Origin: Gammaproteobacteria bacterium | GTDB taxonomy: Bacteria; Pseudomonadota; Gammaproteobacteria; Pseudomonadales; Pseudohongiellaceae | Direction: 5' to 3' | DNA: 64,000 nt | Assembly: GCA_024639905.1 (NCBI GenBank) | Contig: JAHEGE010000001.1 | Location: 186,001-250,000 of the forward strand | Part shown: positions 1-64,000 of the stretch, one piece after another | Layout: each line of letters opens with the position of its first letter | Numbering within the stretch: the first letter of the stretch is position 1 | Notes under the pieces: model-generated | Databases searched by the model: none | Told to the model about the DNA's origin: nothing | What the model saw: only the letters and a program-made list of their open reading frames with translations | Translations under genes and position numbers: made by a program

Positions 1-825
1 CACGCACTCGAGCGCGGCGTCGGTGTCGGCGATGTTGTTATACGATAGCGCCTTGCCTTGCAGCTGCTTAGCCGTGCTAATGCTGGCTTCGGCAGGCTCG
101 CGTTCTACATAAAACGCCGCAGCTTGGTGTGGGTTCTCGCCGTAGCGCATATCTTGCGCCTTGAGGAATTGGCTGTTGAAGGTGCGCGGGAAATCAGAGG
201 CTTCAGGCTGCTCTGCCGCGGCTGGTAATTTCGCACCAAGGTAGTTGGCGATCGCACCGTCGTAGGCGGCGGTGTGCTCGAAGGTCTTCACGGCAAAGTC
301 GAAGCGTGTCGCCTGATCGAGGCTGCAGTCGTTAGACTGCAGCTGAGTAACCAGCCCAGCGTAGTCGGCGGGGTTTACCACCACCGTCACGAAGCGGTTG
401 TTCTTTGCCGCGGCGCGCAACATGGTGGGGCCGCCGATGTCGATGTTTTCAATCGCCGTCGGTAGGTCGCAGTCGGGCTTGGCCACGGTGGTCTCGAACG
501 GATAGAGATTCACCACGACCAGATCGATAGGAGGGATATTGTGCGCCTCCATCACCGCCTGATCTTGGTCGCGGCGCGCCAGGATGCCGCCGTGCACCTT
601 TGGGTGCAGCGTCTTTACCCTGCCGTCCATCATCTCAGGGAAACCGGTGTACTCCGAAATCTCAATTGCGGGGATGCCTTCGTCTTGCAGCAGACGATAG
701 GTGCCGCCGGTAGAGAGCAGCTCAATGCCGAGGTCGGCGAGGGCGCGGGCGAAGGGGACGAGGTCGGTCTTGTCAGAGACGCTGAGCAAGGCTCTGCGGA
801 TGGCGACAGGGGAGTCTGAGGTCAT
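1..825 (-). CDS. purH: Bifunctional AICAR transformylase / IMP cyclohydrolase (partial, C-terminus off window)
   Basis: Catalyses the last two steps of de novo IMP synthesis in the cytosol: formylation of AICAR, then ring closure to IMP. The visible 275 residues, of about 520 usual for the family, contain the whole MGS-like IMP cyclohydrolase domain ([20 protein letters not shown] near the start, then [26 protein letters not shown] and [16 protein letters not shown]) and the beginning of the transformylase domain ([15 protein letters not shown]). The ATG at 825 gives the normal N-terminus. It is the last visible gene of the minus-strand run, 135 bp after fis, as in Pseudomonas where fis-purH-purD are neighbours. 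The rest runs off the left edge, so integrity of the C-terminal half cannot be judged. Confidence 0.97.
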
Positions 826-960
826 GGCTAGGCTTCTTCGTTGATGTGAACGGTAGTGTGAAGTGCTAAACGGTTATGCGTTGGCAAGTGGTAACAGCGT
901 GTAATTTGACTGGTGTGGATGGTGTCACAAGTGCTTCGAGAGGCGCCTAATTCCTGTCAA

Positions 961-1353
961 TTACAGCAATCCGTGCTGTCTTAGCTTGGTGCGCAGAGTA
1001 CCACGATTGAGCCCTAGGACGATAGCGGCCTTGCTCTGGTTGCCGCGCGTATGGCGCATGACGGCGGCGAGAAGTGGCGCTTCAACTTCGGCGAGCACGA
1101 GGGGGTAGAGGTCGCTTGCAGACTCGCCTTCGAGGAGTTCGAAATAGGCCTCCACCGATCTGGCGACGTGCTCGCGCAGGGTTGCCGAGGCATTGGGGAG
1201 CCGCAGCCTATCGAGCCCGAGTGTCTCGTCTGGATTGTGGTCGGCGCGGGCGAAAGTGGGCAGGTCTATTCCGAAGGTAGGTTCGTCGAACTCACTCTCC
1301 ACGCGCGCATCGGCGCCGAAAACCTCGTCGATCAGATCGTCGTCGCCGGTCAC
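961..1353 (-). CDS. fis: DNA-binding protein Fis with long acidic N-terminal extension
   Basis: Nucleoid-associated regulator that bends DNA and activates stable RNA promoters. The C-terminal ~50 residues are a typical Fis helix-turn-helix (LYPLVLAEVEAPLLAAVMRH, then TRGNQSKAAIVLGLNRGTLR, ending KLRQHGLL). I start at the GTG at 1353 because it overlaps the dusB TGA stop in a GTGA junction, the usual dusB-fis coupling; no ATG is available in a sensible place. The protein is then 130 residues, against 98 in E. coli. The extra N-terminal ~30-35 residues are acidic (DDDLIDEVFGADARVESEFD). Translation is probably coupled to dusB. The 135 bp downstream separate it from purH. Confidence 0.93.
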   Translation of the reverse strand: MTGDDDLIDEVFGADARVESEFDEPTFGIDLPTFARADHNPDETLGLDRLRLPNASATLREHVARSVEAYFELLEGESASDLYPLVLAEVEAPLLAAVMRHTRGNQSKAAIVLGLNRGTLRTKLRQHGLL

Positions 1354-2351
1354 GCGGCGAGTCCTTCGGCGGTCGCCTGCGCGGGTTGGGCCGTCTCGAA
1401 GAAGGCGTCGACTAGGTCCAGCTGTTGCTTGCCCTCGGTGGCGGCGTTGAAGCATTGCATAAACTCGCGCGCGCCAAGCAGGCCATCGACATAGCCGCTC
1501 ACGTGTTTGCGCGCATACAGTGCGCCGCGCTTGTCGCCGTAGAAAGCGTGCAGTTTTGCGAGGTGGCTAGTTGCAACGCCGTGGCGCACGTCGACGCCTG
1601 GGTCGGCTAGCAGCGTGCCGGTGCTGAGGTAATGTTCGATCTGCGCAAAAATCCAGGGGCTGCCTTGAGCGCCTCGACCAATCATCACCGCGTCTGCGCC
1701 GGTATGGTTAAGTACCTGCCGCGCCCGCTCAGGCGAGTCGATATCGCCGTTGGCCACGATGGGAATAGAGACTGCCTGTTTAATCGCGGCGATGGTGTCG
1801 TATTCCACCGCGCCCTTGAAGCGACATTCGCGCGTACGTCCGTGCACGGTAAGGAGTTGAATGCCGCAGTCTTCTGCGATCTTGGCAACGTCGACGCCGT
1901 TGCGTGAGGCGGGGCACCAGCCGGTGCGAATCTTGAGGGTGACTGGCACGTCTACCGCGGCAACGATGGCGCGCAGGATGTCTTCCACCAGCGCCGTGTC
2001 CTTGAGCAGTGCCGAGCCTGCGGCTTTCTTCATGACCTTCTTGGCGGGGCAGCCCATGTTGATGTCGATGGCGTCGGCGCCCATCTCAGCATTGCGCCGT
2101 GCAGCCATGGCCATGATCGCGGGATCTGACCCTGCGATTTGAATGACCTGCGGGCTGCCGACTTCGGCGCGGATACGGCGGAGGCGGTGGCGTTCTTTTT
2201 CCCACAGCTCCCTGCTCGAGGGCAGCATTTCGGCGACGGTGATGCCGGCGCCTTGTTGGCTGCAGATCTCGCGGAACGGCGCATCACAGACCCCCACCAT
2301 CGGGGCAAGGAAGAGGTTGTTGCGAAGGCTGTAGGGGCCAATCTGGTGCAC
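1350..2351 (-). CDS. dusB: tRNA-dihydrouridine synthase B
   Basis: FMN-dependent enzyme that reduces specific uridines in the tRNA D-loop. The 333-residue length fits the family. Visible motifs are the N-terminal barrel strand LFLAPMVGVCDAPFR, the active-site loop INMGCPAKKV with the catalytic Cys, KIRTGW, TVHGRTR, the phosphate-binding strand VANGDI and the closing MIGRGAQGSPW. It lies upstream of fis and its TGA overlaps the fis GTG, the classical bacterial dusB-fis operon. The gap back to the DUF3426 gene is 103 bp and could hold a separate promoter for dusB-fis; I did not find a convincing one. The last ~15 residues (AQPAQATAEGLAA) look like a free tail. Confidence 0.97.
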   Translation of the reverse strand: MHQIGPYSLRNNLFLAPMVGVCDAPFREICSQQGAGITVAEMLPSSRELWEKERHRLRRIRAEVGSPQVIQIAGSDPAIMAMAARRNAEMGADAIDINMGCPAKKVMKKAAGSALLKDTALVEDILRAIVAAVDVPVTLKIRTGWCPASRNGVDVAKIAEDCGIQLLTVHGRTRECRFKGAVEYDTIAAIKQAVSIPIVANGDIDSPERARQVLNHTGADAVMIGRGAQGSPWIFAQIEHYLSTGTLLADPGVDVRHGVATSHLAKLHAFYGDKRGALYARKHVSGYVDGLLGAREFMQCFNAATEGKQQLDLVDAFFETAQPAQATAEGLAA

Positions 2352-2454
2352 GAGAGCGCCTCGGAGTCGGAGAGCAATGCGGCAATGATAACGGCGAGCC
2401 GTGGCAAGCGGAAGGCTTTTGGCTCGGCTCGCGGGAAATTGCTTAGCGAATCGC

Positions 2455-3225
2455 CTACCGAGCGCGGAAGGCGACGGTATAGTTCACCGCCTCGGGGCCA
2501 GGATCGACCAACGCAAGGCGCACGCCAATGCTGCGGCCAGCCCCTAATGGCCGGCGCGCGTCGATGCGCGCCGGCAAGTATTCTTCGGGGGCGAATTCGC
2601 GGACAGCTACGCTGCGATTCGCCGCCGTGTTGAAGCTTAGGATGAGGACCGGCGCGGCCTGCGGCAGAGGAGCCTCGTTGGCGAGGCGAAAACTGACGAC
2701 AAGGGTGTTGGCTTGTGCGGGGTCGGCTTCTACCGAGAGGCCTTCGGCCGACAGCGAGGCGATATCCCGATAGAGAGGAACAGCGCAGCCAATCAGCTCG
2801 CAGGCAGCAACGAACGCGGGGTAGAGTCGAGGCTCGTGTTGGTAAGTTGCGCGGTTCGCCCATAAGAGTTGGGCGCCAAAAGCGCCGAGCAGCAGCGCCG
2901 CCATGATGCCGAGGGCGAGGCGCTTAGTAAGGGCGCCTAGGCCGCGCTGGCGACGCTGAAGCATCTCGAGGGGTTCGCTGGCGAGCGCACTAAGCGAGTC
3001 GCGTGCTGCCGCTTCGCTGCCGTCGAACTCATGGTCCTCTGTGCTGGCGAAATGCGTGCTGTGCGCGCGAGCACGGATCGCCGCGGTCGAATCTGCGGCC
3101 ACCGCGCTTGGTTGCGCTGCAGGGGGCAGTAGACGCAGGCAGGCGCCACAGCGCGTGGCTGCTATCACCGTGCCAGTCTCTATGCGCGCACGGCAGAAAG
3201 GGCAGTTCGAGGGCTGTGCACTCAT
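2455..3225 (-). CDS. DUF3426 zinc-ribbon, single-pass membrane protein
   Basis: 256-residue protein of unknown function between prmA and dusB, the place where Pseudomonas-type genomes carry a DUF3426 gene. It starts with a Cys4 ribbon (CPFCRARI ... CGACLRLL, residues ~8-34), followed by a low-complexity linker, one hydrophobic segment (~110-130, ALGIMAALLLGAFGAQLLWA) and a C-terminal ~120-residue beta-rich domain (LVVSFRLANEAPLPQAAPVL ...) typical of DUF3426. Predicted topology is a cytoplasmic zinc ribbon with an exported C-terminal domain. I chose the ATG at 3225 over an in-frame TTG 12 nt upstream. It begins 25 nt after prmA, so co-transcription is likely. Function is not known. Confidence 0.85.
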   Translation of the reverse strand: MSAQPSNCPFCRARIETGTVIAATRCGACLRLLPPAAQPSAVAADSTAAIRARAHSTHFASTEDHEFDGSEAAARDSLSALASEPLEMLQRRQRGLGALTKRLALGIMAALLLGAFGAQLLWANRATYQHEPRLYPAFVAACELIGCAVPLYRDIASLSAEGLSVEADPAQANTLVVSFRLANEAPLPQAAPVLILSFNTAANRSVAVREFAPEEYLPARIDARRPLGAGRSIGVRLALVDPGPEAVNYTVAFRAR

Positions 3226-3250
3226 CGGCTGTTCCAAGACTCTGGGCCGT

Positions 3251-4144
3251 CTATCGGCGCACGCCGGTGAGACGAATCCAATCCTCGCGCTGCTCCGGCG
3301 CGCTCATGTCGAACCATTCGCTGTAGCGTGCCGTGATGTCTGCGGCTTGATCCGCGAGGAGTCCAGACAAGACGAGGTCGCCGCCGGGGCGAACGAGGCT
3401 CGCGAACTTCGGTGCCAAGGTGTGCAGCGGTTCGGCGAGGATATTAGCGAGGAGAATGTCGACTTGGCCGCTGCGGTCGTCGGCATCGAACTGCTCGGGC
3501 AGATAGCTCGCCACGCGGTCTATCGCTAGGCCATTGCGGGCGCAGTTGTCGTCGGTGGCGAGCACTGCTTGAGGATCATTGTCGATGGCATCGATAGTCT
3601 CGGCGCCCAATAGCGCTGCGGCGATAGCGAGGATGCCCGAGCCGCAACCGTAGTCGACCACTCGGCGCCCCACAAGATCGGTCGCGCCCAGCCATTGCAG
3701 GCAAAGCGCAGTCGTGGCATGGCTGCCGCTGCCAAACGCGAGACCGGGGTCGAGCATGATGTTGGTCGCGCTGGGGTCTGGGGGTTCCTGCCAGCTGGGA
3801 CAGATCCACAGCTTATCGCCGAACTGCATCGCCTCGAAGCTGTCCATCCAGCTGCGCTCCCATGCTTGGTCGGCGATCGTCTCGACTGCGAGCGCGTCTC
3901 GATTGACGATGGCGTCGTTTCCGCGCAGCCACTTGAGGAGCGGGTCGAGTTCGACCTCTTCTTCGAATAGCGCACACAACACCAAACTGTCCCACAGCGG
4001 CGTGCTGCTGAGTTCGATCTGGAAGATCGGCTGATCTTCCGCGTCGAGGTAGGTAATCGAGACTGCGCCTGCGGCAAGCAGCTGCGGTTCGATAAAGTCG
4101 AGGTGGTCGGGGTGGATCTGAACCTTAAGCTGTTGCCACTGCAT
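3251..4144 (-). CDS. prmA: Ribosomal protein L11 methyltransferase
   Basis: SAM-dependent enzyme that trimethylates ribosomal protein L11. At 297 residues it is normal length. The N-terminal substrate-recognition domain (MQWQQLKVQIHPDHLDFIEP) is followed by the linker DPGLAFGSGSHATTALCLQW and a Rossmann methyltransferase core with VVDYGCGSGILAIAA (SAM-binding motif I), IDAIDNDPQAV and the substrate loop LLANILAEPL. A GGA-type Shine-Dalgarno precedes the ATG at 4144. The gene starts 8 nt after the accC stop, so it is almost certainly translated from the accBC transcript. Confidence 0.98.
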   Translation of the reverse strand: MQWQQLKVQIHPDHLDFIEPQLLAAGAVSITYLDAEDQPIFQIELSSTPLWDSLVLCALFEEEVELDPLLKWLRGNDAIVNRDALAVETIADQAWERSWMDSFEAMQFGDKLWICPSWQEPPDPSATNIMLDPGLAFGSGSHATTALCLQWLGATDLVGRRVVDYGCGSGILAIAAALLGAETIDAIDNDPQAVLATDDNCARNGLAIDRVASYLPEQFDADDRSGQVDILLANILAEPLHTLAPKFASLVRPGGDLVLSGLLADQAADITARYSEWFDMSAPEQREDWIRLTGVRR

Positions 4145-4152
4145 TGCAGATC

Positions 4153-5493
4153 CTAGAGGCCGAGTTTTTTCTCGAGGTAGTGGATGTTGACGCCGCCTTT
4201 CATGAAGCCTGCGTCGGTGACGAGCTCTTTGTGTAGGCCGATGTTGCTATTAATGCCCGCGATGAGCATCTCGTCTAGCGCAATCTCGGTGCGGCGTAGC
4301 GCCTCTTCACGAGTGTCGCCCGAGCAAATGAGTTTCGCGATCAGTGAGTCGTAGTGCGGAGGCACGGTATAGCCACTGTAGAGGTGCGAGTCGACGCGCA
4401 CGCCATTACCGCCGGGCGCGTGGAACATTTGAATCTTGCCTGGACTAGGTACGAAGGTCTTTGGGTCTTCGGCATTGATGCGACATTCGATGGAGTGGCC
4501 GCGGATCTGGATGTCAGATTGGCTATAACTCAGCGGCGCGCCACCGGCGATGAGTAGCTGCTCGCGCACGATGTCGACGCCGGTTACTTGTTCGGTTACC
4601 GGGTGCTCGACTTGGACGCGGGTATTCATCTCGATGAAGTAGAAGCGCTCGTCTTGGTAAAGAAACTCAAGCGTGCCAGCGCCGCGGTACTTCAGTTGTT
4701 CGCAGGCCTTAATGCAGGTTTCCAGGACCTCATCGCGCACAGCCTGGGGGATTCCCGGTGCTGGGGCTTCTTCGATAACCTTTTGGTGACGGCGCTGCAG
4801 AGAGCAGTCGCGGTCGCCCAGGTGAATGGCATTGCCTTGACCGTCGCCTAACACCTGAATCTCGACATGGCGTGGATTCTCGAGGAATTTCTCGAGATAC
4901 ACAGTGCCATTGCCGAAGAAGGTCTGCGCTTCGGTTTGCGTGACGCGTACGCTTTTGATCAGGTCTGCCTCGTGGTGGACGACGCGCATGCCGCGGCCAC
5001 CGCCGCCGGCGGCTGCCTTAATGATGACCGGGAAGCCAATTTCGCGTGCGATCTTCAGCGTGCGCTCGTCATCTTCATCGATTGGGCCATTCGAGCCGGG
5101 GACAGTGGGAACGCCGGCCTTAATCATGACCTCGATAGCGGAGACCTTGTCGCCCATCACACGGATCGTGTTCGCGGTGGGGCCTATGAAGGTGAAGCCG
5201 CTGTTCTCGACCTGCTCTGCGAAGTCTGCGTTTTCAGACAGGAAACCATAACCTGGATGCACTGCATCGGCGTGCGTGACTTCCATCGCGGCGATAATCG
5301 CCGGCGAGTTGAGGTAGCTCTCGGTGGGGCTGGGTGGCCCGATGCAGACTGACTCGTCAGCAAGGTGAACGTGCATTAGATCTTTGTCTGCGGTCGAGTG
5401 GACCGCAACAGTTTTGATGCCGAGTTGCTTGCACGCGCGCAGCACGCGCAGGGCGATCTCACCACGATTAGCTATAAGCACTTTTTGGAGCAT
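4153..5493 (-). CDS. accC: Acetyl-CoA carboxylase, biotin carboxylase subunit
   Basis: ATP-dependent carboxylation of biotin on AccB, the first half-reaction of malonyl-CoA formation. At 446 residues it is full length, with the N-terminal [20 protein letters not shown], the ATP-grasp glycine loop [30 protein letters not shown], the catalytic-lid segment [32 protein letters not shown] and the C-terminal domain [13 protein letters not shown]. An AAAGGA Shine-Dalgarno precedes the ATG. It lies 25 nt downstream of accB and 8 nt upstream of prmA. No accA or accD is present in the window, as expected for a gammaproteobacterium. Confidence 0.99.
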
Positions 5494-5518
5494 TGAGCGA
5501 ATCCTTTAAGTCGTGGCG

Positions 5519-5971
5519 TTAGGCGATGATAACCAGCGGCTGGTCGTATTCGACGGGCTCGCCGTCTTTTACCAAGATGGCTTCGATGACGCCGGCGTGA
5601 TCCGCCTCGATTTGGTTCATCATCTTCATCGCCTCGACGATGCAGATCACGTCTCCAGCCTTCACGTGCTTACCGACTTCGACAAAGGGCGCAGAGGTGG
5701 GCGAAGGGGCGCTGTAAAAAGTCCCTACCATGGGAGATTTAAGTGCGTTGGCAGACACGGCGGTAGGTGCCGGTGCGGCGGCAGGTGCAGGTTCCGCAAT
5801 CGGCGCAGCGAGGGGCGCAGGTGCCGCGGTTTGGTAAGATGTTGCTGCTGGCATGGGGGCGCTCGTGCCGCGGCTTATGCGCACCGACTCTTCGCCTTCC
5901 TTGATCTCGATTTCTGCGACGTCCGACGCCTCGAGCAGTTCGATGAGCTTCTTAACCTTTCTGATGTCCAT
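5519..5971 (-). CDS. accB: Biotin carboxyl carrier protein of acetyl-CoA carboxylase
   Basis: Carries the biotin that shuttles CO2 between AccC and carboxyltransferase. The 150-residue form starts at the ATG at 5971 ([20 protein letters not shown]), which matches the family start and has an AGAGG Shine-Dalgarno; a longer reading from 6016 adds 15 residues without homology. Order: N-terminal helical segment, an Ala/Pro-rich linker (~residues 38-75), then the biotinyl domain with the acceptor lysine K116 in [11 protein letters not shown]. It is followed by accC after 25 nt. The 98 bp upstream to aroQ may hold an accBC promoter. Confidence 0.98.
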
Positions 5972-6069
5972 GCTGAGTGTTGCCTCTTTTTCGGTGCAGC
6001 CGGTGATGGCTGGCACGTTGTCGTTGATTGAATAGGGTGAATAGGGTGCGGTAACCCTAGCCTGATGAA

Positions 6070-6507
6070 TTAGTTCAGGCGCGCGAGCGCGGCATCGAGC
6101 GCGAGCTCGTAGCCTTGAGCGCCCAGTCCGATGACACAGCCCACCGCGATATCCGAGAAGAAGGAGTCGTGGCGAAACTCTTCACGCTTGTAAAGATTCG
6201 ATAGGTGTACTTCGATGAACGGGATCTCCGAGGCGAGCATGGCGTCGCGCAGGGCGACGCTCGTGTGGGTGTAGCCACCGAAGTTGACGAGCATGAAGTC
6301 GACCCTCGAGGCACGCGCCGCGTGAATACGATCGATGAGCGCACCCTCGCTGTTGTTCTGGAAGCTGTCGAAGCTGTGCCCGGCCTCGAGACAGGCTGCA
6401 CCGAGGCGCAGGTTGATGTCGTCGAGGGTGTCTGAGCCGTAAATCTCGGGTTCGCGGCTGCCGAGCAGGTTGAGATTAGGGCCGTGTAGGACGAGAATCG
6501 ATGCCAT
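6070..6507 (-). CDS. aroQ: Type II 3-dehydroquinate dehydratase
   Basis: Third step of the shikimate pathway, trans-dehydration of 3-dehydroquinate; a cytosolic dodecamer in known members. The 145-residue protein has the family start [20 protein letters not shown] with the catalytic Tyr (Y23), the active-site stretch [25 protein letters not shown] and the catalytic His in [15 protein letters not shown] (H101). Its place just upstream of accB-accC is conserved in Pseudomonas and relatives. The upstream neighbour is the DsbD alpha-domain gene, 129 nt away. Confidence 0.98.
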
Positions 6508-6636
6508 GGAGGATGCCTTTGTTCTATTTTTCCGAAATTACGGAGTGTTAGACAGTATTTCGCGTAGTTTCTCAGAATTTTGTCGGGATTTCATCAGTCG
6601 TGGTGATATCTGCTATCGATAGTGCTGCGGGTTGCT

Positions 6637-7161
6637 TTAGCGGCCTATCGTCTCGAGCGCGATGCGCAAGGTTTGCGGGGGGTAGCAAAAGCCCCAGCTC
6701 GCACAGCCTTGGTAGTGTGCGACGAGCTCGCTGCCATCGGGCGCTGCCTGTGGCAGCGTGATATCGACGGCGATAGAGCCGAAATACGCCTCGATCGCGC
6801 CGAAGAATTCGTCTTCCATCGCCTTGCCATCGGGGAGTGTGAAGGTGAGCGGTGCCGGTTCCGCCGAGGTGGGTAGCGCTGGGCTTGCGAGGCTGAAGGC
6901 GAAGCGGTGCCGATAAAGGTAGTGGTCTTGCGCCGGCGTCCACGTGAGGCGCACGCCGCCATTGGCCAGCGCGGTGATTTCGAGCGGAAAAGCTTGATCG
7001 GCAGGCAGTACGCGGCGCGTATCGGCTTGCTCGAGCCCCGACGCAGCGCGACTGCCAAACTGCGCGTAGGTGGGCAGGGCGACGGCGAGCAGGCAAGCGC
7101 CGACTGCGCTCAGTAATGCGCCGCGCAAAAGCGCCCTAGGGGCGAGTCTTGGTCGGCTCAT
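6637..7161 (-). CDS. Free-standing DsbD N-terminal (alpha) domain, periplasmic
   Basis: 174-residue exported protein made only of the N-terminal domain of the disulfide reductase DsbD. It has a signal peptide (~residues 10-33, LLRGALLSAVGACLLAVALP), then PADQAFPLEITAL, TPAQDHYLYRHRFAFSL and the hallmark YQGCASWGFCYPP with the redox pair C153/C159. The membrane (beta) and thioredoxin (gamma) domains of full DsbD are absent. The stop is followed by 129 nt and then aroQ, so this is not a simple frameshift. A GGAGA Shine-Dalgarno precedes the ATG, 29 nt after fabB. In Pseudomonas full-length dsbD sits near aroQ, so shortening of an ancestral dsbD is plausible (inference). It would need another electron donor, or may act as a thiol-disulfide carrier. 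Confidence 0.85.
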   Translation of the reverse strand: MSRPRLAPRALLRGALLSAVGACLLAVALPTYAQFGSRAASGLEQADTRRVLPADQAFPLEITALANGGVRLTWTPAQDHYLYRHRFAFSLASPALPTSAEPAPLTFTLPDGKAMEDEFFGAIEAYFGSIAVDITLPQAAPDGSELVAHYQGCASWGFCYPPQTLRIALETIGR

Positions 7162-7190
7162 CGTTGTCTCCTAGTCGCTCTTCAGGTCGA

Positions 7191-8408
7191 TTAGCTCTCG
7201 AAGCGGTCGAATACCAAACAGGCGTTGGTGCCGCCAAAGCCAAAGCTGTTCGACATGACTCGGTTAAGGGTGATGTCATCGACGCGATTGATCGCGACCG
7301 GCATTCCTTCAGCCTCTGGCGTGAGCGTCTCAACATTGGCCGACGCGGCGATGAAGTTATTCTCCATCATCAGCAGGCTGTAGATCGCTTCTTGTACTCC
7401 GGCTGCGCCTAGCGAGTGGCCACTAAGTGACTTCGTTGAGTTAAGCGTAGGAATGTTGTCGCCGAATACAGAGCGGATTGCCTTGAGCTCGGAAATGTCG
7501 CCCGCCGGCGTGCTGGTGCCGTGGGTGTTAATGTAGTCGACCTCGCCTTCCAGTCCGTGCATCGCCATCTGCATGGCGCGCGCGCCGCCCTCGCCTGAGG
7601 GAGCAACCATGTCATAGCCATCGGACGTTGCGCCATAGCCTGTGAGCTCGGCGTAAATTTTAGCGCCGCGGGCGAGTGCGTGCTCGAGTTCTTCGATGAC
7701 CAATAGGCCGCCGCCGCCGGCGATGACGAAGCCGTCGCGATCGGCATCGAATGCGCGTGACGCCTTATCGGGGGTATCATTGTAATTCGTCGAGAGTGCG
7801 CCCATGGCGTCAAACATATGCGACATGGTCCAGTGTTCGGCTTCGCCGCCACCGGCGAAGACGACATCTTGCTTGCCGAGCTGGATGAGCTCGGCAGCAT
7901 GGCCGATGCAGTGTGCGCTCGTGGCGCAGGCCGACGAGATGGTGTAATTGACGCCTTTAATTTTGAAAGGTGTCGCCAGACACGCTGACACTGTGCTGCT
8001 CATGGTGCGGGTGATTCGATAAGGCCCAACTCGGCGCAAACCCTTTTCACGCATGATGTCAGTGGACTCAAGCTGCTGCTCAGAAGAGCCGCCGCCGGAG
8101 CCGACGACGAGGCCCGTGCGAATATTAGAGACCTGTTCCTCGGTGAGGCCCGAGTCCTCAACCGCCTCTTTCATTGATAAATAGGCATAGGCCGAGGCGT
8201 CACCCATGAAGCGATAGAGTTTGCGGTCGATGAGCTCCTCGGCATTGATGTCAACGCTGCCACTTACGTGGCTGCGCATGCCGACGTCGACATAGCTCTG
8301 GTTGTGCTTGATGCCGCTGCGGCCAAGCTTGAGTGACTCGAGTACTGCTTGTTTGTCATTGCCAAGGCAGGAGACGATACCGATACCGGTTACGACGACA
8401 CGACGCAT
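7191..8408 (-). CDS. fabB: 3-oxoacyl-[acyl-carrier-protein] synthase I
   Basis: Condensing enzyme required to elongate unsaturated acyl-ACPs made by FabA. The 405-residue length is normal. The thiolase-fold catalytic triad is C161 in [11 protein letters not shown]296 in NTHGTSTP and H331 in [11 protein letters not shown]. The N-terminus [17 protein letters not shown] and the C-terminal [14 protein letters not shown] are typical. It follows fabA after 81 nt, the standard fabAB operon of gammaproteobacteria, and precedes the DsbD-alpha gene by 29 nt. Confidence 0.98.
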
Positions 8409-8489
8409 AGTTTCACCAATCTCTTTTTCTATTCGAATTCGTTAGGGCTCGTTAGTTAGCGGCCGGTACGGCCACTTATCGAGTGCTCG

Positions 8490-9050
8490 TTAGAGCGACA
8501 TGCCTGGCTTGAATAGGCCAACCTTCAGACCCTTAGTGGTATAAATCTCGCGCCCGTCTACTTTGACGCTGCCATCCGCGATACCCATGACCAACTTGCG
8601 GTCGATCGTGCGGCTGATGTCGAGCTCGTAGGTAACGAGTTTCGATGTGGGCAGTATTTCGCCTGTGAATTTCACTTCCCCAACGCCTAGCGCGCGGCCC
8701 TTGCCTTCGCGGCCGGTCCAGCCGAGCCAGAAGCCGACCAGCTGCCACAGTGCGTCGAGGCCAAGGCAGCCTGGCATAACGGGGTCGCCGGGGAAGTGGC
8801 AGGCGAAGAACCAGAGGTCGGGGTGCACATCGAGTTCCGCGATGATCTTGCCGCGGCCGTATTCGCCGCCTTCATCGGCGATATGCGTGATGCGGTCTAG
8901 CATGAGCATGTTATCGACAGGTAGCGCGGGGTTTCCTGGTCCGAAGAGTCGGCCGTGACCGCAATCTACGAGTTCTTCTAGCGTGTAGGCGCTCTTGGGT
9001 TCGAATGCGCTGTCAGTAGTGTTAGTGGCTGTGTCAGTGGCGTCAGTCAT
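8490..9050 (-). CDS. fabA: 3-hydroxydecanoyl-ACP dehydratase/isomerase
   Basis: Dehydrates 3-hydroxyacyl-ACP and isomerises trans-2- to cis-3-decenoyl-ACP, the branch point to unsaturated fatty acids. The ATG at 9050 has a CAGGAAGA Shine-Dalgarno and gives 186 residues, slightly longer than E. coli FabA (171/172) because of a Thr/Asp-rich N-terminal tail ([18 protein letters not shown]). An in-frame start at 9206 would add 52 residues without family similarity. Hot-dog fold motifs: [14 protein letters not shown], the active-site helix [20 protein letters not shown] with catalytic H85 and D99, and [13 protein letters not shown]. The divergent manC gene shares the 223-bp upstream region. Confidence 0.97.
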
Positions 9051-9210
9051 GGTGTCGGGGTCTTCCTGTTTAAGTTCTTTTGCTGCTGAGGGTAGTGGCA
9101 TCATGGGCCTCTGCACGATCCAAGATAGTAGCGCGGCGGACATCAATAATCGACCGTTTCCTCCCCGGATGGGTTTTGGCGATTTGTGCAGAGGGCCGTT
9201 TCTCACCTGT

Positions 9211-9241
9211 CATGATTGTTTGCATGATTGTTTGCTAGAAT
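9211..9241 (+). promoter_or_regulatory. Candidate manC promoter with tandem 12-bp repeat in fabA/manC divergent region
   Basis: Two perfect head-to-tail copies of CATGATTGTTTG (9211-9222 and 9223-9234) run straight into TGCTAGAAT, which fits an extended -10 element (TG at 9233-9234, TAGAAT at 9236-9241). A TTGTTT at 9216 is only 14 nt upstream, so the -35 match is poor. The repeat could be a double operator acting on manC, fabA or both. The rest of 9051-9273 has no convincing fabA promoter by eye. Confidence 0.4.
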
Positions 9242-9273
9242 CACAGACTTCTTAAACATGGCCGCTAATTCAG

Positions 9274-10818
9274 ATGTGGCACCCGCGGCAGAGGTTTGCG
9301 CGGGAAACCTCAGAGAGTCGCCTTACTGTGAGCCAGTTACCCCGACGTGCAGATGCAACATCCTCAGCAGAATTAGCTTCTGGCGCGCTAATCCCTGTGG
9401 TGATTTCTGGTGGTGTGGGCTCGCGGCTGTGGCCTGTGTCGCGTGCGTTATTGCCTAAGCAATACATCGACATCCCCGGTATTAGCGGCTCACTGTTTCA
9501 GCAGACGCTCTCGCGACTCGAAGGCGTTGTCGCGCTGGGCGAGGCGATCGTCGTCTGTAGCGAAGACCATCGCTTCGTGGTGGCAGAGCAGCTGCGGCAG
9601 ATCAATCGTCCTGCGCGCCTGCTGCTCGAACCCTATGGGCGGAATACGGCGCCGGCGATAGCCCTGGCGGCATTCGAGGCGATGCAGGGCGGAGATGATC
9701 CGCTCCTGCTCGTGTTGCCCGCAGACCACCTAATCGAAGAGACCAAGCCGCTGGTTGCGGCGATCGAACGCGCGCGGGTGCTGGCAGCGGGTTTGCGTCT
9801 GGTGACCTTCGGTATCCCCCCGCGCGCGCCTGAAACGGGCTATGGCTATCTCCAGCAGGGCGAGGAAATTCCGGGCGGCGGCGTCGACGTCCAGCGTTTC
9901 GTCGAGAAGCCCGACCTCGCCACGGCGCAAGCGTATGTGGCCGACGGTGGGTATTACTGGAACAGCGGCATGTTCCTCTTTCGCGCCTCGGTCTATCTCA
10001 GCCACTTAAAGATTCACGCAGCCGATATCTATGCGAGCTGTAAGCAGACCTTCGGCGCGCTCGAGCGGTCACAAGATTTCGCGCGTATTCCGGATGCTCA
10101 GTTTCATACCTGTCGTGCAGAATCTATCGATTATGCGGTGATGGAGAAGGCGGGTGACGCCGTCGCGGCGGTGCCGTTGGATGCCGGTTGGAATGACCTC
10201 GGGGCGTGGGACGCGCTGTGGTCGGTTCAGGTCAAAGACGGGGACGACAACGTGATCAGTGGCGACGTGCTGACCGAGAGCGTGAGCGGCAGTTACATCC
10301 AGGCAGAGTCACGACTAGTCGCGGCAGTCGGCCTAAAAGACGCGATTATCGTCGAGACGCCCGACGCCGTTTTAGTCGCTGACCGCAGTGCGGCGCAGGG
10401 AGTAAAGCATATTGTCGACCAACTCGCGCGGCTTGGCCGCAGCGAGCGGCTTGCGCATCGTCGTGAGCAGCGACCCTGGGGGAGTTTCGAATCGCTCGCT
10501 AGCGGCGCTGGATTCCAGGTTAAGCGGATCCTAGTTAATCCGCGCTCGGCGTTGTCTTTGCAGTCACATCAGCACCGCGCCGAGCACTGGGTCATGCTTA
10601 CCGGCTCGGGGCGCGTCGAATGCGACGACACGGTGATGGACTTGCAGCCCAACGAATCGACGTTTATCCCGAAAGGTAGCAAACACCGACTGAGCAACTT
10701 AAGTAATGCGCCTATCGAACTGATCGAAGTGCAGGTGGGAGACTATCTGGGCGAGGATGATATCGAACGCTTCGAAGACAATTACGGACGCCTGCCCGCC
10801 GCTGATACGCAAGGGTAA
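9274..10818 (+). CDS. manC: Mannose-1-phosphate guanylyltransferase / mannose-6-phosphate isomerase
   Basis: Bifunctional type II enzyme that makes GDP-mannose and interconverts mannose-6-P and fructose-6-P. The N-terminal nucleotidyltransferase has ALIPVVISGGVGSRLWPVSR, LLLEPYGRNTAPAIALAA, VLPADHLI, FVEKPD and YYWNSGMFLF. The C-terminal cupin (~residues 390-510) has RPWGSFESL, SLQSHQHRAEHWVMLTGSGR, ESTFIPKGSKHRLSN and IEVQVGDYLGEDDIER. The start is uncertain: the ATG at 9274 (514 residues) has no Shine-Dalgarno and puts ~37 unmatched residues before ALIPVV; a GTG at 9328 after an AGAGAG stretch would give 496. It opens the manC-galU-manB cluster and is divergent from fabA. Confidence 0.95.
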   Translation: MWHPRQRFARETSESRLTVSQLPRRADATSSAELASGALIPVVISGGVGSRLWPVSRALLPKQYIDIPGISGSLFQQTLSRLEGVVALGEAIVVCSEDHRFVVAEQLRQINRPARLLLEPYGRNTAPAIALAAFEAMQGGDDPLLLVLPADHLIEETKPLVAAIERARVLAAGLRLVTFGIPPRAPETGYGYLQQGEEIPGGGVDVQRFVEKPDLATAQAYVADGGYYWNSGMFLFRASVYLSHLKIHAADIYASCKQTFGALERSQDFARIPDAQFHTCRAESIDYAVMEKAGDAVAAVPLDAGWNDLGAWDALWSVQVKDGDDNVISGDVLTESVSGSYIQAESRLVAAVGLKDAIIVETPDAVLVADRSAAQGVKHIVDQLARLGRSERLAHRREQRPWGSFESLASGAGFQVKRILVNPRSALSLQSHQHRAEHWVMLTGSGRVECDDTVMDLQPNESTFIPKGSKHRLSNLSNAPIELIEVQVGDYLGEDDIERFEDNYGRLPAADTQG

Positions 10819-10831
10819 CGAGGAAAGTGAA

Positions 10832-11662
10832 ATGACAGCGATACGCAAATGCCTTTTTCCTGCTGCCGGCTATGGGACGCGTTTCTTGCCTGCGACCAAG
10901 GCGATGCCGAAGGAGATGCTTCCGTTAGTCACTAAACCACTCATTCAATACGGCGTGGAAGAGGCGTTGGCAGCCGGAATTACCGGCATGGCTATCGTCA
11001 CCGGCCGCGGCAAACGCGCGATCGAAGACCATTTTGATATTAGTTATGAGCTCGAGCATCAAATCGCGGGTTCAGAAAAAGAAAGCCTGCTGGATGGGAC
11101 CCGCGAGTTGATCGAGCGTTGCACCTTCTCCTATACGCGGCAGAATCAGATGCTGGGTTTGGGGCATGCGATTCTCGTAGGGGAATCGCTAATTGGCAAT
11201 CAAGCTTTCGCGGTGCTGCTGGCCGACGACTACTGCCTCACTGAGGGCGATTCGGTGCTGGCGCAGATGGTGGCGCTGTACGAGGAGCATGAATGCTGCA
11301 TCGTTGCTATCGAAGAGGTGCCGACAGAACAGGTGTCGAACTACGGCGTGGTCGCGGGCGCAGAAGTGTCGCCTGGCCTCTATCGTGTTGACACGATGGT
11401 GGAGAAGCCGGCGCCTGCTGACGCCCCGAGCAACCTTGCGATCATCGGCCGCTATCTGCTCACGCCGGCCATTTTCGATGTACTGCGGGCGACGCCGCCT
11501 GGGCGCAACGGCGAGGTTCAACTCACCGACGCGCTGCAATCACTCGCGGCACAAGGCAAGGTGCTAGCGTATAAATTCACTGGCACACGCTTCGATTGCG
11601 GCAGCATCGACGGTTATATCGAGGCGACGAATGCCTTGTATCAGCGCTCGCGAGAGGTCTGA
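10832..11662 (+). CDS. galU: UTP-glucose-1-phosphate uridylyltransferase
   Basis: Makes UDP-glucose, precursor for LPS core, exopolysaccharide and UDP-sugars. I start at the ATG at 10832 (RCLFP-type N-terminus, IRKCLFPAAGYGTRFLPATK) with an ACGAGGAAAG Shine-Dalgarno; the same frame opens 75 nt upstream inside manC but without homology. 276 residues. Motifs: KAMPKEMLPLVTKPLIQYGV, VTGRGKRAIEDHFD, FSYTRQNQMLGLGHAI, VLLADDYC, MVEKPAPADAPSNLAIIGRY and FTGTRFDCGSIDGYIEAT. It begins 13 nt after manC and is followed by manB after 44 nt, so the three are likely one operon. Confidence 0.97.
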   Translation: MTAIRKCLFPAAGYGTRFLPATKAMPKEMLPLVTKPLIQYGVEEALAAGITGMAIVTGRGKRAIEDHFDISYELEHQIAGSEKESLLDGTRELIERCTFSYTRQNQMLGLGHAILVGESLIGNQAFAVLLADDYCLTEGDSVLAQMVALYEEHECCIVAIEEVPTEQVSNYGVVAGAEVSPGLYRVDTMVEKPAPADAPSNLAIIGRYLLTPAIFDVLRATPPGRNGEVQLTDALQSLAAQGKVLAYKFTGTRFDCGSIDGYIEATNALYQRSREV

Positions 11663-11706
11663 GGTCGAGCGCGCTGGTGCGGCACCAGAACAAAAGAGAG
11701 AACGCT

Positions 11707-13056
11707 ATGACTGAACAGCTCACCTGTTTTAAAGCCTATGACGTGCGCGGTCGCGTCCCCGAGCAGATCAATGCAGACGTCGTCTATCGCATCGGCCGCG
11801 CCTTCGCCGCGCAGTTCTCGCCGAAACGCGTTGTGGTTGGTTTCGATATACGACTCACTAGCCAAGAGCTGTGCGCGGCACTGAGCCGAGGCTTAACCGA
11901 GGGCGGCGCGGACGTCACCAATATAGGTCAGTGCGGCACAGAGGAAATTTATTTCGCGACCAGTCACCTCGCTTGCGACGGCGGCATTATGGTTACCGCG
12001 AGTCATAATCCAGCTGACTATAATGGCATGAAATTCGTCGGTGCGGGATCGTTGCCAATTAGTGGCGACACAGGGCTTTTTGAAATAAAGCGCCGCGCCG
12101 AGCAGAGCGATTTCGGGGTGGCAAGCGCCTGCGGCAGTATCGATTTTGCCGACGTGCGCGCAGCCTACATCAGCAAACTATTGAACTTCGTTGAGGTTAG
12201 CGCACTGCGCCCGCTGAAGATCGTCTGTAACGCAGGCAATGGCGGCGCAGGCGCTACGCTAGACCTGCTCGCGCCGCTGCTGCCTTTCGAGTTTGTGCGC
12301 GTCCATCATGAGGCCGACGGGACCTTTCCCAACGGGGTGCCGAATCCGATGCTTGAGGAGAATAGGGCGCCCACGACTGAGGCAATCATCGAGCACGGCG
12401 CCGATCTCGGCATCGCATGGGATGGTGATTTCGATCGCTGCTTTTTCTTCGATGAGAGCGGGCGTTTCATCGATGGCTACTACCTAGTTGGGTTGCTGGC
12501 TCAGACGTTTTGTGAGCGCGAACCCGGTGCGCGCATCGTCCACGATCCGCGCCTGCTATGGAATACCCAAGAGGTTGTTGCTGCAGCAGGAGGCAGCGCG
12601 GTGCAGAGTAAGACAGGCCACGCCTTTATGAAGGAGGCGATGCGCGCCGAGGAGGCCGTCTACGGCGGCGAGATGAGTGCGCATCATTATTTTCGCGATT
12701 TTTACTACAGCGACAGCGGAATGATTCCGTGGTTGCTCGTTACCGCGCTCATCGCGACTAGCGGCAAGAGCTTGTCGCAGTTAGTGGACGAGTGCATGAC
12801 CGCCTTTCCTGCGAGTGGCGAAATTAATCGCACCATCGACGACCCGCAAGCGCTGCTCGCGACTGTGCGCGCAAAATACGCGCCTACCGCACTCGCCATC
12901 GATGAGACCGATGGCTTGAGTCTCAGCTTTTCGGCGTGGCGATTTAATCTGCGGCTGTCTAATACCGAGCCGGTAGTTCGTCTTAATGTCGAGTCGCGCA
13001 ATGACGAGGCGCTGATGCGAGAAAAGACAGAAGAATTGTTGCAGATGATGGCGTAG
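11707..13056 (+). CDS. manB: Phosphomannomutase (ManB/CpsG type)
   Basis: Interconverts mannose-6-phosphate and mannose-1-phosphate and supplies ManC. The 449-residue protein starts at the ATG at 11707 (TEQLTCFKAYDVRGRVPEQI), close to E. coli CpsG/ManB (~456). Motifs of the alpha-D-phosphohexomutase superfamily: catalytic phosphoserine loop GGIMVTASHNPADYNGMK, metal loop IAWDGDFDRCFFFDE, sugar-binding loop YGGEMSAHHYF and C-terminal phosphate loop RLSNTEPVVRLNVE. A relation to AlgC (phosphomannomutase/phosphoglucomutase) is possible in function. Context with manC and galU points to nucleotide-sugar supply. Confidence 0.93.
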   Translation: MTEQLTCFKAYDVRGRVPEQINADVVYRIGRAFAAQFSPKRVVVGFDIRLTSQELCAALSRGLTEGGADVTNIGQCGTEEIYFATSHLACDGGIMVTASHNPADYNGMKFVGAGSLPISGDTGLFEIKRRAEQSDFGVASACGSIDFADVRAAYISKLLNFVEVSALRPLKIVCNAGNGGAGATLDLLAPLLPFEFVRVHHEADGTFPNGVPNPMLEENRAPTTEAIIEHGADLGIAWDGDFDRCFFFDESGRFIDGYYLVGLLAQTFCEREPGARIVHDPRLLWNTQEVVAAAGGSAVQSKTGHAFMKEAMRAEEAVYGGEMSAHHYFRDFYYSDSGMIPWLLVTALIATSGKSLSQLVDECMTAFPASGEINRTIDDPQALLATVRAKYAPTALAIDETDGLSLSFSAWRFNLRLSNTEPVVRLNVESRNDEALMREKTEELLQMMA

Positions 13057-13096
13057 AATCGCCCCGTTTTTAACTCACTGATTACAGGAAGCGCGC

Positions 13097-13414
13097 ATGT
13101 CTACGTTCGAGAATGTCACCGTTATCAAAGCCGCCAACGTCTATTTCGATGGCAAGGTCTCCAGTCGTACGGTGCAGTTCGCTGACGGCACAACTAAATC
13201 CCTCGGCCTCATGCAGGTGGGCGAGTACGAGTTCGGCACGGCGAAGCGCGAAATCATGGAGATCATGGCTGGCGAGCTCGAGGTCAAGCTTCCCGGCAGC
13301 GACGAGTGGGTGAAGGTTGCAGGCGGCGAGTCTTTCGAAGTGCCTGCGAACGCGTCATTCCAAGTCAAAGTGCACGCGATTAGCGACTACTGCTGCGCCT
13401 ATTTAGACGACTAA
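13097..13414 (+). CDS. ppnP: Pyrimidine/purine nucleoside phosphorylase, cupin (YaiE/DUF1255)
   Basis: Small cytosolic cupin whose E. coli homologue phosphorolyses several ribonucleosides to base plus ribose-1-phosphate. The 105-residue length is close to E. coli YaiE/PpnP (94). Visible family motifs: NVYFDGKVSSRTVQFADGT, MQVGEYEFGTAKREIMEIMAGELEV (split here for length), a LPGSDEW turn, the FEVPANASFQVKV strand and the terminal DYCCAYLDD. It follows manB after 40 nt and is convergent with pgi, whose stop lies 10 nt away. Its presence beside sugar-phosphate genes may be chance; ribose-1-P formation is a possible link (inference). Confidence 0.9.
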   Translation: MSTFENVTVIKAANVYFDGKVSSRTVQFADGTTKSLGLMQVGEYEFGTAKREIMEIMAGELEVKLPGSDEWVKVAGGESFEVPANASFQVKVHAISDYCCAYLDD

Positions 13415-13424
13415 TTAGCCAGAG

Positions 13425-15071
13425 TTAGTCTCTGACCTTTCGCCAAGCCTTGGCGCGCGCAACCAGTGCGCGCGTCGAGGCGTCTAGCGCCGCTGTATTG
13501 GCATCATCGGCGCCTTCTTTACGCTTGAATTCCTTCAGCACCTCGGTGGCGAGTCGCTTTCCTAATTCTACGCCCCATTGGTCGAACGCATTAATGTTCC
13601 ACAGCACGCTCAGTGCAAACACCTTGTGTTCATAGAGCGCGATAAGCATGCCGAGGCTGAAGGGTGTGAGCGCGTCAAGTAATAGAGTCGTGCTGGGCCT
13701 GCCTCCACTCGCGCGCTTGTGAGCATCGTCACTCTGTGCTCCGCACATCAGGGCTAGGCTCTGGCTTAAACAGTTGGCCAAGAGTAAGCGCTGGCGCTCG
13801 TCGGCGCCGTCTACTGTTGCGCTCGCGCAGGCGATGAAGTCCACAGGAATAAACTCGGTACCCTGATGCAGCTGCTGAAAATACGAATGCTGGCCATTGG
13901 TGCCGGCACTGCCCCAGATCACCTCCGAACTGCCGCCTGCGAGTGGTTCGCCCTCGCGGGTTACCGACTTGCCTAGGCTTTCCATATAAAGTTGCTGCAG
14001 GTAGGCAGGAAAAAGCCCAAGGTCTTCGCTATAGGGCACCACCGCTGTGCTCGCGCTGTCGAAGAAGCGGCGATACCAATAGCTCAACAACGCGAGCGTG
14101 ACAGGAAGGTTTTCCTGCAGAGGTGCCTCGCTGAAGTGCTCGTCTAGCGCACGCGCGCCCGCAAGCAGCGATTGGAATTTGTCGAAGCCCAAGGCAAGGG
14201 CAATAGGCAGCCCAATAGCCGACCACAGCGAGAAGCGCCCGCCTACCCAGTCCCACAGGGGCAGGGTGTTAGCGGCTGGAATGCCAAAGGCGGCCGCTGC
14301 CTCCACGTTGGCGGTAGCAGCGACGAAATGCTGGGCTATTGCGTGATCCGAAGCTGCCTCGCCCGCGGCCTTTAATAGCCACAGGCGCGCGGCCTTGGCA
14401 TTGGCAAGCGTCTCTTGGGTACTGAACGTTTTAGAAGCAACGATGAACAGCGTCGTTGCGGGATCTGCATCCTTTAGCGTGCGGCTGAGGTGCGCGGGAT
14501 CGACGTTGGAGACAAAATGTACGCGTGGACGCCCTAGTGCAAAGTCCGCAAGCGCATCGACGATCATCGCGGGGCCGAGGTCGGAGCCGCCAATGCCGAG
14601 ATTGATCACCGTGTCGATGGGCCGGCCATCAAAACCGCGCCACTCGCCGGAGTGGATGGTTCGGCAGAGCGTCTCCATGGCGTTCAATGCCTCGTTAACG
14701 AGCGCGCGCTCTGGTAGCGAGGACTCAGGATTGCGCAGCGCCGTGTGCAGCGCGGCCCGCCCTTCGGTGTGATTAACACAGGCGCCGTTAAATTGCGCAG
14801 CGATAGCGTCTTGCATGCCGCTGGCCGCGGCGAGTTCAGCCAGCGCTTCGAGAGTCTCGGCGTCTACTAAGTGCTTGGAGTAGTCGGCATGGAGTTGTCC
14901 CCGCTCGTCGCCAATCGTTTGGCTGAGCGCTTCCACGCGCGTTGGATCTGCTTTGAACAGGGCCTCTAGCGCGGTCGGGGCAGCCCTTTGGCCGATCTTT
15001 AATGCCACAGCGGCGCTCGCAAGCGTGTGCTCGATCGCATCTATTGCGCTAGGGTCTCGGTTGAACATCAT
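13425..15071 (-). CDS. pgi: Glucose-6-phosphate isomerase
   Basis: Interconverts glucose-6-P and fructose-6-P, feeding ManC/ManB and GalU substrates. 548 residues, normal for the bacterial long form. Signature regions are VINLGIGGSDLGPAMI, RVHFVSNVDPAHLSRTL, VASKTFSTQETLANA, WVGGRFSLWSAIGLPIA, MESLGKSVTREGEPLAGGSS, the His loop GTNGQHSYFQQLHQGTEFIP and the C-terminal FDQWGVELGK with the catalytic Lys. The first two codons are both ATG (15071, 15068). It is transcribed towards ppnP with only a 10-bp gap and no obvious terminator between them. Confidence 0.98.
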   Translation of the reverse strand: MMFNRDPSAIDAIEHTLASAAVALKIGQRAAPTALEALFKADPTRVEALSQTIGDERGQLHADYSKHLVDAETLEALAELAAASGMQDAIAAQFNGACVNHTEGRAALHTALRNPESSLPERALVNEALNAMETLCRTIHSGEWRGFDGRPIDTVINLGIGGSDLGPAMIVDALADFALGRPRVHFVSNVDPAHLSRTLKDADPATTLFIVASKTFSTQETLANAKAARLWLLKAAGEAASDHAIAQHFVAATANVEAAAAFGIPAANTLPLWDWVGGRFSLWSAIGLPIALALGFDKFQSLLAGARALDEHFSEAPLQENLPVTLALLSYWYRRFFDSASTAVVPYSEDLGLFPAYLQQLYMESLGKSVTREGEPLAGGSSEVIWGSAGTNGQHSYFQQLHQGTEFIPVDFIACASATVDGADERQRLLLANCLSQSLALMCGAQSDDAHKRASGGRPSTTLLLDALTPFSLGMLIALYEHKVFALSVLWNINAFDQWGVELGKRLATEVLKEFKRKEGADDANTAALDASTRALVARAKAWRKVRD

Positions 15072-15175
15072 GCGGGGCCTACGGGCGTTGCAGGGTTTTG
15101 CAGGCTACGATACCACATTCACGGAGGCGCTCAGAGTAGGGTGGGCGGCGGTATGAAAAAACGTCATTAGACCTA

Positions 15176-15210
15176 TTGAACCGATGCCCCATTGTGGGTA
15201 AACTGCGCGC
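15176..15210 (+). promoter_or_regulatory. Promoter of tRNA-Thr with GC-rich discriminator
   Basis: TTGAAC (15176-15181), an exact 17-bp spacer and TAAACT (15199-15204) form a good sigma-70 promoter. It is followed by GCGCGC, the kind of GC-rich discriminator seen at stringently controlled stable-RNA promoters. Predicted start is near 15211, giving a ~40-nt 5' leader before the tRNA at 15252. Confidence 0.7.
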
Positions 15211-15251
15211 CTTGTTTGTAGTAGTCCTCTCTGGACGACTGTATTCATTGT

Positions 15252-15329
15252 GCCGCTATAGCTCAGCCGTGGTAGAGCAGCTGACTTGTAATCAGCAGGT
15301 CCCGAGTTCGACTCTTGGTGGCGGCACCA
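15252..15329 (+). tRNA. tRNA-Thr (anticodon UGU)
   Basis: The cloverleaf closes by eye. The acceptor stem GCCGCTA pairs with TGGCGGC with one G-T pair, followed by discriminator A and an encoded CCA. The D-arm is GCTC/GAGC, the anticodon arm GCTGA-CTTGTAA-TCAGC gives anticodon TGT (threonine, ACA codons), and the T-arm is CCGAG-TTCGACT-CTTGG. It is a single-gene unit, not the common thrU-tyrU-glyT-thrT-tufB cluster. A T-run (15331-15336) directly after the CCA may end transcription. No integrase or att duplication follows. Confidence 0.97.
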
Positions 15330-15482
15330 CTTTTTTCTTCCCCCCCGTTTGTCCCCTTTAGATTAGCCTTGTAGATCCGTCTTCCAGCACAGCGCCCGCC
15401 TCGCTGCGACCTTTGCCGTCACCTGTGCACTCGACTACACTTAGCGTTTTGCGCCTGCCGCCTCGAAGAGACTCCAATACCG

Positions 15483-16550
15483 ATGACTGCGCCGACCCTG
15501 CTAAGTACTCAAGAAATCAATGAGCTCGTGACAGAATATGGCGCGGGCGTCAGTCTGGGGCGCTCCATTGGTGAGCTCATCGCCGATGGCGAACTGCCGC
15601 GCCTGGCAGGCTGCAACGTGCTCAAGGGCAAGGTGTCAGATTCGGTATTCGGTGAGACGCTCACCACAACCGATGGTCGCGGCCTACGATTGATGTTTCG
15701 CAATAACCGCATTTCGACCCATGATGTAAACCGCGGAGCAATCCCGTTCAAGGATCAGGTGCTCGCGATCAATCACGATCACATGCGCCGCTTAGTCGGC
15801 GGCGCGGTGGGCTCTTCTCAATTCGAGGTGGCGGGACTCACTGCGACCTCTACTGTCATTCCCGCCGAAAATCTCGAGTTGGTTATGCTCGAGAACGTGC
15901 TGCGCCGCTACATGGCAAAGAGCTCGACCTCGACATCGTTGTATCAGCATTGGCTGGCGGCGAAAGAGTCTGGTGCGCGGGTGCTGCATTTTGCCGGTCA
16001 CGAATTAGTTGTCAGCAGCCTCACGCCCAACGGCGTGCTGCCGTATCTGCTCGATACGCCGAGTAGCAAGGCGGCAGAGGACGAGACGATGGACGCCGAC
16101 GAATTGATCGCGACGGGCGTCTGCACGGCAGGGCAGTACGCCCAGATTCGCAATGCGTCGATTATGGCGTTCGGCATCGTGTCCGAACATTTGCGCGCGC
16201 GCGGCATGGTGCTTGTTGATACGAAAACAGAACACGGTATCAATCGAGACGGCGAAATTGTCGCAGCCGATGAGCTCTACACGATGGATTCCTCGCGCTT
16301 CTGGCGCCTGGACGATGACGGTGCGCTGCTCACGCGCGACGGTGAGCCGGTCTCCTTTTCGAAGGAATTCGCACGCGGCATGGTAACCGAGCGCGACCAG
16401 CAATTCTCCCAGACGCAGGCGAATGAGATCGCGGTGCGCTATATCGAGGGTCTGCAGCATTTGCTCGGCACGGCCTTCGTGCCGGACCTGCGGCCGCGTG
16501 ACGAACGGCTGGTGGAATCGGTTAACCTGATCCTCGATACTCTCCTTTAA
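15483..16550 (+). CDS. purC: Phosphoribosylaminoimidazole-succinocarboxamide synthase, long form
   Basis: Joins CAIR and aspartate to SAICAR in purine synthesis. At 355 residues it is the long SAICAR-synthetase form (300-370, as in yeast Ade1), not the ~237-residue E. coli form. Diagnostic motifs: GCNVLKGKVSDSVF (nucleotide loop), DGRGLRLMFRNNRISTHDV, GAIPFKDQVL, LENVLRRYMAKSSTS, the carboxyl end of the active site RGMVLVDTKTEHGINRDGEI and DELYTMDSSRFW. No close Shine-Dalgarno is visible before the ATG at 15483. It stands alone between the tRNA and the peptidase gene. Confidence 0.93.
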   Translation: MTAPTLLSTQEINELVTEYGAGVSLGRSIGELIADGELPRLAGCNVLKGKVSDSVFGETLTTTDGRGLRLMFRNNRISTHDVNRGAIPFKDQVLAINHDHMRRLVGGAVGSSQFEVAGLTATSTVIPAENLELVMLENVLRRYMAKSSTSTSLYQHWLAAKESGARVLHFAGHELVVSSLTPNGVLPYLLDTPSSKAAEDETMDADELIATGVCTAGQYAQIRNASIMAFGIVSEHLRARGMVLVDTKTEHGINRDGEIVAADELYTMDSSRFWRLDDDGALLTRDGEPVSFSKEFARGMVTERDQQFSQTQANEIAVRYIEGLQHLLGTAFVPDLRPRDERLVESVNLILDTLL

Positions 16551-16634
16551 ACGCAGCGTTCGGTCGGCTGTCTGACTAACGACGCTGGGTGTGCGGGAGT
16601 AAAACGGAGAGTCTGACTGACACTGGAGAAATTT

Positions 16635-18992
16635 ATGCGCGGCCTAATCCTATTCTTGTCTGCTTGGGCGCTTGCTGCCTGCAAGCCGGTGATGGAACCT
16701 GTCACCGAGTCAACCTCTATTCCTCTGTCTATTCCTCTGTCTATTCCTCTGTCGGAGCACGTCGTGACCCTCGAAGATTATCAGCGCGCCGAGCGGATGC
16801 TCGCGCAGAACATGGCGCCGCTACTCGTCGGTGAAATCCGGGCGCATTACTGGCAGGCAGACGATCGCTTGATTATTCGGCAACGCGCCGAGGCGGGTAG
16901 CGAATACCTCTTAGTAAATGTCGAGCAGCAGCGCGTGTCGCCGTTGTTCGATAGTGAGGCATTTGCAGGAGCACTGCAGGCGTTCAAAGCAGACGAAAAA
17001 GCGAGCGAGACGGCAGGCAATGACCTCAATTTAAGAGAGCTCGCGCTGGCGGAGACGACCCTGAGATTCGGCTTCGCTGGCGATGACTTCGAAGTCGATT
17101 TAGACGACCTATCGACGATGCGCTTGCTACCTGCGCCGCCGGCGCATGAGATGCTTTCTCCTGATGGGACTCGCGCTGCATTTATCCGGGAGCACAACCT
17201 GTGGCTGCGCTCCACGCGCGATAACGCCGAGACGCAGTTGACCTTCGACGGGATTGAACATTACGGCTATGCGACTAACAGCGCAGGCTGGATTCAAGAC
17301 CCAGGTCCGGTGATGCTGTGGTCGCCTGATTCGAAAAAAATTGCGACCTTCCGTCAAGACTCGCGCAACGTCGGTACGCTCACCCTCTCCGAAACCGCGG
17401 TGGGGCATGGCAGGGTCGATACGTGGAAATACCCACTGCCAGGGGATGAGCATGTATTTATGCTTGAGCGTGTGGTTGTTCATGCCGAGTCCGATTCTGC
17501 GTCGCAGCCTGTGCTGGTTCGCTTAGACCTGCCGCCGGAGCCGCAGCGCTCGACAACCACAGATCATATCGCGGGTCGTAACGGCGAGTTTCTCGACGTG
17601 CGTTGGAGCGATGACAGCCAGACGCTAGCGTTTATTTCCTCATCGCGCGATCACAAAGTGGCGCAGTTACGGGTAGCGGACAGTGATACCGGCTTGGTGC
17701 GCGACGTGTATCGCGAGGAATCCAAGACCTATTACGAGTCCGGTTTGGATGCCGAAAACTGGGCGCTACTCGAGACTTCCGACGAATTTTTGTGGTTTTC
17801 AGAGAGCAGCGACTGGGGGCATCTGTATCTAGGCGATCTTGCCAGTGGCAAGATTAAGCGGCAGATCAGTAGCGGCGAATGGGCGGTGCAGCAGGTGTTA
17901 TCGGTCGATCGCGGCACGCGGCAGGTGTTATTTATGGGGGGCAGTCGTGAGCCCGGAGACCCTTATTTTCAGTCGCTTTATCGTCTGAGTCTCGACGACG
18001 GAGAGCCGGTCTTACTCACGCCGGAATCCGCGCACCACCGCGTAGATTTCGCGCAGAGCGAGCGCTACTTTCTCGATACGTACTCGACGCCCACAACGGC
18101 ACCCGTAAGCGTTATTCGCAGCGCCGAAGGCGAACTAGTGATGCAGCTGGCGAGTCCTCAACTCGATGGGCTGAGAGCGGCGGGCTGGGTCGCGCCCGAG
18201 CCTTTCGTCACCAAGGCGCGGGATGGGCAAACCGCGATTCATGGGCTGCTCTACAAGCCCTCTCGTTTCGATCCTGACAGCAGCTATCCGGTGTTGAATT
18301 ACCTCTACCCCGGTCCGCAGACCGGCAGCGTTGGCAGCAGGGCGTTTAGTGCGGCGCGGCGCGATAAGCAGGCAATCGCAGAACTTGGTTTCGTGGTCGT
18401 CGAGCTCGATGCGATGGGGACGCCTGGGCGTTCAAAGTCGTTCCACGATGCCTACTACGGCAACATGGGTGACAACGGCCTGCCGGAGCAGGTGGCGGGT
18501 ATTCGCGAACTCGCGCAATCGCGGCCGTGGATGGACTTAGATCGAGTCGGCATCTGGGGGCATTCAGGCGGGGGCTTTGCCTCAACCGCGGCGATTCTTC
18601 GCTATCCTGAGTTCTACAAGGTTGCCGTGTCTGGCGCCGGTAATCATGATAACCGCAACTACGAAGACGATTGGGGCGAGAAATGGCAGGGACTGTTAGA
18701 GGGCGCAAATTACGACAACCAGGCGAATCAACTGTTGGCTGATCGCCTGCAGGGCAAGCTGCTATTGGCGCATGGTTTGATGGATGACAATGTCCATCCT
18801 TCGAATACCTTGCTCGTGGTGCAGGCGCTTATCGACGCAGAGAAGGACTTCGATTTATTACTGCTGCCAAACGCCGACCATGGCTTTGGTAATTCGCGTT
18901 ATTTCATGAAGAAGCGCTGGGACTATTTCTTGCGTCATCTCGCAGGCGTTGAGCCAGTCGCCGAGTTCCGCTTTGCAGACAATATCCCTTAG
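16635..18992 (+). CDS. Dipeptidyl-peptidase IV-type S9 family serine peptidase, lipoprotein
   Basis: Removes dipeptides from peptide N-termini, probably in the periplasm. The 785-residue protein begins with a lipoprotein signal (LFLSAWALAACKP, Cys ~16), then a short repeat tract, an N-terminal beta-propeller of the DPP4 type (LSPDGTRAAFIREHNLW, VMLWSPDSKKIATFRQD, VRWSDDSQTLAFISSSRDHK) and a C-terminal alpha/beta hydrolase. The catalytic triad is S644 in GIWGHSGGGF, D717 or D718 in HGLMDDNVHP and H749 in NADHGFG. The nucleophile elbow GHSGGG differs from the commoner GWSYGG. A GGAG Shine-Dalgarno precedes the ATG. Confidence 0.93.
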   Translation: MRGLILFLSAWALAACKPVMEPVTESTSIPLSIPLSIPLSEHVVTLEDYQRAERMLAQNMAPLLVGEIRAHYWQADDRLIIRQRAEAGSEYLLVNVEQQRVSPLFDSEAFAGALQAFKADEKASETAGNDLNLRELALAETTLRFGFAGDDFEVDLDDLSTMRLLPAPPAHEMLSPDGTRAAFIREHNLWLRSTRDNAETQLTFDGIEHYGYATNSAGWIQDPGPVMLWSPDSKKIATFRQDSRNVGTLTLSETAVGHGRVDTWKYPLPGDEHVFMLERVVVHAESDSASQPVLVRLDLPPEPQRSTTTDHIAGRNGEFLDVRWSDDSQTLAFISSSRDHKVAQLRVADSDTGLVRDVYREESKTYYESGLDAENWALLETSDEFLWFSESSDWGHLYLGDLASGKIKRQISSGEWAVQQVLSVDRGTRQVLFMGGSREPGDPYFQSLYRLSLDDGEPVLLTPESAHHRVDFAQSERYFLDTYSTPTTAPVSVIRSAEGELVMQLASPQLDGLRAAGWVAPEPFVTKARDGQTAIHGLLYKPSRFDPDSSYPVLNYLYPGPQTGSVGSRAFSAARRDKQAIAELGFVVVELDAMGTPGRSKSFHDAYYGNMGDNGLPEQVAGIRELAQSRPWMDLDRVGIWGHSGGGFASTAAILRYPEFYKVAVSGAGNHDNRNYEDDWGEKWQGLLEGANYDNQANQLLADRLQGKLLLAHGLMDDNVHPSNTLLVVQALIDAEKDFDLLLLPNADHGFGNSRYFMKKRWDYFLRHLAGVEPVAEFRFADNIP
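16716..16751 (+). repeat. Three perfect 12-bp tandem repeats in the peptidase gene
   Basis: TCTATTCCTCTG occurs three times in a row (16716-16727, 16728-16739, 16740-16751), encoding repeated Ser-Ile-Pro-Leu just after the lipidation site. Copy-number change would stay in frame and only alter the tether length. Confidence 0.95.
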
Positions 18993-19053
18993 CGTGTACC
19001 TAACTGATGGGGAGTCACTTGCGCGCTAACCGTTGGCTAGGGTAGCCTCGGGC

Positions 19054-19073
19054 AAGCCATGAAAAGGCTTTTT
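19054..19073 (+). terminator. Weak intrinsic terminator after the S9 peptidase gene
   Basis: A 5-bp stem AAGCC/GGCTT (19054-19058 with 19066-19070) with a 7-nt loop runs into a short T-run. The stem is short, so efficiency is doubtful. Confidence 0.35.
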
Positions 19074-19120
19074 GTGAGACAAGTCTAATTAAGTTGAACA
19101 GGAAAATAGGGCGGACCACC

Positions 19121-20146
19121 ATGCGTATTCAGTTTTCCGATAGGAAGATCCTTGCTTTAGCCGCTGCGATAAGCGCAACGACGGCTGGGGTGCAAAGCTC
19201 GGCAGCTGCCCAAGCTGCTGATTCTGGCGCGGCACAATATGAGCCGCCGCAGCTAAGCTGGGGTGTGCCAGATGTGCAGGGAATCTGGAATTACCAATCG
19301 CGTTCTTCTCTTGAGAGGCCAGATAATTACGAAGGCAAACTGGAGATCAGCGAAGAAGAAATGCTCGCAACGATGGTTTCCACGCCTGATTATATTGCCT
19401 TCTTAGAAGCCACGGGCGCTGAGGCCCCGGGTCCGGAGAACGTCGGCGGCTATAACGGCTTCTGGATTACGCCAGGCGATACGCTGTCGTTTATGAACGG
19501 CATGTACAGAACTTCGGTGATTACGCACCCTGCAGATGGAAAAATTCCTTGGCGTGAAGAAGGTAAGGCGCTGCGCGCGTCACAGCAGGAAGATCTGCCT
19601 ATGGGTCGTGCCGAGAGTGATGGCCCCGAGGGGCGTACGCTGTCCGACCGCTGTTTGGTAAGCTTCTCTTCTACTGCCCCGTTTTTGAGCAGCATTTACA
19701 ATAACAACATGCAGATAGTTCAGTCGCCTACCCACGTGATGCTGCTCGCCGAGATGGTGCATAACGCACGGATTGTGCGAATCGACCAAGAGTTCAAAGA
19801 CCTGCCCTACGAAAAATGGTTGGGCGATTCCATTGGATATTACGAAGGCGACTCGCTGGTTGTCGAGACGAAAGGGTTTAATCCATGGCAGGTGCAATCT
19901 GAGCGGCTGATCTCTGACAATATCCACCTTACCGAACGCTTCACGCGTGTCGAAGGGCAGAAGCTGCATTATTCCTTCACCATAGACGACCCCGAGCTTT
20001 ACACCGAGCCTTGGACCGGCGAAATGCCGATGTACGGTGACTCGGAGCTGTTCGAGTACGCGTGCCACGAGGGTAACTACGCGATGCGTGCTATCCTTGC
20101 GGGTGAGCGACGCCAAGAGGCTGACGCGCGCAACGCGAGCGAATAA
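19121..20146 (+). CDS. Secreted protein of unknown function (paralogue A)
   Basis: 341-residue exported protein that I do not recognise by function. It has a signal peptide (KILALAAAISATTAGVQSSA) and one long globular region with recurring motifs: PDVQGIWNYQSRSSLERPDN, GPENVGGYNGFWITPGD, TSVITHPADGKIPW, SDRCLVSF, YNNNMQIVQSP, GDSIGYYEGDSLVVET and YACHEGNYAMRAILAGERR. All recur in the protein at 35502-36524, so the two are paralogues. Two Cys (in SDRCLV and YACHEG) are conserved between them and may form a disulfide. I chose the ATG at 19121, behind an AGGGCGGA stretch, over an in-frame TTG at 19094. The next gene is an alanine/glycine symporter, 66 nt downstream. Confidence 0.75.
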   Translation: MRIQFSDRKILALAAAISATTAGVQSSAAAQAADSGAAQYEPPQLSWGVPDVQGIWNYQSRSSLERPDNYEGKLEISEEEMLATMVSTPDYIAFLEATGAEAPGPENVGGYNGFWITPGDTLSFMNGMYRTSVITHPADGKIPWREEGKALRASQQEDLPMGRAESDGPEGRTLSDRCLVSFSSTAPFLSSIYNNNMQIVQSPTHVMLLAEMVHNARIVRIDQEFKDLPYEKWLGDSIGYYEGDSLVVETKGFNPWQVQSERLISDNIHLTERFTRVEGQKLHYSFTIDDPELYTEPWTGEMPMYGDSELFEYACHEGNYAMRAILAGERRQEADARNASE

Positions 20147-20212
20147 ACAGCCCCGCCTTTTTTCCGGCGCGCATCGCTCGCAAACACATCATTAGACGAG
20201 GGCCGCTGGCCA

Positions 20213-21592
20213 ATGGATCGAATAGAAGCGGCTGTCTCGGCCTACGCAAGTTTTATGTGGGGGCTGCCGCTCGTCATCCTTCTGGTTGGCGGTGGCTTAT
20301 TCTTCACGCTGCATTCGCGGCTGCGCCATTTCCTCTATTTTCGCCACAGCTTCGATCTGCTGCGGGGTAAATACAATGACGACTCGGCGAGCGTCGGTGG
20401 CGACATCTCGCACTACCTTGCCCTTGCGACGGCGCTGGCTGGCACCATGGGGCTTGGTAATATCACCGGCGTTGCGGTAGCGCTTACCGTCGGGGGTCCT
20501 GGTGCGATTTTCTGGATGTGGATGACCGCAGTCGTGGGCATTAGCACCAAATTCTATACGGCGACCCTCGCGATTCTGTATCGCGGCACAGACGATGCAG
20601 GGCGGCTGCAAGGCGGCCCTATGTATATCATTCGCGAGGGCTTAGGGCGCAAATGGCTGCCACTCGCTTGGCTTTTCGCTCTCGCCGGCATGGTCGGTAC
20701 TCTGCCTGTTTTCCAGGTTAATCAACTCGTGCAGATCATCAGGGACACCGTCGCGATCCCCAATGGGCTGACAAGTGCCGAGGCGCATTTTAATTTCGAT
20801 CTTGGGCTCGGCATGGTGCTCGCCGTGATTGTCTTCTCCGTCGCTGTGGGTAATGTAAAGCGGGTATCTGCTGTTGCGGGCAAGATGGTGCCAGCGATGG
20901 TGCTGTTTTATTTTGTCATCACTGCGATCCTGCTGATTAGTCATTTGGATCAGATTCCAGCGATGCTTTGGCTCATAGTGAGCGACGCCTTTAGCGGCGA
21001 GGCGGTGTCTGGTGGAGTTATCGGTACGGTTATCTTGATTGGTGTGCAGCGTGGCGCGTTCTCTAACGAGGCCGGTATTGGCACTGAGTCTCTCGCTCAC
21101 GGTGCGGCCAAGACAAATGAGCCGGCACGCGAGGGGTTGGTTGCAATGGTAGGACCGATTGCCGACACACTCATCGTCTGTACCTGCACCGCGCTAACCC
21201 TGTTAGTGACTGGGGTATGGCAGGGCGATGCGCAGGGTGTGACTATGGCTGCGCAGGCGTACGAGCAGGTGTTTCCTGGTTTCGGTTCTTACCTGCTGTT
21301 GGTTATGGTGTTTGTGCTGAGCATGACCACGGTGCTCACTTACTGGTATTACGGCAGCAAGTGCATGGGGTTTCTGTTCGGTAGCGCGAAGGAAAAATAC
21401 TATATGTGGGCGTATATGGGGCTTATCGTCGCAGGCTCTGTGGTGTCTTTAGAGATTGTGATTAATCTGCTCGACGGCGCCTACGCAACGATGGCCATAC
21501 CGACGATGGTGTCGACGTTGCTTCTTGCTCCAAAGGTTAAGCGCGTGGCGGCCAACTACTTCGCGCGCTTGAAAGCCGGAGAATTCGACTAG
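20213..21592 (+). CDS. AGCS family sodium:alanine/glycine symporter
   Basis: Inner-membrane carrier coupling alanine or glycine uptake to Na+. 459 residues with about 11 hydrophobic segments. AGCS signatures are clear: GDISHYLALATALAGTMGLGN, GGPGAIFWMWMTAVVGISTKF (in part), RLQGGPMYIIREGL, GVQRGAFSNEAGIGTESLAHG with the conserved SNEAGxG loop, and the C-terminal TYWYYGSKCM. It is convergent with the OPA-type transporter (9-bp gap). Exact substrate cannot be told from sequence. Confidence 0.93.
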   Translation: MDRIEAAVSAYASFMWGLPLVILLVGGGLFFTLHSRLRHFLYFRHSFDLLRGKYNDDSASVGGDISHYLALATALAGTMGLGNITGVAVALTVGGPGAIFWMWMTAVVGISTKFYTATLAILYRGTDDAGRLQGGPMYIIREGLGRKWLPLAWLFALAGMVGTLPVFQVNQLVQIIRDTVAIPNGLTSAEAHFNFDLGLGMVLAVIVFSVAVGNVKRVSAVAGKMVPAMVLFYFVITAILLISHLDQIPAMLWLIVSDAFSGEAVSGGVIGTVILIGVQRGAFSNEAGIGTESLAHGAAKTNEPAREGLVAMVGPIADTLIVCTCTALTLLVTGVWQGDAQGVTMAAQAYEQVFPGFGSYLLLVMVFVLSMTTVLTYWYYGSKCMGFLFGSAKEKYYMWAYMGLIVAGSVVSLEIVINLLDGAYATMAIPTMVSTLLLAPKVKRVAANYFARLKAGEFD

Positions 21593-21601
21593 TTGTCGCC
21601 G

Positions 21602-22933
21602 CTAGGCTTTTCGAGCGAGGGCCTGGAAACCACGACTCATGCCATAGGCGCTTAACGTCGAGACGACGGCGAAAACGGTGAGCACTTGGAAGACCTGAGG
21701 CCAGCCTAAGGCGTCGGACATGGCGCCGGCGGCAAACGCAGCAATCGCGCCGCCGATATACCCCAAGCCATCGAGAATTCCAGTACAAGATCCTGCGCCT
21801 TTCGCGCCGGCGATATCGAGCGTCAACGCGCCGCTGCTCATCGAGTACGGGCCGAGTAAAAAGAAGCCGCTGCCGCCGAGGAAGAACAGGATAAGGTTGT
21901 AGTTGGGTGACGCCGCTGCGCTCAGTACTGAGATAGCTGCGGTGCACACAACGAGCAGCGCGAGCATCATCCACATCATGCGAGCACGGTCGCCGTTCTT
22001 CGCATAGTGGTCTGTATACCAGCCGATAAACAAGGTGCCGGCGACGCCGAGTAAGGGGAATATCGCCGACTTCAAGATCGCGGCGCTCGCGCCTTGGCCA
22101 ATGTCGAACAAAAATTTAGGCGTCCAAATTAGAAACACGGATCGCAGCAAGGTTGTGAGAAAGCTAAACACTAAAAGCTGTCGGTAAATGGGCAGTTTCA
22201 ATAGTGTTTTGAGGATAACCATTACCGGTGGCGTCTCTTCGTCACCATAGTCGGCAAGCTGTTTCTTCGCTGAATCGCCCTCGACGGCTATCGCGCCTTC
22301 TACGACGTCGCTCGGTTTTTCGCGTGAGGCGAAATAGGCATAAACCCAAATGACGCTCAAAACCATGGCGGGGTAAACGAACACTCCTTGCCAGCTCACG
22401 CCGTTGGCGACAAGGAATCCGGCGAATAGCGCGGCGATCGCGCCGCCGAACTGGAAGCTCACGCTGATCGCCCCCATCACCCGGCCATTTTTGTCACTGG
22501 AATACCAAGCTCCAATGGTCTTGGTAAGCCCGCCCCAGCCCATCGAGAGGAAATAGCGGCAGCAACACCACACCACGATAAAAGCCGTGAGACTGCCGGA
22601 CAAGGCGAAGATGAGATTCCAGAAAATAGCGCCCGCCATGCCGACTAAGAAGATGCGGCGGCCACCGATGCGATCGGCGAGGGGGCCATTGATGAATTTG
22701 CCAGCGGCGTAGGCTATCTCCGACAGAGACACGATGAGTCCTAGCTGTGTGTTGGAATAGCCGAATTCTTGTTCAAGCAGGGGGAATGCCGCGGACAAGT
22801 TGCCTCGGCATATGTAATACCCAATATAGCCAATGAGCATTACCCAAAACGTGGATAGACGCCATTGAGTGAGCTTCGCTGATTCTTCGGCGCTCACGGG
22901 CGAGCGCAGCCCCGATGATTGAGTGTAGAACAT
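21602..22933 (-). CDS. MFS transporter, organophosphate:phosphate antiporter (GlpT/UhpT) type
   Basis: 443-residue, 12-helix inner-membrane protein. The first helix and loop (LIGYIGYYICRGNLSAAFPL) carry the Arg/Asn signature of the OPA family, and the loop NGPLADRIGGRRIFLVGM is the MFS motif A region. Central halves are joined by a ~60-residue charged loop. I start at the ATG at 22933; a GTG at 22972 extends into the dispersed repeat and has no Shine-Dalgarno. The substrate may be a sugar phosphate or glycerol-3-P, but paralogues transport other anions, so this is open. Confidence 0.8.
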   Translation of the reverse strand: MFYTQSSGLRSPVSAEESAKLTQWRLSTFWVMLIGYIGYYICRGNLSAAFPLLEQEFGYSNTQLGLIVSLSEIAYAAGKFINGPLADRIGGRRIFLVGMAGAIFWNLIFALSGSLTAFIVVWCCCRYFLSMGWGGLTKTIGAWYSSDKNGRVMGAISVSFQFGGAIAALFAGFLVANGVSWQGVFVYPAMVLSVIWVYAYFASREKPSDVVEGAIAVEGDSAKKQLADYGDEETPPVMVILKTLLKLPIYRQLLVFSFLTTLLRSVFLIWTPKFLFDIGQGASAAILKSAIFPLLGVAGTLFIGWYTDHYAKNGDRARMMWMMLALLVVCTAAISVLSAAASPNYNLILFFLGGSGFFLLGPYSMSSGALTLDIAGAKGAGSCTGILDGLGYIGGAIAAFAAGAMSDALGWPQVFQVLTVFAVVSTLSAYGMSRGFQALARKA

Positions 22934-22977
22934 AAGGGCTTCGTCTCTCAGGTCTCGGGTTCCGTCAAACACCTAGC

Positions 22978-23009
22978 AAAAATGCATCGATGAAAGACCT
23001 GACCCCGGG
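22978..23009. repeat. Dispersed palindromic element, half-unit copy 1
   Basis: 32-nt stretch identical to the right arm of the hairpin at 59446-59478 except for that arm's first base. Read on the minus strand it begins CCCGGGGTCAGGTCTTTCAT, one nucleotide after the TAA stop of the monooxygenase gene (23011). It lies between that stop and the transporter start. Confidence 0.9.
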
Positions 23010-23010
23010 T

Positions 23011-23382
23011 TTAATGGATCGTTTGTGGGGCTTTGGGTTGGGTGCGGCGCTCGGTCTCCGCTTTGTCGCGGGCATCCGCGCGCTGAGCGATGGGCTCGTC
23101 GGGTGAGGCGTAGGTGCGGGTGACGACCTCGCTCTCTAGGTAGAGGCCTAGCTTGCCTAGAAACTCTTCCATATGGGCACTCTGGTAATGACCTTGCAGG
23201 CTGTCGGCATCGGTCCATTCCTGCAACAGCACCACTTGATTCGCCTCGGTAATGCCGGCGAAATACTCATAGCTCACGCAGCCGTTCTCGCGGCGTGACT
23301 GGCCTACCATGGTCTTCATTAGGTCTAACGCCTCGTCTTTAGTGTCGTGCACCAAAAAGAAAGTCGATTGCACCATAATCAT
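23011..23382 (-). CDS. ABM-domain protein, putative quinol monooxygenase
   Basis: 123-residue protein. The first ~95 residues match the antibiotic biosynthesis monooxygenase (ABM/YgiN-like) ferredoxin fold: STFFLVHDTKDEALDLMKTM, RRENGCVSYEYFAGI, VVLLQEWTDADSLQGHYQSA, HMEEFLGKLGLYL. Such proteins oxidise quinols or small aromatics without metal or flavin, and many have unknown roles. The C-terminal ~30 residues (PIAQRADARDKAETERRTQP) are charged and probably unstructured. The gene is followed after 1 nt by the dispersed palindromic repeat. Confidence 0.8.
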   Translation of the reverse strand: MIMVQSTFFLVHDTKDEALDLMKTMVGQSRRENGCVSYEYFAGITEANQVVLLQEWTDADSLQGHYQSAHMEEFLGKLGLYLESEVVTRTYASPDEPIAQRADARDKAETERRTQPKAPQTIH

Positions 23383-23502
23383 GTGACATTACCCCTCTAG
23401 TTATCGCTAGGCATCGTACGGGTTTACTTTAAACGCTATCGGCGCCAATAACAAAGTGCGCACGCCGAGTTTTACTCGCGCGCTTGCAGATTACATGGGG
23501 CT

Positions 23503-23931
23503 TTAACGGCGAGAATCAAGGCTCCAGCGGCCTGCGCCTAGCCCCGCTGCGACTAACAGGCCGGCGACAATGCCCAGGTTCTTCACGAAGTTCTGTGTCT
23601 CGTGCGCCGTCTGCAGCTCACCCGCCGGCAGCGTCCAAAAATCGTGCATCACGACACTGATCACCAGTGTCAGCCCCGCAAGTAGAAAGGCTGTTAGCTT
23701 GGTTTGATAGCCCACTATCATGGCGATGCCGCCACCGGTTTGTATGATGATAGTGACTACGAGGAAGAACGGAATAAAGACCATGCCGTGGCTCGCCATG
23801 TACTCAGCTGTGCCGTTGGGGTTGAAGATCTTCATCAGCCCGCCGGGCAGGAGGAAATACAGACCTAACATGACGCGGCCGGTGGTTTCGCAGAGGGTTT
23901 GGGTCAGCTGATGGAGAGTCATGTCAGACAT
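23503..23931 (-). CDS. DoxX family membrane protein
   Basis: 142-residue, four-helix inner-membrane protein of the DoxX family: RVMLGLYFLLPGGLMKIFNP, then the helix FIPFFLVVTIIIQTGGGIAM, QTKLTAFLLAGLTLVISVVM and NFVKNLGIVAGLLVAAGLGA. Start at the ATG at 23931 (SDMTLHQLTQTLCETTGRV); a longer reading to 24048 adds a 39-residue segment without DoxX similarity. DoxX proteins are linked to quinone/thiol redox in some bacteria, but the function here is not known. It is divergent from the large secreted protein gene. Confidence 0.85.
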   Translation of the reverse strand: MSDMTLHQLTQTLCETTGRVMLGLYFLLPGGLMKIFNPNGTAEYMASHGMVFIPFFLVVTIIIQTGGGIAMIVGYQTKLTAFLLAGLTLVISVVMHDFWTLPAGELQTAHETQNFVKNLGIVAGLLVAAGLGAGRWSLDSRR

Positions 23932-24099
23932 AGGTAGATCGCTCGTTTTAATGGCAGGAAAAGGGGTGTTTACCACCCACATGGGGGGTAAGATGCAAGT
24001 ATGACCAGAATTCAGTTTCTTAGATAGCTCGCCAAAATTATCTCGCACGAGTTGACACTCCGACTCGCCAAGCCAATCAGCTATTCAGATACCCCCGAT

Positions 24100-27000
24100 A
24101 TGACCAAACACTACGCGCTTAACGTCGTGCTGTCGATCAGTCTCCTTTATGTTCTTGCTGGCCATGCCGCGGGACAAAATGTGCTCGATTTCGACGGCAG
24201 CAATGACTACGTGACAGTCGAGTCTTTCGCTGCCAGCACCTTTATGGCTAACAACAACACTGTTGAGTTTTGGTTTAGGGCATCAGGCGGCACCGGCACA
24301 TTCGTCGACGTGCACCCCAAAGTCGCAGCAACGCGTGCGGCTAAATACGTAATGTCAATCAATAGCGCGGGGCGAATTATTGCATCGCATCAGCCTTGGG
24401 ATTCTGGAATATCTCGCTATGACTCTATCAGCGTGTCGACCACTGCGGGGGGCTACGATGATGGCAACTGGCACCATGTTGCATTCGTGTACGAGCACAA
24501 CGTGAAGATGAGCCTGTACGTAGATGGAGTGTTCATCGATCAAGACTCAATCGTTGGAGTGGGCGATACCTACGCGGCAGTGAGTCTCGAGCTGGGAACT
24601 TTTATGTATGTTGATCCTGGCGGTACACGGGATCGTCGAAGTTTTTTAAACGGGCAGCTCTATGATGTTAGGGTCTGGGAGAAAGCCCTGAGCGCAGCCG
24701 AAATCGCCGCCAACGTGAATTCCGGTTATACCGGTACGGAAACGGACCTTCGAGCCTGGTATACCCTTGATCAGGGCGTAGGCGGCGGAACCAGCACGAG
24801 CACGACCTCGGTTATCGACTCTAAGTCTTCCTTGAACGGGGTGCCCGTAAATTTCAGGATGAGCGGTACGGAATCTAACTTCGTCGGCTTCGTTGGGGAT
24901 GACCCCTCGCTCACGTTAGCCGACCGCGTTAAGACAGTGGGCTCGCCTGATTTCGCCATGGTCGCGACCTCGGAGAGTGACGGAGCGATTACCTATGCGA
25001 GCAGCGATACCGGCGTCGCCACTATCGACTCGTCTACGGGGAATGTCACTCTCATTGCCTCGGGTGCTACGACCATTACGGCGACTCAAACGAGTGCGAC
25101 TAGCTATGCAAGCGACACTGCAACGGCAACTCTGACAGTTAAATCGTCCAACGCCGAACCTGCAGCTCTTAGCCTGCCGGGCACGCTCACGCTCGTCGAA
25201 GACACAGCGGGTAATCTCGATCTTTCCGCTCTGACTCTGTCTGATGCTGACGACGACCCGCTGGTGCTTCGCGTTACGGTCTCCGCTGGAACCCTATCAA
25301 CACCGGCTACCAGCTCAGGCTTAACAACCTCCCTCATTAGTTCGACAGAACTGACGCTTAGCGGCAGTGTTGCCAATCTAAATACTTACCTCGATACCGC
25401 GAGTAATCTGCAGTACACCGGAGCCGTGAATAGCAGTGGGAGCGCGGCAGCAACTGTGACACTAAAGGCCGACGACGATACCGTTGAAACGACGCTAGGA
25501 ACAGTCAGCATAGACATCACCGCAGTAAACGACGCCCCCGTTCTCGATGCTACCGAGACGCCTACTCTGGGCACGATCCTGCGCAACGCCGGCGACGATG
25601 ACGGCAGCGGCGTAGAGCCCGACGATGACGCGCTAGACAACACCAATAATCCGGGTGTGAGCGTGGCGAGCTTAGTGGTCGATGCCTCGGTGACAGATGT
25701 CGACGGCAGCGCTATTGAGGCGATCGCCGTTACCGCGGCGGATAACACCAACGGCGTGTGGCAGTACTCGCTCGACAACGGCGGCTCGTGGAACGTTTTC
25801 AGCGGCACGACCGGCGCGTCGGTGAATCTCACCACTGCGGCACGCCTGCTCGACGGGACACTGAGCGGCGGCACCACACACAAGATTCGCTTCGTGCCGG
25901 ATATTAACTACGACGGCAGCGCCGCAATCACCTTCCGCGCCTGGGACAAATCCGCAGGCACTGCTGGCGATACGAGTGATGCTTCGACTACCGGCGGCAG
26001 CAGCGCCTTCTCTGCGACTAGCGACACCGCGGCAGTTACGGTGAGCGGAGGCAATACTCTGCCCGTGCTAAGCGGCGTGCCGGCGAGCCAGACCTTCACG
26101 GAAGATACGAGCGGCAATCTCAACCTCGGCGCGGTCGCGTTTAGCGACCCCGACGGCGATACGCTCACGCTGACGTTAACGTTTAGCGCTGGCAGTTTTG
26201 GTACCTTGGGCTCAGGTACGGGCATTACTGCCGCGGTTGTTTCCGCAACCAAAGCCACACTTACCGGTACTGCTAGCGCGCTCACCACCCATTTCGATTC
26301 AGCCGCAGCAGTCCCTTTTGTGTTGCCGGCGAACGCCAATGGCGCGCCCTATGCCACACTCAGCCTCAGCGTAACCGATGGCACAGCCACGGCAGCAGAC
26401 TCAATGGTGCTCAATGTCACGGAGGTGAACGATGCGCCTACTGGAGAAAATTTGCCGTTTTGGGGTGATGCCTTTCTGACCTCGGCGGGTGATGACGACG
26501 GCGACGGCGCCGACGGCGATGATGACGCGACAGATAACAGCAACAACCAAGGAATCACCATTGCCGACCTCTTGGTTTTCGCCGAGGCGAACGACGTCGA
26601 TGGCGGCGACTTAGGGGTCGCAGTCATAGAAGTGAGTAATCCCAGCGGGGGAACCGGCAGTTGGGAATACTCGGCCGACAACGGCACATCCTGGACGGCT
26701 TTTGCTACCGCGCGGGGCCTGACGAGTATCGAGACGGCGGCGCGCTTGCTCGATGGTGCAGGCACTGGTGCTTCGACCTCCCGCATCCGGTTTAATCCCA
26801 ATGGCAGCACCACGACGTTCATGTCGCTGCGGTTCGTCGTATGGGACAAATCATCGGGCACTGCGGGCGCCACGGCTGACGCCACGACTAAGGGCGGCAG
26901 CACGGCGTTCTCGACGAGTAGGCCACTCTACACACTCAGCACGCTCAGCGCGGGTTCGCCACTAATCGCGAATCTCTTCGACGACAAAGCGGTTTTTTAC

Positions 27001-29874
27001 CCCGGATCATCTGGCTCATTAATCGATGTCGGTCGCGATGCGGTGTTCAGCGACGATACAACGAGCTACGACACAGTCGCTCTGCAGTTCCAGCTCCATA
27101 CTGGATACAAAGCTGCTGAAGATATTATCGAGTTTGCCTCGGATCTTGGAGTGACCCTTGCGGGGACAAGCGCGGGGGACAATGTGCTCATTGGTGGAAC
27201 GATAGTCGGGACCCTCGGCTTTACATTGCCCTCGAGTTTTTTAAAGGTAACCCTTAACTCAGCAGCGACCGAAGCTGATGTCACTACTCTGATACGCTCC
27301 GTGTTATTTCGAAATACGAATACCTCAACCGGATTCACTTCGAATAGAACTGTCATTACAACCGTCAGTGGTCCAACAGGCAATCTGCGCACCAACTCCC
27401 GTATCATCTTTGGCACCAGCGATGCGGATGCCACGCTTGCTGCAGCGGGCGGTGTCGCTGAGCCAGTGGCCATTGCGACGACCGTGGATACAGCGGGCGA
27501 GGCGGTCGATGTCTTCGACTTTACCCTTAGCGACGGCGGCAGCGGCGATGGCTTAGCGCTTGAAGTCTCTCAAGTGGTAATCAATGTCTCGGGCACGACT
27601 ACGGACACCCAGCGTGACAATATTACCTGGCGCTTGAGCGGCCCCGACGCTGGCGACGTAACCGGCACCTACAATGCCGCCGCCGATACCCTCACCTTCC
27701 CGAGCCTCACGATCTCCGTCGCCGATGGCGCGAGCGAGGTGTATACCGTGAACGCCCACTACAACGACAACTCGGGTGTGACCGACAACGCGACAATCAT
27801 TCTCAGCGTAGACGGCGACACCGATCTGACGACCAGCGGCACGGCGATGGGAACGACGACCGCCGTCACCAACGGCGCTGGTTCTGCCACCACCGTGACT
27901 GCAACAAAGCTGGTGTTCTCTCAGCAGCCCGCGGGTTCTGCATCTGGCTCTGCGCTCGCGACTCAGCCGATCCTAGAAGCGCAAGACGCGGCGAATAATC
28001 GAGACACGGACTTTACTGAGATCCTTACCCTCACTACTAGCGCGGGCGGCACGCTATCGGGCGATGTAGACGTAGCCGCAGTCGCCGGCGTGGCGACGTT
28101 TACCGACGTGGCTTACGCTGCCAGTGCCGACAAAGAGACGTTTACTCTTCGCGCCGACGACGAGGCCACGGCGCCCGATATTCCTGCGGTAAGCTCCGCG
28201 TCGGTGACCAGTGAGGTCACCGCGTCACGCCTCGTGTTTAGTGTGCAGCCGAATCCGCGCGCAGCCTTTTCGGCTGAGTCGCTAAGCTTTGCACCGGCGC
28301 TTACTGTTGCCGCAGTCGATGCCGCAGGCGCAGTAGATACCGATTACACGGGCAGCGTGGTCATTTCAGAGACTGGCGGGGCGGGCAGTGTCGTGCTGAG
28401 TTTTGCCGCAGACACCGACGCGGACCTAACTACTGCAAGCCTGCCCGCTGTGGCAGGCGTTGCGACCTTCTCCGGCTTGTCGTCTGTTTACACGGCGACC
28501 AGCGAAGGTGATGAGTCGTATTTCCTCGCAGCTAACTCGGGTGCTTTTGCCGAGGTGCGCAGCGAGGCGCTGACGAGCCGCGAACCACTCCCTCCACCCC
28601 CGCCGCCGGATCCGGTGATTCGCGAGAAGGTGGACAAAACCGGTAAGACCACAGTTGATCCCGAGGTGGGCGAGGGCGGCGAGCTCACCGGCGGTGAGGT
28701 CTGTGGCGATGCGGTTAGCGCAGGTACGATTACCGACGTGACCTTATGCCCCAAGGCGACTATCACCGGTGGCACGATTGGCGGTGAGATTACTGGCGAT
28801 CCTGAGGAGCCTGCGAAACTCAGCGGCGTGACTGTGTTGCCAGGCTCGAGGCTGTCGAATGTCGACATCGGAGCCGACGTGATTCTGCTTCGGGGCGTGA
28901 TCATCGGCGACAATGTGAGCTTTGCCTCGCTCCTTAACGTGCCTTCTGGCGTGGCGATTACTAGCGCGCTGAGCACGATAGAGCTGCCGGGCCGAGCAGG
29001 CCAGAGGGCACTCGATCTGCGGGGCGAGGTTTTGCCAGGCGCTGCGAGCGAACCTCGCACGAGCTATTTGGATATTATTCAGACCACGCCGGAGTTCGAA
29101 CAGCCGGGCGCGCAGATGCAGCAACGCGCCAACGGTGAGGTAGTGATGGAGTTTCCCGATTCGGCGTCGAAACTGGTTCCGATTCGAGCCTACAAGACCG
29201 GCAAGCCCGCGCCAGGTGAAGTGGGTTTCTGGACTGACAGCGATGGGTATTTGAGTATTCGCACGAGCGCGTCGTTAGAGATTATTCTCTATCCGATGTT
29301 CACGGATACAGATGCGCTCGAGGAGGCAGTGGAGGCTGAAGATCCAGCCTATGCCATTACCTACGGCATCGACTCTGACTTCTCGATCACGAAGGATAAA
29401 AACACGGGTGCGAATGCGACGCTGCCGCGCTACGTGGGTCGGCCGGGGCTTTCGGCAGGTAGGATTATTGAGCGCCCGCTGGAACGCCCGCTGGGTCTTT
29501 ACTTTTATCCGTCACCTTGGCTTGCCAATGTCGGCGCCGCTTCGCTTATAACGCGGAGCGAGGCTGGCGCTTTAATGGAGCAGGCGCTAGTACCCACGCC
29601 TGCGGATTGGCCTGCGTTTAAGGCGCGGGTGCAGTCAGAAAGAAGCGTGTCGAGTGTCAGTATAAGCCCGCAGGGGATTATCACGATTAAGGAATACGGG
29701 CGCGAAACCTTCTCTGTTTTAGCAGACTACCGAGTGACGCCGAACGCGGCGGCTGCGAGCGCGAGCAGGCCTATTGTGTTCATTAACGCCGGTGACGCGA
29801 ATGGCGACGGCGAAGACGATTACTACAGCTACTACCCCAATGGGGATCGTCAGCTACTCTACGTCGTGCCTTGA
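24100..29874 (+). CDS. Very large secreted modular protein (LamG, cadherin-like repeats, beta-helix-like C-terminus)
   Basis: 1924 residues, start ATG at 24100 (TKHYALNVVLSISLLYVLAG signal peptide, cleavage near HAAG-QN). Order: LamG/concanavalin-like domain (~25-225; VLDFDGSNDYVTVESF, DDGNWHHVAFVYE, GQLYDVRVWEKALSAAEI); an Ig-like Big_2 segment (~270-345); cadherin/VCBS-like repeats with VNDAPV and SDPDGD calcium motifs, including two homologous modules (25531-26040 and 26425-26925) that start with acidic GDDDG...DDDATDN loops; further beta domains with two KLVFSQQP/RLVFSVQP modules (27901-28215, 28225-28570); a Pro hinge; and a ~418-residue C-terminal part with short TITGGTIGG-type repeats resembling a beta-helix, ending in an Asp-rich loop DANGDGEDD. 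Probably cell-surface adhesion or glycan binding (inference). No PEP-CTERM or LPXTG sorting signal is visible. Confidence 0.85.
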   Translation: MTKHYALNVVLSISLLYVLAGHAAGQNVLDFDGSNDYVTVESFAASTFMANNNTVEFWFRASGGTGTFVDVHPKVAATRAAKYVMSINSAGRIIASHQPWDSGISRYDSISVSTTAGGYDDGNWHHVAFVYEHNVKMSLYVDGVFIDQDSIVGVGDTYAAVSLELGTFMYVDPGGTRDRRSFLNGQLYDVRVWEKALSAAEIAANVNSGYTGTETDLRAWYTLDQGVGGGTSTSTTSVIDSKSSLNGVPVNFRMSGTESNFVGFVGDDPSLTLADRVKTVGSPDFAMVATSESDGAITYASSDTGVATIDSSTGNVTLIASGATTITATQTSATSYASDTATATLTVKSSNAEPAALSLPGTLTLVEDTAGNLDLSALTLSDADDDPLVLRVTVSAGTLSTPATSSGLTTSLISSTELTLSGSVANLNTYLDTASNLQYTGAVNSSGSAAATVTLKADDDTVETTLGTVSIDITAVNDAPVLDATETPTLGTILRNAGDDDGSGVEPDDDALDNTNNPGVSVASLVVDASVTDVDGSAIEAIAVTAADNTNGVWQYSLDNGGSWNVFSGTTGASVNLTTAARLLDGTLSGGTTHKIRFVPDINYDGSAAITFRAWDKSAGTAGDTSDASTTGGSSAFSATSDTAAVTVSGGNTLPVLSGVPASQTFTEDTSGNLNLGAVAFSDPDGDTLTLTLTFSAGSFGTLGSGTGITAAVVSATKATLTGTASALTTHFDSAAAVPFVLPANANGAPYATLSLSVTDGTATAADSMVLNVTEVNDAPTGENLPFWGDAFLTSAGDDDGDGADGDDDATDNSNNQGITIADLLVFAEANDVDGGDLGVAVIEVSNPSGGTGSWEYSADNGTSWTAFATARGLTSIETAARLLDGAGTGASTSRIRFNPNGSTTTFMSLRFVVWDKSSGTAGATADATTKGGSTAFSTSRPLYTLSTLSAGSPLIANLFDDKAVFYPGSSGSLIDVGRDAVFSDDTTSYDTVALQFQLHTGYKAAEDIIEFASDLGVTLAGTSAGDNVLIGGTIVGTLGFTLPSSFLKVTLNSAATEADVTTLIRSVLFRNTNTSTGFTSNRTVITTVSGPTGNLRTNSRIIFGTSDADATLAAAGGVAEPVAIATTVDTAGEAVDVFDFTLSDGGSGDGLALEVSQVVINVSGTTTDTQRDNITWRLSGPDAGDVTGTYNAAADTLTFPSLTISVADGASEVYTVNAHYNDNSGVTDNATIILSVDGDTDLTTSGTAMGTTTAVTNGAGSATTVTATKLVFSQQPAGSASGSALATQPILEAQDAANNRDTDFTEILTLTTSAGGTLSGDVDVAAVAGVATFTDVAYAASADKETFTLRADDEATAPDIPAVSSASVTSEVTASRLVFSVQPNPRAAFSAESLSFAPALTVAAVDAAGAVDTDYTGSVVISETGGAGSVVLSFAADTDADLTTASLPAVAGVATFSGLSSVYTATSEGDESYFLAANSGAFAEVRSEALTSREPLPPPPPPDPVIREKVDKTGKTTVDPEVGEGGELTGGEVCGDAVSAGTITDVTLCPKATITGGTIGGEITGDPEEPAKLSGVTVLPGSRLSNVDIGADVILLRGVIIGDNVSFASLLNVPSGVAITSALSTIELPGRAGQRALDLRGEVLPGAASEPRTSYLDIIQTTPEFEQPGAQMQQRANGEVVMEFPDSASKLVPIRAYKTGKPAPGEVGFWTDSDGYLSIRTSASLEIILYPMFTDTDALEEAVEAEDPAYAITYGIDSDFSITKDKNTGANATLPRYVGRPGLSAGRIIERPLERPLGLYFYPSPWLANVGAASLITRSEAGALMEQALVPTPADWPAFKARVQSERSVSSVSISPQGIITIKEYGRETFSVLADYRVTPNAAAASASRPIVFINAGDANGDGEDDYYSYYPNGDRQLLYVVP

Positions 29875-29935
29875 GGCAGAGTCGACTGCTAATAGAACTT
29901 GCACCACTCTAGCTTCGATGCCCCGTTTCGATTCT

Positions 29936-30808
29936 TTACCACCAAGGATAAAACGGGGGCATGTCGCTGGACGCCTTGTCAATATAGTCTGCCTTGCGTT
30001 TTTCTAAGAAGGCCGCCACGCCCTCTTTGCCGCTGGTCTGGCTCGCATAGAAAATGGCAAGAGAATCCACACGGTGTGCCTCGATAGGATGCGGCTGTGC
30101 GGCATTGCGATACATCATCTGCCGGCTAAGCGCGATGGCGACGGGGCTGTGTTGAGTGATGCGTTTGGCGATGGTGTAGGCGCGTTCGAGCAGCGTCTCG
30201 CTAGTTTCTACATGGTTTGCAAAGCCGCGCTCTTTTAACTCGGCGGCCTCGATTAGATCGCCGCTGTAAATCCACTCTAGCGCCGTGCCCATGTTGACGA
30301 TGCGTGGCAGGAACCACGACGAACAGGCCTCGGGGGTGATGCCAATCTTGTTAAAGACGAAACCCACTTTGGTGCGTTCGCACACCACGCGGATGTCCAT
30401 CGCGCAGGTCATGGTGGCGCCAATGCCGACGGCGGCGCCGTTGATCGCGGCGATCACGGGTTTTTTGCACTCGTAGATCGCGAGCACGACTTGTCCGCCG
30501 GTGTCGCGTACGCCACTCTCAATCGCGGGGTCTTCGAGGCGCTCGTGCATATCTTGCAGCGTCGGCTGAAGCGTCTCGTCGAGACCGAACACATTGCCCT
30601 CGGCGCTGAGGTCCATGCCTGCGCAGAACGCCTTGCCCGCGCCGGTGACGACAACCGCGCGGACGTCGTCATCGTTGCTGGCGGCCTCGAAGGCGGCGAT
30701 GAGTTCGTTCGCCATCTCGACGGTAAACGAATTCATCTGTTCCGGGCGGTTAAGCGTGAGTGTGAGGATGCCGGCATCGACCTCCCAGAGTAGGGTAGTA
30801 AACTGCAT
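29936..30808 (-). CDS. Enoyl-CoA hydratase/isomerase family protein
   Basis: Crotonase-fold enzyme, 290 residues, probably hydrating 2-enoyl-CoA in acyl-CoA breakdown. Start at the ATG at 30808 (QFTTLLWEVDAGILTLTLNR) behind a GAGAG Shine-Dalgarno. Motifs: GAGKAFCAGMDLSAEG (first oxyanion loop), KPVIAAINGAAVGIGATMTC (second oxyanion loop), FNKIGITPEACSSWFLPRIV with a candidate catalytic Glu, and the C-terminal helix FLEKRKADY. It starts 19 nt after the AMACR-type gene, so the two are one operon. Confidence 0.92.
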   Translation of the reverse strand: MQFTTLLWEVDAGILTLTLNRPEQMNSFTVEMANELIAAFEAASNDDDVRAVVVTGAGKAFCAGMDLSAEGNVFGLDETLQPTLQDMHERLEDPAIESGVRDTGGQVVLAIYECKKPVIAAINGAAVGIGATMTCAMDIRVVCERTKVGFVFNKIGITPEACSSWFLPRIVNMGTALEWIYSGDLIEAAELKERGFANHVETSETLLERAYTIAKRITQHSPVAIALSRQMMYRNAAQPHPIEAHRVDSLAIFYASQTSGKEGVAAFLEKRKADYIDKASSDMPPFYPWW

Positions 30809-30827
30809 AATGATTCTCTCGGTTAGC

Positions 30828-31955
30828 TTAGATTGCTTCGGTGCTGCGTAGCGCTGAAATGTCAGCATCGGAAAAGCCCCAGTCCGTCAGTATCTGCTCG
30901 CTGTGCTCGCCAGCCATCGCCGCCGGCGACTGAACCGCCGACTGCGTGCGGCTGAAGCGCGGCGCTGGCGCCGGTTGGGTGACGCCGTCTATTTCGACGA
31001 AGCTGCCGCGGGCACGGTTATGCGGATGCTGCGGCGCCTCGCTAAGATCTAGCACCGGCGCGAAACAGACATCGGTACCCTCTAGAAGCGCACACCAGTG
31101 GTCTCGGGACTGGGTGATAAACAGCGCCTCGAGTTTGCCGCGTAGGCTTGCCCAATGCTGCTTATCGTTCTGCTTCTCGAACTCGGGATCGGCGATCTCG
31201 CACAGCTCGAGTAGTAACGCGTAAAACTGCGGCTCGATGGAGCCGATACTGATGAACTTGCCGTCGGCGCAGGCGTAGCTGCCGTAATAGTGAGCACCGC
31301 CGTCGAGGCGATTGTCCATGCGCTCTTTCGTCCACATACCCATCGCCATCATGCCGTAGAAAGGGCTTAGCAGGCTTGCGGTGCCGTCGGTCATAGCCGC
31401 ATCAATAACCTGTCCCTCGCCCGAGGTGCCGCGCTCAACGAGAGCGGCGAGCACGCCAGCCAGCAGGTACATGGCGCCACCGCCGAAATCGCCGACGAGG
31501 TTAAGCGGAGGGGCGGGCGGCCTGTCGGCATACCCCATCGCGCCGAGCGCGCCGCCAATGGAGATGTAATTTATGTCGTGCCCTGCGGCGAGGGCGAGGG
31601 GGCCGTGTTGCCCCCAGCCGGTCATGCGGCCAAATACCAGCTTAGGATTGCGGTCGAGACACTCGTCGGGGCCTAGGCCGAGACGCTCCATGACGCCCGG
31701 GCGGAAACCTTCGATGACAACGTCGGCGTTGTCTATGAGGCGCTGGACTGCCTTAACCCCTTCGGGATTCTTGAGGTCGACGGCTATTGAGCGTCGGCCG
31801 CGATTCAATACGTTCGCCTTATGGCCCGAGCCCTTATGGGCCAGACGATCGACACGAATGACCTCGGCGCCCATATCGGACAACATCATCGCGCAGAAAG
31901 GCCCTGGTCCGATGCCTGCCATCTCGACTACTCGTATCCCTTTTAATGGACCCAT
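30828..31955 (-). CDS. CaiB/BaiF family III CoA protein, alpha-methylacyl-CoA racemase-like
   Basis: 375 residues. The N-terminus GIRVVEMAGIGPGPFCAMML matches alpha-methylacyl-CoA racemase (AMACR) better than CoA transferases. Other family blocks are DMGAEVIRVDR, DLKNPEGVKAVQRLIDNADV, EGFRPGVMERLGLGPDECL, RMTGWGQHGPLALAAGHDIN and GEGQVIDAAMTDGTASLLSP. AMACRs epimerise 2-methyl-branched acyl-CoAs before beta-oxidation. AGGAGA Shine-Dalgarno at the ATG. Together with the hydratase and the divergent SDR-thiolase-dehydrogenase genes this suggests branched-chain, isoprenoid or sterol side-chain acyl-CoA degradation (inference). Confidence 0.88.
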   Translation of the reverse strand: MGPLKGIRVVEMAGIGPGPFCAMMLSDMGAEVIRVDRLAHKGSGHKANVLNRGRRSIAVDLKNPEGVKAVQRLIDNADVVIEGFRPGVMERLGLGPDECLDRNPKLVFGRMTGWGQHGPLALAAGHDINYISIGGALGAMGYADRPPAPPLNLVGDFGGGAMYLLAGVLAALVERGTSGEGQVIDAAMTDGTASLLSPFYGMMAMGMWTKERMDNRLDGGAHYYGSYACADGKFISIGSIEPQFYALLLELCEIADPEFEKQNDKQHWASLRGKLEALFITQSRDHWCALLEGTDVCFAPVLDLSEAPQHPHNRARGSFVEIDGVTQPAPAPRFSRTQSAVQSPAAMAGEHSEQILTDWGFSDADISALRSTEAI

Positions 31956-32188
31956 CTTCTCTCCTGCGCTGTGCGACTCATTCTTTGTGCTTGGTAGTTA
32001 TTCTGTGTGGTAGCAAGGTTGCCAGAGCGCACGCCAAAATAACAGAACCGCTACGCCTAAATTTGATACCCCTCGATACAATCAATAGCGAAAGCACCTT
32101 AGAGCGGCACGGTGTTAGTGGTTTCACTTTCGCTGGCGATGCACTATTCTTTTGTGACGAATAAAACTTAAAAAAGAGAATGCAGGGT

Positions 32189-32956
32189 ATGAATCTTAAG
32201 AATAAAACCGCCTTTATTACAGGTGGCGCGTCGGGGCTGGGCCTCGCTACCGCCAAGAATTTTATCGCTGCAGGCGCCAATGTGATGCTATACGACTTGC
32301 GCGCCGACGCGCTCGCAGCGGCAGCCGCCGAACTGGGTCCGCAGGCGGCATGGCATGCAGGCGACGTCGCTGACGAGGTCGGCGTGAGCGAGGCGATCGC
32401 CATCGCTAAGGAAAAATTCGGCACGATTCACGTCAACGTCAATTCCGCCGGCATCGGCGGGGCGGCCCGCACAGTAGGCAAAGACGGCCCTATGCCGCTC
32501 GCAAAGTTCGAACACATCGTGCGCGTTAATCTCATCGGCACGTTCAATGTGCTGCGGCTGTGCGCCGAGGTCATGCAGATGAACGAGCCGGTAACCGCCG
32601 ATGGCGAGCGCGGTGTCATCATCAACGTGGCGTCTATCGCCGCATTCGACGGCCAGACCGGCCAGGCAGGCTATGCCGCGTCCAAAGGAGGTATCGTATC
32701 GATGACGCTGCCGATTGCACGCGACTTGTCCAAGCGTGGCGTGCGTGTCATGACCGTAGCGCCTGGCGTGTTCGAGACGCCTCTCCTTGCTTCTGCACCG
32801 GATGCCGTGCGCGATCCGCTGATCGCAATTACTCAGTTTCCAAAGCGCCTCGGCAACCCAGAAGAGTTCGCCGAAGAAGTGGCGCATATCGTGAACTGCG
32901 GCTACTTAAATGGCGAGACGATCCGGCTCGATTCCGGCATTCGCATGCCGGCGTAG
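32189..32956 (+). CDS. SDR, 3-hydroxyacyl-CoA dehydrogenase type II-like
   Basis: 255-residue short-chain dehydrogenase resembling HSD17B10-type 3-hydroxyacyl-CoA (or 3-hydroxy-2-methylacyl-CoA) dehydrogenases. NAD site TGGASGLGLATAK, DVAD, VNSAGIGGA; catalytic Ser in INVASIAAFDGQ and Y-x-x-x-K in GYAASKGGI; C-terminal FPKRLGNPEEFAEEVAHIV. I chose the ATG at 32189, which has AAGAGA 9 nt upstream; the ATG at 32180 has it 1 nt upstream, too close. First gene of SDR-thiolase-ACAD-secreted protein, divergent from AMACR-hydratase; the 233-bp divergent gap showed no promoter I could trust. Confidence 0.9.
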   Translation: MNLKNKTAFITGGASGLGLATAKNFIAAGANVMLYDLRADALAAAAAELGPQAAWHAGDVADEVGVSEAIAIAKEKFGTIHVNVNSAGIGGAARTVGKDGPMPLAKFEHIVRVNLIGTFNVLRLCAEVMQMNEPVTADGERGVIINVASIAAFDGQTGQAGYAASKGGIVSMTLPIARDLSKRGVRVMTVAPGVFETPLLASAPDAVRDPLIAITQFPKRLGNPEEFAEEVAHIVNCGYLNGETIRLDSGIRMPA

Positions 32957-33025
32957 ATTTTCTTTTTAAGCCGCTTTAAAAAATTAACAATCCAATACAG
33001 ACAGAAAAGAAAAGGGGATAACACC

Positions 33026-34213
33026 ATGGCAGATGCCTACATCGTTGGCGCAGTGCGCACGGCAACCGGTAAGAAGAAAGGGCGCTTGAGTGCGCTACAT
33101 CCGATCGACATGGGCGCGATTGTCGTCGACGAGCTGGTCGATCGTACCGGCATCCCACTCGACGGCGTCGACGACGTTATCTTCGGCGTGGTGATGCAGA
33201 TTGGAGCGCAAGCTAGCAACCTCGGACGTAATGTGTCGCTGTCATCGAAGTTGGATCTCGCCGTACCCGGCACAACAGTCGATCGTCAGTGCGGTTCCTC
33301 CTTGCAGGCTATTCAGTTCGGCGCGCAGGCGGTCATGTCGGGCACTCAGGATGTCATTATTTCCGGCGGCGTTGAGGCCATGAGCACGGTGGAAATGGGC
33401 TCTAACGTGCGCGACGGCCTCGAAAAAGGTCGTGGCATTCCCAAGGGCGAGCGTTTAGAGGTGCAATACCCCGGGATTCAGTTTAGCCAGTTCGATGGTG
33501 CTGAACTGCTCGCCGAAAAATACGAAATCACTCGCGACGAGCTCGATGCGTTTGCCCTATCTAGCCATCAGCGCGCGTGGGAAGCGACGCAGAAAGGCTA
33601 TTTCGACAAAGAAATCGTTCCCCTCAATATTAAGCTCGAAGACGGCAGTGCCGCTGTGCATACTGTCGACGAAGGCATTCGCGCCGAGGCGACCCTTGAA
33701 GGCCTGCAAGGCCTCAACACCCTGCGTGAAGGTGGTGTAATTACTGCCGGCAGCGCGAGCCAAATTTCTGACGGTTCGGCAGCGGTAATGATTGCTAACG
33801 AAGGCGCGGTGAAGAAATTCGGATTGCAAGTGCGCGCGAAGATTCACTCGCTGGCGGTGGTGGGTTCCGATCCTGTCATCATGCTCGAAGGACCAATCCC
33901 TGCGACGCAGAAGGTGTTGGAGAAAGCCGGCCTGAGTATCGATGATATCGATCTTTACGAGGTTAACGAGGCCTTCGGTTCGGTGCCGTTGGCGTGGGCA
34001 AAGGCTGTCGGTGCCGATCTGAATAAACTCAATGTGAATGGCGGCGCTCAAGCGCTCGGCCATCCGCTTGGCGGCACCGGTGCCAAGTTGATGACAACGC
34101 TCGTTCACGAGCTCGAGCGTCGCGGTGGCCGCTACGGTCTTATCGCGATCTGTGAAGGCGGCGGCACCGCGAATGCGATGATCATCGAACGCATGAGTGA
34201 GGTCACTCACTAA
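33026..34213 (+). CDS. Thiolase family acetyl-CoA acyltransferase
   Basis: Cleaves 3-ketoacyl-CoA (or condenses acetyl-CoA). 395 residues. Nucleophile C89 in TVDRQCGSSLQAIQ; GGVEAMSTVEMG; the NEAFGSVPLAW segment; catalytic His in GGAQALGHPLGGTGAKL; and second Cys in AICEGGGTANAM. AAGGGGA Shine-Dalgarno precedes the ATG. It follows the SDR after 69 nt and precedes the acyl-CoA dehydrogenase after a 97-nt gap with two hairpins. Confidence 0.95.
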   Translation: MADAYIVGAVRTATGKKKGRLSALHPIDMGAIVVDELVDRTGIPLDGVDDVIFGVVMQIGAQASNLGRNVSLSSKLDLAVPGTTVDRQCGSSLQAIQFGAQAVMSGTQDVIISGGVEAMSTVEMGSNVRDGLEKGRGIPKGERLEVQYPGIQFSQFDGAELLAEKYEITRDELDAFALSSHQRAWEATQKGYFDKEIVPLNIKLEDGSAAVHTVDEGIRAEATLEGLQGLNTLREGGVITAGSASQISDGSAAVMIANEGAVKKFGLQVRAKIHSLAVVGSDPVIMLEGPIPATQKVLEKAGLSIDDIDLYEVNEAFGSVPLAWAKAVGADLNKLNVNGGAQALGHPLGGTGAKLMTTLVHELERRGGRYGLIAICEGGGTANAMIIERMSEVTH

Positions 34214-34228
34214 GCCGTTGTAGCAAAC

Positions 34229-34288
34229 CAAGCCGGCGGCTGTGCCCCCGGCTTGCATCACTCAGCGCGTGCGCATCCTTCGCACGCG
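34229..34288 (+). other. Two hairpins between thiolase and acyl-CoA dehydrogenase genes
   Basis: Hairpin 1: 8-bp stem CAAGCCGG/CCGGCTTG (34229-34236 with 34248-34255). Hairpin 2: 8-bp stem CGCGTGCG/CGCACGCG (34266-34273 with 34281-34288), 7-nt loop. Neither is followed by a T-run, so RNA stabilisation or processing is more likely than termination. Confidence 0.6.
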
Positions 34289-34310
34289 ACACACGCGACA
34301 GGAATGAATC

Positions 34311-35471
34311 ATGTTTGAAGCTTATGAGTCCCCATGGATGGATGAAGAGCTGCACATCATGCGGGATGCGGTGCGCAAATTTTTAGCCAAAGAGTTCGTG
34401 CCCCACGCCGAGCGCTGGGAGAAGCAGGGTATTGTCGATCGCGAGGCTTGGAATGTAGCAGGCGACGCCGGCATTCTCTGTGCCTCTATTCCCGAGGAAT
34501 ACGGCGGCGGCGGTGGTAATTTCAAGCACGAGATGGTGCTCGTGGAAGAGATGAGCTACGCCAATGTGAGCGGCTTCGGTAACAGTGTGCATTCCGGTAT
34601 CGTTGCGCACTACATTCACTCCTACGGCAGCGAAGAGCAGCGCCAGCGGTGGTTGCCGAAGATGGCGCGCGGCGAGATCGTTGCCGCGATCGCAATGACC
34701 GAACCAGGCACCGGCTCTGACCTCCAGTCTATCGCCACGACTGCTATTAAGAAGGGCGATCACTACGTGCTGAATGGCCAGAAGACCTTCATCACTAACG
34801 GCATGTCCGCAGACTTGATTTGTGTGGTTGCCAAGACCGACCCCGCGGCTAAGGGTAAGGGTATCTCGCTGATTATGGTTGAGACGCCTGCGTGCGAAGG
34901 AGAGGGCGGCTTCAGTCGTGGGCGTAACCTCGAGAAGCTTGGGCAAAAGGCGCAAGACACCTCAGAGCTTTTCTTCTCGGACGTGAAAGTCCCCGTGGAA
35001 AATTTGCTCGGCGCCTCCGAGGGGCGCGGGTTCATCCAACTGATGGAACAATTGCCGCAGGAGCGCGTGATCATCGCCGCCGGTGCGTGTGCTGCTATGG
35101 AGAAGGCGCTTAAGTTAACGTCCGATTACGTGAAAGAACGTAAGGCGTTTGGCAAACGCATTCTCGATTTTCAGAATACGCAATTTAAACTCGCCGAGCG
35201 TTACACCGAGGCGAAGATAGCGCGAATTTTCGTTGATGACTGCGCCATGAAACTCGCCGAGGGTAAGCTCGACGATACGACGGCCGCCATGGCGAAGTGG
35301 TGGACGACACAGAAGCAGTGCGAAATTGTCGATGAGTGTCTGCAGTTCTTCGGCGGCTACGGTTATATGATGGAATACCCCATTGCTAAGATGTATGCCG
35401 ACAGCCGCATCGGCAAGATCTACGGCGGCAGCAACGAGATTATGAAGCTGCTGATTGCGCGGGAAATTTAA
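34311..35471 (+). CDS. Acyl-CoA dehydrogenase, LCAD-like
   Basis: FAD enzyme making the 2,3-double bond in acyl-CoA. 386 residues: N-terminal helical domain, FAD-contacting AIAMTEPGTGSDLQSIAT and NGQKTFITNGMSADLICVVA, the middle strand LGQKAQDTSELFFSDVKVPV, then helical RKAFGKRILDFQNTQFKLAE, QFFGGYGYMMEYPIAKMYAD and the C-terminal RIGKIYGGSNEIMKLLIARE. The ending YGGSNEIMK lacks the Glu found there in medium-chain enzymes and resembles long-chain and isovaleryl types, in which the base lies elsewhere. AGGAA Shine-Dalgarno. Substrate unknown. Confidence 0.94.
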   Translation: MFEAYESPWMDEELHIMRDAVRKFLAKEFVPHAERWEKQGIVDREAWNVAGDAGILCASIPEEYGGGGGNFKHEMVLVEEMSYANVSGFGNSVHSGIVAHYIHSYGSEEQRQRWLPKMARGEIVAAIAMTEPGTGSDLQSIATTAIKKGDHYVLNGQKTFITNGMSADLICVVAKTDPAAKGKGISLIMVETPACEGEGGFSRGRNLEKLGQKAQDTSELFFSDVKVPVENLLGASEGRGFIQLMEQLPQERVIIAAGACAAMEKALKLTSDYVKERKAFGKRILDFQNTQFKLAERYTEAKIARIFVDDCAMKLAEGKLDDTTAAMAKWWTTQKQCEIVDECLQFFGGYGYMMEYPIAKMYADSRIGKIYGGSNEIMKLLIAREI

Positions 35472-35501
35472 CGTCCCACCTAAAGATTCAAGGAGAAGAC
35501 C

Positions 35502-36524
35502 GTGATTAAAAAGCCTTCGCTGTTGGCTGCGGCCATGATGTCGTTGAGCGTGTCGTTTTTCGTGCAAGCTGCGGACAGTGGCTATGTTGCCCCGCGCACC
35601 GAATTTGGTGCTCCGGACCTGCAGGGCACGTGGTCGATAGCAACGCAGACCAATCTTGAGCGCGCGGAGCGTTTCGGTGGCAAGTTGGTGTTGAGTGAAG
35701 ACGAGGCGCAGAGGATAGAAGCGGCCGTTCGGGCGGGGTTTGAGGCTAGCAATAGGCCTAGCGACCCTAATCGTCAGGCGCCGGGATCGGACAATGTCGG
35801 TGGCTACAACACGTTCTGGATGGATCCTGGGCAGCGCCTAGCGATGGTGAATGGCGAGATACGCACATCAATTATTGTCGATCCCGCAGACGGGAAATTG
35901 CCCTACAGCGAGAAAGGCATGGAGAATTTTCGCGCCGCAATGACGCGCCGCGCCGGCTACGACGGCCCCGAAGTGCGGCCGTTGGGTGAGCGCTGCGTAG
36001 TGGGCTTCGGCTCCACTGGCGGCCCGCCGAAGCTGCCTGTGCTGTATAACAACAATACCCAGATCGTGCAGACCGAAGAGTATGTCGTGCTGCTCGCAGA
36101 AATGAATCACGATGCGCGCGTTATACGCATGAATGCCGATCACGCCCAGCCGCCGATGAATTACTGGATGGGCGATTCGGTTGGGTATTACGAGGATGAG
36201 ACGCTCGTGGTGGTAACGACAAATTTCCACAAGCAGCAAAACCTGCGCTCGTCTCTCGATCATCGATTCTATGGCTCGCCGGAGATGGTTGTTACAGAGC
36301 GCTTCACTCGCACAGCCGATGAGACGATCGAGTATCAGTTCACCGTGGATGATCCGGAAAACTACACGCAGTCGTGGAGCGGGGAATTACCGATGACCGC
36401 GAGCGGCGAGCAGATTTACGAATACGCCTGCCACGAAGGCAACTACGCACTGCCCGGCATCCTCGCCGGCGCCCGCCGCGCCGAAGCAGACGGCACAGAC
36501 TACGCCCCAACCTACTCTCAGTAA
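35502..36524 (+). CDS. Secreted protein of unknown function (paralogue B)
   Basis: 340-residue exported protein, paralogue of the one at 19121-20146 along its whole length (PDLQGTWSIATQTNLERAER, GSDNVGGYNTFWMDPGQRL, IIVDPADGKLPY, GERCVVGFGST, YNNNTQIVQTEE, GDSVGYYEDETLVVVTTNFH, YACHEGNYALPGILAGARR). Signal peptide MIKKPSLLAAAMMSLSVSFF. The start is a GTG at 35502 with a strong AAGGAG Shine-Dalgarno. It lies 30 nt after the acyl-CoA dehydrogenase, so it is likely the last gene of the beta-oxidation operon, which links the family to acyl/lipid use by context only. Its TAA is followed directly by the palindromic repeat array. Confidence 0.78.
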   Translation: MIKKPSLLAAAMMSLSVSFFVQAADSGYVAPRTEFGAPDLQGTWSIATQTNLERAERFGGKLVLSEDEAQRIEAAVRAGFEASNRPSDPNRQAPGSDNVGGYNTFWMDPGQRLAMVNGEIRTSIIVDPADGKLPYSEKGMENFRAAMTRRAGYDGPEVRPLGERCVVGFGSTGGPPKLPVLYNNNTQIVQTEEYVVLLAEMNHDARVIRMNADHAQPPMNYWMGDSVGYYEDETLVVVTTNFHKQQNLRSSLDHRFYGSPEMVVTERFTRTADETIEYQFTVDDPENYTQSWSGELPMTASGEQIYEYACHEGNYALPGILAGARRAEADGTDYAPTYSQ

Positions 36525-36680
36525 CCCGGGGTCAGGTCTTTCATCGATGCATTTTTCTTAGGTGTTTGGTGGTGTGCTTAAGCCCGGGGTCAGGTCTTTC
36601 ATTTGTGCACCTTCGGTAAAACCCGGGGTCAGGTCTTTCATTCATGCACCTTCGGTGCATAAACAAAAGACCTGACCCCT
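36525..36680. repeat. Composite array of the dispersed palindromic element (locus 2)
   Basis: Three direct copies of CCCGGGGTCAGGTCTTTCAT begin at 36525, 36583 and 36622, and an inverted core (AGACCTGACCCC) lies at 36669-36680. The first copy matches the left arm of the 59398 hairpin over 33 nt. The third is followed by a small hairpin ATGCACC-TTC-GGTGCAT (36644-36660). The array fills most of the 186-bp gap between two convergent genes and starts with no spacer after the stop at 36522-36524. Confidence 0.92.
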
Positions 36681-36710
36681 TTGGTGCATAAACGGAGAGC
36701 CGGACGACCG

Positions 36711-38345
36711 CTATCTTAGGCTGGGGAGTTTGTAGCCTTCGGCTTCTAGTTGCGCGCGGATGACCTTCTTATCGATCTTGCCGGTCGAGGTTAGCGGGAT
36801 CGCATCGGTCTGAATGACTTCATCCGGCAGCTGCCATTTGGCGAAAATTTTCTCGCAGTGGTCTAACACTGCCTGCTGATCGAGAGTGTGGCCTTCGGCG
36901 ACGATAACCATCGCCACGGGGCGCTCATCCCACTTCGGGTGCGGCTGCGCCACAACGGCCGCCTGCGCGATGTACGGCAGTGCGACGATGTGGTTTTCGA
37001 GATCGACCGAGGAGATCCATTCGCCGCCAGACTTAATCAAGTCCTTCGAGCGGTCGGCGATCATCAGGTACTGCTCGGAGTCGATCTTGGCGACATCGCC
37101 GGTCACGAGCCAGCCATCGTGGAATTTTTCTGGTTGCGGATCGTTATAGTATTCCGCAGCAATCCAAGGGCCGCGAATACACAGCTCGCCGACAGTCTCC
37201 CCGTCGTGTGGTTGGGGGTTCCAATTTTCGTCGAAGATTTCGATCTCAAGGCCAGGCATCGTGAGGCCGGCTTTGGCGATGTTTTCGAACTGCTGGTCCT
37301 CACTCATAGTCTGCTGAGTGTATTTGGCGCATTTGCGCGACAGCGTGCCGAGCGGATTAGTCTCGGTCATGCCCCAGCCCTGAATCATCTCGACGCCGAG
37401 TTCATCCCAATACCAACGCATCATCGAGACCGGTGGCGCAGAGCCGCCACAGGTGAGGCGGGCGAGCTTGGTAAGGTCGAACTTGCCATCGGCAGCTTCG
37501 ATAGCCGCTTTCACGCCCTGCCAAATTGTCGGCACGCCGGTTGCGATCGTAATATCTTCTTCATGCATAAGCTTGAGGAAATTATCTGGCGTCATGAATC
37601 GGTGTGGCATGACGTGTTTGCATCCCAACATAGAGGCGTTAAACGGCAGGCCCCAGCCCATGGCATGGAACATCGGCACGATGCCGAGCAGAGAATCTAG
37701 CGCCGTAAGGCCCAGCGCGTCGGTAAGACAGCCGGCCATGGTATGCAGGTAAGTTGAGCGATGCGTGTACATTACGCCCTTAGGCTTGCCGGTTGTTCCG
37801 GACGTGTAGCAAAGCCCCATTGGCGAGTTTTCATCGATCTGTGGCCAATCGTATTTTTCTGGCTGGCCTTTAATGAAGTCTTCGTAATCGATCTGATTTT
37901 TAAAGCTGCTCTCGCCGCCCTCGCCGTGCCGGCAAATGACGAGCAGCTCGACGCAGGGGACCTTATCCCAAATCGGCTCCAGCAGTGGCAGCAAGTCTTC
38001 GTCGGCGAAGATCACGCGGTCGTTGGCATGGTTGATGATGTATTCGAGGTCGGTGGGCGAGAGGCGAATATTGAGTGTGTGTAACACGGCGCCCATCGAA
38101 GGTACGCCTTGGTAAAGCTCGAGGTGGCGATGGTTATTCCACATGAAGCTCGCAACGCGATCGCCGACTTCTATACCGTGCTTGTTAAGCGCATGCGCCA
38201 CTTGATTGGCGCGCGTCCACGTTTGGCCTAGCGTCTGGCGGTGCGTGCCATTAAGCTGCGCAGTGACTACCTCGACGTCTGGGTCGAGGATAGCGCCGCG
38301 GCCAAGAATGCGGGATAAAAGCAGTGGTGTCTGTTGCATTGTCAT
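36711..38345 (-). CDS. AMP-forming fatty acyl-CoA synthetase (AlkK type)
   Basis: Activates a medium- or long-chain fatty acid to acyl-CoA with ATP. 544 residues from the ATG at 38345, which has a GGGGGAGA Shine-Dalgarno; a longer reading to 38432 adds a Gln/Arg-rich segment without similarity. Adenylation motifs: MGLCYTSGTTGKPKGVMYTH (A3/P-loop), GWGMTETNPLGTLS, WLVTGDVAKID and IADRSKDLIKSGGEWISSVD, plus the C-terminal catalytic Lys in STGKIDKKVIR. Convergent with the beta-oxidation cluster, it likely supplies its substrate. Confidence 0.93.
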   Translation of the reverse strand: MTMQQTPLLLSRILGRGAILDPDVEVVTAQLNGTHRQTLGQTWTRANQVAHALNKHGIEVGDRVASFMWNNHRHLELYQGVPSMGAVLHTLNIRLSPTDLEYIINHANDRVIFADEDLLPLLEPIWDKVPCVELLVICRHGEGGESSFKNQIDYEDFIKGQPEKYDWPQIDENSPMGLCYTSGTTGKPKGVMYTHRSTYLHTMAGCLTDALGLTALDSLLGIVPMFHAMGWGLPFNASMLGCKHVMPHRFMTPDNFLKLMHEEDITIATGVPTIWQGVKAAIEAADGKFDLTKLARLTCGGSAPPVSMMRWYWDELGVEMIQGWGMTETNPLGTLSRKCAKYTQQTMSEDQQFENIAKAGLTMPGLEIEIFDENWNPQPHDGETVGELCIRGPWIAAEYYNDPQPEKFHDGWLVTGDVAKIDSEQYLMIADRSKDLIKSGGEWISSVDLENHIVALPYIAQAAVVAQPHPKWDERPVAMVIVAEGHTLDQQAVLDHCEKIFAKWQLPDEVIQTDAIPLTSTGKIDKKVIRAQLEAEGYKLPSLR

Positions 38346-38494
38346 CGAGAATCTCCCCCTGGAGCCTTGTTGTTTTCTGGGCCGCTGGCGGACCCATTCC
38401 GCCTCGGAGCATAGCTGATTAAAGGGTGACACTTCAAATCGCCGCGAGTATGCTCAAAGCCTTGCGCAAGCCCCGTATCCCCAGAGCCTAATCC

Positions 38495-39937
38495 ATGCCA
38501 GACAGCCACGACACGATCAAGCTCGAGGGCAATCTTCGGCGCTTTATCTTTTTTCGTTTGCTCTATTCTGCGCGCTTCTACTACCCGGTGTTCACCGTTT
38601 TGTTTTTGGATTACGGGCTGACCCTCGAACAATTCGCCATTCTCAATATCGTTTGGGCGCTCACCATCGTCGGCGCCGAAGTGCCCTCGGGCGCGCTCGC
38701 CGATATTGTCGGTCGAAAGCGCTTGGTCGTGTTTGCGGTCGTACTCATGGTTTGCGAGATGACTCTCATCGCCTTCGCCCCGATAGCCGGATTTGGTGCA
38801 GAGGCGGATTCATCGCTGTTATTTTGGTTGTTCTTCGGCAACCGCGTGTGCTCGGGCTTGTCTGAGGCCGCGGCGAGCGGCGCCGACGAAGCGCTCGCCT
38901 ACGATTCATTGAAGGCGCTCGGAAGAGAGGGTGAGTGGGCGCATTACTTGGAGCGGCTTACCCGCGTCGTGTCCGTTGGCTTCTTTGTGTCGATGATTTT
39001 CGGTGGCCTCGTTTACGATGCCGCGGTGGTGAACGGAGCACTCGGAGCGCTTGATCCGAGCTTGAGCCTCGCGCAGACTTCGGTGATTCGGTTACCGGTC
39101 ATATTGACCTTGATGTCAGCCGTAATCGTGCTGACGATCGCTCTTGGATTCTACGATATCGATAAAGTGCGCCTGCGCGCCCAGCGCGAAAACCAGGCCG
39201 CTGAGGTTGGGTTGGCCGCACGCCTCGCCGAGCCTTTCAAACAAATTGCTACGGCGGGGCGCTGGACTCTAAATCACCGCTTTGTCCTTTTCGTTATCCT
39301 CGCGGCGCTCGTGCTCGATAGCGTCGCGCGTCAATTCGTGGTGCTTGCCAGCGAATATTACCGAGTGATCGACATTCCCGTGTCGCTGTTCGGCTTCATT
39401 GGGGCGGGAATTTCTCTGGTCAATATCTTTGTCGCGCGCCTCTCGCGTTATCTCGTTACCCATAAGACTCCGATGACGACTCTTTTCACCTTGTCCGCCA
39501 TTCTCTTGTGCGGCCTGAGCGGCGCGGCGTTAGTCCTGCCTTGGGTGGGTTTGGTGTTCGCGCTGGCGACCTTCGCCGTGCTCGGCATGGTGCAGTTTCA
39601 ATCGAGCTATTATCTCAATCGCATGGTTGCCTCGGATATTCGCGCCACCGTGTTGAGCTTCAGGGGGCTTGCGCTCAATTTGGGTTTAGGCGTGGCGAGC
39701 CTTTTCTATACGGCTCTCGTTGCGCGCTATCGTCTTAAGTTGCCGGAGGGATCTGAAGAAGAGGTTTTTGCGAGCGCATTGCCCGCGTTTCCTCTCTACT
39801 TTATCGCATTGCTCTCGCTGCTCGTGCTTGGTAGCCTCGTGTTGGTAAAAGACCGCGCCCCGTTTAACACCGTAGGTGGCGGAGTGACTCAGAATGAAGG
39901 CAATGCAGAGGAAGATGGGAGTGCAGGCACAAACTAG
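38495..39937 (+). CDS. MFS transporter of unknown substrate
   Basis: 480-residue protein with about 12 hydrophobic segments. First helices LRRFIFFRLLYSARFYYPVF and LEQFAILNIVWALTIVGAEV, followed by the MFS motif-A-like loop PSGALADIVGRKRLVVF. A charged cytoplasmic segment (~220-250) divides the halves. The C-terminal tail after the last helix is hydrophilic (NEGNAEEDGSAGTN). Substrate unknown. Its last 44 nt overlap the next gene, suggesting coupling. Confidence 0.82.
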   Translation: MPDSHDTIKLEGNLRRFIFFRLLYSARFYYPVFTVLFLDYGLTLEQFAILNIVWALTIVGAEVPSGALADIVGRKRLVVFAVVLMVCEMTLIAFAPIAGFGAEADSSLLFWLFFGNRVCSGLSEAAASGADEALAYDSLKALGREGEWAHYLERLTRVVSVGFFVSMIFGGLVYDAAVVNGALGALDPSLSLAQTSVIRLPVILTLMSAVIVLTIALGFYDIDKVRLRAQRENQAAEVGLAARLAEPFKQIATAGRWTLNHRFVLFVILAALVLDSVARQFVVLASEYYRVIDIPVSLFGFIGAGISLVNIFVARLSRYLVTHKTPMTTLFTLSAILLCGLSGAALVLPWVGLVFALATFAVLGMVQFQSSYYLNRMVASDIRATVLSFRGLALNLGLGVASLFYTALVARYRLKLPEGSEEEVFASALPAFPLYFIALLSLLVLGSLVLVKDRAPFNTVGGGVTQNEGNAEEDGSAGTN

Positions 39938-40559
39938 AAACAGCGCGCGCGCCACGGCGCCACGACGCAGGGCGTTCGTCAGCGCCTTGCTGCTATTCGG
40001 TGTGTGTCTGAATGCCCATAGTCAGGCTCTCGATTCTGCCGTTGCCGTCACTCAGGCTAAATTCGAAGGCGCATGGGTTATCAACGACGAGTTGAGCGAT
40101 AACACCGACGATGCGGTAGAGGCTGCAATCAAAGAAGCCGGCGGAAAAACCAAGAGCTGGTTCCTGCGTAGACGTCCTGAGGATTACTATCGCGGCGGAC
40201 CCAAAGAGCAAGAGCTCTACGACCGCATCTCTTACGACGATGTGCTCACGATAGCCATCGATGATCCCGAACTGCGCTTCGAATATGCCGACGGCTATAC
40301 CCGCGTGTTTCACAGCGACGGGCGCAGGCGGCGCACCACGGCAAATTCATTTTACGAAGAAGGGGGCGAGGATTTCTCTTTTGCCAATTGGAGCGCTGGC
40401 GAACTGATCGTTGAAGCAAGGCCGCGCGATGGCGGCTTTACGCTGGAGACCTATTCACTGATCGATGACGGGCGTCGCTTGCGTATCGACATGCGCATAG
40501 AACCGGATTCTTTTGGCGCCGCGATTGAGCTTGTGCGTGTATTCGACCGAGCCGATTAA
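39894..40559 (+). CDS. Secreted hypothetical protein
   Basis: 221 residues, not recognised. A basic N-terminus (RNSARATAPRRR) and hydrophobic core AFVSALLLFGVCLNAHSQA indicate export; the twin Arg could make it a Tat substrate but the full Tat motif is absent. The mature part has a repeated feel of basic/acidic beta segments (KFEGAWVINDELSDNTDDAV, RRRPEDYYRGG, YADGYTRVFHSDGRRRRTTA) and ends RVFDRAD. Opening KFEGAWVI...NDELSDN resembles the start of lipocalin-like or DUF domains, a weak impression only. The start is uncertain: ATGs at 39894, 39903 and 39915. Overlaps the MFS gene by 44 nt. Confidence 0.65.
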   Translation: MKAMQRKMGVQAQTRNSARATAPRRRAFVSALLLFGVCLNAHSQALDSAVAVTQAKFEGAWVINDELSDNTDDAVEAAIKEAGGKTKSWFLRRRPEDYYRGGPKEQELYDRISYDDVLTIAIDDPELRFEYADGYTRVFHSDGRRRRTTANSFYEEGGEDFSFANWSAGELIVEARPRDGGFTLETYSLIDDGRRLRIDMRIEPDSFGAAIELVRVFDRAD

Positions 40560-40578
40560 AGCGTCAAAAAAAGCGACT

Positions 40579-41196
40579 TTAAGAGAGCGTCCTCCCCGCG
40601 AGGATTTCCTCTTCGATATCGCGCAATTTGTCTTTGCCAAAGAAGAGTTCGTCGTCGACGAAGAAACTCGGGGAGCCGAAATTTCCCCGCGCGACTGAGT
40701 TGGCCGTGCTGTCGATGAGTCCTTGCTTCACCTCTGGGTCGGCAACGGCCGCGACGATCTCGCTAATGGGGAGCTGCGCCTCGGCGAGCACCGTGCCGAT
40801 CTGCTCGGGGTCCGCCATGTTGAGCCCGCGTTCCCACATCGCCTTAAACATCGCTTCGATATAATCGGCCTCCCATTCCTTGCCCTGCGCGTAGATCGCG
40901 CCGCGCATCAGGGTGATGGTATTGACGGGAAAGAATGGATTGCGCTGCAACTCGGTAATGCCGTGTTTGAGTAGAAAGCGCTGTGTCTCCTTTGCCTGAT
41001 ACTCGGGCTTATTCTTCACGTCAGCGAATTGCTCCATTGGTGAGCGATTATTCGTGGCCTTAAAGACCCCCCCAAGTAATATCGGAACATAGTGAATGTC
41101 TACACCCGTGCGCGCCATAAGCGCAGGCAGAACGCGGTGGCATAAATAGGCATTGGGGCTGCCAAAATCGTAATGAAATTCGACGCGAGGTGTCAT
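40579..41196 (-). CDS. DsbA-family 2-hydroxychromene-2-carboxylate isomerase-like protein
   Basis: 205 residues, thioredoxin fold with helical insert (kappa-GST/HCCA isomerase family), probably glutathione-dependent. The N-terminal VEFHYDFGSPNAYLCHRVLP has the Ser-Pro active-site turn in place of CxxC; then VPILLGGVFKATNNRSPME, KNPFFPVNT-like RNPFFPVNTITLMRG, and the C-terminal GNFGSPSFFVDDELFFGKDK. I start at the ATG at 41196; an ORF to 41301 runs into the SDR gene. Third gene of a methyltransferase-SDR-isomerase operon (29 nt after the SDR). HCCA isomerases act in naphthalene breakdown, but many homologues act on other thioether or isomerisation substrates. Confidence 0.85.
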   Translation of the reverse strand: MTPRVEFHYDFGSPNAYLCHRVLPALMARTGVDIHYVPILLGGVFKATNNRSPMEQFADVKNKPEYQAKETQRFLLKHGITELQRNPFFPVNTITLMRGAIYAQGKEWEADYIEAMFKAMWERGLNMADPEQIGTVLAEAQLPISEIVAAVADPEVKQGLIDSTANSVARGNFGSPSFFVDDELFFGKDKLRDIEEEILAGRTLS

Positions 41197-41225
41197 AGTT
41201 AGTGTCCTAAAGTTGAACTGAGTGG

Positions 41226-41966
41226 CTAGAATTTTTCTGCAAAGGGGCGAAGGTCTAACTCGTGTGTCCACCCATCGCGCGCTTGGTGGTGCAGCTGCCA
41301 ATAGGCATCGGCGACAGACTCTGGTCGCATTAGGGTGTCTGGAGGAAGCGTCTCCGGATCGCCGCCCGCTTGAGTGATGCGCGCTCTCACGAACTCGGTG
41401 TCCACTCCTGAGTCGATCACCAGATGAGCGACATGAATGCCCTGTGGCCCTAATTCTCGCGCCATACTTTGGGCGAGGGCACGCAGGCCAAATTTAGCCG
41501 AAGCGAATGCAGAAAAGCCTGCGCCGCCGCGCATGCTCGCCGTTGCCCCAGTAAAAAATATCGAGCCTTTACCCCGTGGCAGCATGTGCTTGGCCGCTTC
41601 ACGGCCGGTGAGGAAGCCGCCGAGGCAGGCCATCATCCACACTTTGCGGAAGACCCGCTCCGTTGTGTCGATGAGTGGAAAGCTGACGTTGCCTCCGACA
41701 TTGAAGATCACGAGGTCAAGTTGACCAACCTCTTCTTCTATCGTCTCGAGGCAACTGACAACCTGTTCTTCTTCGCGCGCGTCCACCGAAAAGCTGTAGG
41801 CGGTGCCGCCGGCCGCTTCTATCTCGGCGACTAGCGGGGCGTTTTTCTCGCCGCCTCTGCGCCCGAGACACACGGTAAATCCGCCGGCGGCGAAGCGCTT
41901 AGCGATGGCGGCGCCGATGTAGTCACCAGCACCGATGATCAGACAGGTTTGCCGCTGCAGTGCCAT
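41226..41966 (-). CDS. SDR family protein with Phe at the catalytic Tyr position
   Basis: 246 residues. Nucleotide site CLIIGAGDYIGAAIAKRFAA (GAGxxIG, not TGxxxGIG) and NVGGN in place of NNAG. The expected Y-x-x-x-K reads F-A-S-A-K (GFSAFASAKFGLRALAQSMA), with the Phe codon at 41505-41507. The C-terminal substrate lobe is VIDSGVDTEFVRARI. The ATG at 41966 has a GGGAAGC Shine-Dalgarno and is preferred to a TTG at 41978. It lies 17 nt after the methyltransferase gene. Without the Tyr, ordinary SDR redox chemistry is doubtful; related SDRs sharing FASAKF exist, so it may be family-typical. Confidence 0.82.
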   Translation of the reverse strand: MALQRQTCLIIGAGDYIGAAIAKRFAAGGFTVCLGRRGGEKNAPLVAEIEAAGGTAYSFSVDAREEEQVVSCLETIEEEVGQLDLVIFNVGGNVSFPLIDTTERVFRKVWMMACLGGFLTGREAAKHMLPRGKGSIFFTGATASMRGGAGFSAFASAKFGLRALAQSMARELGPQGIHVAHLVIDSGVDTEFVRARITQAGGDPETLPPDTLMRPESVADAYWQLHHQARDGWTHELDLRPFAEKF

Positions 41967-41983
41967 AGAGCTTCCCAAAGGGG

Positions 41984-42814
41984 TTAGAGAGGCTTCCTAA
42001 ACTTGAGCGTCATTCTGTCGCTTTCGCCTATTGCCTGATACTTTGCTCGGTCTGCATCACCCTGACTGTAACTAGGAGGCAGTGTCCACACTCCGCCCGG
42101 GTGGACTGTAGGGTCCATGGGATTAGCATTAATCTCGCTGCTCTCTACAAATTCGAAGCCCGCTGCAGCGGCGATTTTCTTCACATAGGCCTCGGTGACA
42201 TAGCCTGACGTGCGCATGACTTCCATGCCGGCGTCGGGTTTTGCTCTATGCTCAACGACCCCGAGCACTCCGCCTGGCTTGAGTGCCGCGAAGAACGTCG
42301 CGAAATACTCATGCTCTTGATCCGCCATAATCCAGTTGTGCACATTGCGGAAGGTGAGCGCCATGTCTGCGCTTTCTGCCGGTGCGATTACGACCTCATG
42401 TGGAGGGTTGAGGTGGCGGACTGTCACCTTGCCATAAAGCTCGGGCTCGGCGGTGATTTTGGCCTCGAACCCGCGCAGGTTTGGAGGCATATAGCTCGCA
42501 GTCGCGTTCGGTGAAAAATGCGCCGCATAGAACTTGCCGTTGTCGCGGACATAGGGCGCGATGATTTCTGTGTACCACCCTGTGGAGGGGAGGATTTCGA
42601 TAACAGTCATGTCCGGCTTAAGGCCGAAAAATTCGAGGGTCTCAACTGGGTTGCGTTGACCATTGCGCGCAATGTTCGTGGCGCTGCGATGATCGCCAGC
42701 GGCTAGCTGTTCGAGACTTGCGTGGCCACCACCGTGGTGATCGGCGAGCGCGGGTAGCGCGAACAGCAGGCTGCTCGCAACGAGTGTATGGGAAATGGCT
42801 TTAGTGAGTGACAT
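41984..42814 (-). CDS. Exported class I methyltransferase-like protein (COG4798 type)
   Basis: 276 residues with a clear signal peptide (SLTKAISHTLVASSLLFALP, cleavage ALA-DHHGGGH) before a SAM-methyltransferase-like fold: LKPDMTVIEILPSTGWYTEI (motif I region), PAESADMALTFRNVHNW, ALKPGGVLGVVEHRAKP and AAAGFEFVESSEINAN. This matches the predicted-methyltransferase family COG4798, whose export is puzzling because SAM is cytoplasmic. I start at 42814 rather than 42847 because the signal peptide then begins normally. Mature N-terminus is His-rich (DHHGGGHA). First of the three-gene operon with the SDR and isomerase-like protein. Substrate unknown. Confidence 0.82.
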   Translation of the reverse strand: MSLTKAISHTLVASSLLFALPALADHHGGGHASLEQLAAGDHRSATNIARNGQRNPVETLEFFGLKPDMTVIEILPSTGWYTEIIAPYVRDNGKFYAAHFSPNATASYMPPNLRGFEAKITAEPELYGKVTVRHLNPPHEVVIAPAESADMALTFRNVHNWIMADQEHEYFATFFAALKPGGVLGVVEHRAKPDAGMEVMRTSGYVTEAYVKKIAAAAGFEFVESSEINANPMDPTVHPGGVWTLPPSYSQGDADRAKYQAIGESDRMTLKFRKPL

Positions 42815-43017
42815 GCGTGCTCCGATAGGCTGTTGTTCAGAGCTCAAAGCTAGCCTAAACCGCCCGCGAAGTCACCTTGCGTAATCCACATTCGCCTTTG
42901 GAAAACCAAGGCGGCGGCAGTGATCATCAAGTGAATTAGCTAATGGGCCGCGGTGTCGATAGACTTCGCCTACTCACACATTCATGCCCCTAAGCTGGGC
43001 AGCGGTCAGGAAAAGCA

Positions 43018-45390
43018 ATGAACCCGACGACGAATTCGACGCCAGAGCAGCTAGCACTCGAAAGGGCATTACGCGCCGCAGAGGACGCTAAGCACGGCAG
43101 CTACGACAAGCGCACAGAGCACATCGATTCTGAGGGTCGCGGCGTGTTTATCAACCGCCTTATCCGCGAAGACTCGCCTTATTTATTGCAACATGCTCAC
43201 AACCCAGTGAACTGGTATGCCTGGGGCGATGAGGCATTCGCCACGGCGCGCGAGCAAGATAAACCCATTTTTCTGTCCATCGGCTACTCCACTTGTCATT
43301 GGTGCCATGTGATGGAGGTTGAGAGTTTCGACAATCCTGACGTCGCGGCGGTGCTGAATGAGCATTTCATCAGCATTAAGATGGATAGAGAGCAGTATCC
43401 GGATGTCGATGAAGCCTACATGACCGGCGTACAAATCATGACCGGTCACGGCGGTTGGCCAATGTCTAATCTGCTGCTTCCGAGCGGCGAGCCTTTCTTC
43501 GGCGCGACGTATTTTCCGGCCCAGCAGTTTATTGCCATTCTTAATCAGGTGGTGGTGGCATGGCGCGATAAGCGCGAAGAACTCGAAACCAGCGCGCAGC
43601 AGGTGCAGAAGGCGATCGAAAAAATCCTCGGCGACCGTGAGCAAGTCTCGGCGCTAGATGCAGGCTTATTTGAAAGCACGGTAGACATGCTATTACAGCG
43701 GGAAGACAAAGAGCGTGGCGGTTTAGCTGGAGCGCCGAAATTTCCTCAGGAACCGCTGCTCTTGCTGCTGTTGGAAGCCGCGCGAGAGGGCTCGACCGGC
43801 GCCTTGGGCTTCGTCGATCGTGCGCTTGAGGCGATGGCGCGTGGCGGGATCTATGATCAGGTCGCAGGCGGTTTCGCGCGCTATAGCGTGGATGAAGAAT
43901 GGCTTGTTCCGCATTTTGAGAAAATGCTCTACAACCAATCGCAGTTGGGTGCAGCCTACCTCGAGGCGTATCAACTGACTCGCAAGCCGTTTTTCCTGCG
44001 TGTGCTGACGCAGACTCTCGACTACGTGCTGCGTGACATGCAGCGTCCGGAGGGCGGTTTCTATTCAGCCACAGACGCCGACAGCGAAGGCGAGGAGGGT
44101 GTGTTTTTTACGTGGAGCCTCGATGAGCTAAAAGCTGCGCTAAATGCCGAAGACTACGCCTTCGTGTGCGAGGTTTATGGACCGACGCTATTGGGGAATT
44201 TCGAGGGCTCTAATATCCTCTTCCTGGAGCGGCCACCCCGCGAGAACGACTACGCGCGCCTCGACAGAATCCTCGCCGAGCTGTATTCACAGCGCGAGCA
44301 GCGCATCCATCCGCTGCGCGATGACAAGCTGATTGTCGCCTGGAGCGGTGCAATGGCGTCGACTCTCGCCCGCGCGGGTTACGCACTGAACAATGCAAAC
44401 TGGCTAGACGCGGCGCATCGTGCCGTGCAGATTATGCTGGCGCAGAATGTAGGCAGTGACGGCAGCGTGCGGCGGATCGCGCTTAACGGCACCGTGTCCA
44501 TTAACGGCCAATTAGAAGACTACGCGAATCTCGCCGAGGCGCTTATCGCGCTGGCAGACACACAGCCCCGCGATGCGATGCCTGCACTGCTAACCACGGC
44601 GCGCAAAGTCGTCAGCAAAATGCTCGAAGCGTTTTGGGATGAGGCGAGTCAGGGTTTCTTTTTGGGGCCAGCCGAACAGATTGGTCCTCGGCTTACGCGC
44701 TCGAAAAGCGCAAGTGATGGCGCCACCTTGTCGCCGGTGGCCACCGCGCTTCGCTGCCTGCATTTGCTCGCTGAGCGTCACGAGATTGCCGCGGATGCTC
44801 AAACAAACCACGAGGACACTGACCCCGCTATCGACTATGGCGACTTCCTGCGTAGGGGTTTGCTTGCCGTCAGCGGACAGCTCAACGAGCACCCGCTGAG
44901 TCACGCGAGCCTCTTGCGGCTGCATGCCGAAATAGAACAGCCCCCTCGTGGGCGGCAGGTGTTGTTAGACGGAGGCCGCGCCAAACTAGCGGTGCTAGGT
45001 GAGGTTGGAGCGCAGAGTGTCGAAAGTAGGGTGAGTAGGGTGGTAGAGATTGAACTGCAGCTCGCACAGGGCTGGCATGTCTCCATCGACCCAGCTGCTA
45101 GCGCCTCGCTGCCTCTGGCTATAAGTGTGCAAGAGGCGGGCTGGGCCGTCGAGTCCATCGCCTACCCGGATGCGAGTGGCGGGCAGTTGCAAGGCGCGCA
45201 GCGTATCCATTTGGTCTTGAGACCTGATGCGCCTGAACTATCCCAAGAGCCTACGACAGAATCCTCTACAGAACGCGCGGCCGAAGACCCTCGAGAACCG
45301 ATAGACCAAACCCTGCGTCTCGAGTTCGGCGTGCAGCTTTGCAGCGAGTCCGAATGTCTTTTGCTGTGCAGCTGCAGCCTGCTGGTCTAA
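43018..45390 (+). CDS. DUF255 (YyaL/SSP411) thioredoxin-fold protein with extra C-terminal DsbD-alpha-like domain
   Basis: 790 residues. The N-terminal DUF255 domain (~35-200) has [20 protein letters not shown], the CxxC C93-H-W-C96 in [35 protein letters not shown] and [13 protein letters not shown]. An alpha/alpha six-barrel follows ([69 protein letters not shown]). The last ~115 residues (~673-790) read like DsbD-alpha: [33 protein letters not shown], then Cys775 and Cys780 in LCSESECLL, plus C784 and C786. No signal peptide is seen, so it is probably cytosolic. Function of the family is unclear; thiol redox or sugar epimerase-like activity have been suggested. Confidence 0.88.
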
Positions 45391-45448
45391 ACGCCCGCAT
45401 TCACTGCCTTAGCTTGTTTTTGCCGCGGCGGGAGTTTACCCTTCGCGC

Positions 45449-45919
45449 ATGTCTTTGCTCACCATCACAGTGCCAGAAAAAACGACGCGCCAGCGAGTGG
45501 CCGGCGTGCTGTGTTTAATCGTGTGCGTCCTATTCAATGTCTCAGCACTCGCCGAGGTCGTAGCCCATAACGAGCACGCCCACAGCGGGCATGCTCAGGA
45601 TGAGCGCAGTCATAGCCCGCAGGCGCCCAGCGCCCACAAGACCAGCGCCCACAAGCATGCTGAAGACCATGCCATGGCTGGCGAGCAACAAGACTGCCAC
45701 GGCAGCGAGGCGGTTGACGCGTCAGCGGCAATCTCGCCAGCCGAGGCAAGCGAGAGTGACTGTGTTTGCGAAGAAGTCTGCTGCCCGAGTTCGGCACACC
45801 TCGTTCAACTTCGCCCCCTAGACACGGGTTCGATACCGAAAGCACAGCTTGGCGTTCTCAAAACCCACTACCGTTCTATCACCTTAGACCTCGTTCTCCC
45901 ACCGCCCGATTTCTCTTAA
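45449..45919 (+). CDS. His/Cys-rich CopL-like exported protein
   Basis: 156 residues. A hydrophobic segment (VAGVLCLIVCVLFNVSALAE) works as signal or anchor. The next ~75 residues are very His-rich (HNEHAHSGHAQDERSH, AHKTSAHKHAEDHAM) and then a Cys cluster SDCVCEEVCCP follows; a predicted beta tail ends PPPDFS. Composition and its place 105 bp upstream of a multicopper oxidase fit the CopL-type copper-binding or copper-responsive leader proteins of cop operons (known in Xanthomonas); similarity is compositional, so the name is only suggested. No good Shine-Dalgarno is visible. Confidence 0.7.
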   Translation: MSLLTITVPEKTTRQRVAGVLCLIVCVLFNVSALAEVVAHNEHAHSGHAQDERSHSPQAPSAHKTSAHKHAEDHAMAGEQQDCHGSEAVDASAAISPAEASESDCVCEEVCCPSSAHLVQLRPLDTGSIPKAQLGVLKTHYRSITLDLVLPPPDFS

Positions 45920-45933
45920 ATAAAAATGACACG

Positions 45934-45954
45934 CGGCATTCTGCCGTTTTCATT
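45934..45954 (+). terminator. Small hairpin between CopL-like gene and multicopper oxidase
   Basis: Stem CGGCA/TGCCG (45934-45938 with 45942-45946), loop TTC, followed by TTTTCATT. It looks like a weak terminator or attenuator and would limit read-through from the CopL-like gene into the oxidase gene 70 nt later. Confidence 0.45.
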
Positions 45955-46024
45955 ATTTGCTTCGCTTAGGCGTTTGTTTCGACGTGCTTATACACGCCCA
46001 GCGAAGAAATTTTAGGAGTTATCC

Positions 46025-48217
46025 ATGGGCATTTTTTCCTACGCAAGGCGCTCGCTCGCACTGTGTCTCGTTATCTTTGTATCCTGTGCCGCAGGCGTTG
46101 CACACGCTGCGCTGGTTGAATACGACCTCACCATAGACTCGCTCACCGTCAGCGAAGGCGGCGTGTCTACGCAGGCGTTAGCGATCGATGCGCAGATTCC
46201 AGCGCCCACCCTCAGCGCCACGCGCGGCGACACAATGCGCGTGACCTTTACTAATCAGCTAGACGTCGCAGCTTCGATTCATTGGCATGGCTTGCTGCTC
46301 CCGGGCGACCAAGACGGCGTGCCGTACCTAAATACCGCCCCGATTCTCGCGGGTCAGAGTTTCACTTTCGAATTTCCAGTCATCCAAAGTGGCACTTACT
46401 GGTATCACTCGCACACGGATTTGCAGATCCAGCGGGGAGTTTATGGCTCTCTCGTTTTTAGAGAGCAGGAGCTGTCTGACCAGGGTCACGCGGCCCATAG
46501 TACTGGCCACGGCGGTCATGGCAGCGTCGATCGGGCTGCATCGCCCAGCTCTGCTGCGCTGCAAGAGGCGGTGGTGCTTTTCTCTGACTGGATAAATGAA
46601 GCGCCTAGCGCCGTGCTCGCCAATCTTAAGAAAGACGACGATTACTACGCGTTTAAGAAGAATAACGTGCAGAGTTGGGACAGAGTGTTGGCGGCCGGCA
46701 CCCCCGCCATTAGCAATCGCCTGAATCAGTCGTTCACGCGCATGGGGCCGATGGATCTTGCCGACGTAGCCTATGACGCCTTCCTCGCCAACGGGCAGCG
46801 GATCGCCGAGGTCGCGGTTGCGGATCTGAGTGCGGCTGAGATGAAACTCCGCCTCGTGAATGGGTCTACGTCGAGCTATTTCGATATTGAATACGCGGGC
46901 GGGCCGATGCGAATCGTTGCCGCCGACGGTCAAGCGGTAGAGCCGCTGCTCGTTACGCGACTGCGCATGGCAACCGCCGAAACCTACGATGTGATTGTGC
47001 CGCTGGTGCAAGGCCAGGCGTTTGAGCTGCGCGCGACCTCCATCGACGGCAGTGGCTTTAGCCGAACCTTTGTTGGCGGTGGCACGCGCGTCGCGGCGCC
47101 GACGCTTCCGCGGCCTAACTTGTTACTGCCCATGCACTCGATGGCCTCGCATGAGATGAGCGCGCAAGCCGAAGATCACTCGGGCCACGGCGGCATGCAT
47201 GAGATGAGCGCGCAAGCCGAAGATCACTCGGGTCACGGCGGCATGCACGATATGGCGCCAGCCGCGGTTATTGAGCATCTGACAGACTACGCTGCATTGA
47301 CCGCGCTGCAGGACACATCGCTGCCCTCGGATCGTCCTCTGCGCACTATACCTCTCGCGCTAACGGGAAATATGCAGCGCTATGTATGGGGTTTCGATGG
47401 GCTTAGCCAGCGTGAAGATCCGCGACTGTTAGTCCAAGCGGGCGACAGGGTCCGGTTAGAACTGAGTAATCAGACGATGATGCATCATCCTATTCATCTG
47501 CACGGACATTTCTTTCGCGTGATTAATGGGCAAGGTGCGCGCAGTCCGCTCAAACACACCGTCGATGTGCCGCCGATGGGCAGCGTGACTATCGAGTTTT
47601 CCGCAACCGAGAATCAAGACTGGCTATTTCACTGTCATAATCAATACCACATGAAATCTGGCATGAACCGAGTCATAAGCTATGTCGATAGTTCTACTTT
47701 CGACACGCCCATGGCTGCCGCCATTCTGCCCGCGCGCCGCTGGTATTCGCGCAATTCGCTGCGCGGGCAGAGCAATGTACTCGGCATTGATGCTCTGTTA
47801 ATGGATGAGCGTCACAGCTTGATGTTGGAAGCAGACTCGTCTTTAAAGTCTCACAGGGACGAGATGGAGGTGCGCGCGTCCTACACCTATCAGCTCACTC
47901 GTTTCGTCGCACCGTTTGTGAGTACCGAATACCGCGAGCATCAAGGAGCCGATAATGAGGCGCGCATCTTCGCCGGATTAAGAATTATGCTGCCGCTGTT
48001 TATTGATAGCGAATGGGGCTTCGATGACGCAGGCGATGCGCGTTTAGAACTGGGCTCTGGGTTGCAGCTTACGCGGAGGGTGTCGATGGATTGGCGCTGG
48101 AATACCGATAACGAACATCGTTACGGCGTTGCCTTCAATCTGACTAAACGCACAGCTTTGACGATTGGAAATGATTCTGAATTTGGGGCAGGTCTCGGAG
48201 TGAGTTACCTGTTCTGA
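46025..48217 (+). CDS. CopA-type multicopper oxidase fused to CopB-like beta-barrel
   Basis: 730 residues with a strong Shine-Dalgarno (TTAGGAGTTATCC) and a signal peptide (ARRSLALCLVIFVSCAAGVA). The oxidase part (~30-565) has copper ligands in SIHWHGLLLPGDQDGVP, GTYWYHSHTDLQIQRGVYG, MMHHPIHLHGHFFRV and WLFHCHNQYHMKSGM (type 1 Cys, His and Met). Met/His-rich tandem segments lie near residues 370-415. The last ~155 residues (~575-730) do not belong to multicopper oxidases: alternating beta strands such as MEVRASYTYQLTRFVAPFVS, ARIFAGLRIMLPLFI, DWRWNTDNEHRYGVAFNLTK, ending in Phe (GLGVSYLF), as for outer-membrane barrels and CopB C-termini. Probably periplasmic/outer-membrane copper(I) oxidation and detoxification. 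Confidence 0.88.
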   Translation: MGIFSYARRSLALCLVIFVSCAAGVAHAALVEYDLTIDSLTVSEGGVSTQALAIDAQIPAPTLSATRGDTMRVTFTNQLDVAASIHWHGLLLPGDQDGVPYLNTAPILAGQSFTFEFPVIQSGTYWYHSHTDLQIQRGVYGSLVFREQELSDQGHAAHSTGHGGHGSVDRAASPSSAALQEAVVLFSDWINEAPSAVLANLKKDDDYYAFKKNNVQSWDRVLAAGTPAISNRLNQSFTRMGPMDLADVAYDAFLANGQRIAEVAVADLSAAEMKLRLVNGSTSSYFDIEYAGGPMRIVAADGQAVEPLLVTRLRMATAETYDVIVPLVQGQAFELRATSIDGSGFSRTFVGGGTRVAAPTLPRPNLLLPMHSMASHEMSAQAEDHSGHGGMHEMSAQAEDHSGHGGMHDMAPAAVIEHLTDYAALTALQDTSLPSDRPLRTIPLALTGNMQRYVWGFDGLSQREDPRLLVQAGDRVRLELSNQTMMHHPIHLHGHFFRVINGQGARSPLKHTVDVPPMGSVTIEFSATENQDWLFHCHNQYHMKSGMNRVISYVDSSTFDTPMAAAILPARRWYSRNSLRGQSNVLGIDALLMDERHSLMLEADSSLKSHRDEMEVRASYTYQLTRFVAPFVSTEYREHQGADNEARIFAGLRIMLPLFIDSEWGFDDAGDARLELGSGLQLTRRVSMDWRWNTDNEHRYGVAFNLTKRTALTIGNDSEFGAGLGVSYLF
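47150..47245 (+). repeat. 48-bp tandem duplication encoding a Met/His-rich copper-binding segment
   Basis: Two adjacent 48-bp units (47150-47197 and 47198-47245) differ at one base and encode HEMSAQAEDHSGHGGM twice. A third start (HDMAP) follows. Such Met/His repeats in CopA-like proteins bind copper ions. Confidence 0.97.
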
Positions 48218-48229
48218 CCAGGCATTAAC

Positions 48230-48265
48230 CGGGCTTGCGATGACGCAAGCCCGTCCATTTTATTT
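48230..48265 (+). terminator. Rho-independent terminator of the multicopper oxidase gene
   Basis: A perfect 10-bp stem CGGGCTTGCG/CGCAAGCCCG (48230-48239 with 48244-48253), loop ATGA, is followed by TCCATTTTATTT. It lies 12 nt after the stop and before the convergent hydrolase gene. Confidence 0.88.
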
Positions 48266-48289
48266 AGGCTGAACCCTGCCGAGTAGAGA

Positions 48290-49429
48290 CTACTGCGGAG
48301 TGTTCGCGGCAGCAAAATCGGTGCTGAGGCTGCTGCTGATGACTTGGCTGGCAGACGCGCGAGTCGCGTCATCATTACCGAACACCGACTCAAAAAATGC
48401 CAAAACCCCAACGCTGGTAATCATCTGCTGCTCACCCGGGTGCAGGGCCTGTTCGTCAGGCGTGATGCTGCACACGCCCGGGGCGCTGGGGTCGGGCACG
48501 ATGCCTTCCGCGGCGCCGCCTAGCAGCAGTATCGTGTCGTTAGGGTCGGTGTCCAGGTTCGCGAGTACCGCAGCGCAGCCGAGGCCGTCGGGGTGCTTCA
48601 TGAAACGGAACAGGGGCTCGGAGACTGCGCCGAAACCCAAGTGCGTGCCGCCGTCGATGGCGAGCAGGCTGCCGTTGTCGATGAGGCTTGGAATCGGCGC
48701 TGCGTTGGCGTCAAAATTAATGAGGTGGTCGAGCGTGCCGGCGATCATCAAAAACGGCACATCGCTGTGCGAGAAAAAGGTACCAGTAAAGCCCACCGTG
48801 GGGCCGGCAATCGACACCGCTGCTGCGATGCGCGGGTCGCGCAGCGTGGGGTGATAAGTCGCAATCTCGGTAGTGAGCCCGCCGAGTGAGTAACCCATAA
48901 GTCCTATGCGGGCTGTGTCTATGCTGCCGGCGAAAGGCTTGGCGTCGCCATTGAGCGCGATAATCGAGTCGATGAGGAAACTGACATCCCCCGGCTGGTT
49001 GATCACATCTACCGAGTTCGGGCCGCCGGGCGCGCCGGCAAAAGTGAGCGGGTAGTCGGCCGCTGCGACCACATAGCCGTGGCTGGCGAGCAGCTCGGCG
49101 GCGTAGCTGAGATCGGTGCGGGTCGAGGTGAATCCGTGGCTGTGAATGACCAGCGGATGGGCGCCTTCTGCATTGGTGGGATACCACAGGGTCGTGGTCA
49201 GCGTGCGTTCATCGGTGCCCGCGTAATCGCGATTAGCAGGGGTGGCGCGGCTCTGATCAACGAACACCGTGTCTAGAGTAGCGGTGGCATAGGGCCCAGG
49301 TTGTAGCCACTGAGCGGACACCGATTCTGCTGCGGGAGCCTGCGGCCCCGTGGCCAGGTAAGTGATCAAGCCCGCGCCAAAGGCGAGGACGACGAGCGCG
49401 CAGAGTGTGAGGGCAATTTTGCGTAACAT
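48290..49429 (-). CDS. Secreted or membrane-anchored alpha/beta hydrolase (lipase/PAF-acetylhydrolase-like)
   Basis: 379 residues with an N-terminal hydrophobic helix (KIALTLCALVVLAFGAGLIT). Hydrolase fold: TTTLWYPTNAEGAHPLVIHS with HSHGFTSTRTDL, AAADYPLTFAGAPGG, nucleophile elbow IGLMGYSLGGLTTEIAT, likely acid in MIAGTLDHLINFDAN and likely His in AIDGGTHLGFGAV. It resembles dienelactone hydrolase/PAF-acetylhydrolase esterases; substrate unknown. An AGGTGA Shine-Dalgarno precedes the ATG. Two Cys (GLGCAAVL, GVCSITP) could form a disulfide. Convergent with the copper oxidase gene. Confidence 0.82.
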   Translation of the reverse strand: MLRKIALTLCALVVLAFGAGLITYLATGPQAPAAESVSAQWLQPGPYATATLDTVFVDQSRATPANRDYAGTDERTLTTTLWYPTNAEGAHPLVIHSHGFTSTRTDLSYAAELLASHGYVVAAADYPLTFAGAPGGPNSVDVINQPGDVSFLIDSIIALNGDAKPFAGSIDTARIGLMGYSLGGLTTEIATYHPTLRDPRIAAAVSIAGPTVGFTGTFFSHSDVPFLMIAGTLDHLINFDANAAPIPSLIDNGSLLAIDGGTHLGFGAVSEPLFRFMKHPDGLGCAAVLANLDTDPNDTILLLGGAAEGIVPDPSAPGVCSITPDEQALHPGEQQMITSVGVLAFFESVFGNDDATRASASQVISSSLSTDFAAANTPQ

Positions 49430-49533
49430 GGGGTCACCTAACTCATTGTTTTTTGTGTTCAGAATAGCCGGCCATTGTCGCCGAAAGGAGTGTCTGAGTA
49501 AACTGCGGCACAGGGCTGTGGCGCCGCCGGAAG

Positions 49534-50280
49534 TTAGGCCTGGAGCAGGCTTGCGAGGAACTCGGGCACCGTTTGCGAGGCCATGCCGTAACGATGCTCA
49601 TCGAAGCGCGAGCCTGTTTGCTCGAGGTTAAGCTCAACAGTGTGCGCGCCCGCCTGCCGTGCTAGGTGATGAAAGCCCGCGGCGGGGTAGACATTACCCG
49701 AGGTGCCAATGGCCACGAAGAGATCGCAGCGCGCGAGTGCTGCCTCGATCGTGGCCATGGCAAGCGGCATTTCGCCGAACCAGACGATGTGTGGGCGCAG
49801 ATTGCCGGGGCCGCAGCAGCAGCGGCACACCGAGTCGAAGCCGAGGTCGTCTGCGCAGTCAAAGGTAAGGCCGCTGTTCACGCAGCGGCTCTTAAGCAGC
49901 TCCCCATGCATGTGAATGAGTGCGTCTGAGCCGGCGCGCTCGTGTAAATTGTCGACGTTTTGGGTGACTAATAAGAACTCGCCGCTGCGCTCAGTAAGCG
50001 CGTGTTCGAAGCGCGCCAGCGCACTGTGGGCGGGATTCGGTGCAATCGCACGCGTGAGCAGCTGACGCCGGCGCTGATTGTAAAAATCGTAGACCAGGCT
50101 TGGGTTGCGGGCGAAACCCTCGGGTGAGGCGACGTCCTCTATGCGGTGCTCTTCCCACAGTCCGTCGCTGGCGCGAAAGGTGCGAATGCCCGACTCGGCG
50201 GAGACGCCGGCGCCGGTGAGCACGACAACCGAGCGCGGCGCTTGAATCGTATGGATCGCGTTGTGAACAGAAGCTGTCAC
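49534..50280 (-). CDS. cobB: NAD-dependent protein deacylase, class III sirtuin
   Basis: Removes acyl groups (acetyl, probably succinyl) from protein lysines using NAD. 248 residues, GTG start at 50280 with an AGGAAA Shine-Dalgarno. Sirtuin motifs: [33 protein letters not shown], catalytic His in LIHMHGELL, zinc Cys in SRCVNSG and [34 protein letters not shown]. The Tyr and Arg of FYNQRRRQL match the class III (desuccinylase) signature of E. coli CobB. An extra Cys (RCCC) lies in the zinc ribbon. Confidence 0.95.
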
Positions 50281-50385
50281 TCAATTTCCTATTGATGCCT
50301 AGTTAAACTGCCTTGCATGAGTATAATCCATCGGCATTTCTGAGCTGCGGATTAGCCGCAGCCACCCGCCACAGTGGAGACAGCC

Positions 50386-50889
50386 ATGACGACAGCCGCC
50401 GCGCCAAAAGCCCCTCAACACCCCAAAATAGGCAAGCTCGCGCCTGCCTTTAGCCTGCTAGACCAGAATGGCGCGAAGGTCAGCCTCAAGGACTACAAGG
50501 GTAAGGCTGCTGTGGTGCTGTATTTCTACCCCAAGGCGATGACCCCCGGCTGTACCGTGCAAGCCTGCGGCCTGCGCGACACCAAGGCCGAGCTCGAAAA
50601 GCTCGGTGCGGTCGCGATTGGTATGAGTCCCGATTCTGTCGCGCGGTTGGCGAAGTTCGAAGACAAGCACGACCTCAATTTCACACTGCTGTCCGACGAA
50701 GACCACGCGGTGGCGGACAAGTACGGCGTGTGGGGGCTCAAGAAGTTCATGGGCAAAGAGTTCATGGGCCTGATTCGCACCACGTTTATCATCAGCAAAG
50801 AGGGCAAGCTGGTGCGCATCATGGACAAGTTCAAAACTAAAACTCATCACGACGATGTGATCGCAGCGCTGACGGAGTTAAACGACTAA
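50386..50889 (+). CDS. bcp: Thiol peroxidase Bcp (atypical 2-Cys peroxiredoxin)
   Basis: Reduces peroxides with thioredoxin. 167 residues from the ATG at 50386 with a GGAGA Shine-Dalgarno; a GTG 12 nt upstream is less likely. KIGKLAPAFSLLDQNGAKVS, the active site FYPKAMTPGCTVQACGLRDT with peroxidatic Cys and resolving Cys five residues later exactly as in E. coli Bcp, and IRTTFIISKEGKLVRIMDKF. The TAATG overlap with the next gene shows coupled translation. Confidence 0.97.
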   Translation: MTTAAAPKAPQHPKIGKLAPAFSLLDQNGAKVSLKDYKGKAAVVLYFYPKAMTPGCTVQACGLRDTKAELEKLGAVAIGMSPDSVARLAKFEDKHDLNFTLLSDEDHAVADKYGVWGLKKFMGKEFMGLIRTTFIISKEGKLVRIMDKFKTKTHHDDVIAALTELND

Positions 50890-51692
50890 TGGCGACTGCA
50901 CTCACCCTAAACACACGCGATTACTCAGCCGGAGCTGCGGCGAGCGGCGAAACACTGTTGGTGCTACACGGCTTGTTCGGCAGCCAAGGCAATTGGGGCG
51001 TTCACAATAAGGCTTTTGCAGAGACGTTCAACGTCATCGGCGTGGACCTGCGCAACCATGGCGACTCTCCGCACGCGCCGGAGCTCGACTATCAATCGAT
51101 GGCGGAAGACGTGCGCCTGCTGATCGAGTCCCGCGGCCTCGCGCCATGCACCGTGCTCGGCCATTCGATGGGCGGCAAGGTGGCGATGCAGTTGGCGCTT
51201 AGCTATCCCGACTTGGTCAAGCGCTTGGTGGTAGTGGATATCGCGCCGGTGGCGTATGAGAGCATGGGGCCTGGGCACCACCGAGTGATCGAAGGCATGC
51301 AGAGCTTGGATTTAGCGACCGCGACGACCCGGGCCGCAGCCGAGGCGCATTTGGCGCAGCACATCGAAGACGAGGCGACGCTGAAGTTTATTATGACGAG
51401 CCTGACCCGAGCGACTGAAGGCGGCCTGCGCTGGAAACTCAATGTTGCGGCGATTAAAGCGCAGTACGATCGTCTGCGCGAAAAGCCGGTGGGCGACACG
51501 CCATTCGATAAGCCCGTGCTGTTCGTCAAGGGCAGCGAATCGGGCTATATTGGCGCGGAACACGAGGCAGAAATTCTCGAATTATTCCCGCAGGCGGCAG
51601 TGAAAATTGTGATGGAGGCGGGGCACTGGGTGCACGCCGATAAGCCACAGGCTTTTCAAAAGATTGTGTTCGATTTTCTCGACAGTGAATAG
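50889..51692 (+). CDS. ybfF: Alpha/beta hydrolase, YbfF-type esterase
   Basis: 267 residues. LLVLHGLFGSQGNWGVHNKA (oxyanion region), GVDLRNHGDSPHAP, nucleophile elbow TVLGHSMGGKVAMQLAL, VVDIAPVAY, acid in PVLFVKGSESGYI and His in EAGHWVHADKP. This is the YbfF type of acyl-ester hydrolase (thioesterase or esterase). It overlaps the bcp stop by one nucleotide and is followed by pdxJ after 18 nt. Confidence 0.92.
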   Translation: MATALTLNTRDYSAGAAASGETLLVLHGLFGSQGNWGVHNKAFAETFNVIGVDLRNHGDSPHAPELDYQSMAEDVRLLIESRGLAPCTVLGHSMGGKVAMQLALSYPDLVKRLVVVDIAPVAYESMGPGHHRVIEGMQSLDLATATTRAAAEAHLAQHIEDEATLKFIMTSLTRATEGGLRWKLNVAAIKAQYDRLREKPVGDTPFDKPVLFVKGSESGYIGAEHEAEILELFPQAAVKIVMEAGHWVHADKPQAFQKIVFDFLDSE

Positions 51693-51710
51693 TTAAGAGT
51701 TAGGCAAAAA

Positions 51711-52445
51711 ATGACAGTCCTTAGTGTAAATGTGAACAAAATCGCCTTGCTGCGTAACTCACGCGGACGAGATTTTCCGAGCGTCATCGACTTTTCCAAG
51801 CGCGTGATCGGTCTCGGCGTGACTGGCATTACCGTGCATCCGCGACCCGACGAGCGGCACGTGACGCGTCGTGATATTCGCGAGCTCACGGCTTTCCTCG
51901 CCGACTACCCAGGTGTCGAATTTAACATCGAAGGCTATCCTAGCGACGAATTTCTCGAGCTGGTGTTAAACGCAAAACCCGATCAGTGCACGCTCGTGCC
52001 GGATGCGCCGAATCAGCTGACCTCCGATCACGGCTGGGATGTCGCGGGCAATCAAGCGCTGCTCTCTGACGTGCTCAAGCGGCTGCGAGACGGCGGCATT
52101 CGCTCCAGCCTTTTTCTCGATCCCGATCCTGCGTTGGTTGAGCAGGTGCCGAGCGTTGGCGCCGATCGAATCGAGCTTTATACCGAAGCCTACGCGCAGG
52201 CGTTCGGCACGGCGGAGCAAGACTCGGTGCTGGCAAAGTATCGCGCTGCCGCCGCCCGCGCCACTGAGCTCGGGCTGGGCCTCAACGCCGGCCACGACCT
52301 CGACCTCGATAACCTCGCTACATTTCTCACGATACCGAATATGCTCGAGGTCTCCATCGGTCACGCGCTGGTGGTGGAGTCGCTGCTCGCAGGCGTAGAC
52401 ACGGTGGTCGAGCGTTATTTGGCGCTCTGCGCAGGGGCTGCTTAG
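51711..52445 (+). CDS. pdxJ: Pyridoxine 5'-phosphate synthase
   Basis: Condenses 1-deoxyxylulose-5-P with 3-amino-2-oxopropyl phosphate in DXP-dependent vitamin B6 synthesis. 244 residues of TIM barrel: LSVNVNKIALLRNSRGRDFP, GVTGITVHPRPDERHVTRRD, VEFNIEGYPSDEF, QCTLVPDAPNQLTSDHGWD, SLFLDPD, IELYTEAYAQAFG, GLGLNAGHDLDLDNL and EVSIGHALVVESLLAGVD. With pdxH at 58761 it is the second B6 gene of the window. Only 3 nt separate its stop from the MFS start. Confidence 0.98.
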   Translation: MTVLSVNVNKIALLRNSRGRDFPSVIDFSKRVIGLGVTGITVHPRPDERHVTRRDIRELTAFLADYPGVEFNIEGYPSDEFLELVLNAKPDQCTLVPDAPNQLTSDHGWDVAGNQALLSDVLKRLRDGGIRSSLFLDPDPALVEQVPSVGADRIELYTEAYAQAFGTAEQDSVLAKYRAAAARATELGLGLNAGHDLDLDNLATFLTIPNMLEVSIGHALVVESLLAGVDTVVERYLALCAGAA

Positions 52446-52448
52446 CAC

Positions 52449-53723
52449 TTGCTAAATTCAGGTCACTTATCCTCTCAAGAATCTAAGCTTTACTACGGCT
52501 ATTACATCATCCTAGCCGGCTTCATCACCCAATTCGTCTCGGTGGGTATGGCGAACTATGTCGTGGGCGCCTTCATGATTCCCATGACCGAGGAGTTTGG
52601 CTGGACGCGCGCGGAGTTCTCCGCCTCGCGCTCGATCGGGCAGATGGTGATGGCGTTTACCGGCTTTTTAATCGGCGCGCAGATAGATAAATACGGTGGA
52701 AGACGCTTCATATTGATTGGCGGTGCGATTCTCGTTGCAGCGCTTCTTGGCTTGAGTCAGGTGCAGAGTCTGACTCATTGGTTGCTGCTTAACGGCCTTG
52801 CGCTTACAGCGGGTGCCGCCATGATTGGCAACCTGGTGGTTAACGTGACACTCGGCAAGTGGTTTGTTGAGCGCCGCGGCCGCGCTGTTGCCTTGGCAGG
52901 CATGGGAATATCGTTGTCTGGCATCGTCTTGCCGGTGCTCGCGACCTACTGGGTCGACCTTTACGGTTGGCGCACGTCGTGGCAATTGCTTGCCTTGGGC
53001 GCAGGCATAATGACACTGCCGATGGCCTTCGTCGTGCGGCGCGCGCCCGAGGACTTCGGTTGGTATCCAGACGGCATTTCTCCCGACCAAGTTTCGGCGG
53101 GGCAGGGCGCTGCGGCAAGCGCCGATTTTGCCAACTCGATGACTCGCGCACAGGCGATGCGCACCTCGACGTTTTACACGCTCGTTCTTGCCTTCGGCCT
53201 CTTTCAGATTTCGATTACCGTGATGCTCCTGCAGACCATTCCGTTGATGACAGACGCAGGCTATTCACGTTTTGTCGCCTCGAGCATGATTTCCCTTGCC
53301 TCGGTTCCCGCCTTTTTGAGCAAACCGGTCTGGGGTATGTTGATCGATCGATACAGCCCGAAAAAGCTCGCAGCCATTGGCGCTGCGCTTACCGGCAGCG
53401 CGGTGCTGGTTATCGTGTACAGCACCTCGAACACGTTGGATGCGTGGGTGTACACGGGCTTTATTATGATGGGGTTCGGCTGGGGTGGCCTGCTGCCGCT
53501 TCAGGAAGTTATTTGGGCGACAACATTTGGCCGTCGCTACCTCGGCTCGGTGCGCTCAACCGCATTACCCTTCGTGCTAGGCATGGCGGCACTGGGTCCT
53601 GTGTTGGTCGCCAGCTATTACGACCGCGTAGGCAATTACGACCTCGCGCTCGCCCTCATAGCGCTGTGTAATCTGGGTTCGGCAATCTTGCTGGTTCGCA
53701 TTAAGGACCGGCTGCCTAGGTAA
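52449..53723 (+). CDS. MFS transporter, oxalate/formate or monocarboxylate type
   Basis: 424 residues, about 12 helices. KLYYGYYIILAGFITQFVSV, MIPMTEEFGWTRAEFSASRS and the loop IGAQIDKYGGRRFILIG resemble the MCT/OFA group of carboxylate carriers. The start is probably a TTG at 52449, 3 nt after pdxJ; the next Met lies after the first helix, so a later start would lose it. Substrate unknown; a link to B6 metabolism is not shown. Confidence 0.82.
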   Translation: MLNSGHLSSQESKLYYGYYIILAGFITQFVSVGMANYVVGAFMIPMTEEFGWTRAEFSASRSIGQMVMAFTGFLIGAQIDKYGGRRFILIGGAILVAALLGLSQVQSLTHWLLLNGLALTAGAAMIGNLVVNVTLGKWFVERRGRAVALAGMGISLSGIVLPVLATYWVDLYGWRTSWQLLALGAGIMTLPMAFVVRRAPEDFGWYPDGISPDQVSAGQGAAASADFANSMTRAQAMRTSTFYTLVLAFGLFQISITVMLLQTIPLMTDAGYSRFVASSMISLASVPAFLSKPVWGMLIDRYSPKKLAAIGAALTGSAVLVIVYSTSNTLDAWVYTGFIMMGFGWGGLLPLQEVIWATTFGRRYLGSVRSTALPFVLGMAALGPVLVASYYDRVGNYDLALALIALCNLGSAILLVRIKDRLPR

Positions 53724-53755
53724 CCAGATCGGGCGCTACTCTCCTCATGTCGCGT

Positions 53756-54415
53756 TTAGAGAGCGAGCGCCGTCATGAGCACCGGCCACACATTATCGAG
53801 AATCATCGACTGTGCCTCGGCTTTGGGGTGAATACCGTCGGCCTGCATCAGCTCGGGCTGTTGCGGAATACCGTCGACCAAGAAAGGTATTAGGGAGAGG
53901 CCATATTGGTCGGTGAGCTCAGCATACTGCTCAAAAAACGGTACCGTGTAACGCGGGCCGTAATTGGGCGGAATCTGCATGCCAGCGAGGATTACCTCGG
54001 CGCCGGCGTCAAGCGAGAGCGTAATCATCGCGGTGAGGTTTTCGCGCATGAGAGACAGGGGGAGGCCGCGTAGGCCGTCGTTGCCGCCTAGCTCGATAAG
54101 CACATGGCTTGGCTGATAGCTGCGCAGTAGGCTTGGCAGGCGCGCACGCCCTCCTGTCGTCGTCTCGCCGCTGACGCTGGCGTTGATCACCTCAACAGCC
54201 ATTCCTTCGTCCTTAAGCCGCTCATCCAGCAGGGTTACCCAGCCTTCGTCTTCGCCTATGCCGTAGGCGGCGCTGAGGCTGTCGCCGAAGACTAGCAGGC
54301 GGGTCGCATCAAGCGCTTCTTCTGCGAACGCGGGGGGGCAGAGCAGTGCGATCAGGAGAGAGAGGCTTGGCAAGTGTAAAGGCTGTCTACATTTGGGAAA
54401 TATCATTAAATTCAT
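53756..54415 (-). CDS. tesA: Arylesterase / acyl-CoA thioesterase I (SGNH hydrolase)
   Basis: Periplasmic GDSL/SGNH hydrolase acting on acyl esters and thioesters. 219 residues from the ATG at 54415, with a signal peptide (LPSLSLLIALLCPPAFAEEA). Block I TRLLVFGDSLSAAYGIGEDE (catalytic Ser), block II NASVSGETT, block III ELGGNDGLRG and block V MQADGIHPKAEAQ (Asp and His). The upstream extension to 54826 overlaps ybbA and has no similarity. Divergent from ybbA, as in E. coli. Confidence 0.95.
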   Translation of the reverse strand: MNLMIFPKCRQPLHLPSLSLLIALLCPPAFAEEALDATRLLVFGDSLSAAYGIGEDEGWVTLLDERLKDEGMAVEVINASVSGETTTGGRARLPSLLRSYQPSHVLIELGGNDGLRGLPLSLMRENLTAMITLSLDAGAEVILAGMQIPPNYGPRYTVPFFEQYAELTDQYGLSLIPFLVDGIPQQPELMQADGIHPKAEAQSMILDNVWPVLMTALAL

Positions 54416-54484
54416 CGTGATAGTGAGTTTCAGGTCTGCCGCTAACGCCGCGAGCGGCAGCGTAAGTGAGGCACGTTGGCTGCT

Positions 54485-54490
54485 AGTATA
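54485..54490 (-). promoter_or_regulatory. Candidate -10 of the tesA promoter
   Basis: On the minus strand, TATACT at 54490-54485 is a near-consensus -10, about 70 nt upstream of the tesA ATG. No matching -35 is seen at 17 bp, so the assignment rests on the -10 alone. Confidence 0.35.
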
Positions 54491-54611
54491 GCGAACCGAG
54501 CCCCGATGTTGAGCGTTATTAGTTGTTACTAACAGTAATGTCTCTCGTGTTCTTGAGAGGGCCTCGTTACACTGCCCCACAACGTAACTGACAGCAGGGA
54601 AGTAAAGAAGA

Positions 54612-55325
54612 ATGATTGAGATTCGCAAGCTCACCAAAAGCGTGCCGACCAGCGAGGGCACGTTAACAATCCTCAACGCTGTCAGTCTAGCAATCGCCGA
54701 ATCGGAAACGGTGGCCATTGTCGGCGCCTCGGGTTCTGGCAAGTCGACGCTGCTCGGATTGATGGCGGGCCTCGATGCCGCGACTAGCGGAGATGTGTTG
54801 CTTGGCGGGCATAGCCTCGCTGCCATGGATGAAGAGCAGCGTGCGGTGTTGCGCGGCCAGATCGTCGGCTTCGTTTTTCAATCCTTTCAGTTGCTACCCA
54901 GTCTTACCGCACTCGAAAATGTGATGCTGCCGATTGAACTGAAAGGCGATGACCAGGCTCGTGAAAAAGCGCTGTCGCTGCTCGAGCGTGTAGGTTTGGG
55001 TGAGCGCGTGACGCATTACCCTAATCAGCTCTCCGGCGGCGAGCAGCAGCGAGTGGCCATTGCGCGTGCATTTGCGACCGAGGCGAAAATTTTGTTCGCC
55101 GACGAGCCCACTGGCAACCTCGATACGGCGACCGGCTCCAAAATTATTGAATTGATTTTCGATCTCAACAAAGAGTTTGCGACGACGCTTGTATTGGTCA
55201 CCCACGACGAACGCCTCGCGCAGCGCTGCGGGCGCATCGTGCGTCTCATTGCAGGCGAGATCGAGAGCGACACCGGTGCAAAGCTCACTTCGCGCGACGA
55301 CGCGGTGGAGAATGCGAGTGTCTAG
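54612..55325 (+). CDS. ybbA: ABC transporter ATPase YbbA
   Basis: 237-residue ATPase of the LolD/MacB-like group. Walker A VGASGSGKSTLLG, Q-loop VFQSFQLLPSLTALENVMLP, signature LSGGEQQRVAIARAF, Walker B ILFADEPTGNLD and H-loop LVLVTHDERLAQRC. Pairs with YbbP downstream (14-nt overlap). The ybbA-ybbP/tesA divergent block is conserved in proteobacteria, and the system is thought to handle envelope lipid-type substrates, but its cargo is not established. Confidence 0.95.
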   Translation: MIEIRKLTKSVPTSEGTLTILNAVSLAIAESETVAIVGASGSGKSTLLGLMAGLDAATSGDVLLGGHSLAAMDEEQRAVLRGQIVGFVFQSFQLLPSLTALENVMLPIELKGDDQAREKALSLLERVGLGERVTHYPNQLSGGEQQRVAIARAFATEAKILFADEPTGNLDTATGSKIIELIFDLNKEFATTLVLVTHDERLAQRCGRIVRLIAGEIESDTGAKLTSRDDAVENASV

Positions 55326-58056
55326 CGTGCTAGGGCAAGGCGAAAGCAGCGAGTCCGCGCTCGCGTTGGATGATGGCAGTAAAAGTGTGGGTACTCTGCT
55401 GGGGTTAGCCTCGCGGCTGTTGTGGCGCGATTGGCGTAGTGGCGAGCTTCGACTGCTCTTCCTTGCGCTCGTGATGGCGGTGACTTCGGTGAGTGGCATC
55501 GCGCTATTTACCGACAGGCTTGAAAAAGCCTTGCTACTCGAGTCAGCGAATATGCTGGCTGCCGACCGCGTGCTGAGCAGCGGCCGAGTTTTACCTGAAG
55601 ATATTTTCATGGAAGCGCAGTCCCAAGGACTGCGCACGGCGCGCACACTGTCGTTTACGTCGATGGCCTTCTCGGACGCGGGCAATATGTTGGTGAGTGC
55701 CAAGGCCGTGAGCGACACCTATCCGCTGCGCGGTGAGATGATCGTTGCGGATGCGCCGTTTATTAGGGGCGCGCCTATCGCCAGCGGGCCTCAGCCTGGC
55801 GAGGCCTGGCTCGAATCGCGAGCGCTGCCTGCTTTGGGTATAGAAGTGGGCGACACGGTGTACGTGGGCGAGGCTGACTTTACAGTCAGCAAAATTATCA
55901 TCGCCGAACCGGACCGTTCCGGTGGCGGCATGCTAGACAATGCCGGCCCGCGTTTAATGATTCACATGGACGACGTGGAGAAGACCAACGTCGTGCAACT
56001 CGGCAGCCGCGTGAGTTACCGGTTCTTATTCGCGACCGATGAGATGCCTTTACTGGATACATTCGAGGCATGGGTGGGCGAGACTTTCGAGGGAGAGTAT
56101 CGCCTGCGAGACGTGCGCGACGAAAGCCAAGAGGTGAGCGAGGCGTTGAATCGCGCCGAGTCATTCCTGCTGCTCGGGTCGCTCTTCGCTGTGCTGCTGG
56201 CGGGCGTGGCTATCGCGCTGACGGCTAAGCGTTACTCCGAGCGCCACTACGATTACGTGGCAATCCTCAAAACCTTCGGCTGTACTTCGCGGCAGATCGG
56301 CTTTATTTATCTGTGCATTCAAGCACTGCTGGCGGTGGTCGCGATCGGGGTCGGAAGTCTGCTCGGTTGGGCTGTGCATCATGTCATTCTGCGTGCGCTG
56401 CAGGCGGTCATCACGGTCGATTTGCCTGCTGCCGGTTTCGAGCCGTTTGTGGTGGGTGCGCTTACAGCGGTTATCTGCCTTCTGTCTTTTGCATTGCCAC
56501 CGCTGCTTGCTCTGCGCGAGACGCCGCCACTGCGGGTACTGCGTAAAGACATCAGTCAGCAAACTATCGGTGACAGCGTCCCCTATATATTCGGTGTTGG
56601 CGGCACTATTGGCTTGGTGCTGTGGTACAGCCAAGATTTTGTGCTCACTGCGGTGCTGGTGGTTGCCGTGGCAAGTATCGGCCTCTTACTGTCTGGAATG
56701 TCCTACGCGCTATTGCGCTCTAGCAGCGCGGTAGGCATGCGCGCGGGCAGTGCATGGAAACTGGCGATGAGTGCGGCGCGCCGACGTCGCAAGCAAAACG
56801 TCCTGCAGGTGATGGTGTTCTCTATCACCATCATGTCTCTGCTTATTTTGGGCTTGCTTCGCAGCGACCTCATCTCCGATTGGCAGGCGCAGTTGCCCGA
56901 AGGCACGCCCAATCATTTCATGATGAACATCTCGCAGCCTCAGATCGACGGTATCGAATCGTTTTTCGAAGAGAACGGTGTACAAGGCAATGCGTTCTAT
57001 CCGCTGATTAGTGCGCGCGTGACTAAGATCAATGGTGCGGAACCTGATCCGCAGGATGATCTTGATACCGATGCGGAACGCGGCACTTTGGCCGGCGGCG
57101 CGCAAAGCGATGACGAGGATGAGGAGCAAACCAAAGGCGCGGCGCGAGTCGGTCTTGGTATCGGTTACGGGCAGGGCGATGCCGCCGATAGCCAAACAGC
57201 AGAGGCGTCCAGCGACAATGCAGAGGAGGCTGATGAGGGCGCGGTGCGCGGCCGCCTGAGCAGGCGTCAAGTGACTTGGGCGCAAGATCTGCCAGCCGAC
57301 AATCGCGTGACTGGTGGCGAGTGGTGGAGTGAGGCGGCGGCGCCCGGATTCGTGTCGATTGAAGAAGACTACGCAGACTGGCTCGATATTGAGTTGGGCG
57401 ATATTGTCGAATTCGAGATCAACGCCCAAACGGTAAGCGCGGAAGTGAACAGTTTTCGCAGTGTGCGCTGGGACAATATGCAGCCGAATTTTTTCATCAT
57501 TTTCTCGCCGGGCACGATCGATCACCTCGGTGCGACCTTCCTCTCGACGGCATTGATGGAGAGTGAGCAGAAGGTGTTGCTCAACGAGCTGGTGAAGCGG
57601 TTCCCCACAATCGTTGTTATCGAGATCGATGCGCTGATCGAACAAATTCAAAATATCATCGCTCAGGTCACCTCAGCGATAGAGCTGATTTCGGTGCTGG
57701 TATTGGTTTGCGGGGCACTGGTTTTGTTGGCCTGTGTGAATGCCACTTTGGATGAACGCTTTTATGAGAATGCGATTCTGCGCACGCTCGGTGCGGGCAA
57801 GAAGCTGATTATGACCAGCCTATTGATCGAATTTGCGAGCATTGGCCTCATGGCGGGTTTAGTAGCGACGCTGGGTGCAGAGGCAAGTTTGTACTATCTG
57901 CAAGAGCAGGTCTTCGAGCAGGAATTTAATCTGCACTATTGGGTGTGGGTGGCCGGACCGTTAGCGGGCATGCTAATCATCGCCGGGCTTGGCGTTAACT
58001 CGACGCGCGGCGTGGTGAGTATCAGCCCGTTGAATGTGCTGAGGCGCTTGAATTAG
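55312..58056 (+). CDS. ybbP: ABC transporter permease YbbP with acidic insertion
   Basis: 914 residues from the ATG at 55312; E. coli YbbP is 804. N-terminal helix LRLLFLALVMAVTSVSGIAL, a large periplasmic domain, then FtsX-like blocks of helices (SLFAVLLAGVAIALTAKRYS, CIQALLAVVAIGVGSLLGWA, GVGGTIGLVLWYSQDFVLTA), a second periplasmic domain and C-terminal FtsX helices (LISVLVLVCGALVLLACVNA, GAGKKLIMTSLLIEFASIGL). The second periplasmic domain holds a ~75-residue insertion (~577-653) rich in Asp, Glu, Gln and Gly (DDEDEEQTKGAARVGLG, SDNAEEADEGAVRGR). Overlaps ybbA by 14 nt. Next gene follows after 46 nt. Confidence 0.94.
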   Translation: MRVSSVLGQGESSESALALDDGSKSVGTLLGLASRLLWRDWRSGELRLLFLALVMAVTSVSGIALFTDRLEKALLLESANMLAADRVLSSGRVLPEDIFMEAQSQGLRTARTLSFTSMAFSDAGNMLVSAKAVSDTYPLRGEMIVADAPFIRGAPIASGPQPGEAWLESRALPALGIEVGDTVYVGEADFTVSKIIIAEPDRSGGGMLDNAGPRLMIHMDDVEKTNVVQLGSRVSYRFLFATDEMPLLDTFEAWVGETFEGEYRLRDVRDESQEVSEALNRAESFLLLGSLFAVLLAGVAIALTAKRYSERHYDYVAILKTFGCTSRQIGFIYLCIQALLAVVAIGVGSLLGWAVHHVILRALQAVITVDLPAAGFEPFVVGALTAVICLLSFALPPLLALRETPPLRVLRKDISQQTIGDSVPYIFGVGGTIGLVLWYSQDFVLTAVLVVAVASIGLLLSGMSYALLRSSSAVGMRAGSAWKLAMSAARRRRKQNVLQVMVFSITIMSLLILGLLRSDLISDWQAQLPEGTPNHFMMNISQPQIDGIESFFEENGVQGNAFYPLISARVTKINGAEPDPQDDLDTDAERGTLAGGAQSDDEDEEQTKGAARVGLGIGYGQGDAADSQTAEASSDNAEEADEGAVRGRLSRRQVTWAQDLPADNRVTGGEWWSEAAAPGFVSIEEDYADWLDIELGDIVEFEINAQTVSAEVNSFRSVRWDNMQPNFFIIFSPGTIDHLGATFLSTALMESEQKVLLNELVKRFPTIVVIEIDALIEQIQNIIAQVTSAIELISVLVLVCGALVLLACVNATLDERFYENAILRTLGAGKKLIMTSLLIEFASIGLMAGLVATLGAEASLYYLQEQVFEQEFNLHYWVWVAGPLAGMLIIAGLGVNSTRGVVSISPLNVLRRLN

Positions 58057-58102
58057 AGTGAGCTCGTACTCATCTCTAACACGGACAAGACAGGAGGCTG
58101 AC

Positions 58103-58711
58103 GTGAAAAGAATAGGTTTGAAGGCGCTAGTGGGTTTGATCGGCGCATGGGCGATGGCCCTACAGGCGCTGCCGCTGGATTCGGTTACCGCGCGCGAGTG
58201 TGTGCGTGGCGATTGCCAGAATGGTCAAGGCACGCTCGAGTTGAAAACAGAGTTTGGCAAAGGCTTTTACCGTGGAGAATTTCTCGGCGGGGAATTCCAC
58301 GGTAAAGGCCGCTTGGAAATTCCTGTCTCCTTCTTGGAGAAGTCTATTTATGTGGGCGATTGGGATGAAGGTATTCGCAGCGGTCGTGGCACCTACTGGA
58401 ATGGTGATGGCAAGCTCTACATCGGTGAATGGCGCGACGACAAACGCAACGGACACGGCTCTTACTTTTTTGGGTTGCCGCGCTGGGAAGAGAACAAGCA
58501 CACAGAATATTGGCTGAGCGAAAACACCGAGAACTACTCTGGAAATTTCGTCAATGACCATTACCAAGGCGAGGGCACTTACCGCTGGCCCGACGGCCAG
58601 CGCTATGAAGGCCGCTTTTTCGCGAGCAAGAAGCATGGCCCGGGGACGTTTTTCTACACCACAGGCACCCGTCGCAATCAGGTTTGGGAATACGGCAAAT
58701 TCATAATGTAG
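58103..58711 (+). CDS. Exported MORN-repeat protein
   Basis: 202 residues. The start is the GTG at 58103 with a near-perfect AGGAGG 5 nt upstream; a GTG at 58058 gives 15 more residues but lacks a Shine-Dalgarno and spoils the signal peptide (KALVGLIGAWAMALQALPLD). About five MORN units follow: FYRGEFLGGEFHGKGRLEIP, YVGDWDEGIRSGRGTYWNGD, LYIGEWRDDKRNGHGSYFF, YSGNFVNDHYQGEGTYRWPD and RYEGRFFASKKHGPGTFFY. MORN repeats bind lipids or proteins in other systems; the role here is unknown. Two Cys in ARECVRGDCQNG may form a disulfide. Confidence 0.85.
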   Translation: MKRIGLKALVGLIGAWAMALQALPLDSVTARECVRGDCQNGQGTLELKTEFGKGFYRGEFLGGEFHGKGRLEIPVSFLEKSIYVGDWDEGIRSGRGTYWNGDGKLYIGEWRDDKRNGHGSYFFGLPRWEENKHTEYWLSENTENYSGNFVNDHYQGEGTYRWPDGQRYEGRFFASKKHGPGTFFYTTGTRRNQVWEYGKFIM

Positions 58712-58760
58712 TCATTGGCCCCTTGGGGCTTTAGCTGAATACGATAGCAGGGTTTTAGGA

Positions 58761-59396
58761 ATGGATTTACATGATATGCGACGCGAATACTTGATGGGCG
58801 AGCTTCGCCGCAAGGATTTGCACGACGATCCCCACGAGCAGTTTGCGCTGTGGATGAAGCAAGCCTTCGATATGGAAGTCGTCGACCCGCCGGCGATGGT
58901 TGTCGCGACGGTAGATGCAGCTGGCGTGCCAAGCCAGCGCATCGTCTTGCTCAAGCATTTCGATAGCCAAGGTTTCATTTTTTACACCAGCTACTCAAGC
59001 CACAAGGGCAGTGACTTAGATGCTAATCCCAATATCAGCCTGCATTTCCCCTGGCATGCGGTAGAGCGTCAGATAAGGATTACGGGTACGGCTGAGAGGC
59101 TGAGCCGAGAAGAGTCGCAGCGCTATTTTCACAGCCGGCCACGCGGTAGTCAGCTCGCCGCGGCCGTGTCGCCGCAAAGCAGCGTTGTCGACTCACGGGA
59201 AGCCCTCGAAACGGCTTTCGCTGAGCTAGATGCCCAAACCGCTGACAGCGAAGTGCCATTCCCAGAGACGTGGGGCGGCTACCGTGTTCGAGCATCACAG
59301 ATGGAATTCTGGCAAGGCGGCGCCAACCGGCTCCACAATCGCTTCAGATACACGCACACCCAAAACGCCTGGCAAATCGACCGTCTAGCACCATAA
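58761..59396 (+). CDS. pdxH: Pyridoxamine 5'-phosphate oxidase
   Basis: FMN oxidase making pyridoxal 5'-phosphate from PNP/PMP, the last step of B6 synthesis and salvage. 211 residues, normal length. MRREYLMGELRRKDLHDDPH, AMVVATVDAAGVPSQRIVLL (FMN/PLP site), FYTSYSSHKGSDLDANPNIS, LHFPWHAVERQIRITG, SRPRGSQLAAAVSPQS, ETWGGYRVRASQMEFWQGGA and the C-terminal RLHNRFRYT with WQIDRLAP. The stop is followed after 1 nt by the perfect inverted repeat. Confidence 0.98.
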   Translation: MDLHDMRREYLMGELRRKDLHDDPHEQFALWMKQAFDMEVVDPPAMVVATVDAAGVPSQRIVLLKHFDSQGFIFYTSYSSHKGSDLDANPNISLHFPWHAVERQIRITGTAERLSREESQRYFHSRPRGSQLAAAVSPQSSVVDSREALETAFAELDAQTADSEVPFPETWGGYRVRASQMEFWQGGANRLHNRFRYTHTQNAWQIDRLAP

Positions 59397-59397
59397 A

Positions 59398-59478
59398 CCC
59401 GGGGTCAGGTCTTTCATCGATGCATTTTTCCCACGGAACTGGCAGGAAAAATGCATCGATGAAAGACCTGACCCCGGG
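59398..59478. repeat. Perfect inverted repeat, 33-bp arms, filling the pdxH/PFK convergent gap
   Basis: Left arm 59398-59430 starts CCCGGGGTCAGGTCTTTCAT; right arm 59446-59478 is its exact reverse complement; the loop is 15 nt. It is the full palindromic form of the element found at 22978 and 36525. Left end is 1 nt after the pdxH TAA; right end abuts the PFK stop (59479-59481) directly. It could act as a two-way terminator or as an mRNA 3'-end stabiliser. Confidence 0.96.
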
Positions 59479-60732
59479 CTACCATTTCTTGAGTTTTTTC
59501 TTTTCTAGGATGCGCTTTAGGCGCGCGTACTGGGGTAGCCCGTTTTTGTATTCGGGGTAGTCTTCGCCTTGGACTAGTGGTGCGAAATACGCTCTCGCGG
59601 CGTCGGTAATACCGAAGCCGTCGCGGGTGATATAGCTGCGTGGCATCATTTTTTCGACATTAGCTACATCGTTTAGTTTGGCTTCGCCGATACTCCAGCT
59701 GTATTTCTTGCCTTTGCCGCGCACGATGGCCGGCATGACTGCGGTCTTGCCTGCGAGCGCGAATTCGACTGCGGCAGCGCCAACCGCGTAGGCCTGTTCG
59801 ACGTCGGTTTTGGAGGCGATATGCCGCGCCGCGCGTTGTAGGTAGTCAGCCACTGCCCAATGGTATTTGTAGCCGTGTTCGGCTCTGATCATTTCTGCGA
59901 TGAAAGGTGCGACGCCGCCGAGCTGCGCGTGCCCGAAAGCATCTTTGCCGCCGGCTTCCGCGAGGAAACTACCGTCAGGGTTTTGTACGCCTTCTGAGAC
60001 CACGATGGCGCAATAGCCAAACTTCTTCACACAGGCTTTGACCTTTTTCAAAAACTTCGCTCGGTCGAACGCGATCTCAGGAAACAGGATGATATGCGGC
60101 GAGTCGCCTTCTTGTTCCGCAGCGAGTCCTGCTGCCCCTGCGATCCAACCTGCGTGACGTCCCATCACCTCCATGACAAACACCTTGGTTGAGCTCGCAC
60201 ACATCGATGCGACATCTAGGCCTGCCTCGCGGATCGACACGGCAACGTATTTCGCGACAGAGCCAAAACCCGGGCAGTTATCAGTAATGGGGAGATCGTT
60301 ATCGACCGTCTTTGGCACGCCGATGCAATTGATCGGATAACCTTTTTCTATGCTCAGCTGCGCGAATTTGTTCGCAGTATCCTGTGAATCGCCGCCGCCG
60401 TTGTACAGAAAATAGCGAATATTATGCGCTTTAAACACCTCGATGAGCCGCTCATACTCGCGCGTGTTCTCCGCGTAAGACTTCAATTTGTACCGACAAG
60501 AACCGAAAGCGCCGGCGGGCGTCGAGCGCAGCGCCGCGATCGTCTTCGCCGACTCCTTGTTGGTGTCGATGAGCTCTTCGTTCAACGCGCCAACGATGCC
60601 ATTCAGCCCCGCATAGACTTTGCCGATTCTGTCCTTATGCTTGCGTGCAGTTTCAATAACGCCGCAGGCGCTGGCATTAATAACGGCGGTAACGCCGCCA
60701 GATTGGGCGTAAAAAAGATTGGCTTTGCTCAT
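59479..60732 (-). CDS. 6-phosphofructokinase, probably PPi-dependent
   Basis: Phosphorylates fructose-6-P to fructose-1,6-bisphosphate. 417 residues with the PFKA fold: NLFYAQSGGVTAVINAS, GLNGIVGAL, LYNGGGDSQDTANKFA, IGVPKTVDNDLPITDNCPG, VFVMEVMGRHAGWIAGAAGL, VVSEGVQNP and GGVAPFIAEMI. In the nucleotide loop the ATP-PFK GGDGS is GGGDS (Asp at the Gly104 position) and the next site is PKTVDND with Lys at position 124; both are marks of PPi-using, reversible enzymes. Hence a PPi-dependent enzyme is likely (inference). No EMP partner gene is nearby except pgi 46 kb away. Confidence 0.88.
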   Translation of the reverse strand: MSKANLFYAQSGGVTAVINASACGVIETARKHKDRIGKVYAGLNGIVGALNEELIDTNKESAKTIAALRSTPAGAFGSCRYKLKSYAENTREYERLIEVFKAHNIRYFLYNGGGDSQDTANKFAQLSIEKGYPINCIGVPKTVDNDLPITDNCPGFGSVAKYVAVSIREAGLDVASMCASSTKVFVMEVMGRHAGWIAGAAGLAAEQEGDSPHIILFPEIAFDRAKFLKKVKACVKKFGYCAIVVSEGVQNPDGSFLAEAGGKDAFGHAQLGGVAPFIAEMIRAEHGYKYHWAVADYLQRAARHIASKTDVEQAYAVGAAAVEFALAGKTAVMPAIVRGKGKKYSWSIGEAKLNDVANVEKMMPRSYITRDGFGITDAARAYFAPLVQGEDYPEYKNGLPQYARLKRILEKKKLKKW

Positions 60733-60825
60733 GGTCGCTGCTCGCGTTTCGATGTGAGGCGCGCAGTTTACGCGCTGCGGCGCCCGCCCGCAATTTGAGA
60801 GCCGCAGCGGCTATGCGTCGTTAGC

Positions 60826-61341
60826 CACTGAGCCTGCTACTGGGCACCTGTCCAAAGTTCGAGCCTGTGGTGCCAGAGACTGCTCCGAGTGGAATCCTGC
60901 AGGGCGAGGGAGGAGGAGTCTCTGGCGCCGCGGGCTCGAGCGATGTTGCTACGAGAGCGGCGGCCACGGCGCTTCTTTCAGGATCCGCTTCGTTCTGGAT
61001 CTCACGCCTCAGCATCGCGCACGGCTGTCCGCTCCTCGGCCTTAAAGCACTGCGGGGCGAACACCCGTTCACACTGCTGAGTCGGACAACAACCGCTGCG
61101 CCTCCCCAGAGATTGGCTTCGCCCACCACCGAGTCGCCTAAGGGGCGCCCGCCCAAAGCCCGAGCCTGTGGTGCCAGAGACTGCTCCGAGTGGAATCCCG
61201 CAGGGCGAGGGAGGAGGAGTCTATGGTACCGCGGGCTCGAGCGATTCGGCTACGGCTGTCCCAGCACCGCAGGCTCGAGCGATGCCGCTACGGCTGTCCC
61301 AGTGCCGCAGACTCGAGCGATGCCGCTACGGTCGTCCCGAG
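60826..61341. repeat. Repeat cluster in the ~700-bp non-coding stretch before ubiX
   Basis: The 60733-61441 stretch has no gene I can support. It holds two ~95%-identical 85-bp copies (60860-60944 and 61161-61245; four differences), which fade into weaker similarity for ~35 bp to the left. Copy 1 carries a 10-bp inverted pair GCCAGAGACT/AGTCTCTGGC (60872-60881, 60917-60926), degraded in copy 2. Copy 2 leads into tandem 38-bp units (61234-61271, 61272-61309, partial 61310-61341) that begin GGCTCGAGCGAT. A 192-residue plus ORF across it is low-complexity and unlike a protein. Confidence 0.85.
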
Positions 61342-61441
61342 TAATCAGGCAACGCGATGCCGCTGACCCAGCCAGTAACTTGCCTAGCCCGAACGATTCA
61401 TGCACCATCGCTGCTCTGATCAAAAGCAGCAGGAATCACGC

Positions 61442-62011
61442 GTGAAACTAATTATTGGCATGTCGGGCGCTAGCGGCGCGGTGTATGGGATTCGGCTGTT
61501 AGAGGTGCTGCAGGGTGTGGCTGAGGTCGAGACTCATCTTGTGATGTCAGATTCGGCGAAGCTCAATATCGCTGTCGAGACCGACTTTAGTGCGAAGCAG
61601 GTCGAGGCGCTTGCCGACCACGTGCACTCCAATAAAGATATCGGCGCGAGCATTGCCAGTGGCTCATTTAAGACCGACGGTATGGTTATAGCCCCGTGTG
61701 CGATCAAAACCCTGTCTGCCATCGCGAATTCTTACGCCGATTCGCTTATTGTCCGAGCGGCAGATGTCATCTTGAAAGAGCGCCGCCGATTGGTGCTCGT
61801 GCCACGCGAGACTCCGCTGCACACAGGCCATTGCGAACTCCTGCTGAAGGCGAGTCAGCTGGGCGCCGTCATCGCGCCGCCGATGCCTGCCCATTACATT
61901 AAGCCGCAGACAATTGACGATTTGGTTAACCACCACGTTGGCCGCGTGCTCGACCTCTTCGACATCGATCCCGGCCTCGTACAGCGCTGGCAGGGCGTAA
62001 AGAACGCGTAA
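61442..62011 (+). CDS. ubiX: Flavin prenyltransferase
   Basis: Makes prenylated FMN used by UbiD-type decarboxylases in ubiquinone synthesis. 189 residues from the GTG at 61442, with AGGA 7 nt upstream; a longer ORF from 61400 is not supported. LIIGMSGASGAVYGIRLLEV (FMN phosphate loop), THLVMSDSAKLNI, HSNKDIGASIASGSFKTDGM, VIAPCAIKTLSAIANSYADS, RRRLVLVPRETPLHTGHCEL and IAPPMPAHYIKPQTIDDLVN with HHVGRVLDLF. No ubiD is visible in the window. Confidence 0.97.
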   Translation: MKLIIGMSGASGAVYGIRLLEVLQGVAEVETHLVMSDSAKLNIAVETDFSAKQVEALADHVHSNKDIGASIASGSFKTDGMVIAPCAIKTLSAIANSYADSLIVRAADVILKERRRLVLVPRETPLHTGHCELLLKASQLGAVIAPPMPAHYIKPQTIDDLVNHHVGRVLDLFDIDPGLVQRWQGVKNA

Positions 62012-62045
62012 TCGCTAACTACAAACATTACAAAAGGCGCTCCTC

Positions 62046-62846
62046 ATGACAAATAATCTGTTCGATCTCAGCGGCAAAGTCGCGCTAATCACAGGCGGGA
62101 ACAGCGGTATTGGTCTCGGCTTCGGCGAGGGCGTGGTGAAGCATGGCGCTAGCGTGTGCCTGTGGGGGACTAATGCCGAAAAAAATGCAGCTGCCGTTGC
62201 GCGGCTAGAAGCACTCGCTGCAGAGAATGGCGGCAGCCAGCAGAAGATTCACTCTATCGTCTGCAATGTCGCTGACGAGGCCTCGGTTGAGGCGAGCTTC
62301 GCCGAAACACTCAAACTCTTCGGCCGTGTAGATGCCTGCTTCGGCAATGCCGGCGTCGCGCGCTCAGGGCGATTCGATGAGTTTTCTACAGAAGACTGGC
62401 GAGCGGTGTTAGACGTCAATCTAGATGGGCTCTTCTTCACTCTGCGTGCCGCGGCGCGACACATGCGCGAACGCGCAGAGGCGGGAGATGCCGGTGGCCG
62501 TTTGATTGGCACCGCCTCGTTGGGGGCGTTAATGGGCATGGCGCGAGTTGAAGCCTACGGTGCGAGTAAGGGCGCAGTCATCTCATTCATGCAAGCGCTA
62601 GCGGTGGAATATGCACGTTTCGGTATTACTGCGAATTCGGTGTTGCCCGGGCATATCGAAACAGCGATGACCGAGGACAATTACGCGAATGAGAAATTTG
62701 CGAATGCAATCCTGCCACGCATCCCTGCGCGACGCTGGGGCGACCGATCAGACTTCGAAGCCATCGCGGTGTACCTCATGAGTGATGCGAGCAGCTATCA
62801 CACAGGCGACAGCCTGCTGATCGACGGCGGCTTCTTCCTTTACTAA
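62046..62846 (+). CDS. Short-chain dehydrogenase/reductase
   Basis: 266-residue classical SDR: LSGKVALITGGNSGIGLGFG (NAD(P) site), CNVADEASV, NAGVARSGRF, catalytic Ser in GTASLGALMG and Y-x-x-x-K in VEAYGASKGAVISFMQALAV, then SVLPGHIETAMTED and the C-terminal SYHTGDSLLIDGGFFLY. An unusual 10-residue insert with AEAGDAGG lies before the catalytic Ser. Substrate unknown. It follows ubiX by 34 nt. Confidence 0.92.
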   Translation: MTNNLFDLSGKVALITGGNSGIGLGFGEGVVKHGASVCLWGTNAEKNAAAVARLEALAAENGGSQQKIHSIVCNVADEASVEASFAETLKLFGRVDACFGNAGVARSGRFDEFSTEDWRAVLDVNLDGLFFTLRAAARHMRERAEAGDAGGRLIGTASLGALMGMARVEAYGASKGAVISFMQALAVEYARFGITANSVLPGHIETAMTEDNYANEKFANAILPRIPARRWGDRSDFEAIAVYLMSDASSYHTGDSLLIDGGFFLY

Positions 62847-63159
62847 GTCGCTGAATTGCTGTACTTTGCGCGCAAGTCGGCAATGGCACTCGATTCGCCG
62901 CCGACTGTGCTTCTACTGACGCGGCCTTTCGATCACACGCAAACATTCCTCTGCGTTGACGCCCCCCGCATCCTTTCGAACGCACACCCGTGCTTCCCGC
63001 TTGACCCGCATCACTGAATAGTCGCGGCTCGACAGGACTTCACAATTTGTAATCGTAACTAGCCGCAGGCCGCGACCTCGTCGCCGCTGCGCTAACGCCC
63101 GTGCGTTCGTGTGCTCCGCTAATGCGGATCATACTGCGCGCTAATCAATTGAGAGTTTT
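62847..63159. other. Intergenic leader region of the rhlE gene, no gene seen
   Basis: 313 bp without a supported gene. A TTGAGAG Shine-Dalgarno-like sequence lies just before the rhlE ATG. Long leaders are usual for cold-induced helicases, but I see no cold-box or other known motif and no convincing promoter. Confidence 0.5.
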
Positions 63160-64000
63160 ATGATATTTGCAGACCTCGGTTTATCCGAATCTTTACTCAA
63201 GGCGGTCGAGAAGACCGGCTATACCCAGCCCACGCCTATTCAGCAAAAGGCCATTCCAGTTATCCTAGAAGGCCAAGACGTCATGGCCGCTGCGCAGACA
63301 GGCACCGGCAAGACTGCCGGCTTTACTCTGCCGCTGTTGCAGATTTTGAGTGGTGAGGCGAACAAGAAGCCCGACACCATGCGCGCGCTGGTGCTAACAC
63401 CGACGCGTGAACTCGCGGCGCAAATCCAAGACAGTATCGAGACCTACGGCACCAACGAGAACCTCCGCTCTGGCGTCGTTTTCGGTGGCGTAAATATCAA
63501 TCCGCAGAAGACTATGCTGCGCAAGGGTCTCGATATCCTCGTGGCAACGCCTGGTCGATTGCTCGATCTTCATCAACAGAAATCGGTTCATTTTGATAAG
63601 GTTGACGTGCTCATCCTCGACGAAGCCGACCGCATGCTCGATATGGGCTTCATCCGTGATATTCGCAAAATACTCGCGTTGCTGCCCAAGAAGCGGCAGA
63701 ACCTTATGTTCTCAGCAACGTTCTCCGATGATATCCGCGCGCTAGCGAAGACGATCTGTCACAAGCCAGTTGAGATCGATGTGGCGCCGCGTAACTCGAC
63801 AGTCGAAATCATCACACAGCGCCTTTATCACGTAGAAAAGCAGCAAAAAGCCCAGCTACTTAGCGCTATCCTGCGTTCCAATACCAGCCAAACGCTGGTC
63901 TTTAGTCGTACCAAACACGGCGCCAATAATCTGGTGAAGAAGCTCTCTAAAGATGGAATCACTGCCGCGGCAATCCACGGCAATAAATCGCAGGCGCAGC
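63160..64000 (+). CDS. rhlE: DEAD-box RNA helicase, RhlE group (partial, C-terminus off window)
   Basis: ATP-dependent RNA helicase. 280 residues are visible, covering the RecA-like domain 1 and the start of domain 2: [14 protein letters not shown] (Q-motif Phe region), [14 protein letters not shown], motif [17 protein letters not shown], Ia [11 protein letters not shown], Ib TPGRLLD, motif [15 protein letters not shown], motif III MFSATFS and motif [15 protein letters not shown]. The sequence [17 protein letters not shown] favours RhlE over DeaD, SrmB or DbpA. The rest lies beyond the right edge. Confidence 0.92.

Follow-up and report, generated by a model that had tools for sequence, protein, structure and literature searches.

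What places a short dispersed repeat immediately behind one stop codon after another is the question raised by the 64,000-nucleotide stretch of gammaproteobacterial DNA analyzed here, referred to below as the window. The window carries six exact copies of the 20-mer CCCGGGGTCAGGTCTTTCAT, where none is expected and none of 100 shuffled sequences reaches that number. As the initial annotation had stated, the core of the element lies 0 to 1 nt past the stops of four genes and points away from each of them, namely, the monooxygenase gene (minus strand, 1 nt), paralogue B (0 nt), pdxH (1 nt), and the phosphofructokinase (PFK) gene (minus strand, 0 nt) (Table 1). The palindrome at 59398 to 59478 has a predicted RNA hairpin of -67.9 kcal/mol (z score, -13.8). 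Paralogue B (35535 to 36524) is without a Pfam match, and an Rfam search confined to window positions 36400 to 36800 gave one weak miRNA match far under the cutoff, which we take as chance. As set out below, the sequences point to a short mobile repeat that was probably spread in this genome by a single-strand-cutting enzyme and that often serves as the stop signal of the adjoining gene.

Table 1. Element copies and adjoining genes in the window
Feature	Position	Strand	Remarks
Long-type single copy, arm CCCGGGGTCAGGTCTTTCATCGATGCATTTTT plus variable hairpin part	22962..23009	-	Begins 1 nt past stop of 23011-23382 (-)
Antibiotic biosynthesis monooxygenase-domain gene	23011..23382	-	TAA at element edge (TAA A CCCGGGG); Pfam PF03992, 48.9 bits (cutoff, 23.1)
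Paralogue B	35535..36524 (longer start 35502 possible)	+	TAA directly before CCCGGGG
Long-type single copy, 0 nt from paralogue B stop	36525..36572	+	
Short-type copy (CATTTGTGCACCTTCGG), in array behind the flush copy at 36525	36583..36621	+	
Short-type palindrome (GGGGTCAGG...TGCACCTTCGGTGCA...CCTGACCCC), same array	36622..36679	+	Minus-strand arm at 36666-36679
pdxH (pyridoxamine 5'-phosphate oxidase)	58761..59396	+	TAA, then A CCCGGGG; length equal in relatives G024, G042, and G078
Full 81-nt palindromic element, flush with both convergent genes pdxH and PFK	59398..59478	.	Arms of about 34 nt
PFK gene	59479..60732	-	TAG directly before CCCGGGG; 2 codons shorter than in G024, G042, and G078; final 30 codons A/C-shifted

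The window belongs to a genome (G000) of 2.67 Mb in 26 contigs (C3, C9, C15, C26, and others), in which the exact 17-mer GGGGTCAGGTCTTTCAT occurs 93 times and its reversed control not once. The 14-mer GGGGTCAGGTCTTT, allowing up to one mismatch, has 150 copies genome-wide against 1 for the control; surroundings were analyzed for the 127 exact 14-mer copies, at least three further copies lying outside the stretches analyzed. A pattern search across the class found a 17-mer match in 8 of 369 genomes including G000, with no more than four copies in any other, and of the 83 other genomes of the genus that were searched, two only contain the 17-mer. It is missing from G024, G042, G078, and G060, which have the top four PFK scores among the relatives.

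Copies recur in three arrangements: long-type single copies, long-type palindromes, and the short type. A long-type single copy consists of the arm (A)AACCCGGGGTCAGGTCTTTCATCGATGCATTTTT and about 16 variable bases, which tend towards CCYAYG...GYGGG, for a total of about 48 nt. The long-type palindrome, of about 80 nt and often located between two convergent genes, has two arms around a variable center, and this center can differ greatly between near-identical arms (for example, at window positions 59432 to 59444). The short type is GGGGTCAGGTCTTTYRTTYATGCACC with a small loop and occurs mostly in arrays. GTAG, which overlaps the start of GGGGTCAGG, is found at the start of some short-type copies only, the long type having AA(A)CCCGGGG instead. 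Most copies that were not counted at stops have the edge AA(A)CCC as well (at position -5, 63 of 72 have A; at -6, 56 do), and in these a T before the leading A residues is not enriched. By its sequence, the element thus includes the leading A residues. At five loci (C15:33413, C9:71172, C26:353888, C26:273722, and C3:91157, in loci L033, L051, L047, L044, and L053, respectively), a stop with TAACCC(G..) comes first and a complete arm follows 6 to 12 nt on, an arrangement suggesting that a later copy entered the border of a flush copy already present. Read in reverse, the arm gives ATGAAAGACCTGACCCC, and the gene caller puts the start codons of a few genes within elements (for example, in L033 between C15:24699 and 24753 and in L051 at about C9:60160); the repeat may supply gene starts too.

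One Y1 transposase gene was found in G000 (C26:311903-312742, minus strand). Its product matches Pfam PF01797 (Y1_Tnp) with 39.2 bits (cutoff, 23) and the NCBIfam model REP_Tyr_transpos with 71.4 bits, below the curated cutoff of 80. A palindromic copy of the element lies upstream of this gene and ends 26 nt ahead of the start codon; downstream, there is no inverted copy in the 500 nt past the stop, the nearest being about 1.2 kb on. The suggestion of the initial annotation that this might be a RAYT-type mobile repeat is thus backed by a single Y1 gene with an adjacent copy, but the element is found on the 5' side of the gene only. Thirty-four of the 93 copies lie near the transposase gene (312 kb), at 252 to 374 kb of C26 and hence within about 60 kb of it, an interval that was picked after the positions were seen.

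Relatives of the transposase were found at 26 loci in other bacteria, mostly Burkholderiales and other Betaproteobacteria, with 28 to 57% identity. At 13 or more of these loci, GGGTCAGG stands no more than 60 nt before the match, and among the motifs listed, several loci also have an inverted copy past the gene (for example, L110, L113, and L115). Within the same genus, four genomes have a near relative of the transposase (43 to 55% identity), and three of these four closest RAYTs (L139, L141, and L142, not L140) have GGGTCAGG on both sides, the downstream copy being inverted. In G024, G042, G078, and G060, the transposase gene has no match. The sequence GGGGTCAG fits the GGGGWSAS consensus described for such repeats (PMC3733652); our copies were found with a pattern containing it, and it also stands ahead of many related RAYT genes. 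In Roseateles subflavus, the 6.9 kb around one RAYT relative (L125, contig2:688013-694870) contain 27 GGGTCAG/CTGACCC motifs and, by coordinates, eight of the nine exact pattern matches of that genome, an extreme local cluster. In G000, the element looks like the terminal-inverted-repeat (TIR) family of a RAYT-like Y1/HUH transposase. Its absence from the closest relatives, its rarity in the genus, and its clustering near the transposase gene suggest that a RAYT-type repeat has spread in a burst limited to this lineage, and from the association with the gene, the burst, and the clustering, we infer that this enzyme mobilized the element.

We counted an arm as flush when 0 to 2 nt separate the stop from CCC, and a long-type arm as outermost when no other copy lies within 200 nt upstream, leaving out arms with less than 260 nt of sequence. 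Among 82 outermost long arms, 58 follow a gene on the same strand, and 39 of these are flush, as judged by gene calls from a home-made hexamer scorer that misses some short genes and leaves about 10 further ORFs with flush ends among the nonflush cases. Adjacency to the stop at "every gene end it meets," as the initial annotation had it, is therefore true of the window but not of the genome, where 19 of the 58 fall outside the flush count (some few do end a short ORF) and the other 24 arms face the start of a gene on the opposite strand. Of the 127 exact 14-mers, 85 have the 3' end of a same-strand gene as their nearest left neighbor, and in 43 of these 85 the stop comes 3 to 5 nt before GGGG, that is, 0 to 2 nt before the usual CCC. 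Random distances to stops or a small number of copies, the two outcomes named at the outset as speaking against the observation, are at odds with these 43 flush ends and with the 93 exact 17-mers. The stop is TAA at 40 of the 43 flush ends, compared with 126 of 287 genes without the element, a preference explained by the leading A residues of the element following a T.

In principle, such a pattern could be plain REP or TIR behavior, with random insertion and purifying selection leaving the flush stops and the composition described below as by-products. The termini of GTAG REPs "often provide" the TAG stop of flanking ORFs (PMC3733652), so that the initial annotation, which had held that REPs do not sit flush with stops, drew the contrast too strongly, and TIR families of RAYT-like genes with GGGGWSAS are known as well. 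Yet the downstream spacers of element-free genes lead one to expect 3.7% flush arms when weighted by length, or 12% as a per-gene mean, against the 39 of 58 found, and purifying selection by itself would not produce a base shift that is derived and strand specific, which makes this reading unlikely in our judgment. Narrower candidates were also tried and rejected. A general habit of the genome to have CCC after stops is seen in only 13 of the 287 genes not counted as element-bearing, several of which lie just upstream of an element. A preexisting AACCC target at stops finds no counterpart among the flush genes, where no listed stop of a relative has CCC or ACCC next, and AA(A)CCC also stands before most copies that are not at stops; for the nonflush gene C15_27706, one relative reads TAACCCC. 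A C|T cleavage site was considered too, and a C precedes TAA in 22 of 37 cases versus 59 of 116 controls, no clear difference.

Is the stop next to the element the one that the gene had before? Orthologues were compared in stretches of G024 and G042 only, which among the window genes covered pdxH and PFK and not the monooxygenase gene, and in which paralogue B had distant matches only (37 to 38% identity); the sets of flush genes used here and in the comparisons of composition mix long- and short-type elements. Relative to G042, 11 of 17 flush genes are shorter, 5 are unchanged, and 1 is longer, versus 4 shortened genes among 34 without an element. With G024, 11 of 18 are shorter and 6 unchanged, versus 3 shortened among 32 controls, and the excess of shortened flush genes has a P value of about 2e-4. 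The trimmed genes have lost 1 to 7 codons relative to their orthologues, and the single lengthened one is 4 codons longer. In most comparable cases, the sequences thus indicate that the stop is not the old stop of the gene but is made by the edge of the element. Of the two options offered initially, an insertion preference for sites next to stops or a role as a 3'-end module, the adjacency to stops holds, but the element mostly does not lie behind the old stop, its edge making a new one in genes of which 11 of 17 are trimmed.

Convergent genes illustrate the rearrangement. In one pair, the genes overlap by 4 nt in the relatives and are 79 nt apart in G000, where they have lost one and three codons. 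Between pdxH and PFK, the relatives have a spacer of 5 nt, and G000 has a gap of 82 nt, which equals the element and one base; here only PFK is shortened (Table 1). Because PFK DNA identity to the nearest relatives is about 79%, spacer alignments are rough, and exact deletion sizes are not claimed. At C15:19070-19120 (L032), both G024 and G042 have a GC-rich hairpin and a T run, resembling a terminator, past the gene, and G000 has a single copy of the element instead.

The DNA on the 5' side of the arm is also shifted in composition. Across the final 20 nt of coding sequence, 38 flush genes have a C content of 0.41 and a G content of 0.20, compared with 0.28 and 0.30 for 165 controls; farther away, the difference diminishes. 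At positions -38 to -8 of the arm strand, the fraction of A and C exceeds 0.5 at all 39 flush long arms (mean, 0.66 versus 0.49 in controls; P = 3e-19), at 16 of the 19 long arms that follow a gene less closely (0.63 versus 0.51), and at 19 of the 24 arms beside opposite-strand gene starts (3 below; 0.64 versus 0.47; P = 5e-8), the P values being approximate because controls were drawn with replacement. The gradient, with G and T depleted, extends about 100 to 200 nt 5' of flush long arms. At -110 to -70, it stands at 0.58 versus 0.50 in the flush class and at 0.52 and 0.50 in the other two classes, and for arms beside opposite-strand gene starts, a strong skew reaches no further than about 40 nt. 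In 28 single copies, A/C in the first 35 nt is 0.65 on the left side and 0.56 on the right. The flanks of nonflush copies are A/C-rich too, and the proximal skew is also present in stretches without a called gene. Short-type arms show little skew (A/C of 0.56 at 7 flush arms, P = 0.06, and of 0.51 at 6 arms near 3' ends), and the arm-strand flanks of two arrays bearing them (C26:302698 and 303366, in L045) are strongly G/T-rich, with A/C of 0.15 at 302698. At one of the L045 arrays, the opposite strand carries a gene start that is A/C-rich in the relatives too. Elsewhere, the flanks of six isolated E. coli REPs (in 200 kb) have no skew, and both G083 (one copy in 400 kb) and Roseateles/Paucibacter (9 and 0 pattern matches, 8 of the 9 near the Roseateles RAYT) have too few copies for a comparison of flanks. 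Within these sequences, the A/C scar is known from one genome only, G000.

Comparison with relatives indicates that the shift arose in this lineage, its polarity (a change in G000 and not in the relatives) being assigned by parsimony and, for PFK alone, also by 29 relatives. At third positions in the last 30 nt of 16 flush genes, 57 changes from G/T to A/C stand against 7 in the opposite direction between G042 and G000, versus 48:47 in 26 controls; with G024 as the comparison, the flush ratio is 59:10. The same flush genes have a third-position ratio of 650:622 at 300 to 900 nt out. First and second positions in the last 30 nt are affected as well (25:9 in flush genes versus 16:25 in controls, with G042), and amino acid differences in the last ten codons amount to 0.33 versus 0.17. 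Counted per gene within 60 nt, 13 flush genes lean to A/C and 2 in the opposite direction with G042 (14 and 3 with G024), and among controls the numbers of genes are 9 and 14 (9 and 11 with G024). Over the last 30 codons of PFK, third-position A/C is 0.77 in G000 and averages 0.53 in the 29 relatives (maximum, 0.69), with the same direction in 29 of 29. Beside opposite-strand gene starts, coding-strand changes from A/C to G/T against the reverse number 36:28 and 43:35 in six genes, a lean in the expected direction that is not decisive, one gene of class A being counted three times. Near the arm, T is depleted at least as much as G; T>C, G>C, G>A, and some T>A all contribute, so the shift is not one simple transition.

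These polarities bear on the idea that the skew and the flush stops are older than the insertions, the transposase having a preference for sites 3' of A/C-rich, unstructured single-stranded DNA and for TAA-like sites. IS200/IS605 transposition does use single-stranded DNA (PMC8266576), and the A/C-rich flanks of nonflush copies would fit such a preference. The orthologous ends in the relatives, however, are without the skew (third-position A/C in the last 30 nt of 0.43 to 0.46, versus 0.79 in the flush genes of G000), the genes of the relatives extend 1 to 7 codons further in 11 of 17 cases, and their listed stops at the flush genes are not followed by CCC or ACCC. We therefore regard a target preference of this kind as quite unlikely.

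An explanation thus has to cover what the comparisons of sequence establish: the copies and their flushness, the trimmed genes, and an A/C gradient that is derived in this genome at gene ends and linked, close to the arm, to arm orientation. A cut by an HUH enzyme affects a single strand and yields two ends, one with a 5' phosphotyrosine and one with a free 3' OH; in vitro, TnpAREP cleaves 5' or 3' of REP (PMC8266576). In the model that we propose, the element would be a nonautonomous inverted repeat mobilized by the one RAYT-like HUH transposase of the genome, with the arm (A)AACCCGGGGTCAGGTCTTTCATCGATGCATTTTT as the recognition part. At gene 3' ends, its A residues would form TAA behind a T, and gene ends bearing the element would be tolerated or slightly shortened. 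The transposase would then nick the arm strand repeatedly at the 5' border, so that the flank would end in a free 3' OH; loss of that end would expose the opposite strand, and damage to the A and C of that strand, together with A or C being inserted on refilling, would turn G/T into A/C on the arm strand. Nicking and resynthesis with errors would account for a gradient that is one-sided, strand specific, and fading with distance, and the same loss of ends would eat the spacer DNA up to the gene end, where only junctions yielding a stop would survive. To the model as a whole, in which recurrent nicking at the 5' border of a RAYT-mobilized inverted repeat, 3'-end loss, and error-prone refilling erode the spacer to the stop, we tentatively give a little less than an even chance. 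That a RAYT-type HUH transposase is a local mutator, its nicking turning G/T to A/C over 100 to 200 nt, the spacer being lost until the element is the stop, and host C termini being reshaped, is possible but rather doubtful.

Several observations run against the nicking model. Only flush genes have the distal part of the gradient, as would also be expected if selection acted on the 3' end of the mRNA; short-type arms share the core yet show little skew, and the two L045 arrays are skewed the other way; the comparison with relatives beside opposite-strand gene starts is not decisive; no second genome shows the scar; the RAYT of G000 is without a 3' TIR; and some flush genes are unchanged or longer. 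Selection instead of mutation would mean that the element replaced the old terminator and that the coding end evolved into an unstructured, C-rich, G-poor RNA, rut-like or insulating the hairpin, that aids Rho or 3'-end processing. The gradient at -110 to -70, pronounced in flush genes, which are transcribed towards the element, and near absent in the other classes, argues for this, as does C15:19103, where the relatives have an apparent intrinsic terminator in place of the element. On the other hand, the proximal skew is about as strong beside the starts of opposite-strand genes and where no gene is called, and T falls at least as much as G, although rut sites are not known to require T depletion. 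Moreover, the last ten codons have about twice as many amino acid differences as in controls, which purely synonymous adjustment would not yield, and selection on the message thus seems to us unlikely, if still a serious contender. R-loop damage of the nontemplate strand was also considered and was rejected because the coding strand is the one that gains C.

How REP and TIR repeats move and why they adjoin gene ends is an open question (the mechanisms of REP dissemination have been called poorly understood [PMC8266576]), and the flanks described here carry a readable record in their graded, strand-specific base shift and in the trimmed genes. If the nicking model is true, the sites and the frequency of cutting could be read from the composition of the DNA next to each repeat, bacterial genes would be subject to targeted mutation by a transposase present in one copy, and erosion, not a choice of targets that seeks stop codons, would lie behind the flush-stop pattern. 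A search of the open-access literature for altered mutation or base composition near REPs, and for mutagenic nicking by HUH enzymes, returned nothing relevant among the sources accessible to it, which is not proof of absence.

Among known systems, the element shares the Y1_Tnp catalytic domain of its putative partner with the IS200/IS605 (Y1 HUH) transposons; it differs from them in having long inverted repeats and a single-copy enzyme with repeats dispersed elsewhere. No insertion-target motif was found at the empty sites of the relatives. Another type of noncoding inverted-repeat element located between genes, of about 80 nt, is represented by the MITEs of DDE transposases (IS630-type and others). 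These are named in PMC3733652 and PMC2817692, and they differ from the present case, in which the repeat is probably paired with an enzyme of the Y1 type. GTAG REPs, REPINs, and BIMEs with their RAYTs resemble the element in being short palindromes with inverted pairs and 3' intergenic sites, in edges that supply stop codons, and in the enrichment of copies near the transposase gene (PMC2817692, PMC3733652, PMC3116915), and members of several REP families lie near or overlap genes (PMC3733652). Unlike GTAG REPs, the long type has no GTAG tag and carries AA(A)CCCGGGG, GTAG being confined to some short-type copies. The closest likeness is to the TIR families associated with TIRtrons and TIRYTs. 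TIRtrons are RAYT-like genes flanked by long TIRs, some of which share GGGGWSAS and some of which have repeat families (PMC3733652), and the element is like them in its RAYT-like gene, in a long inverted repeat that fits the consensus, and in moderately abundant repeats occurring as singles, dimers, and clusters. It differs in that the RAYT has an upstream copy only, in that TAA and not TAG is supplied, and in its A/C-skewed 5' flank, of which the TIRtron descriptions available from PMC3733652 make no mention. On sequence grounds, the most fitting place for the element is in a new family of the TIRtron kind, one in which the 3' TIR is missing. That the ends of REPs can supply stop codons has been published before; as far as the sources cited here extend, the strand-specific A/C scar and the trimmed genes are apparently new.
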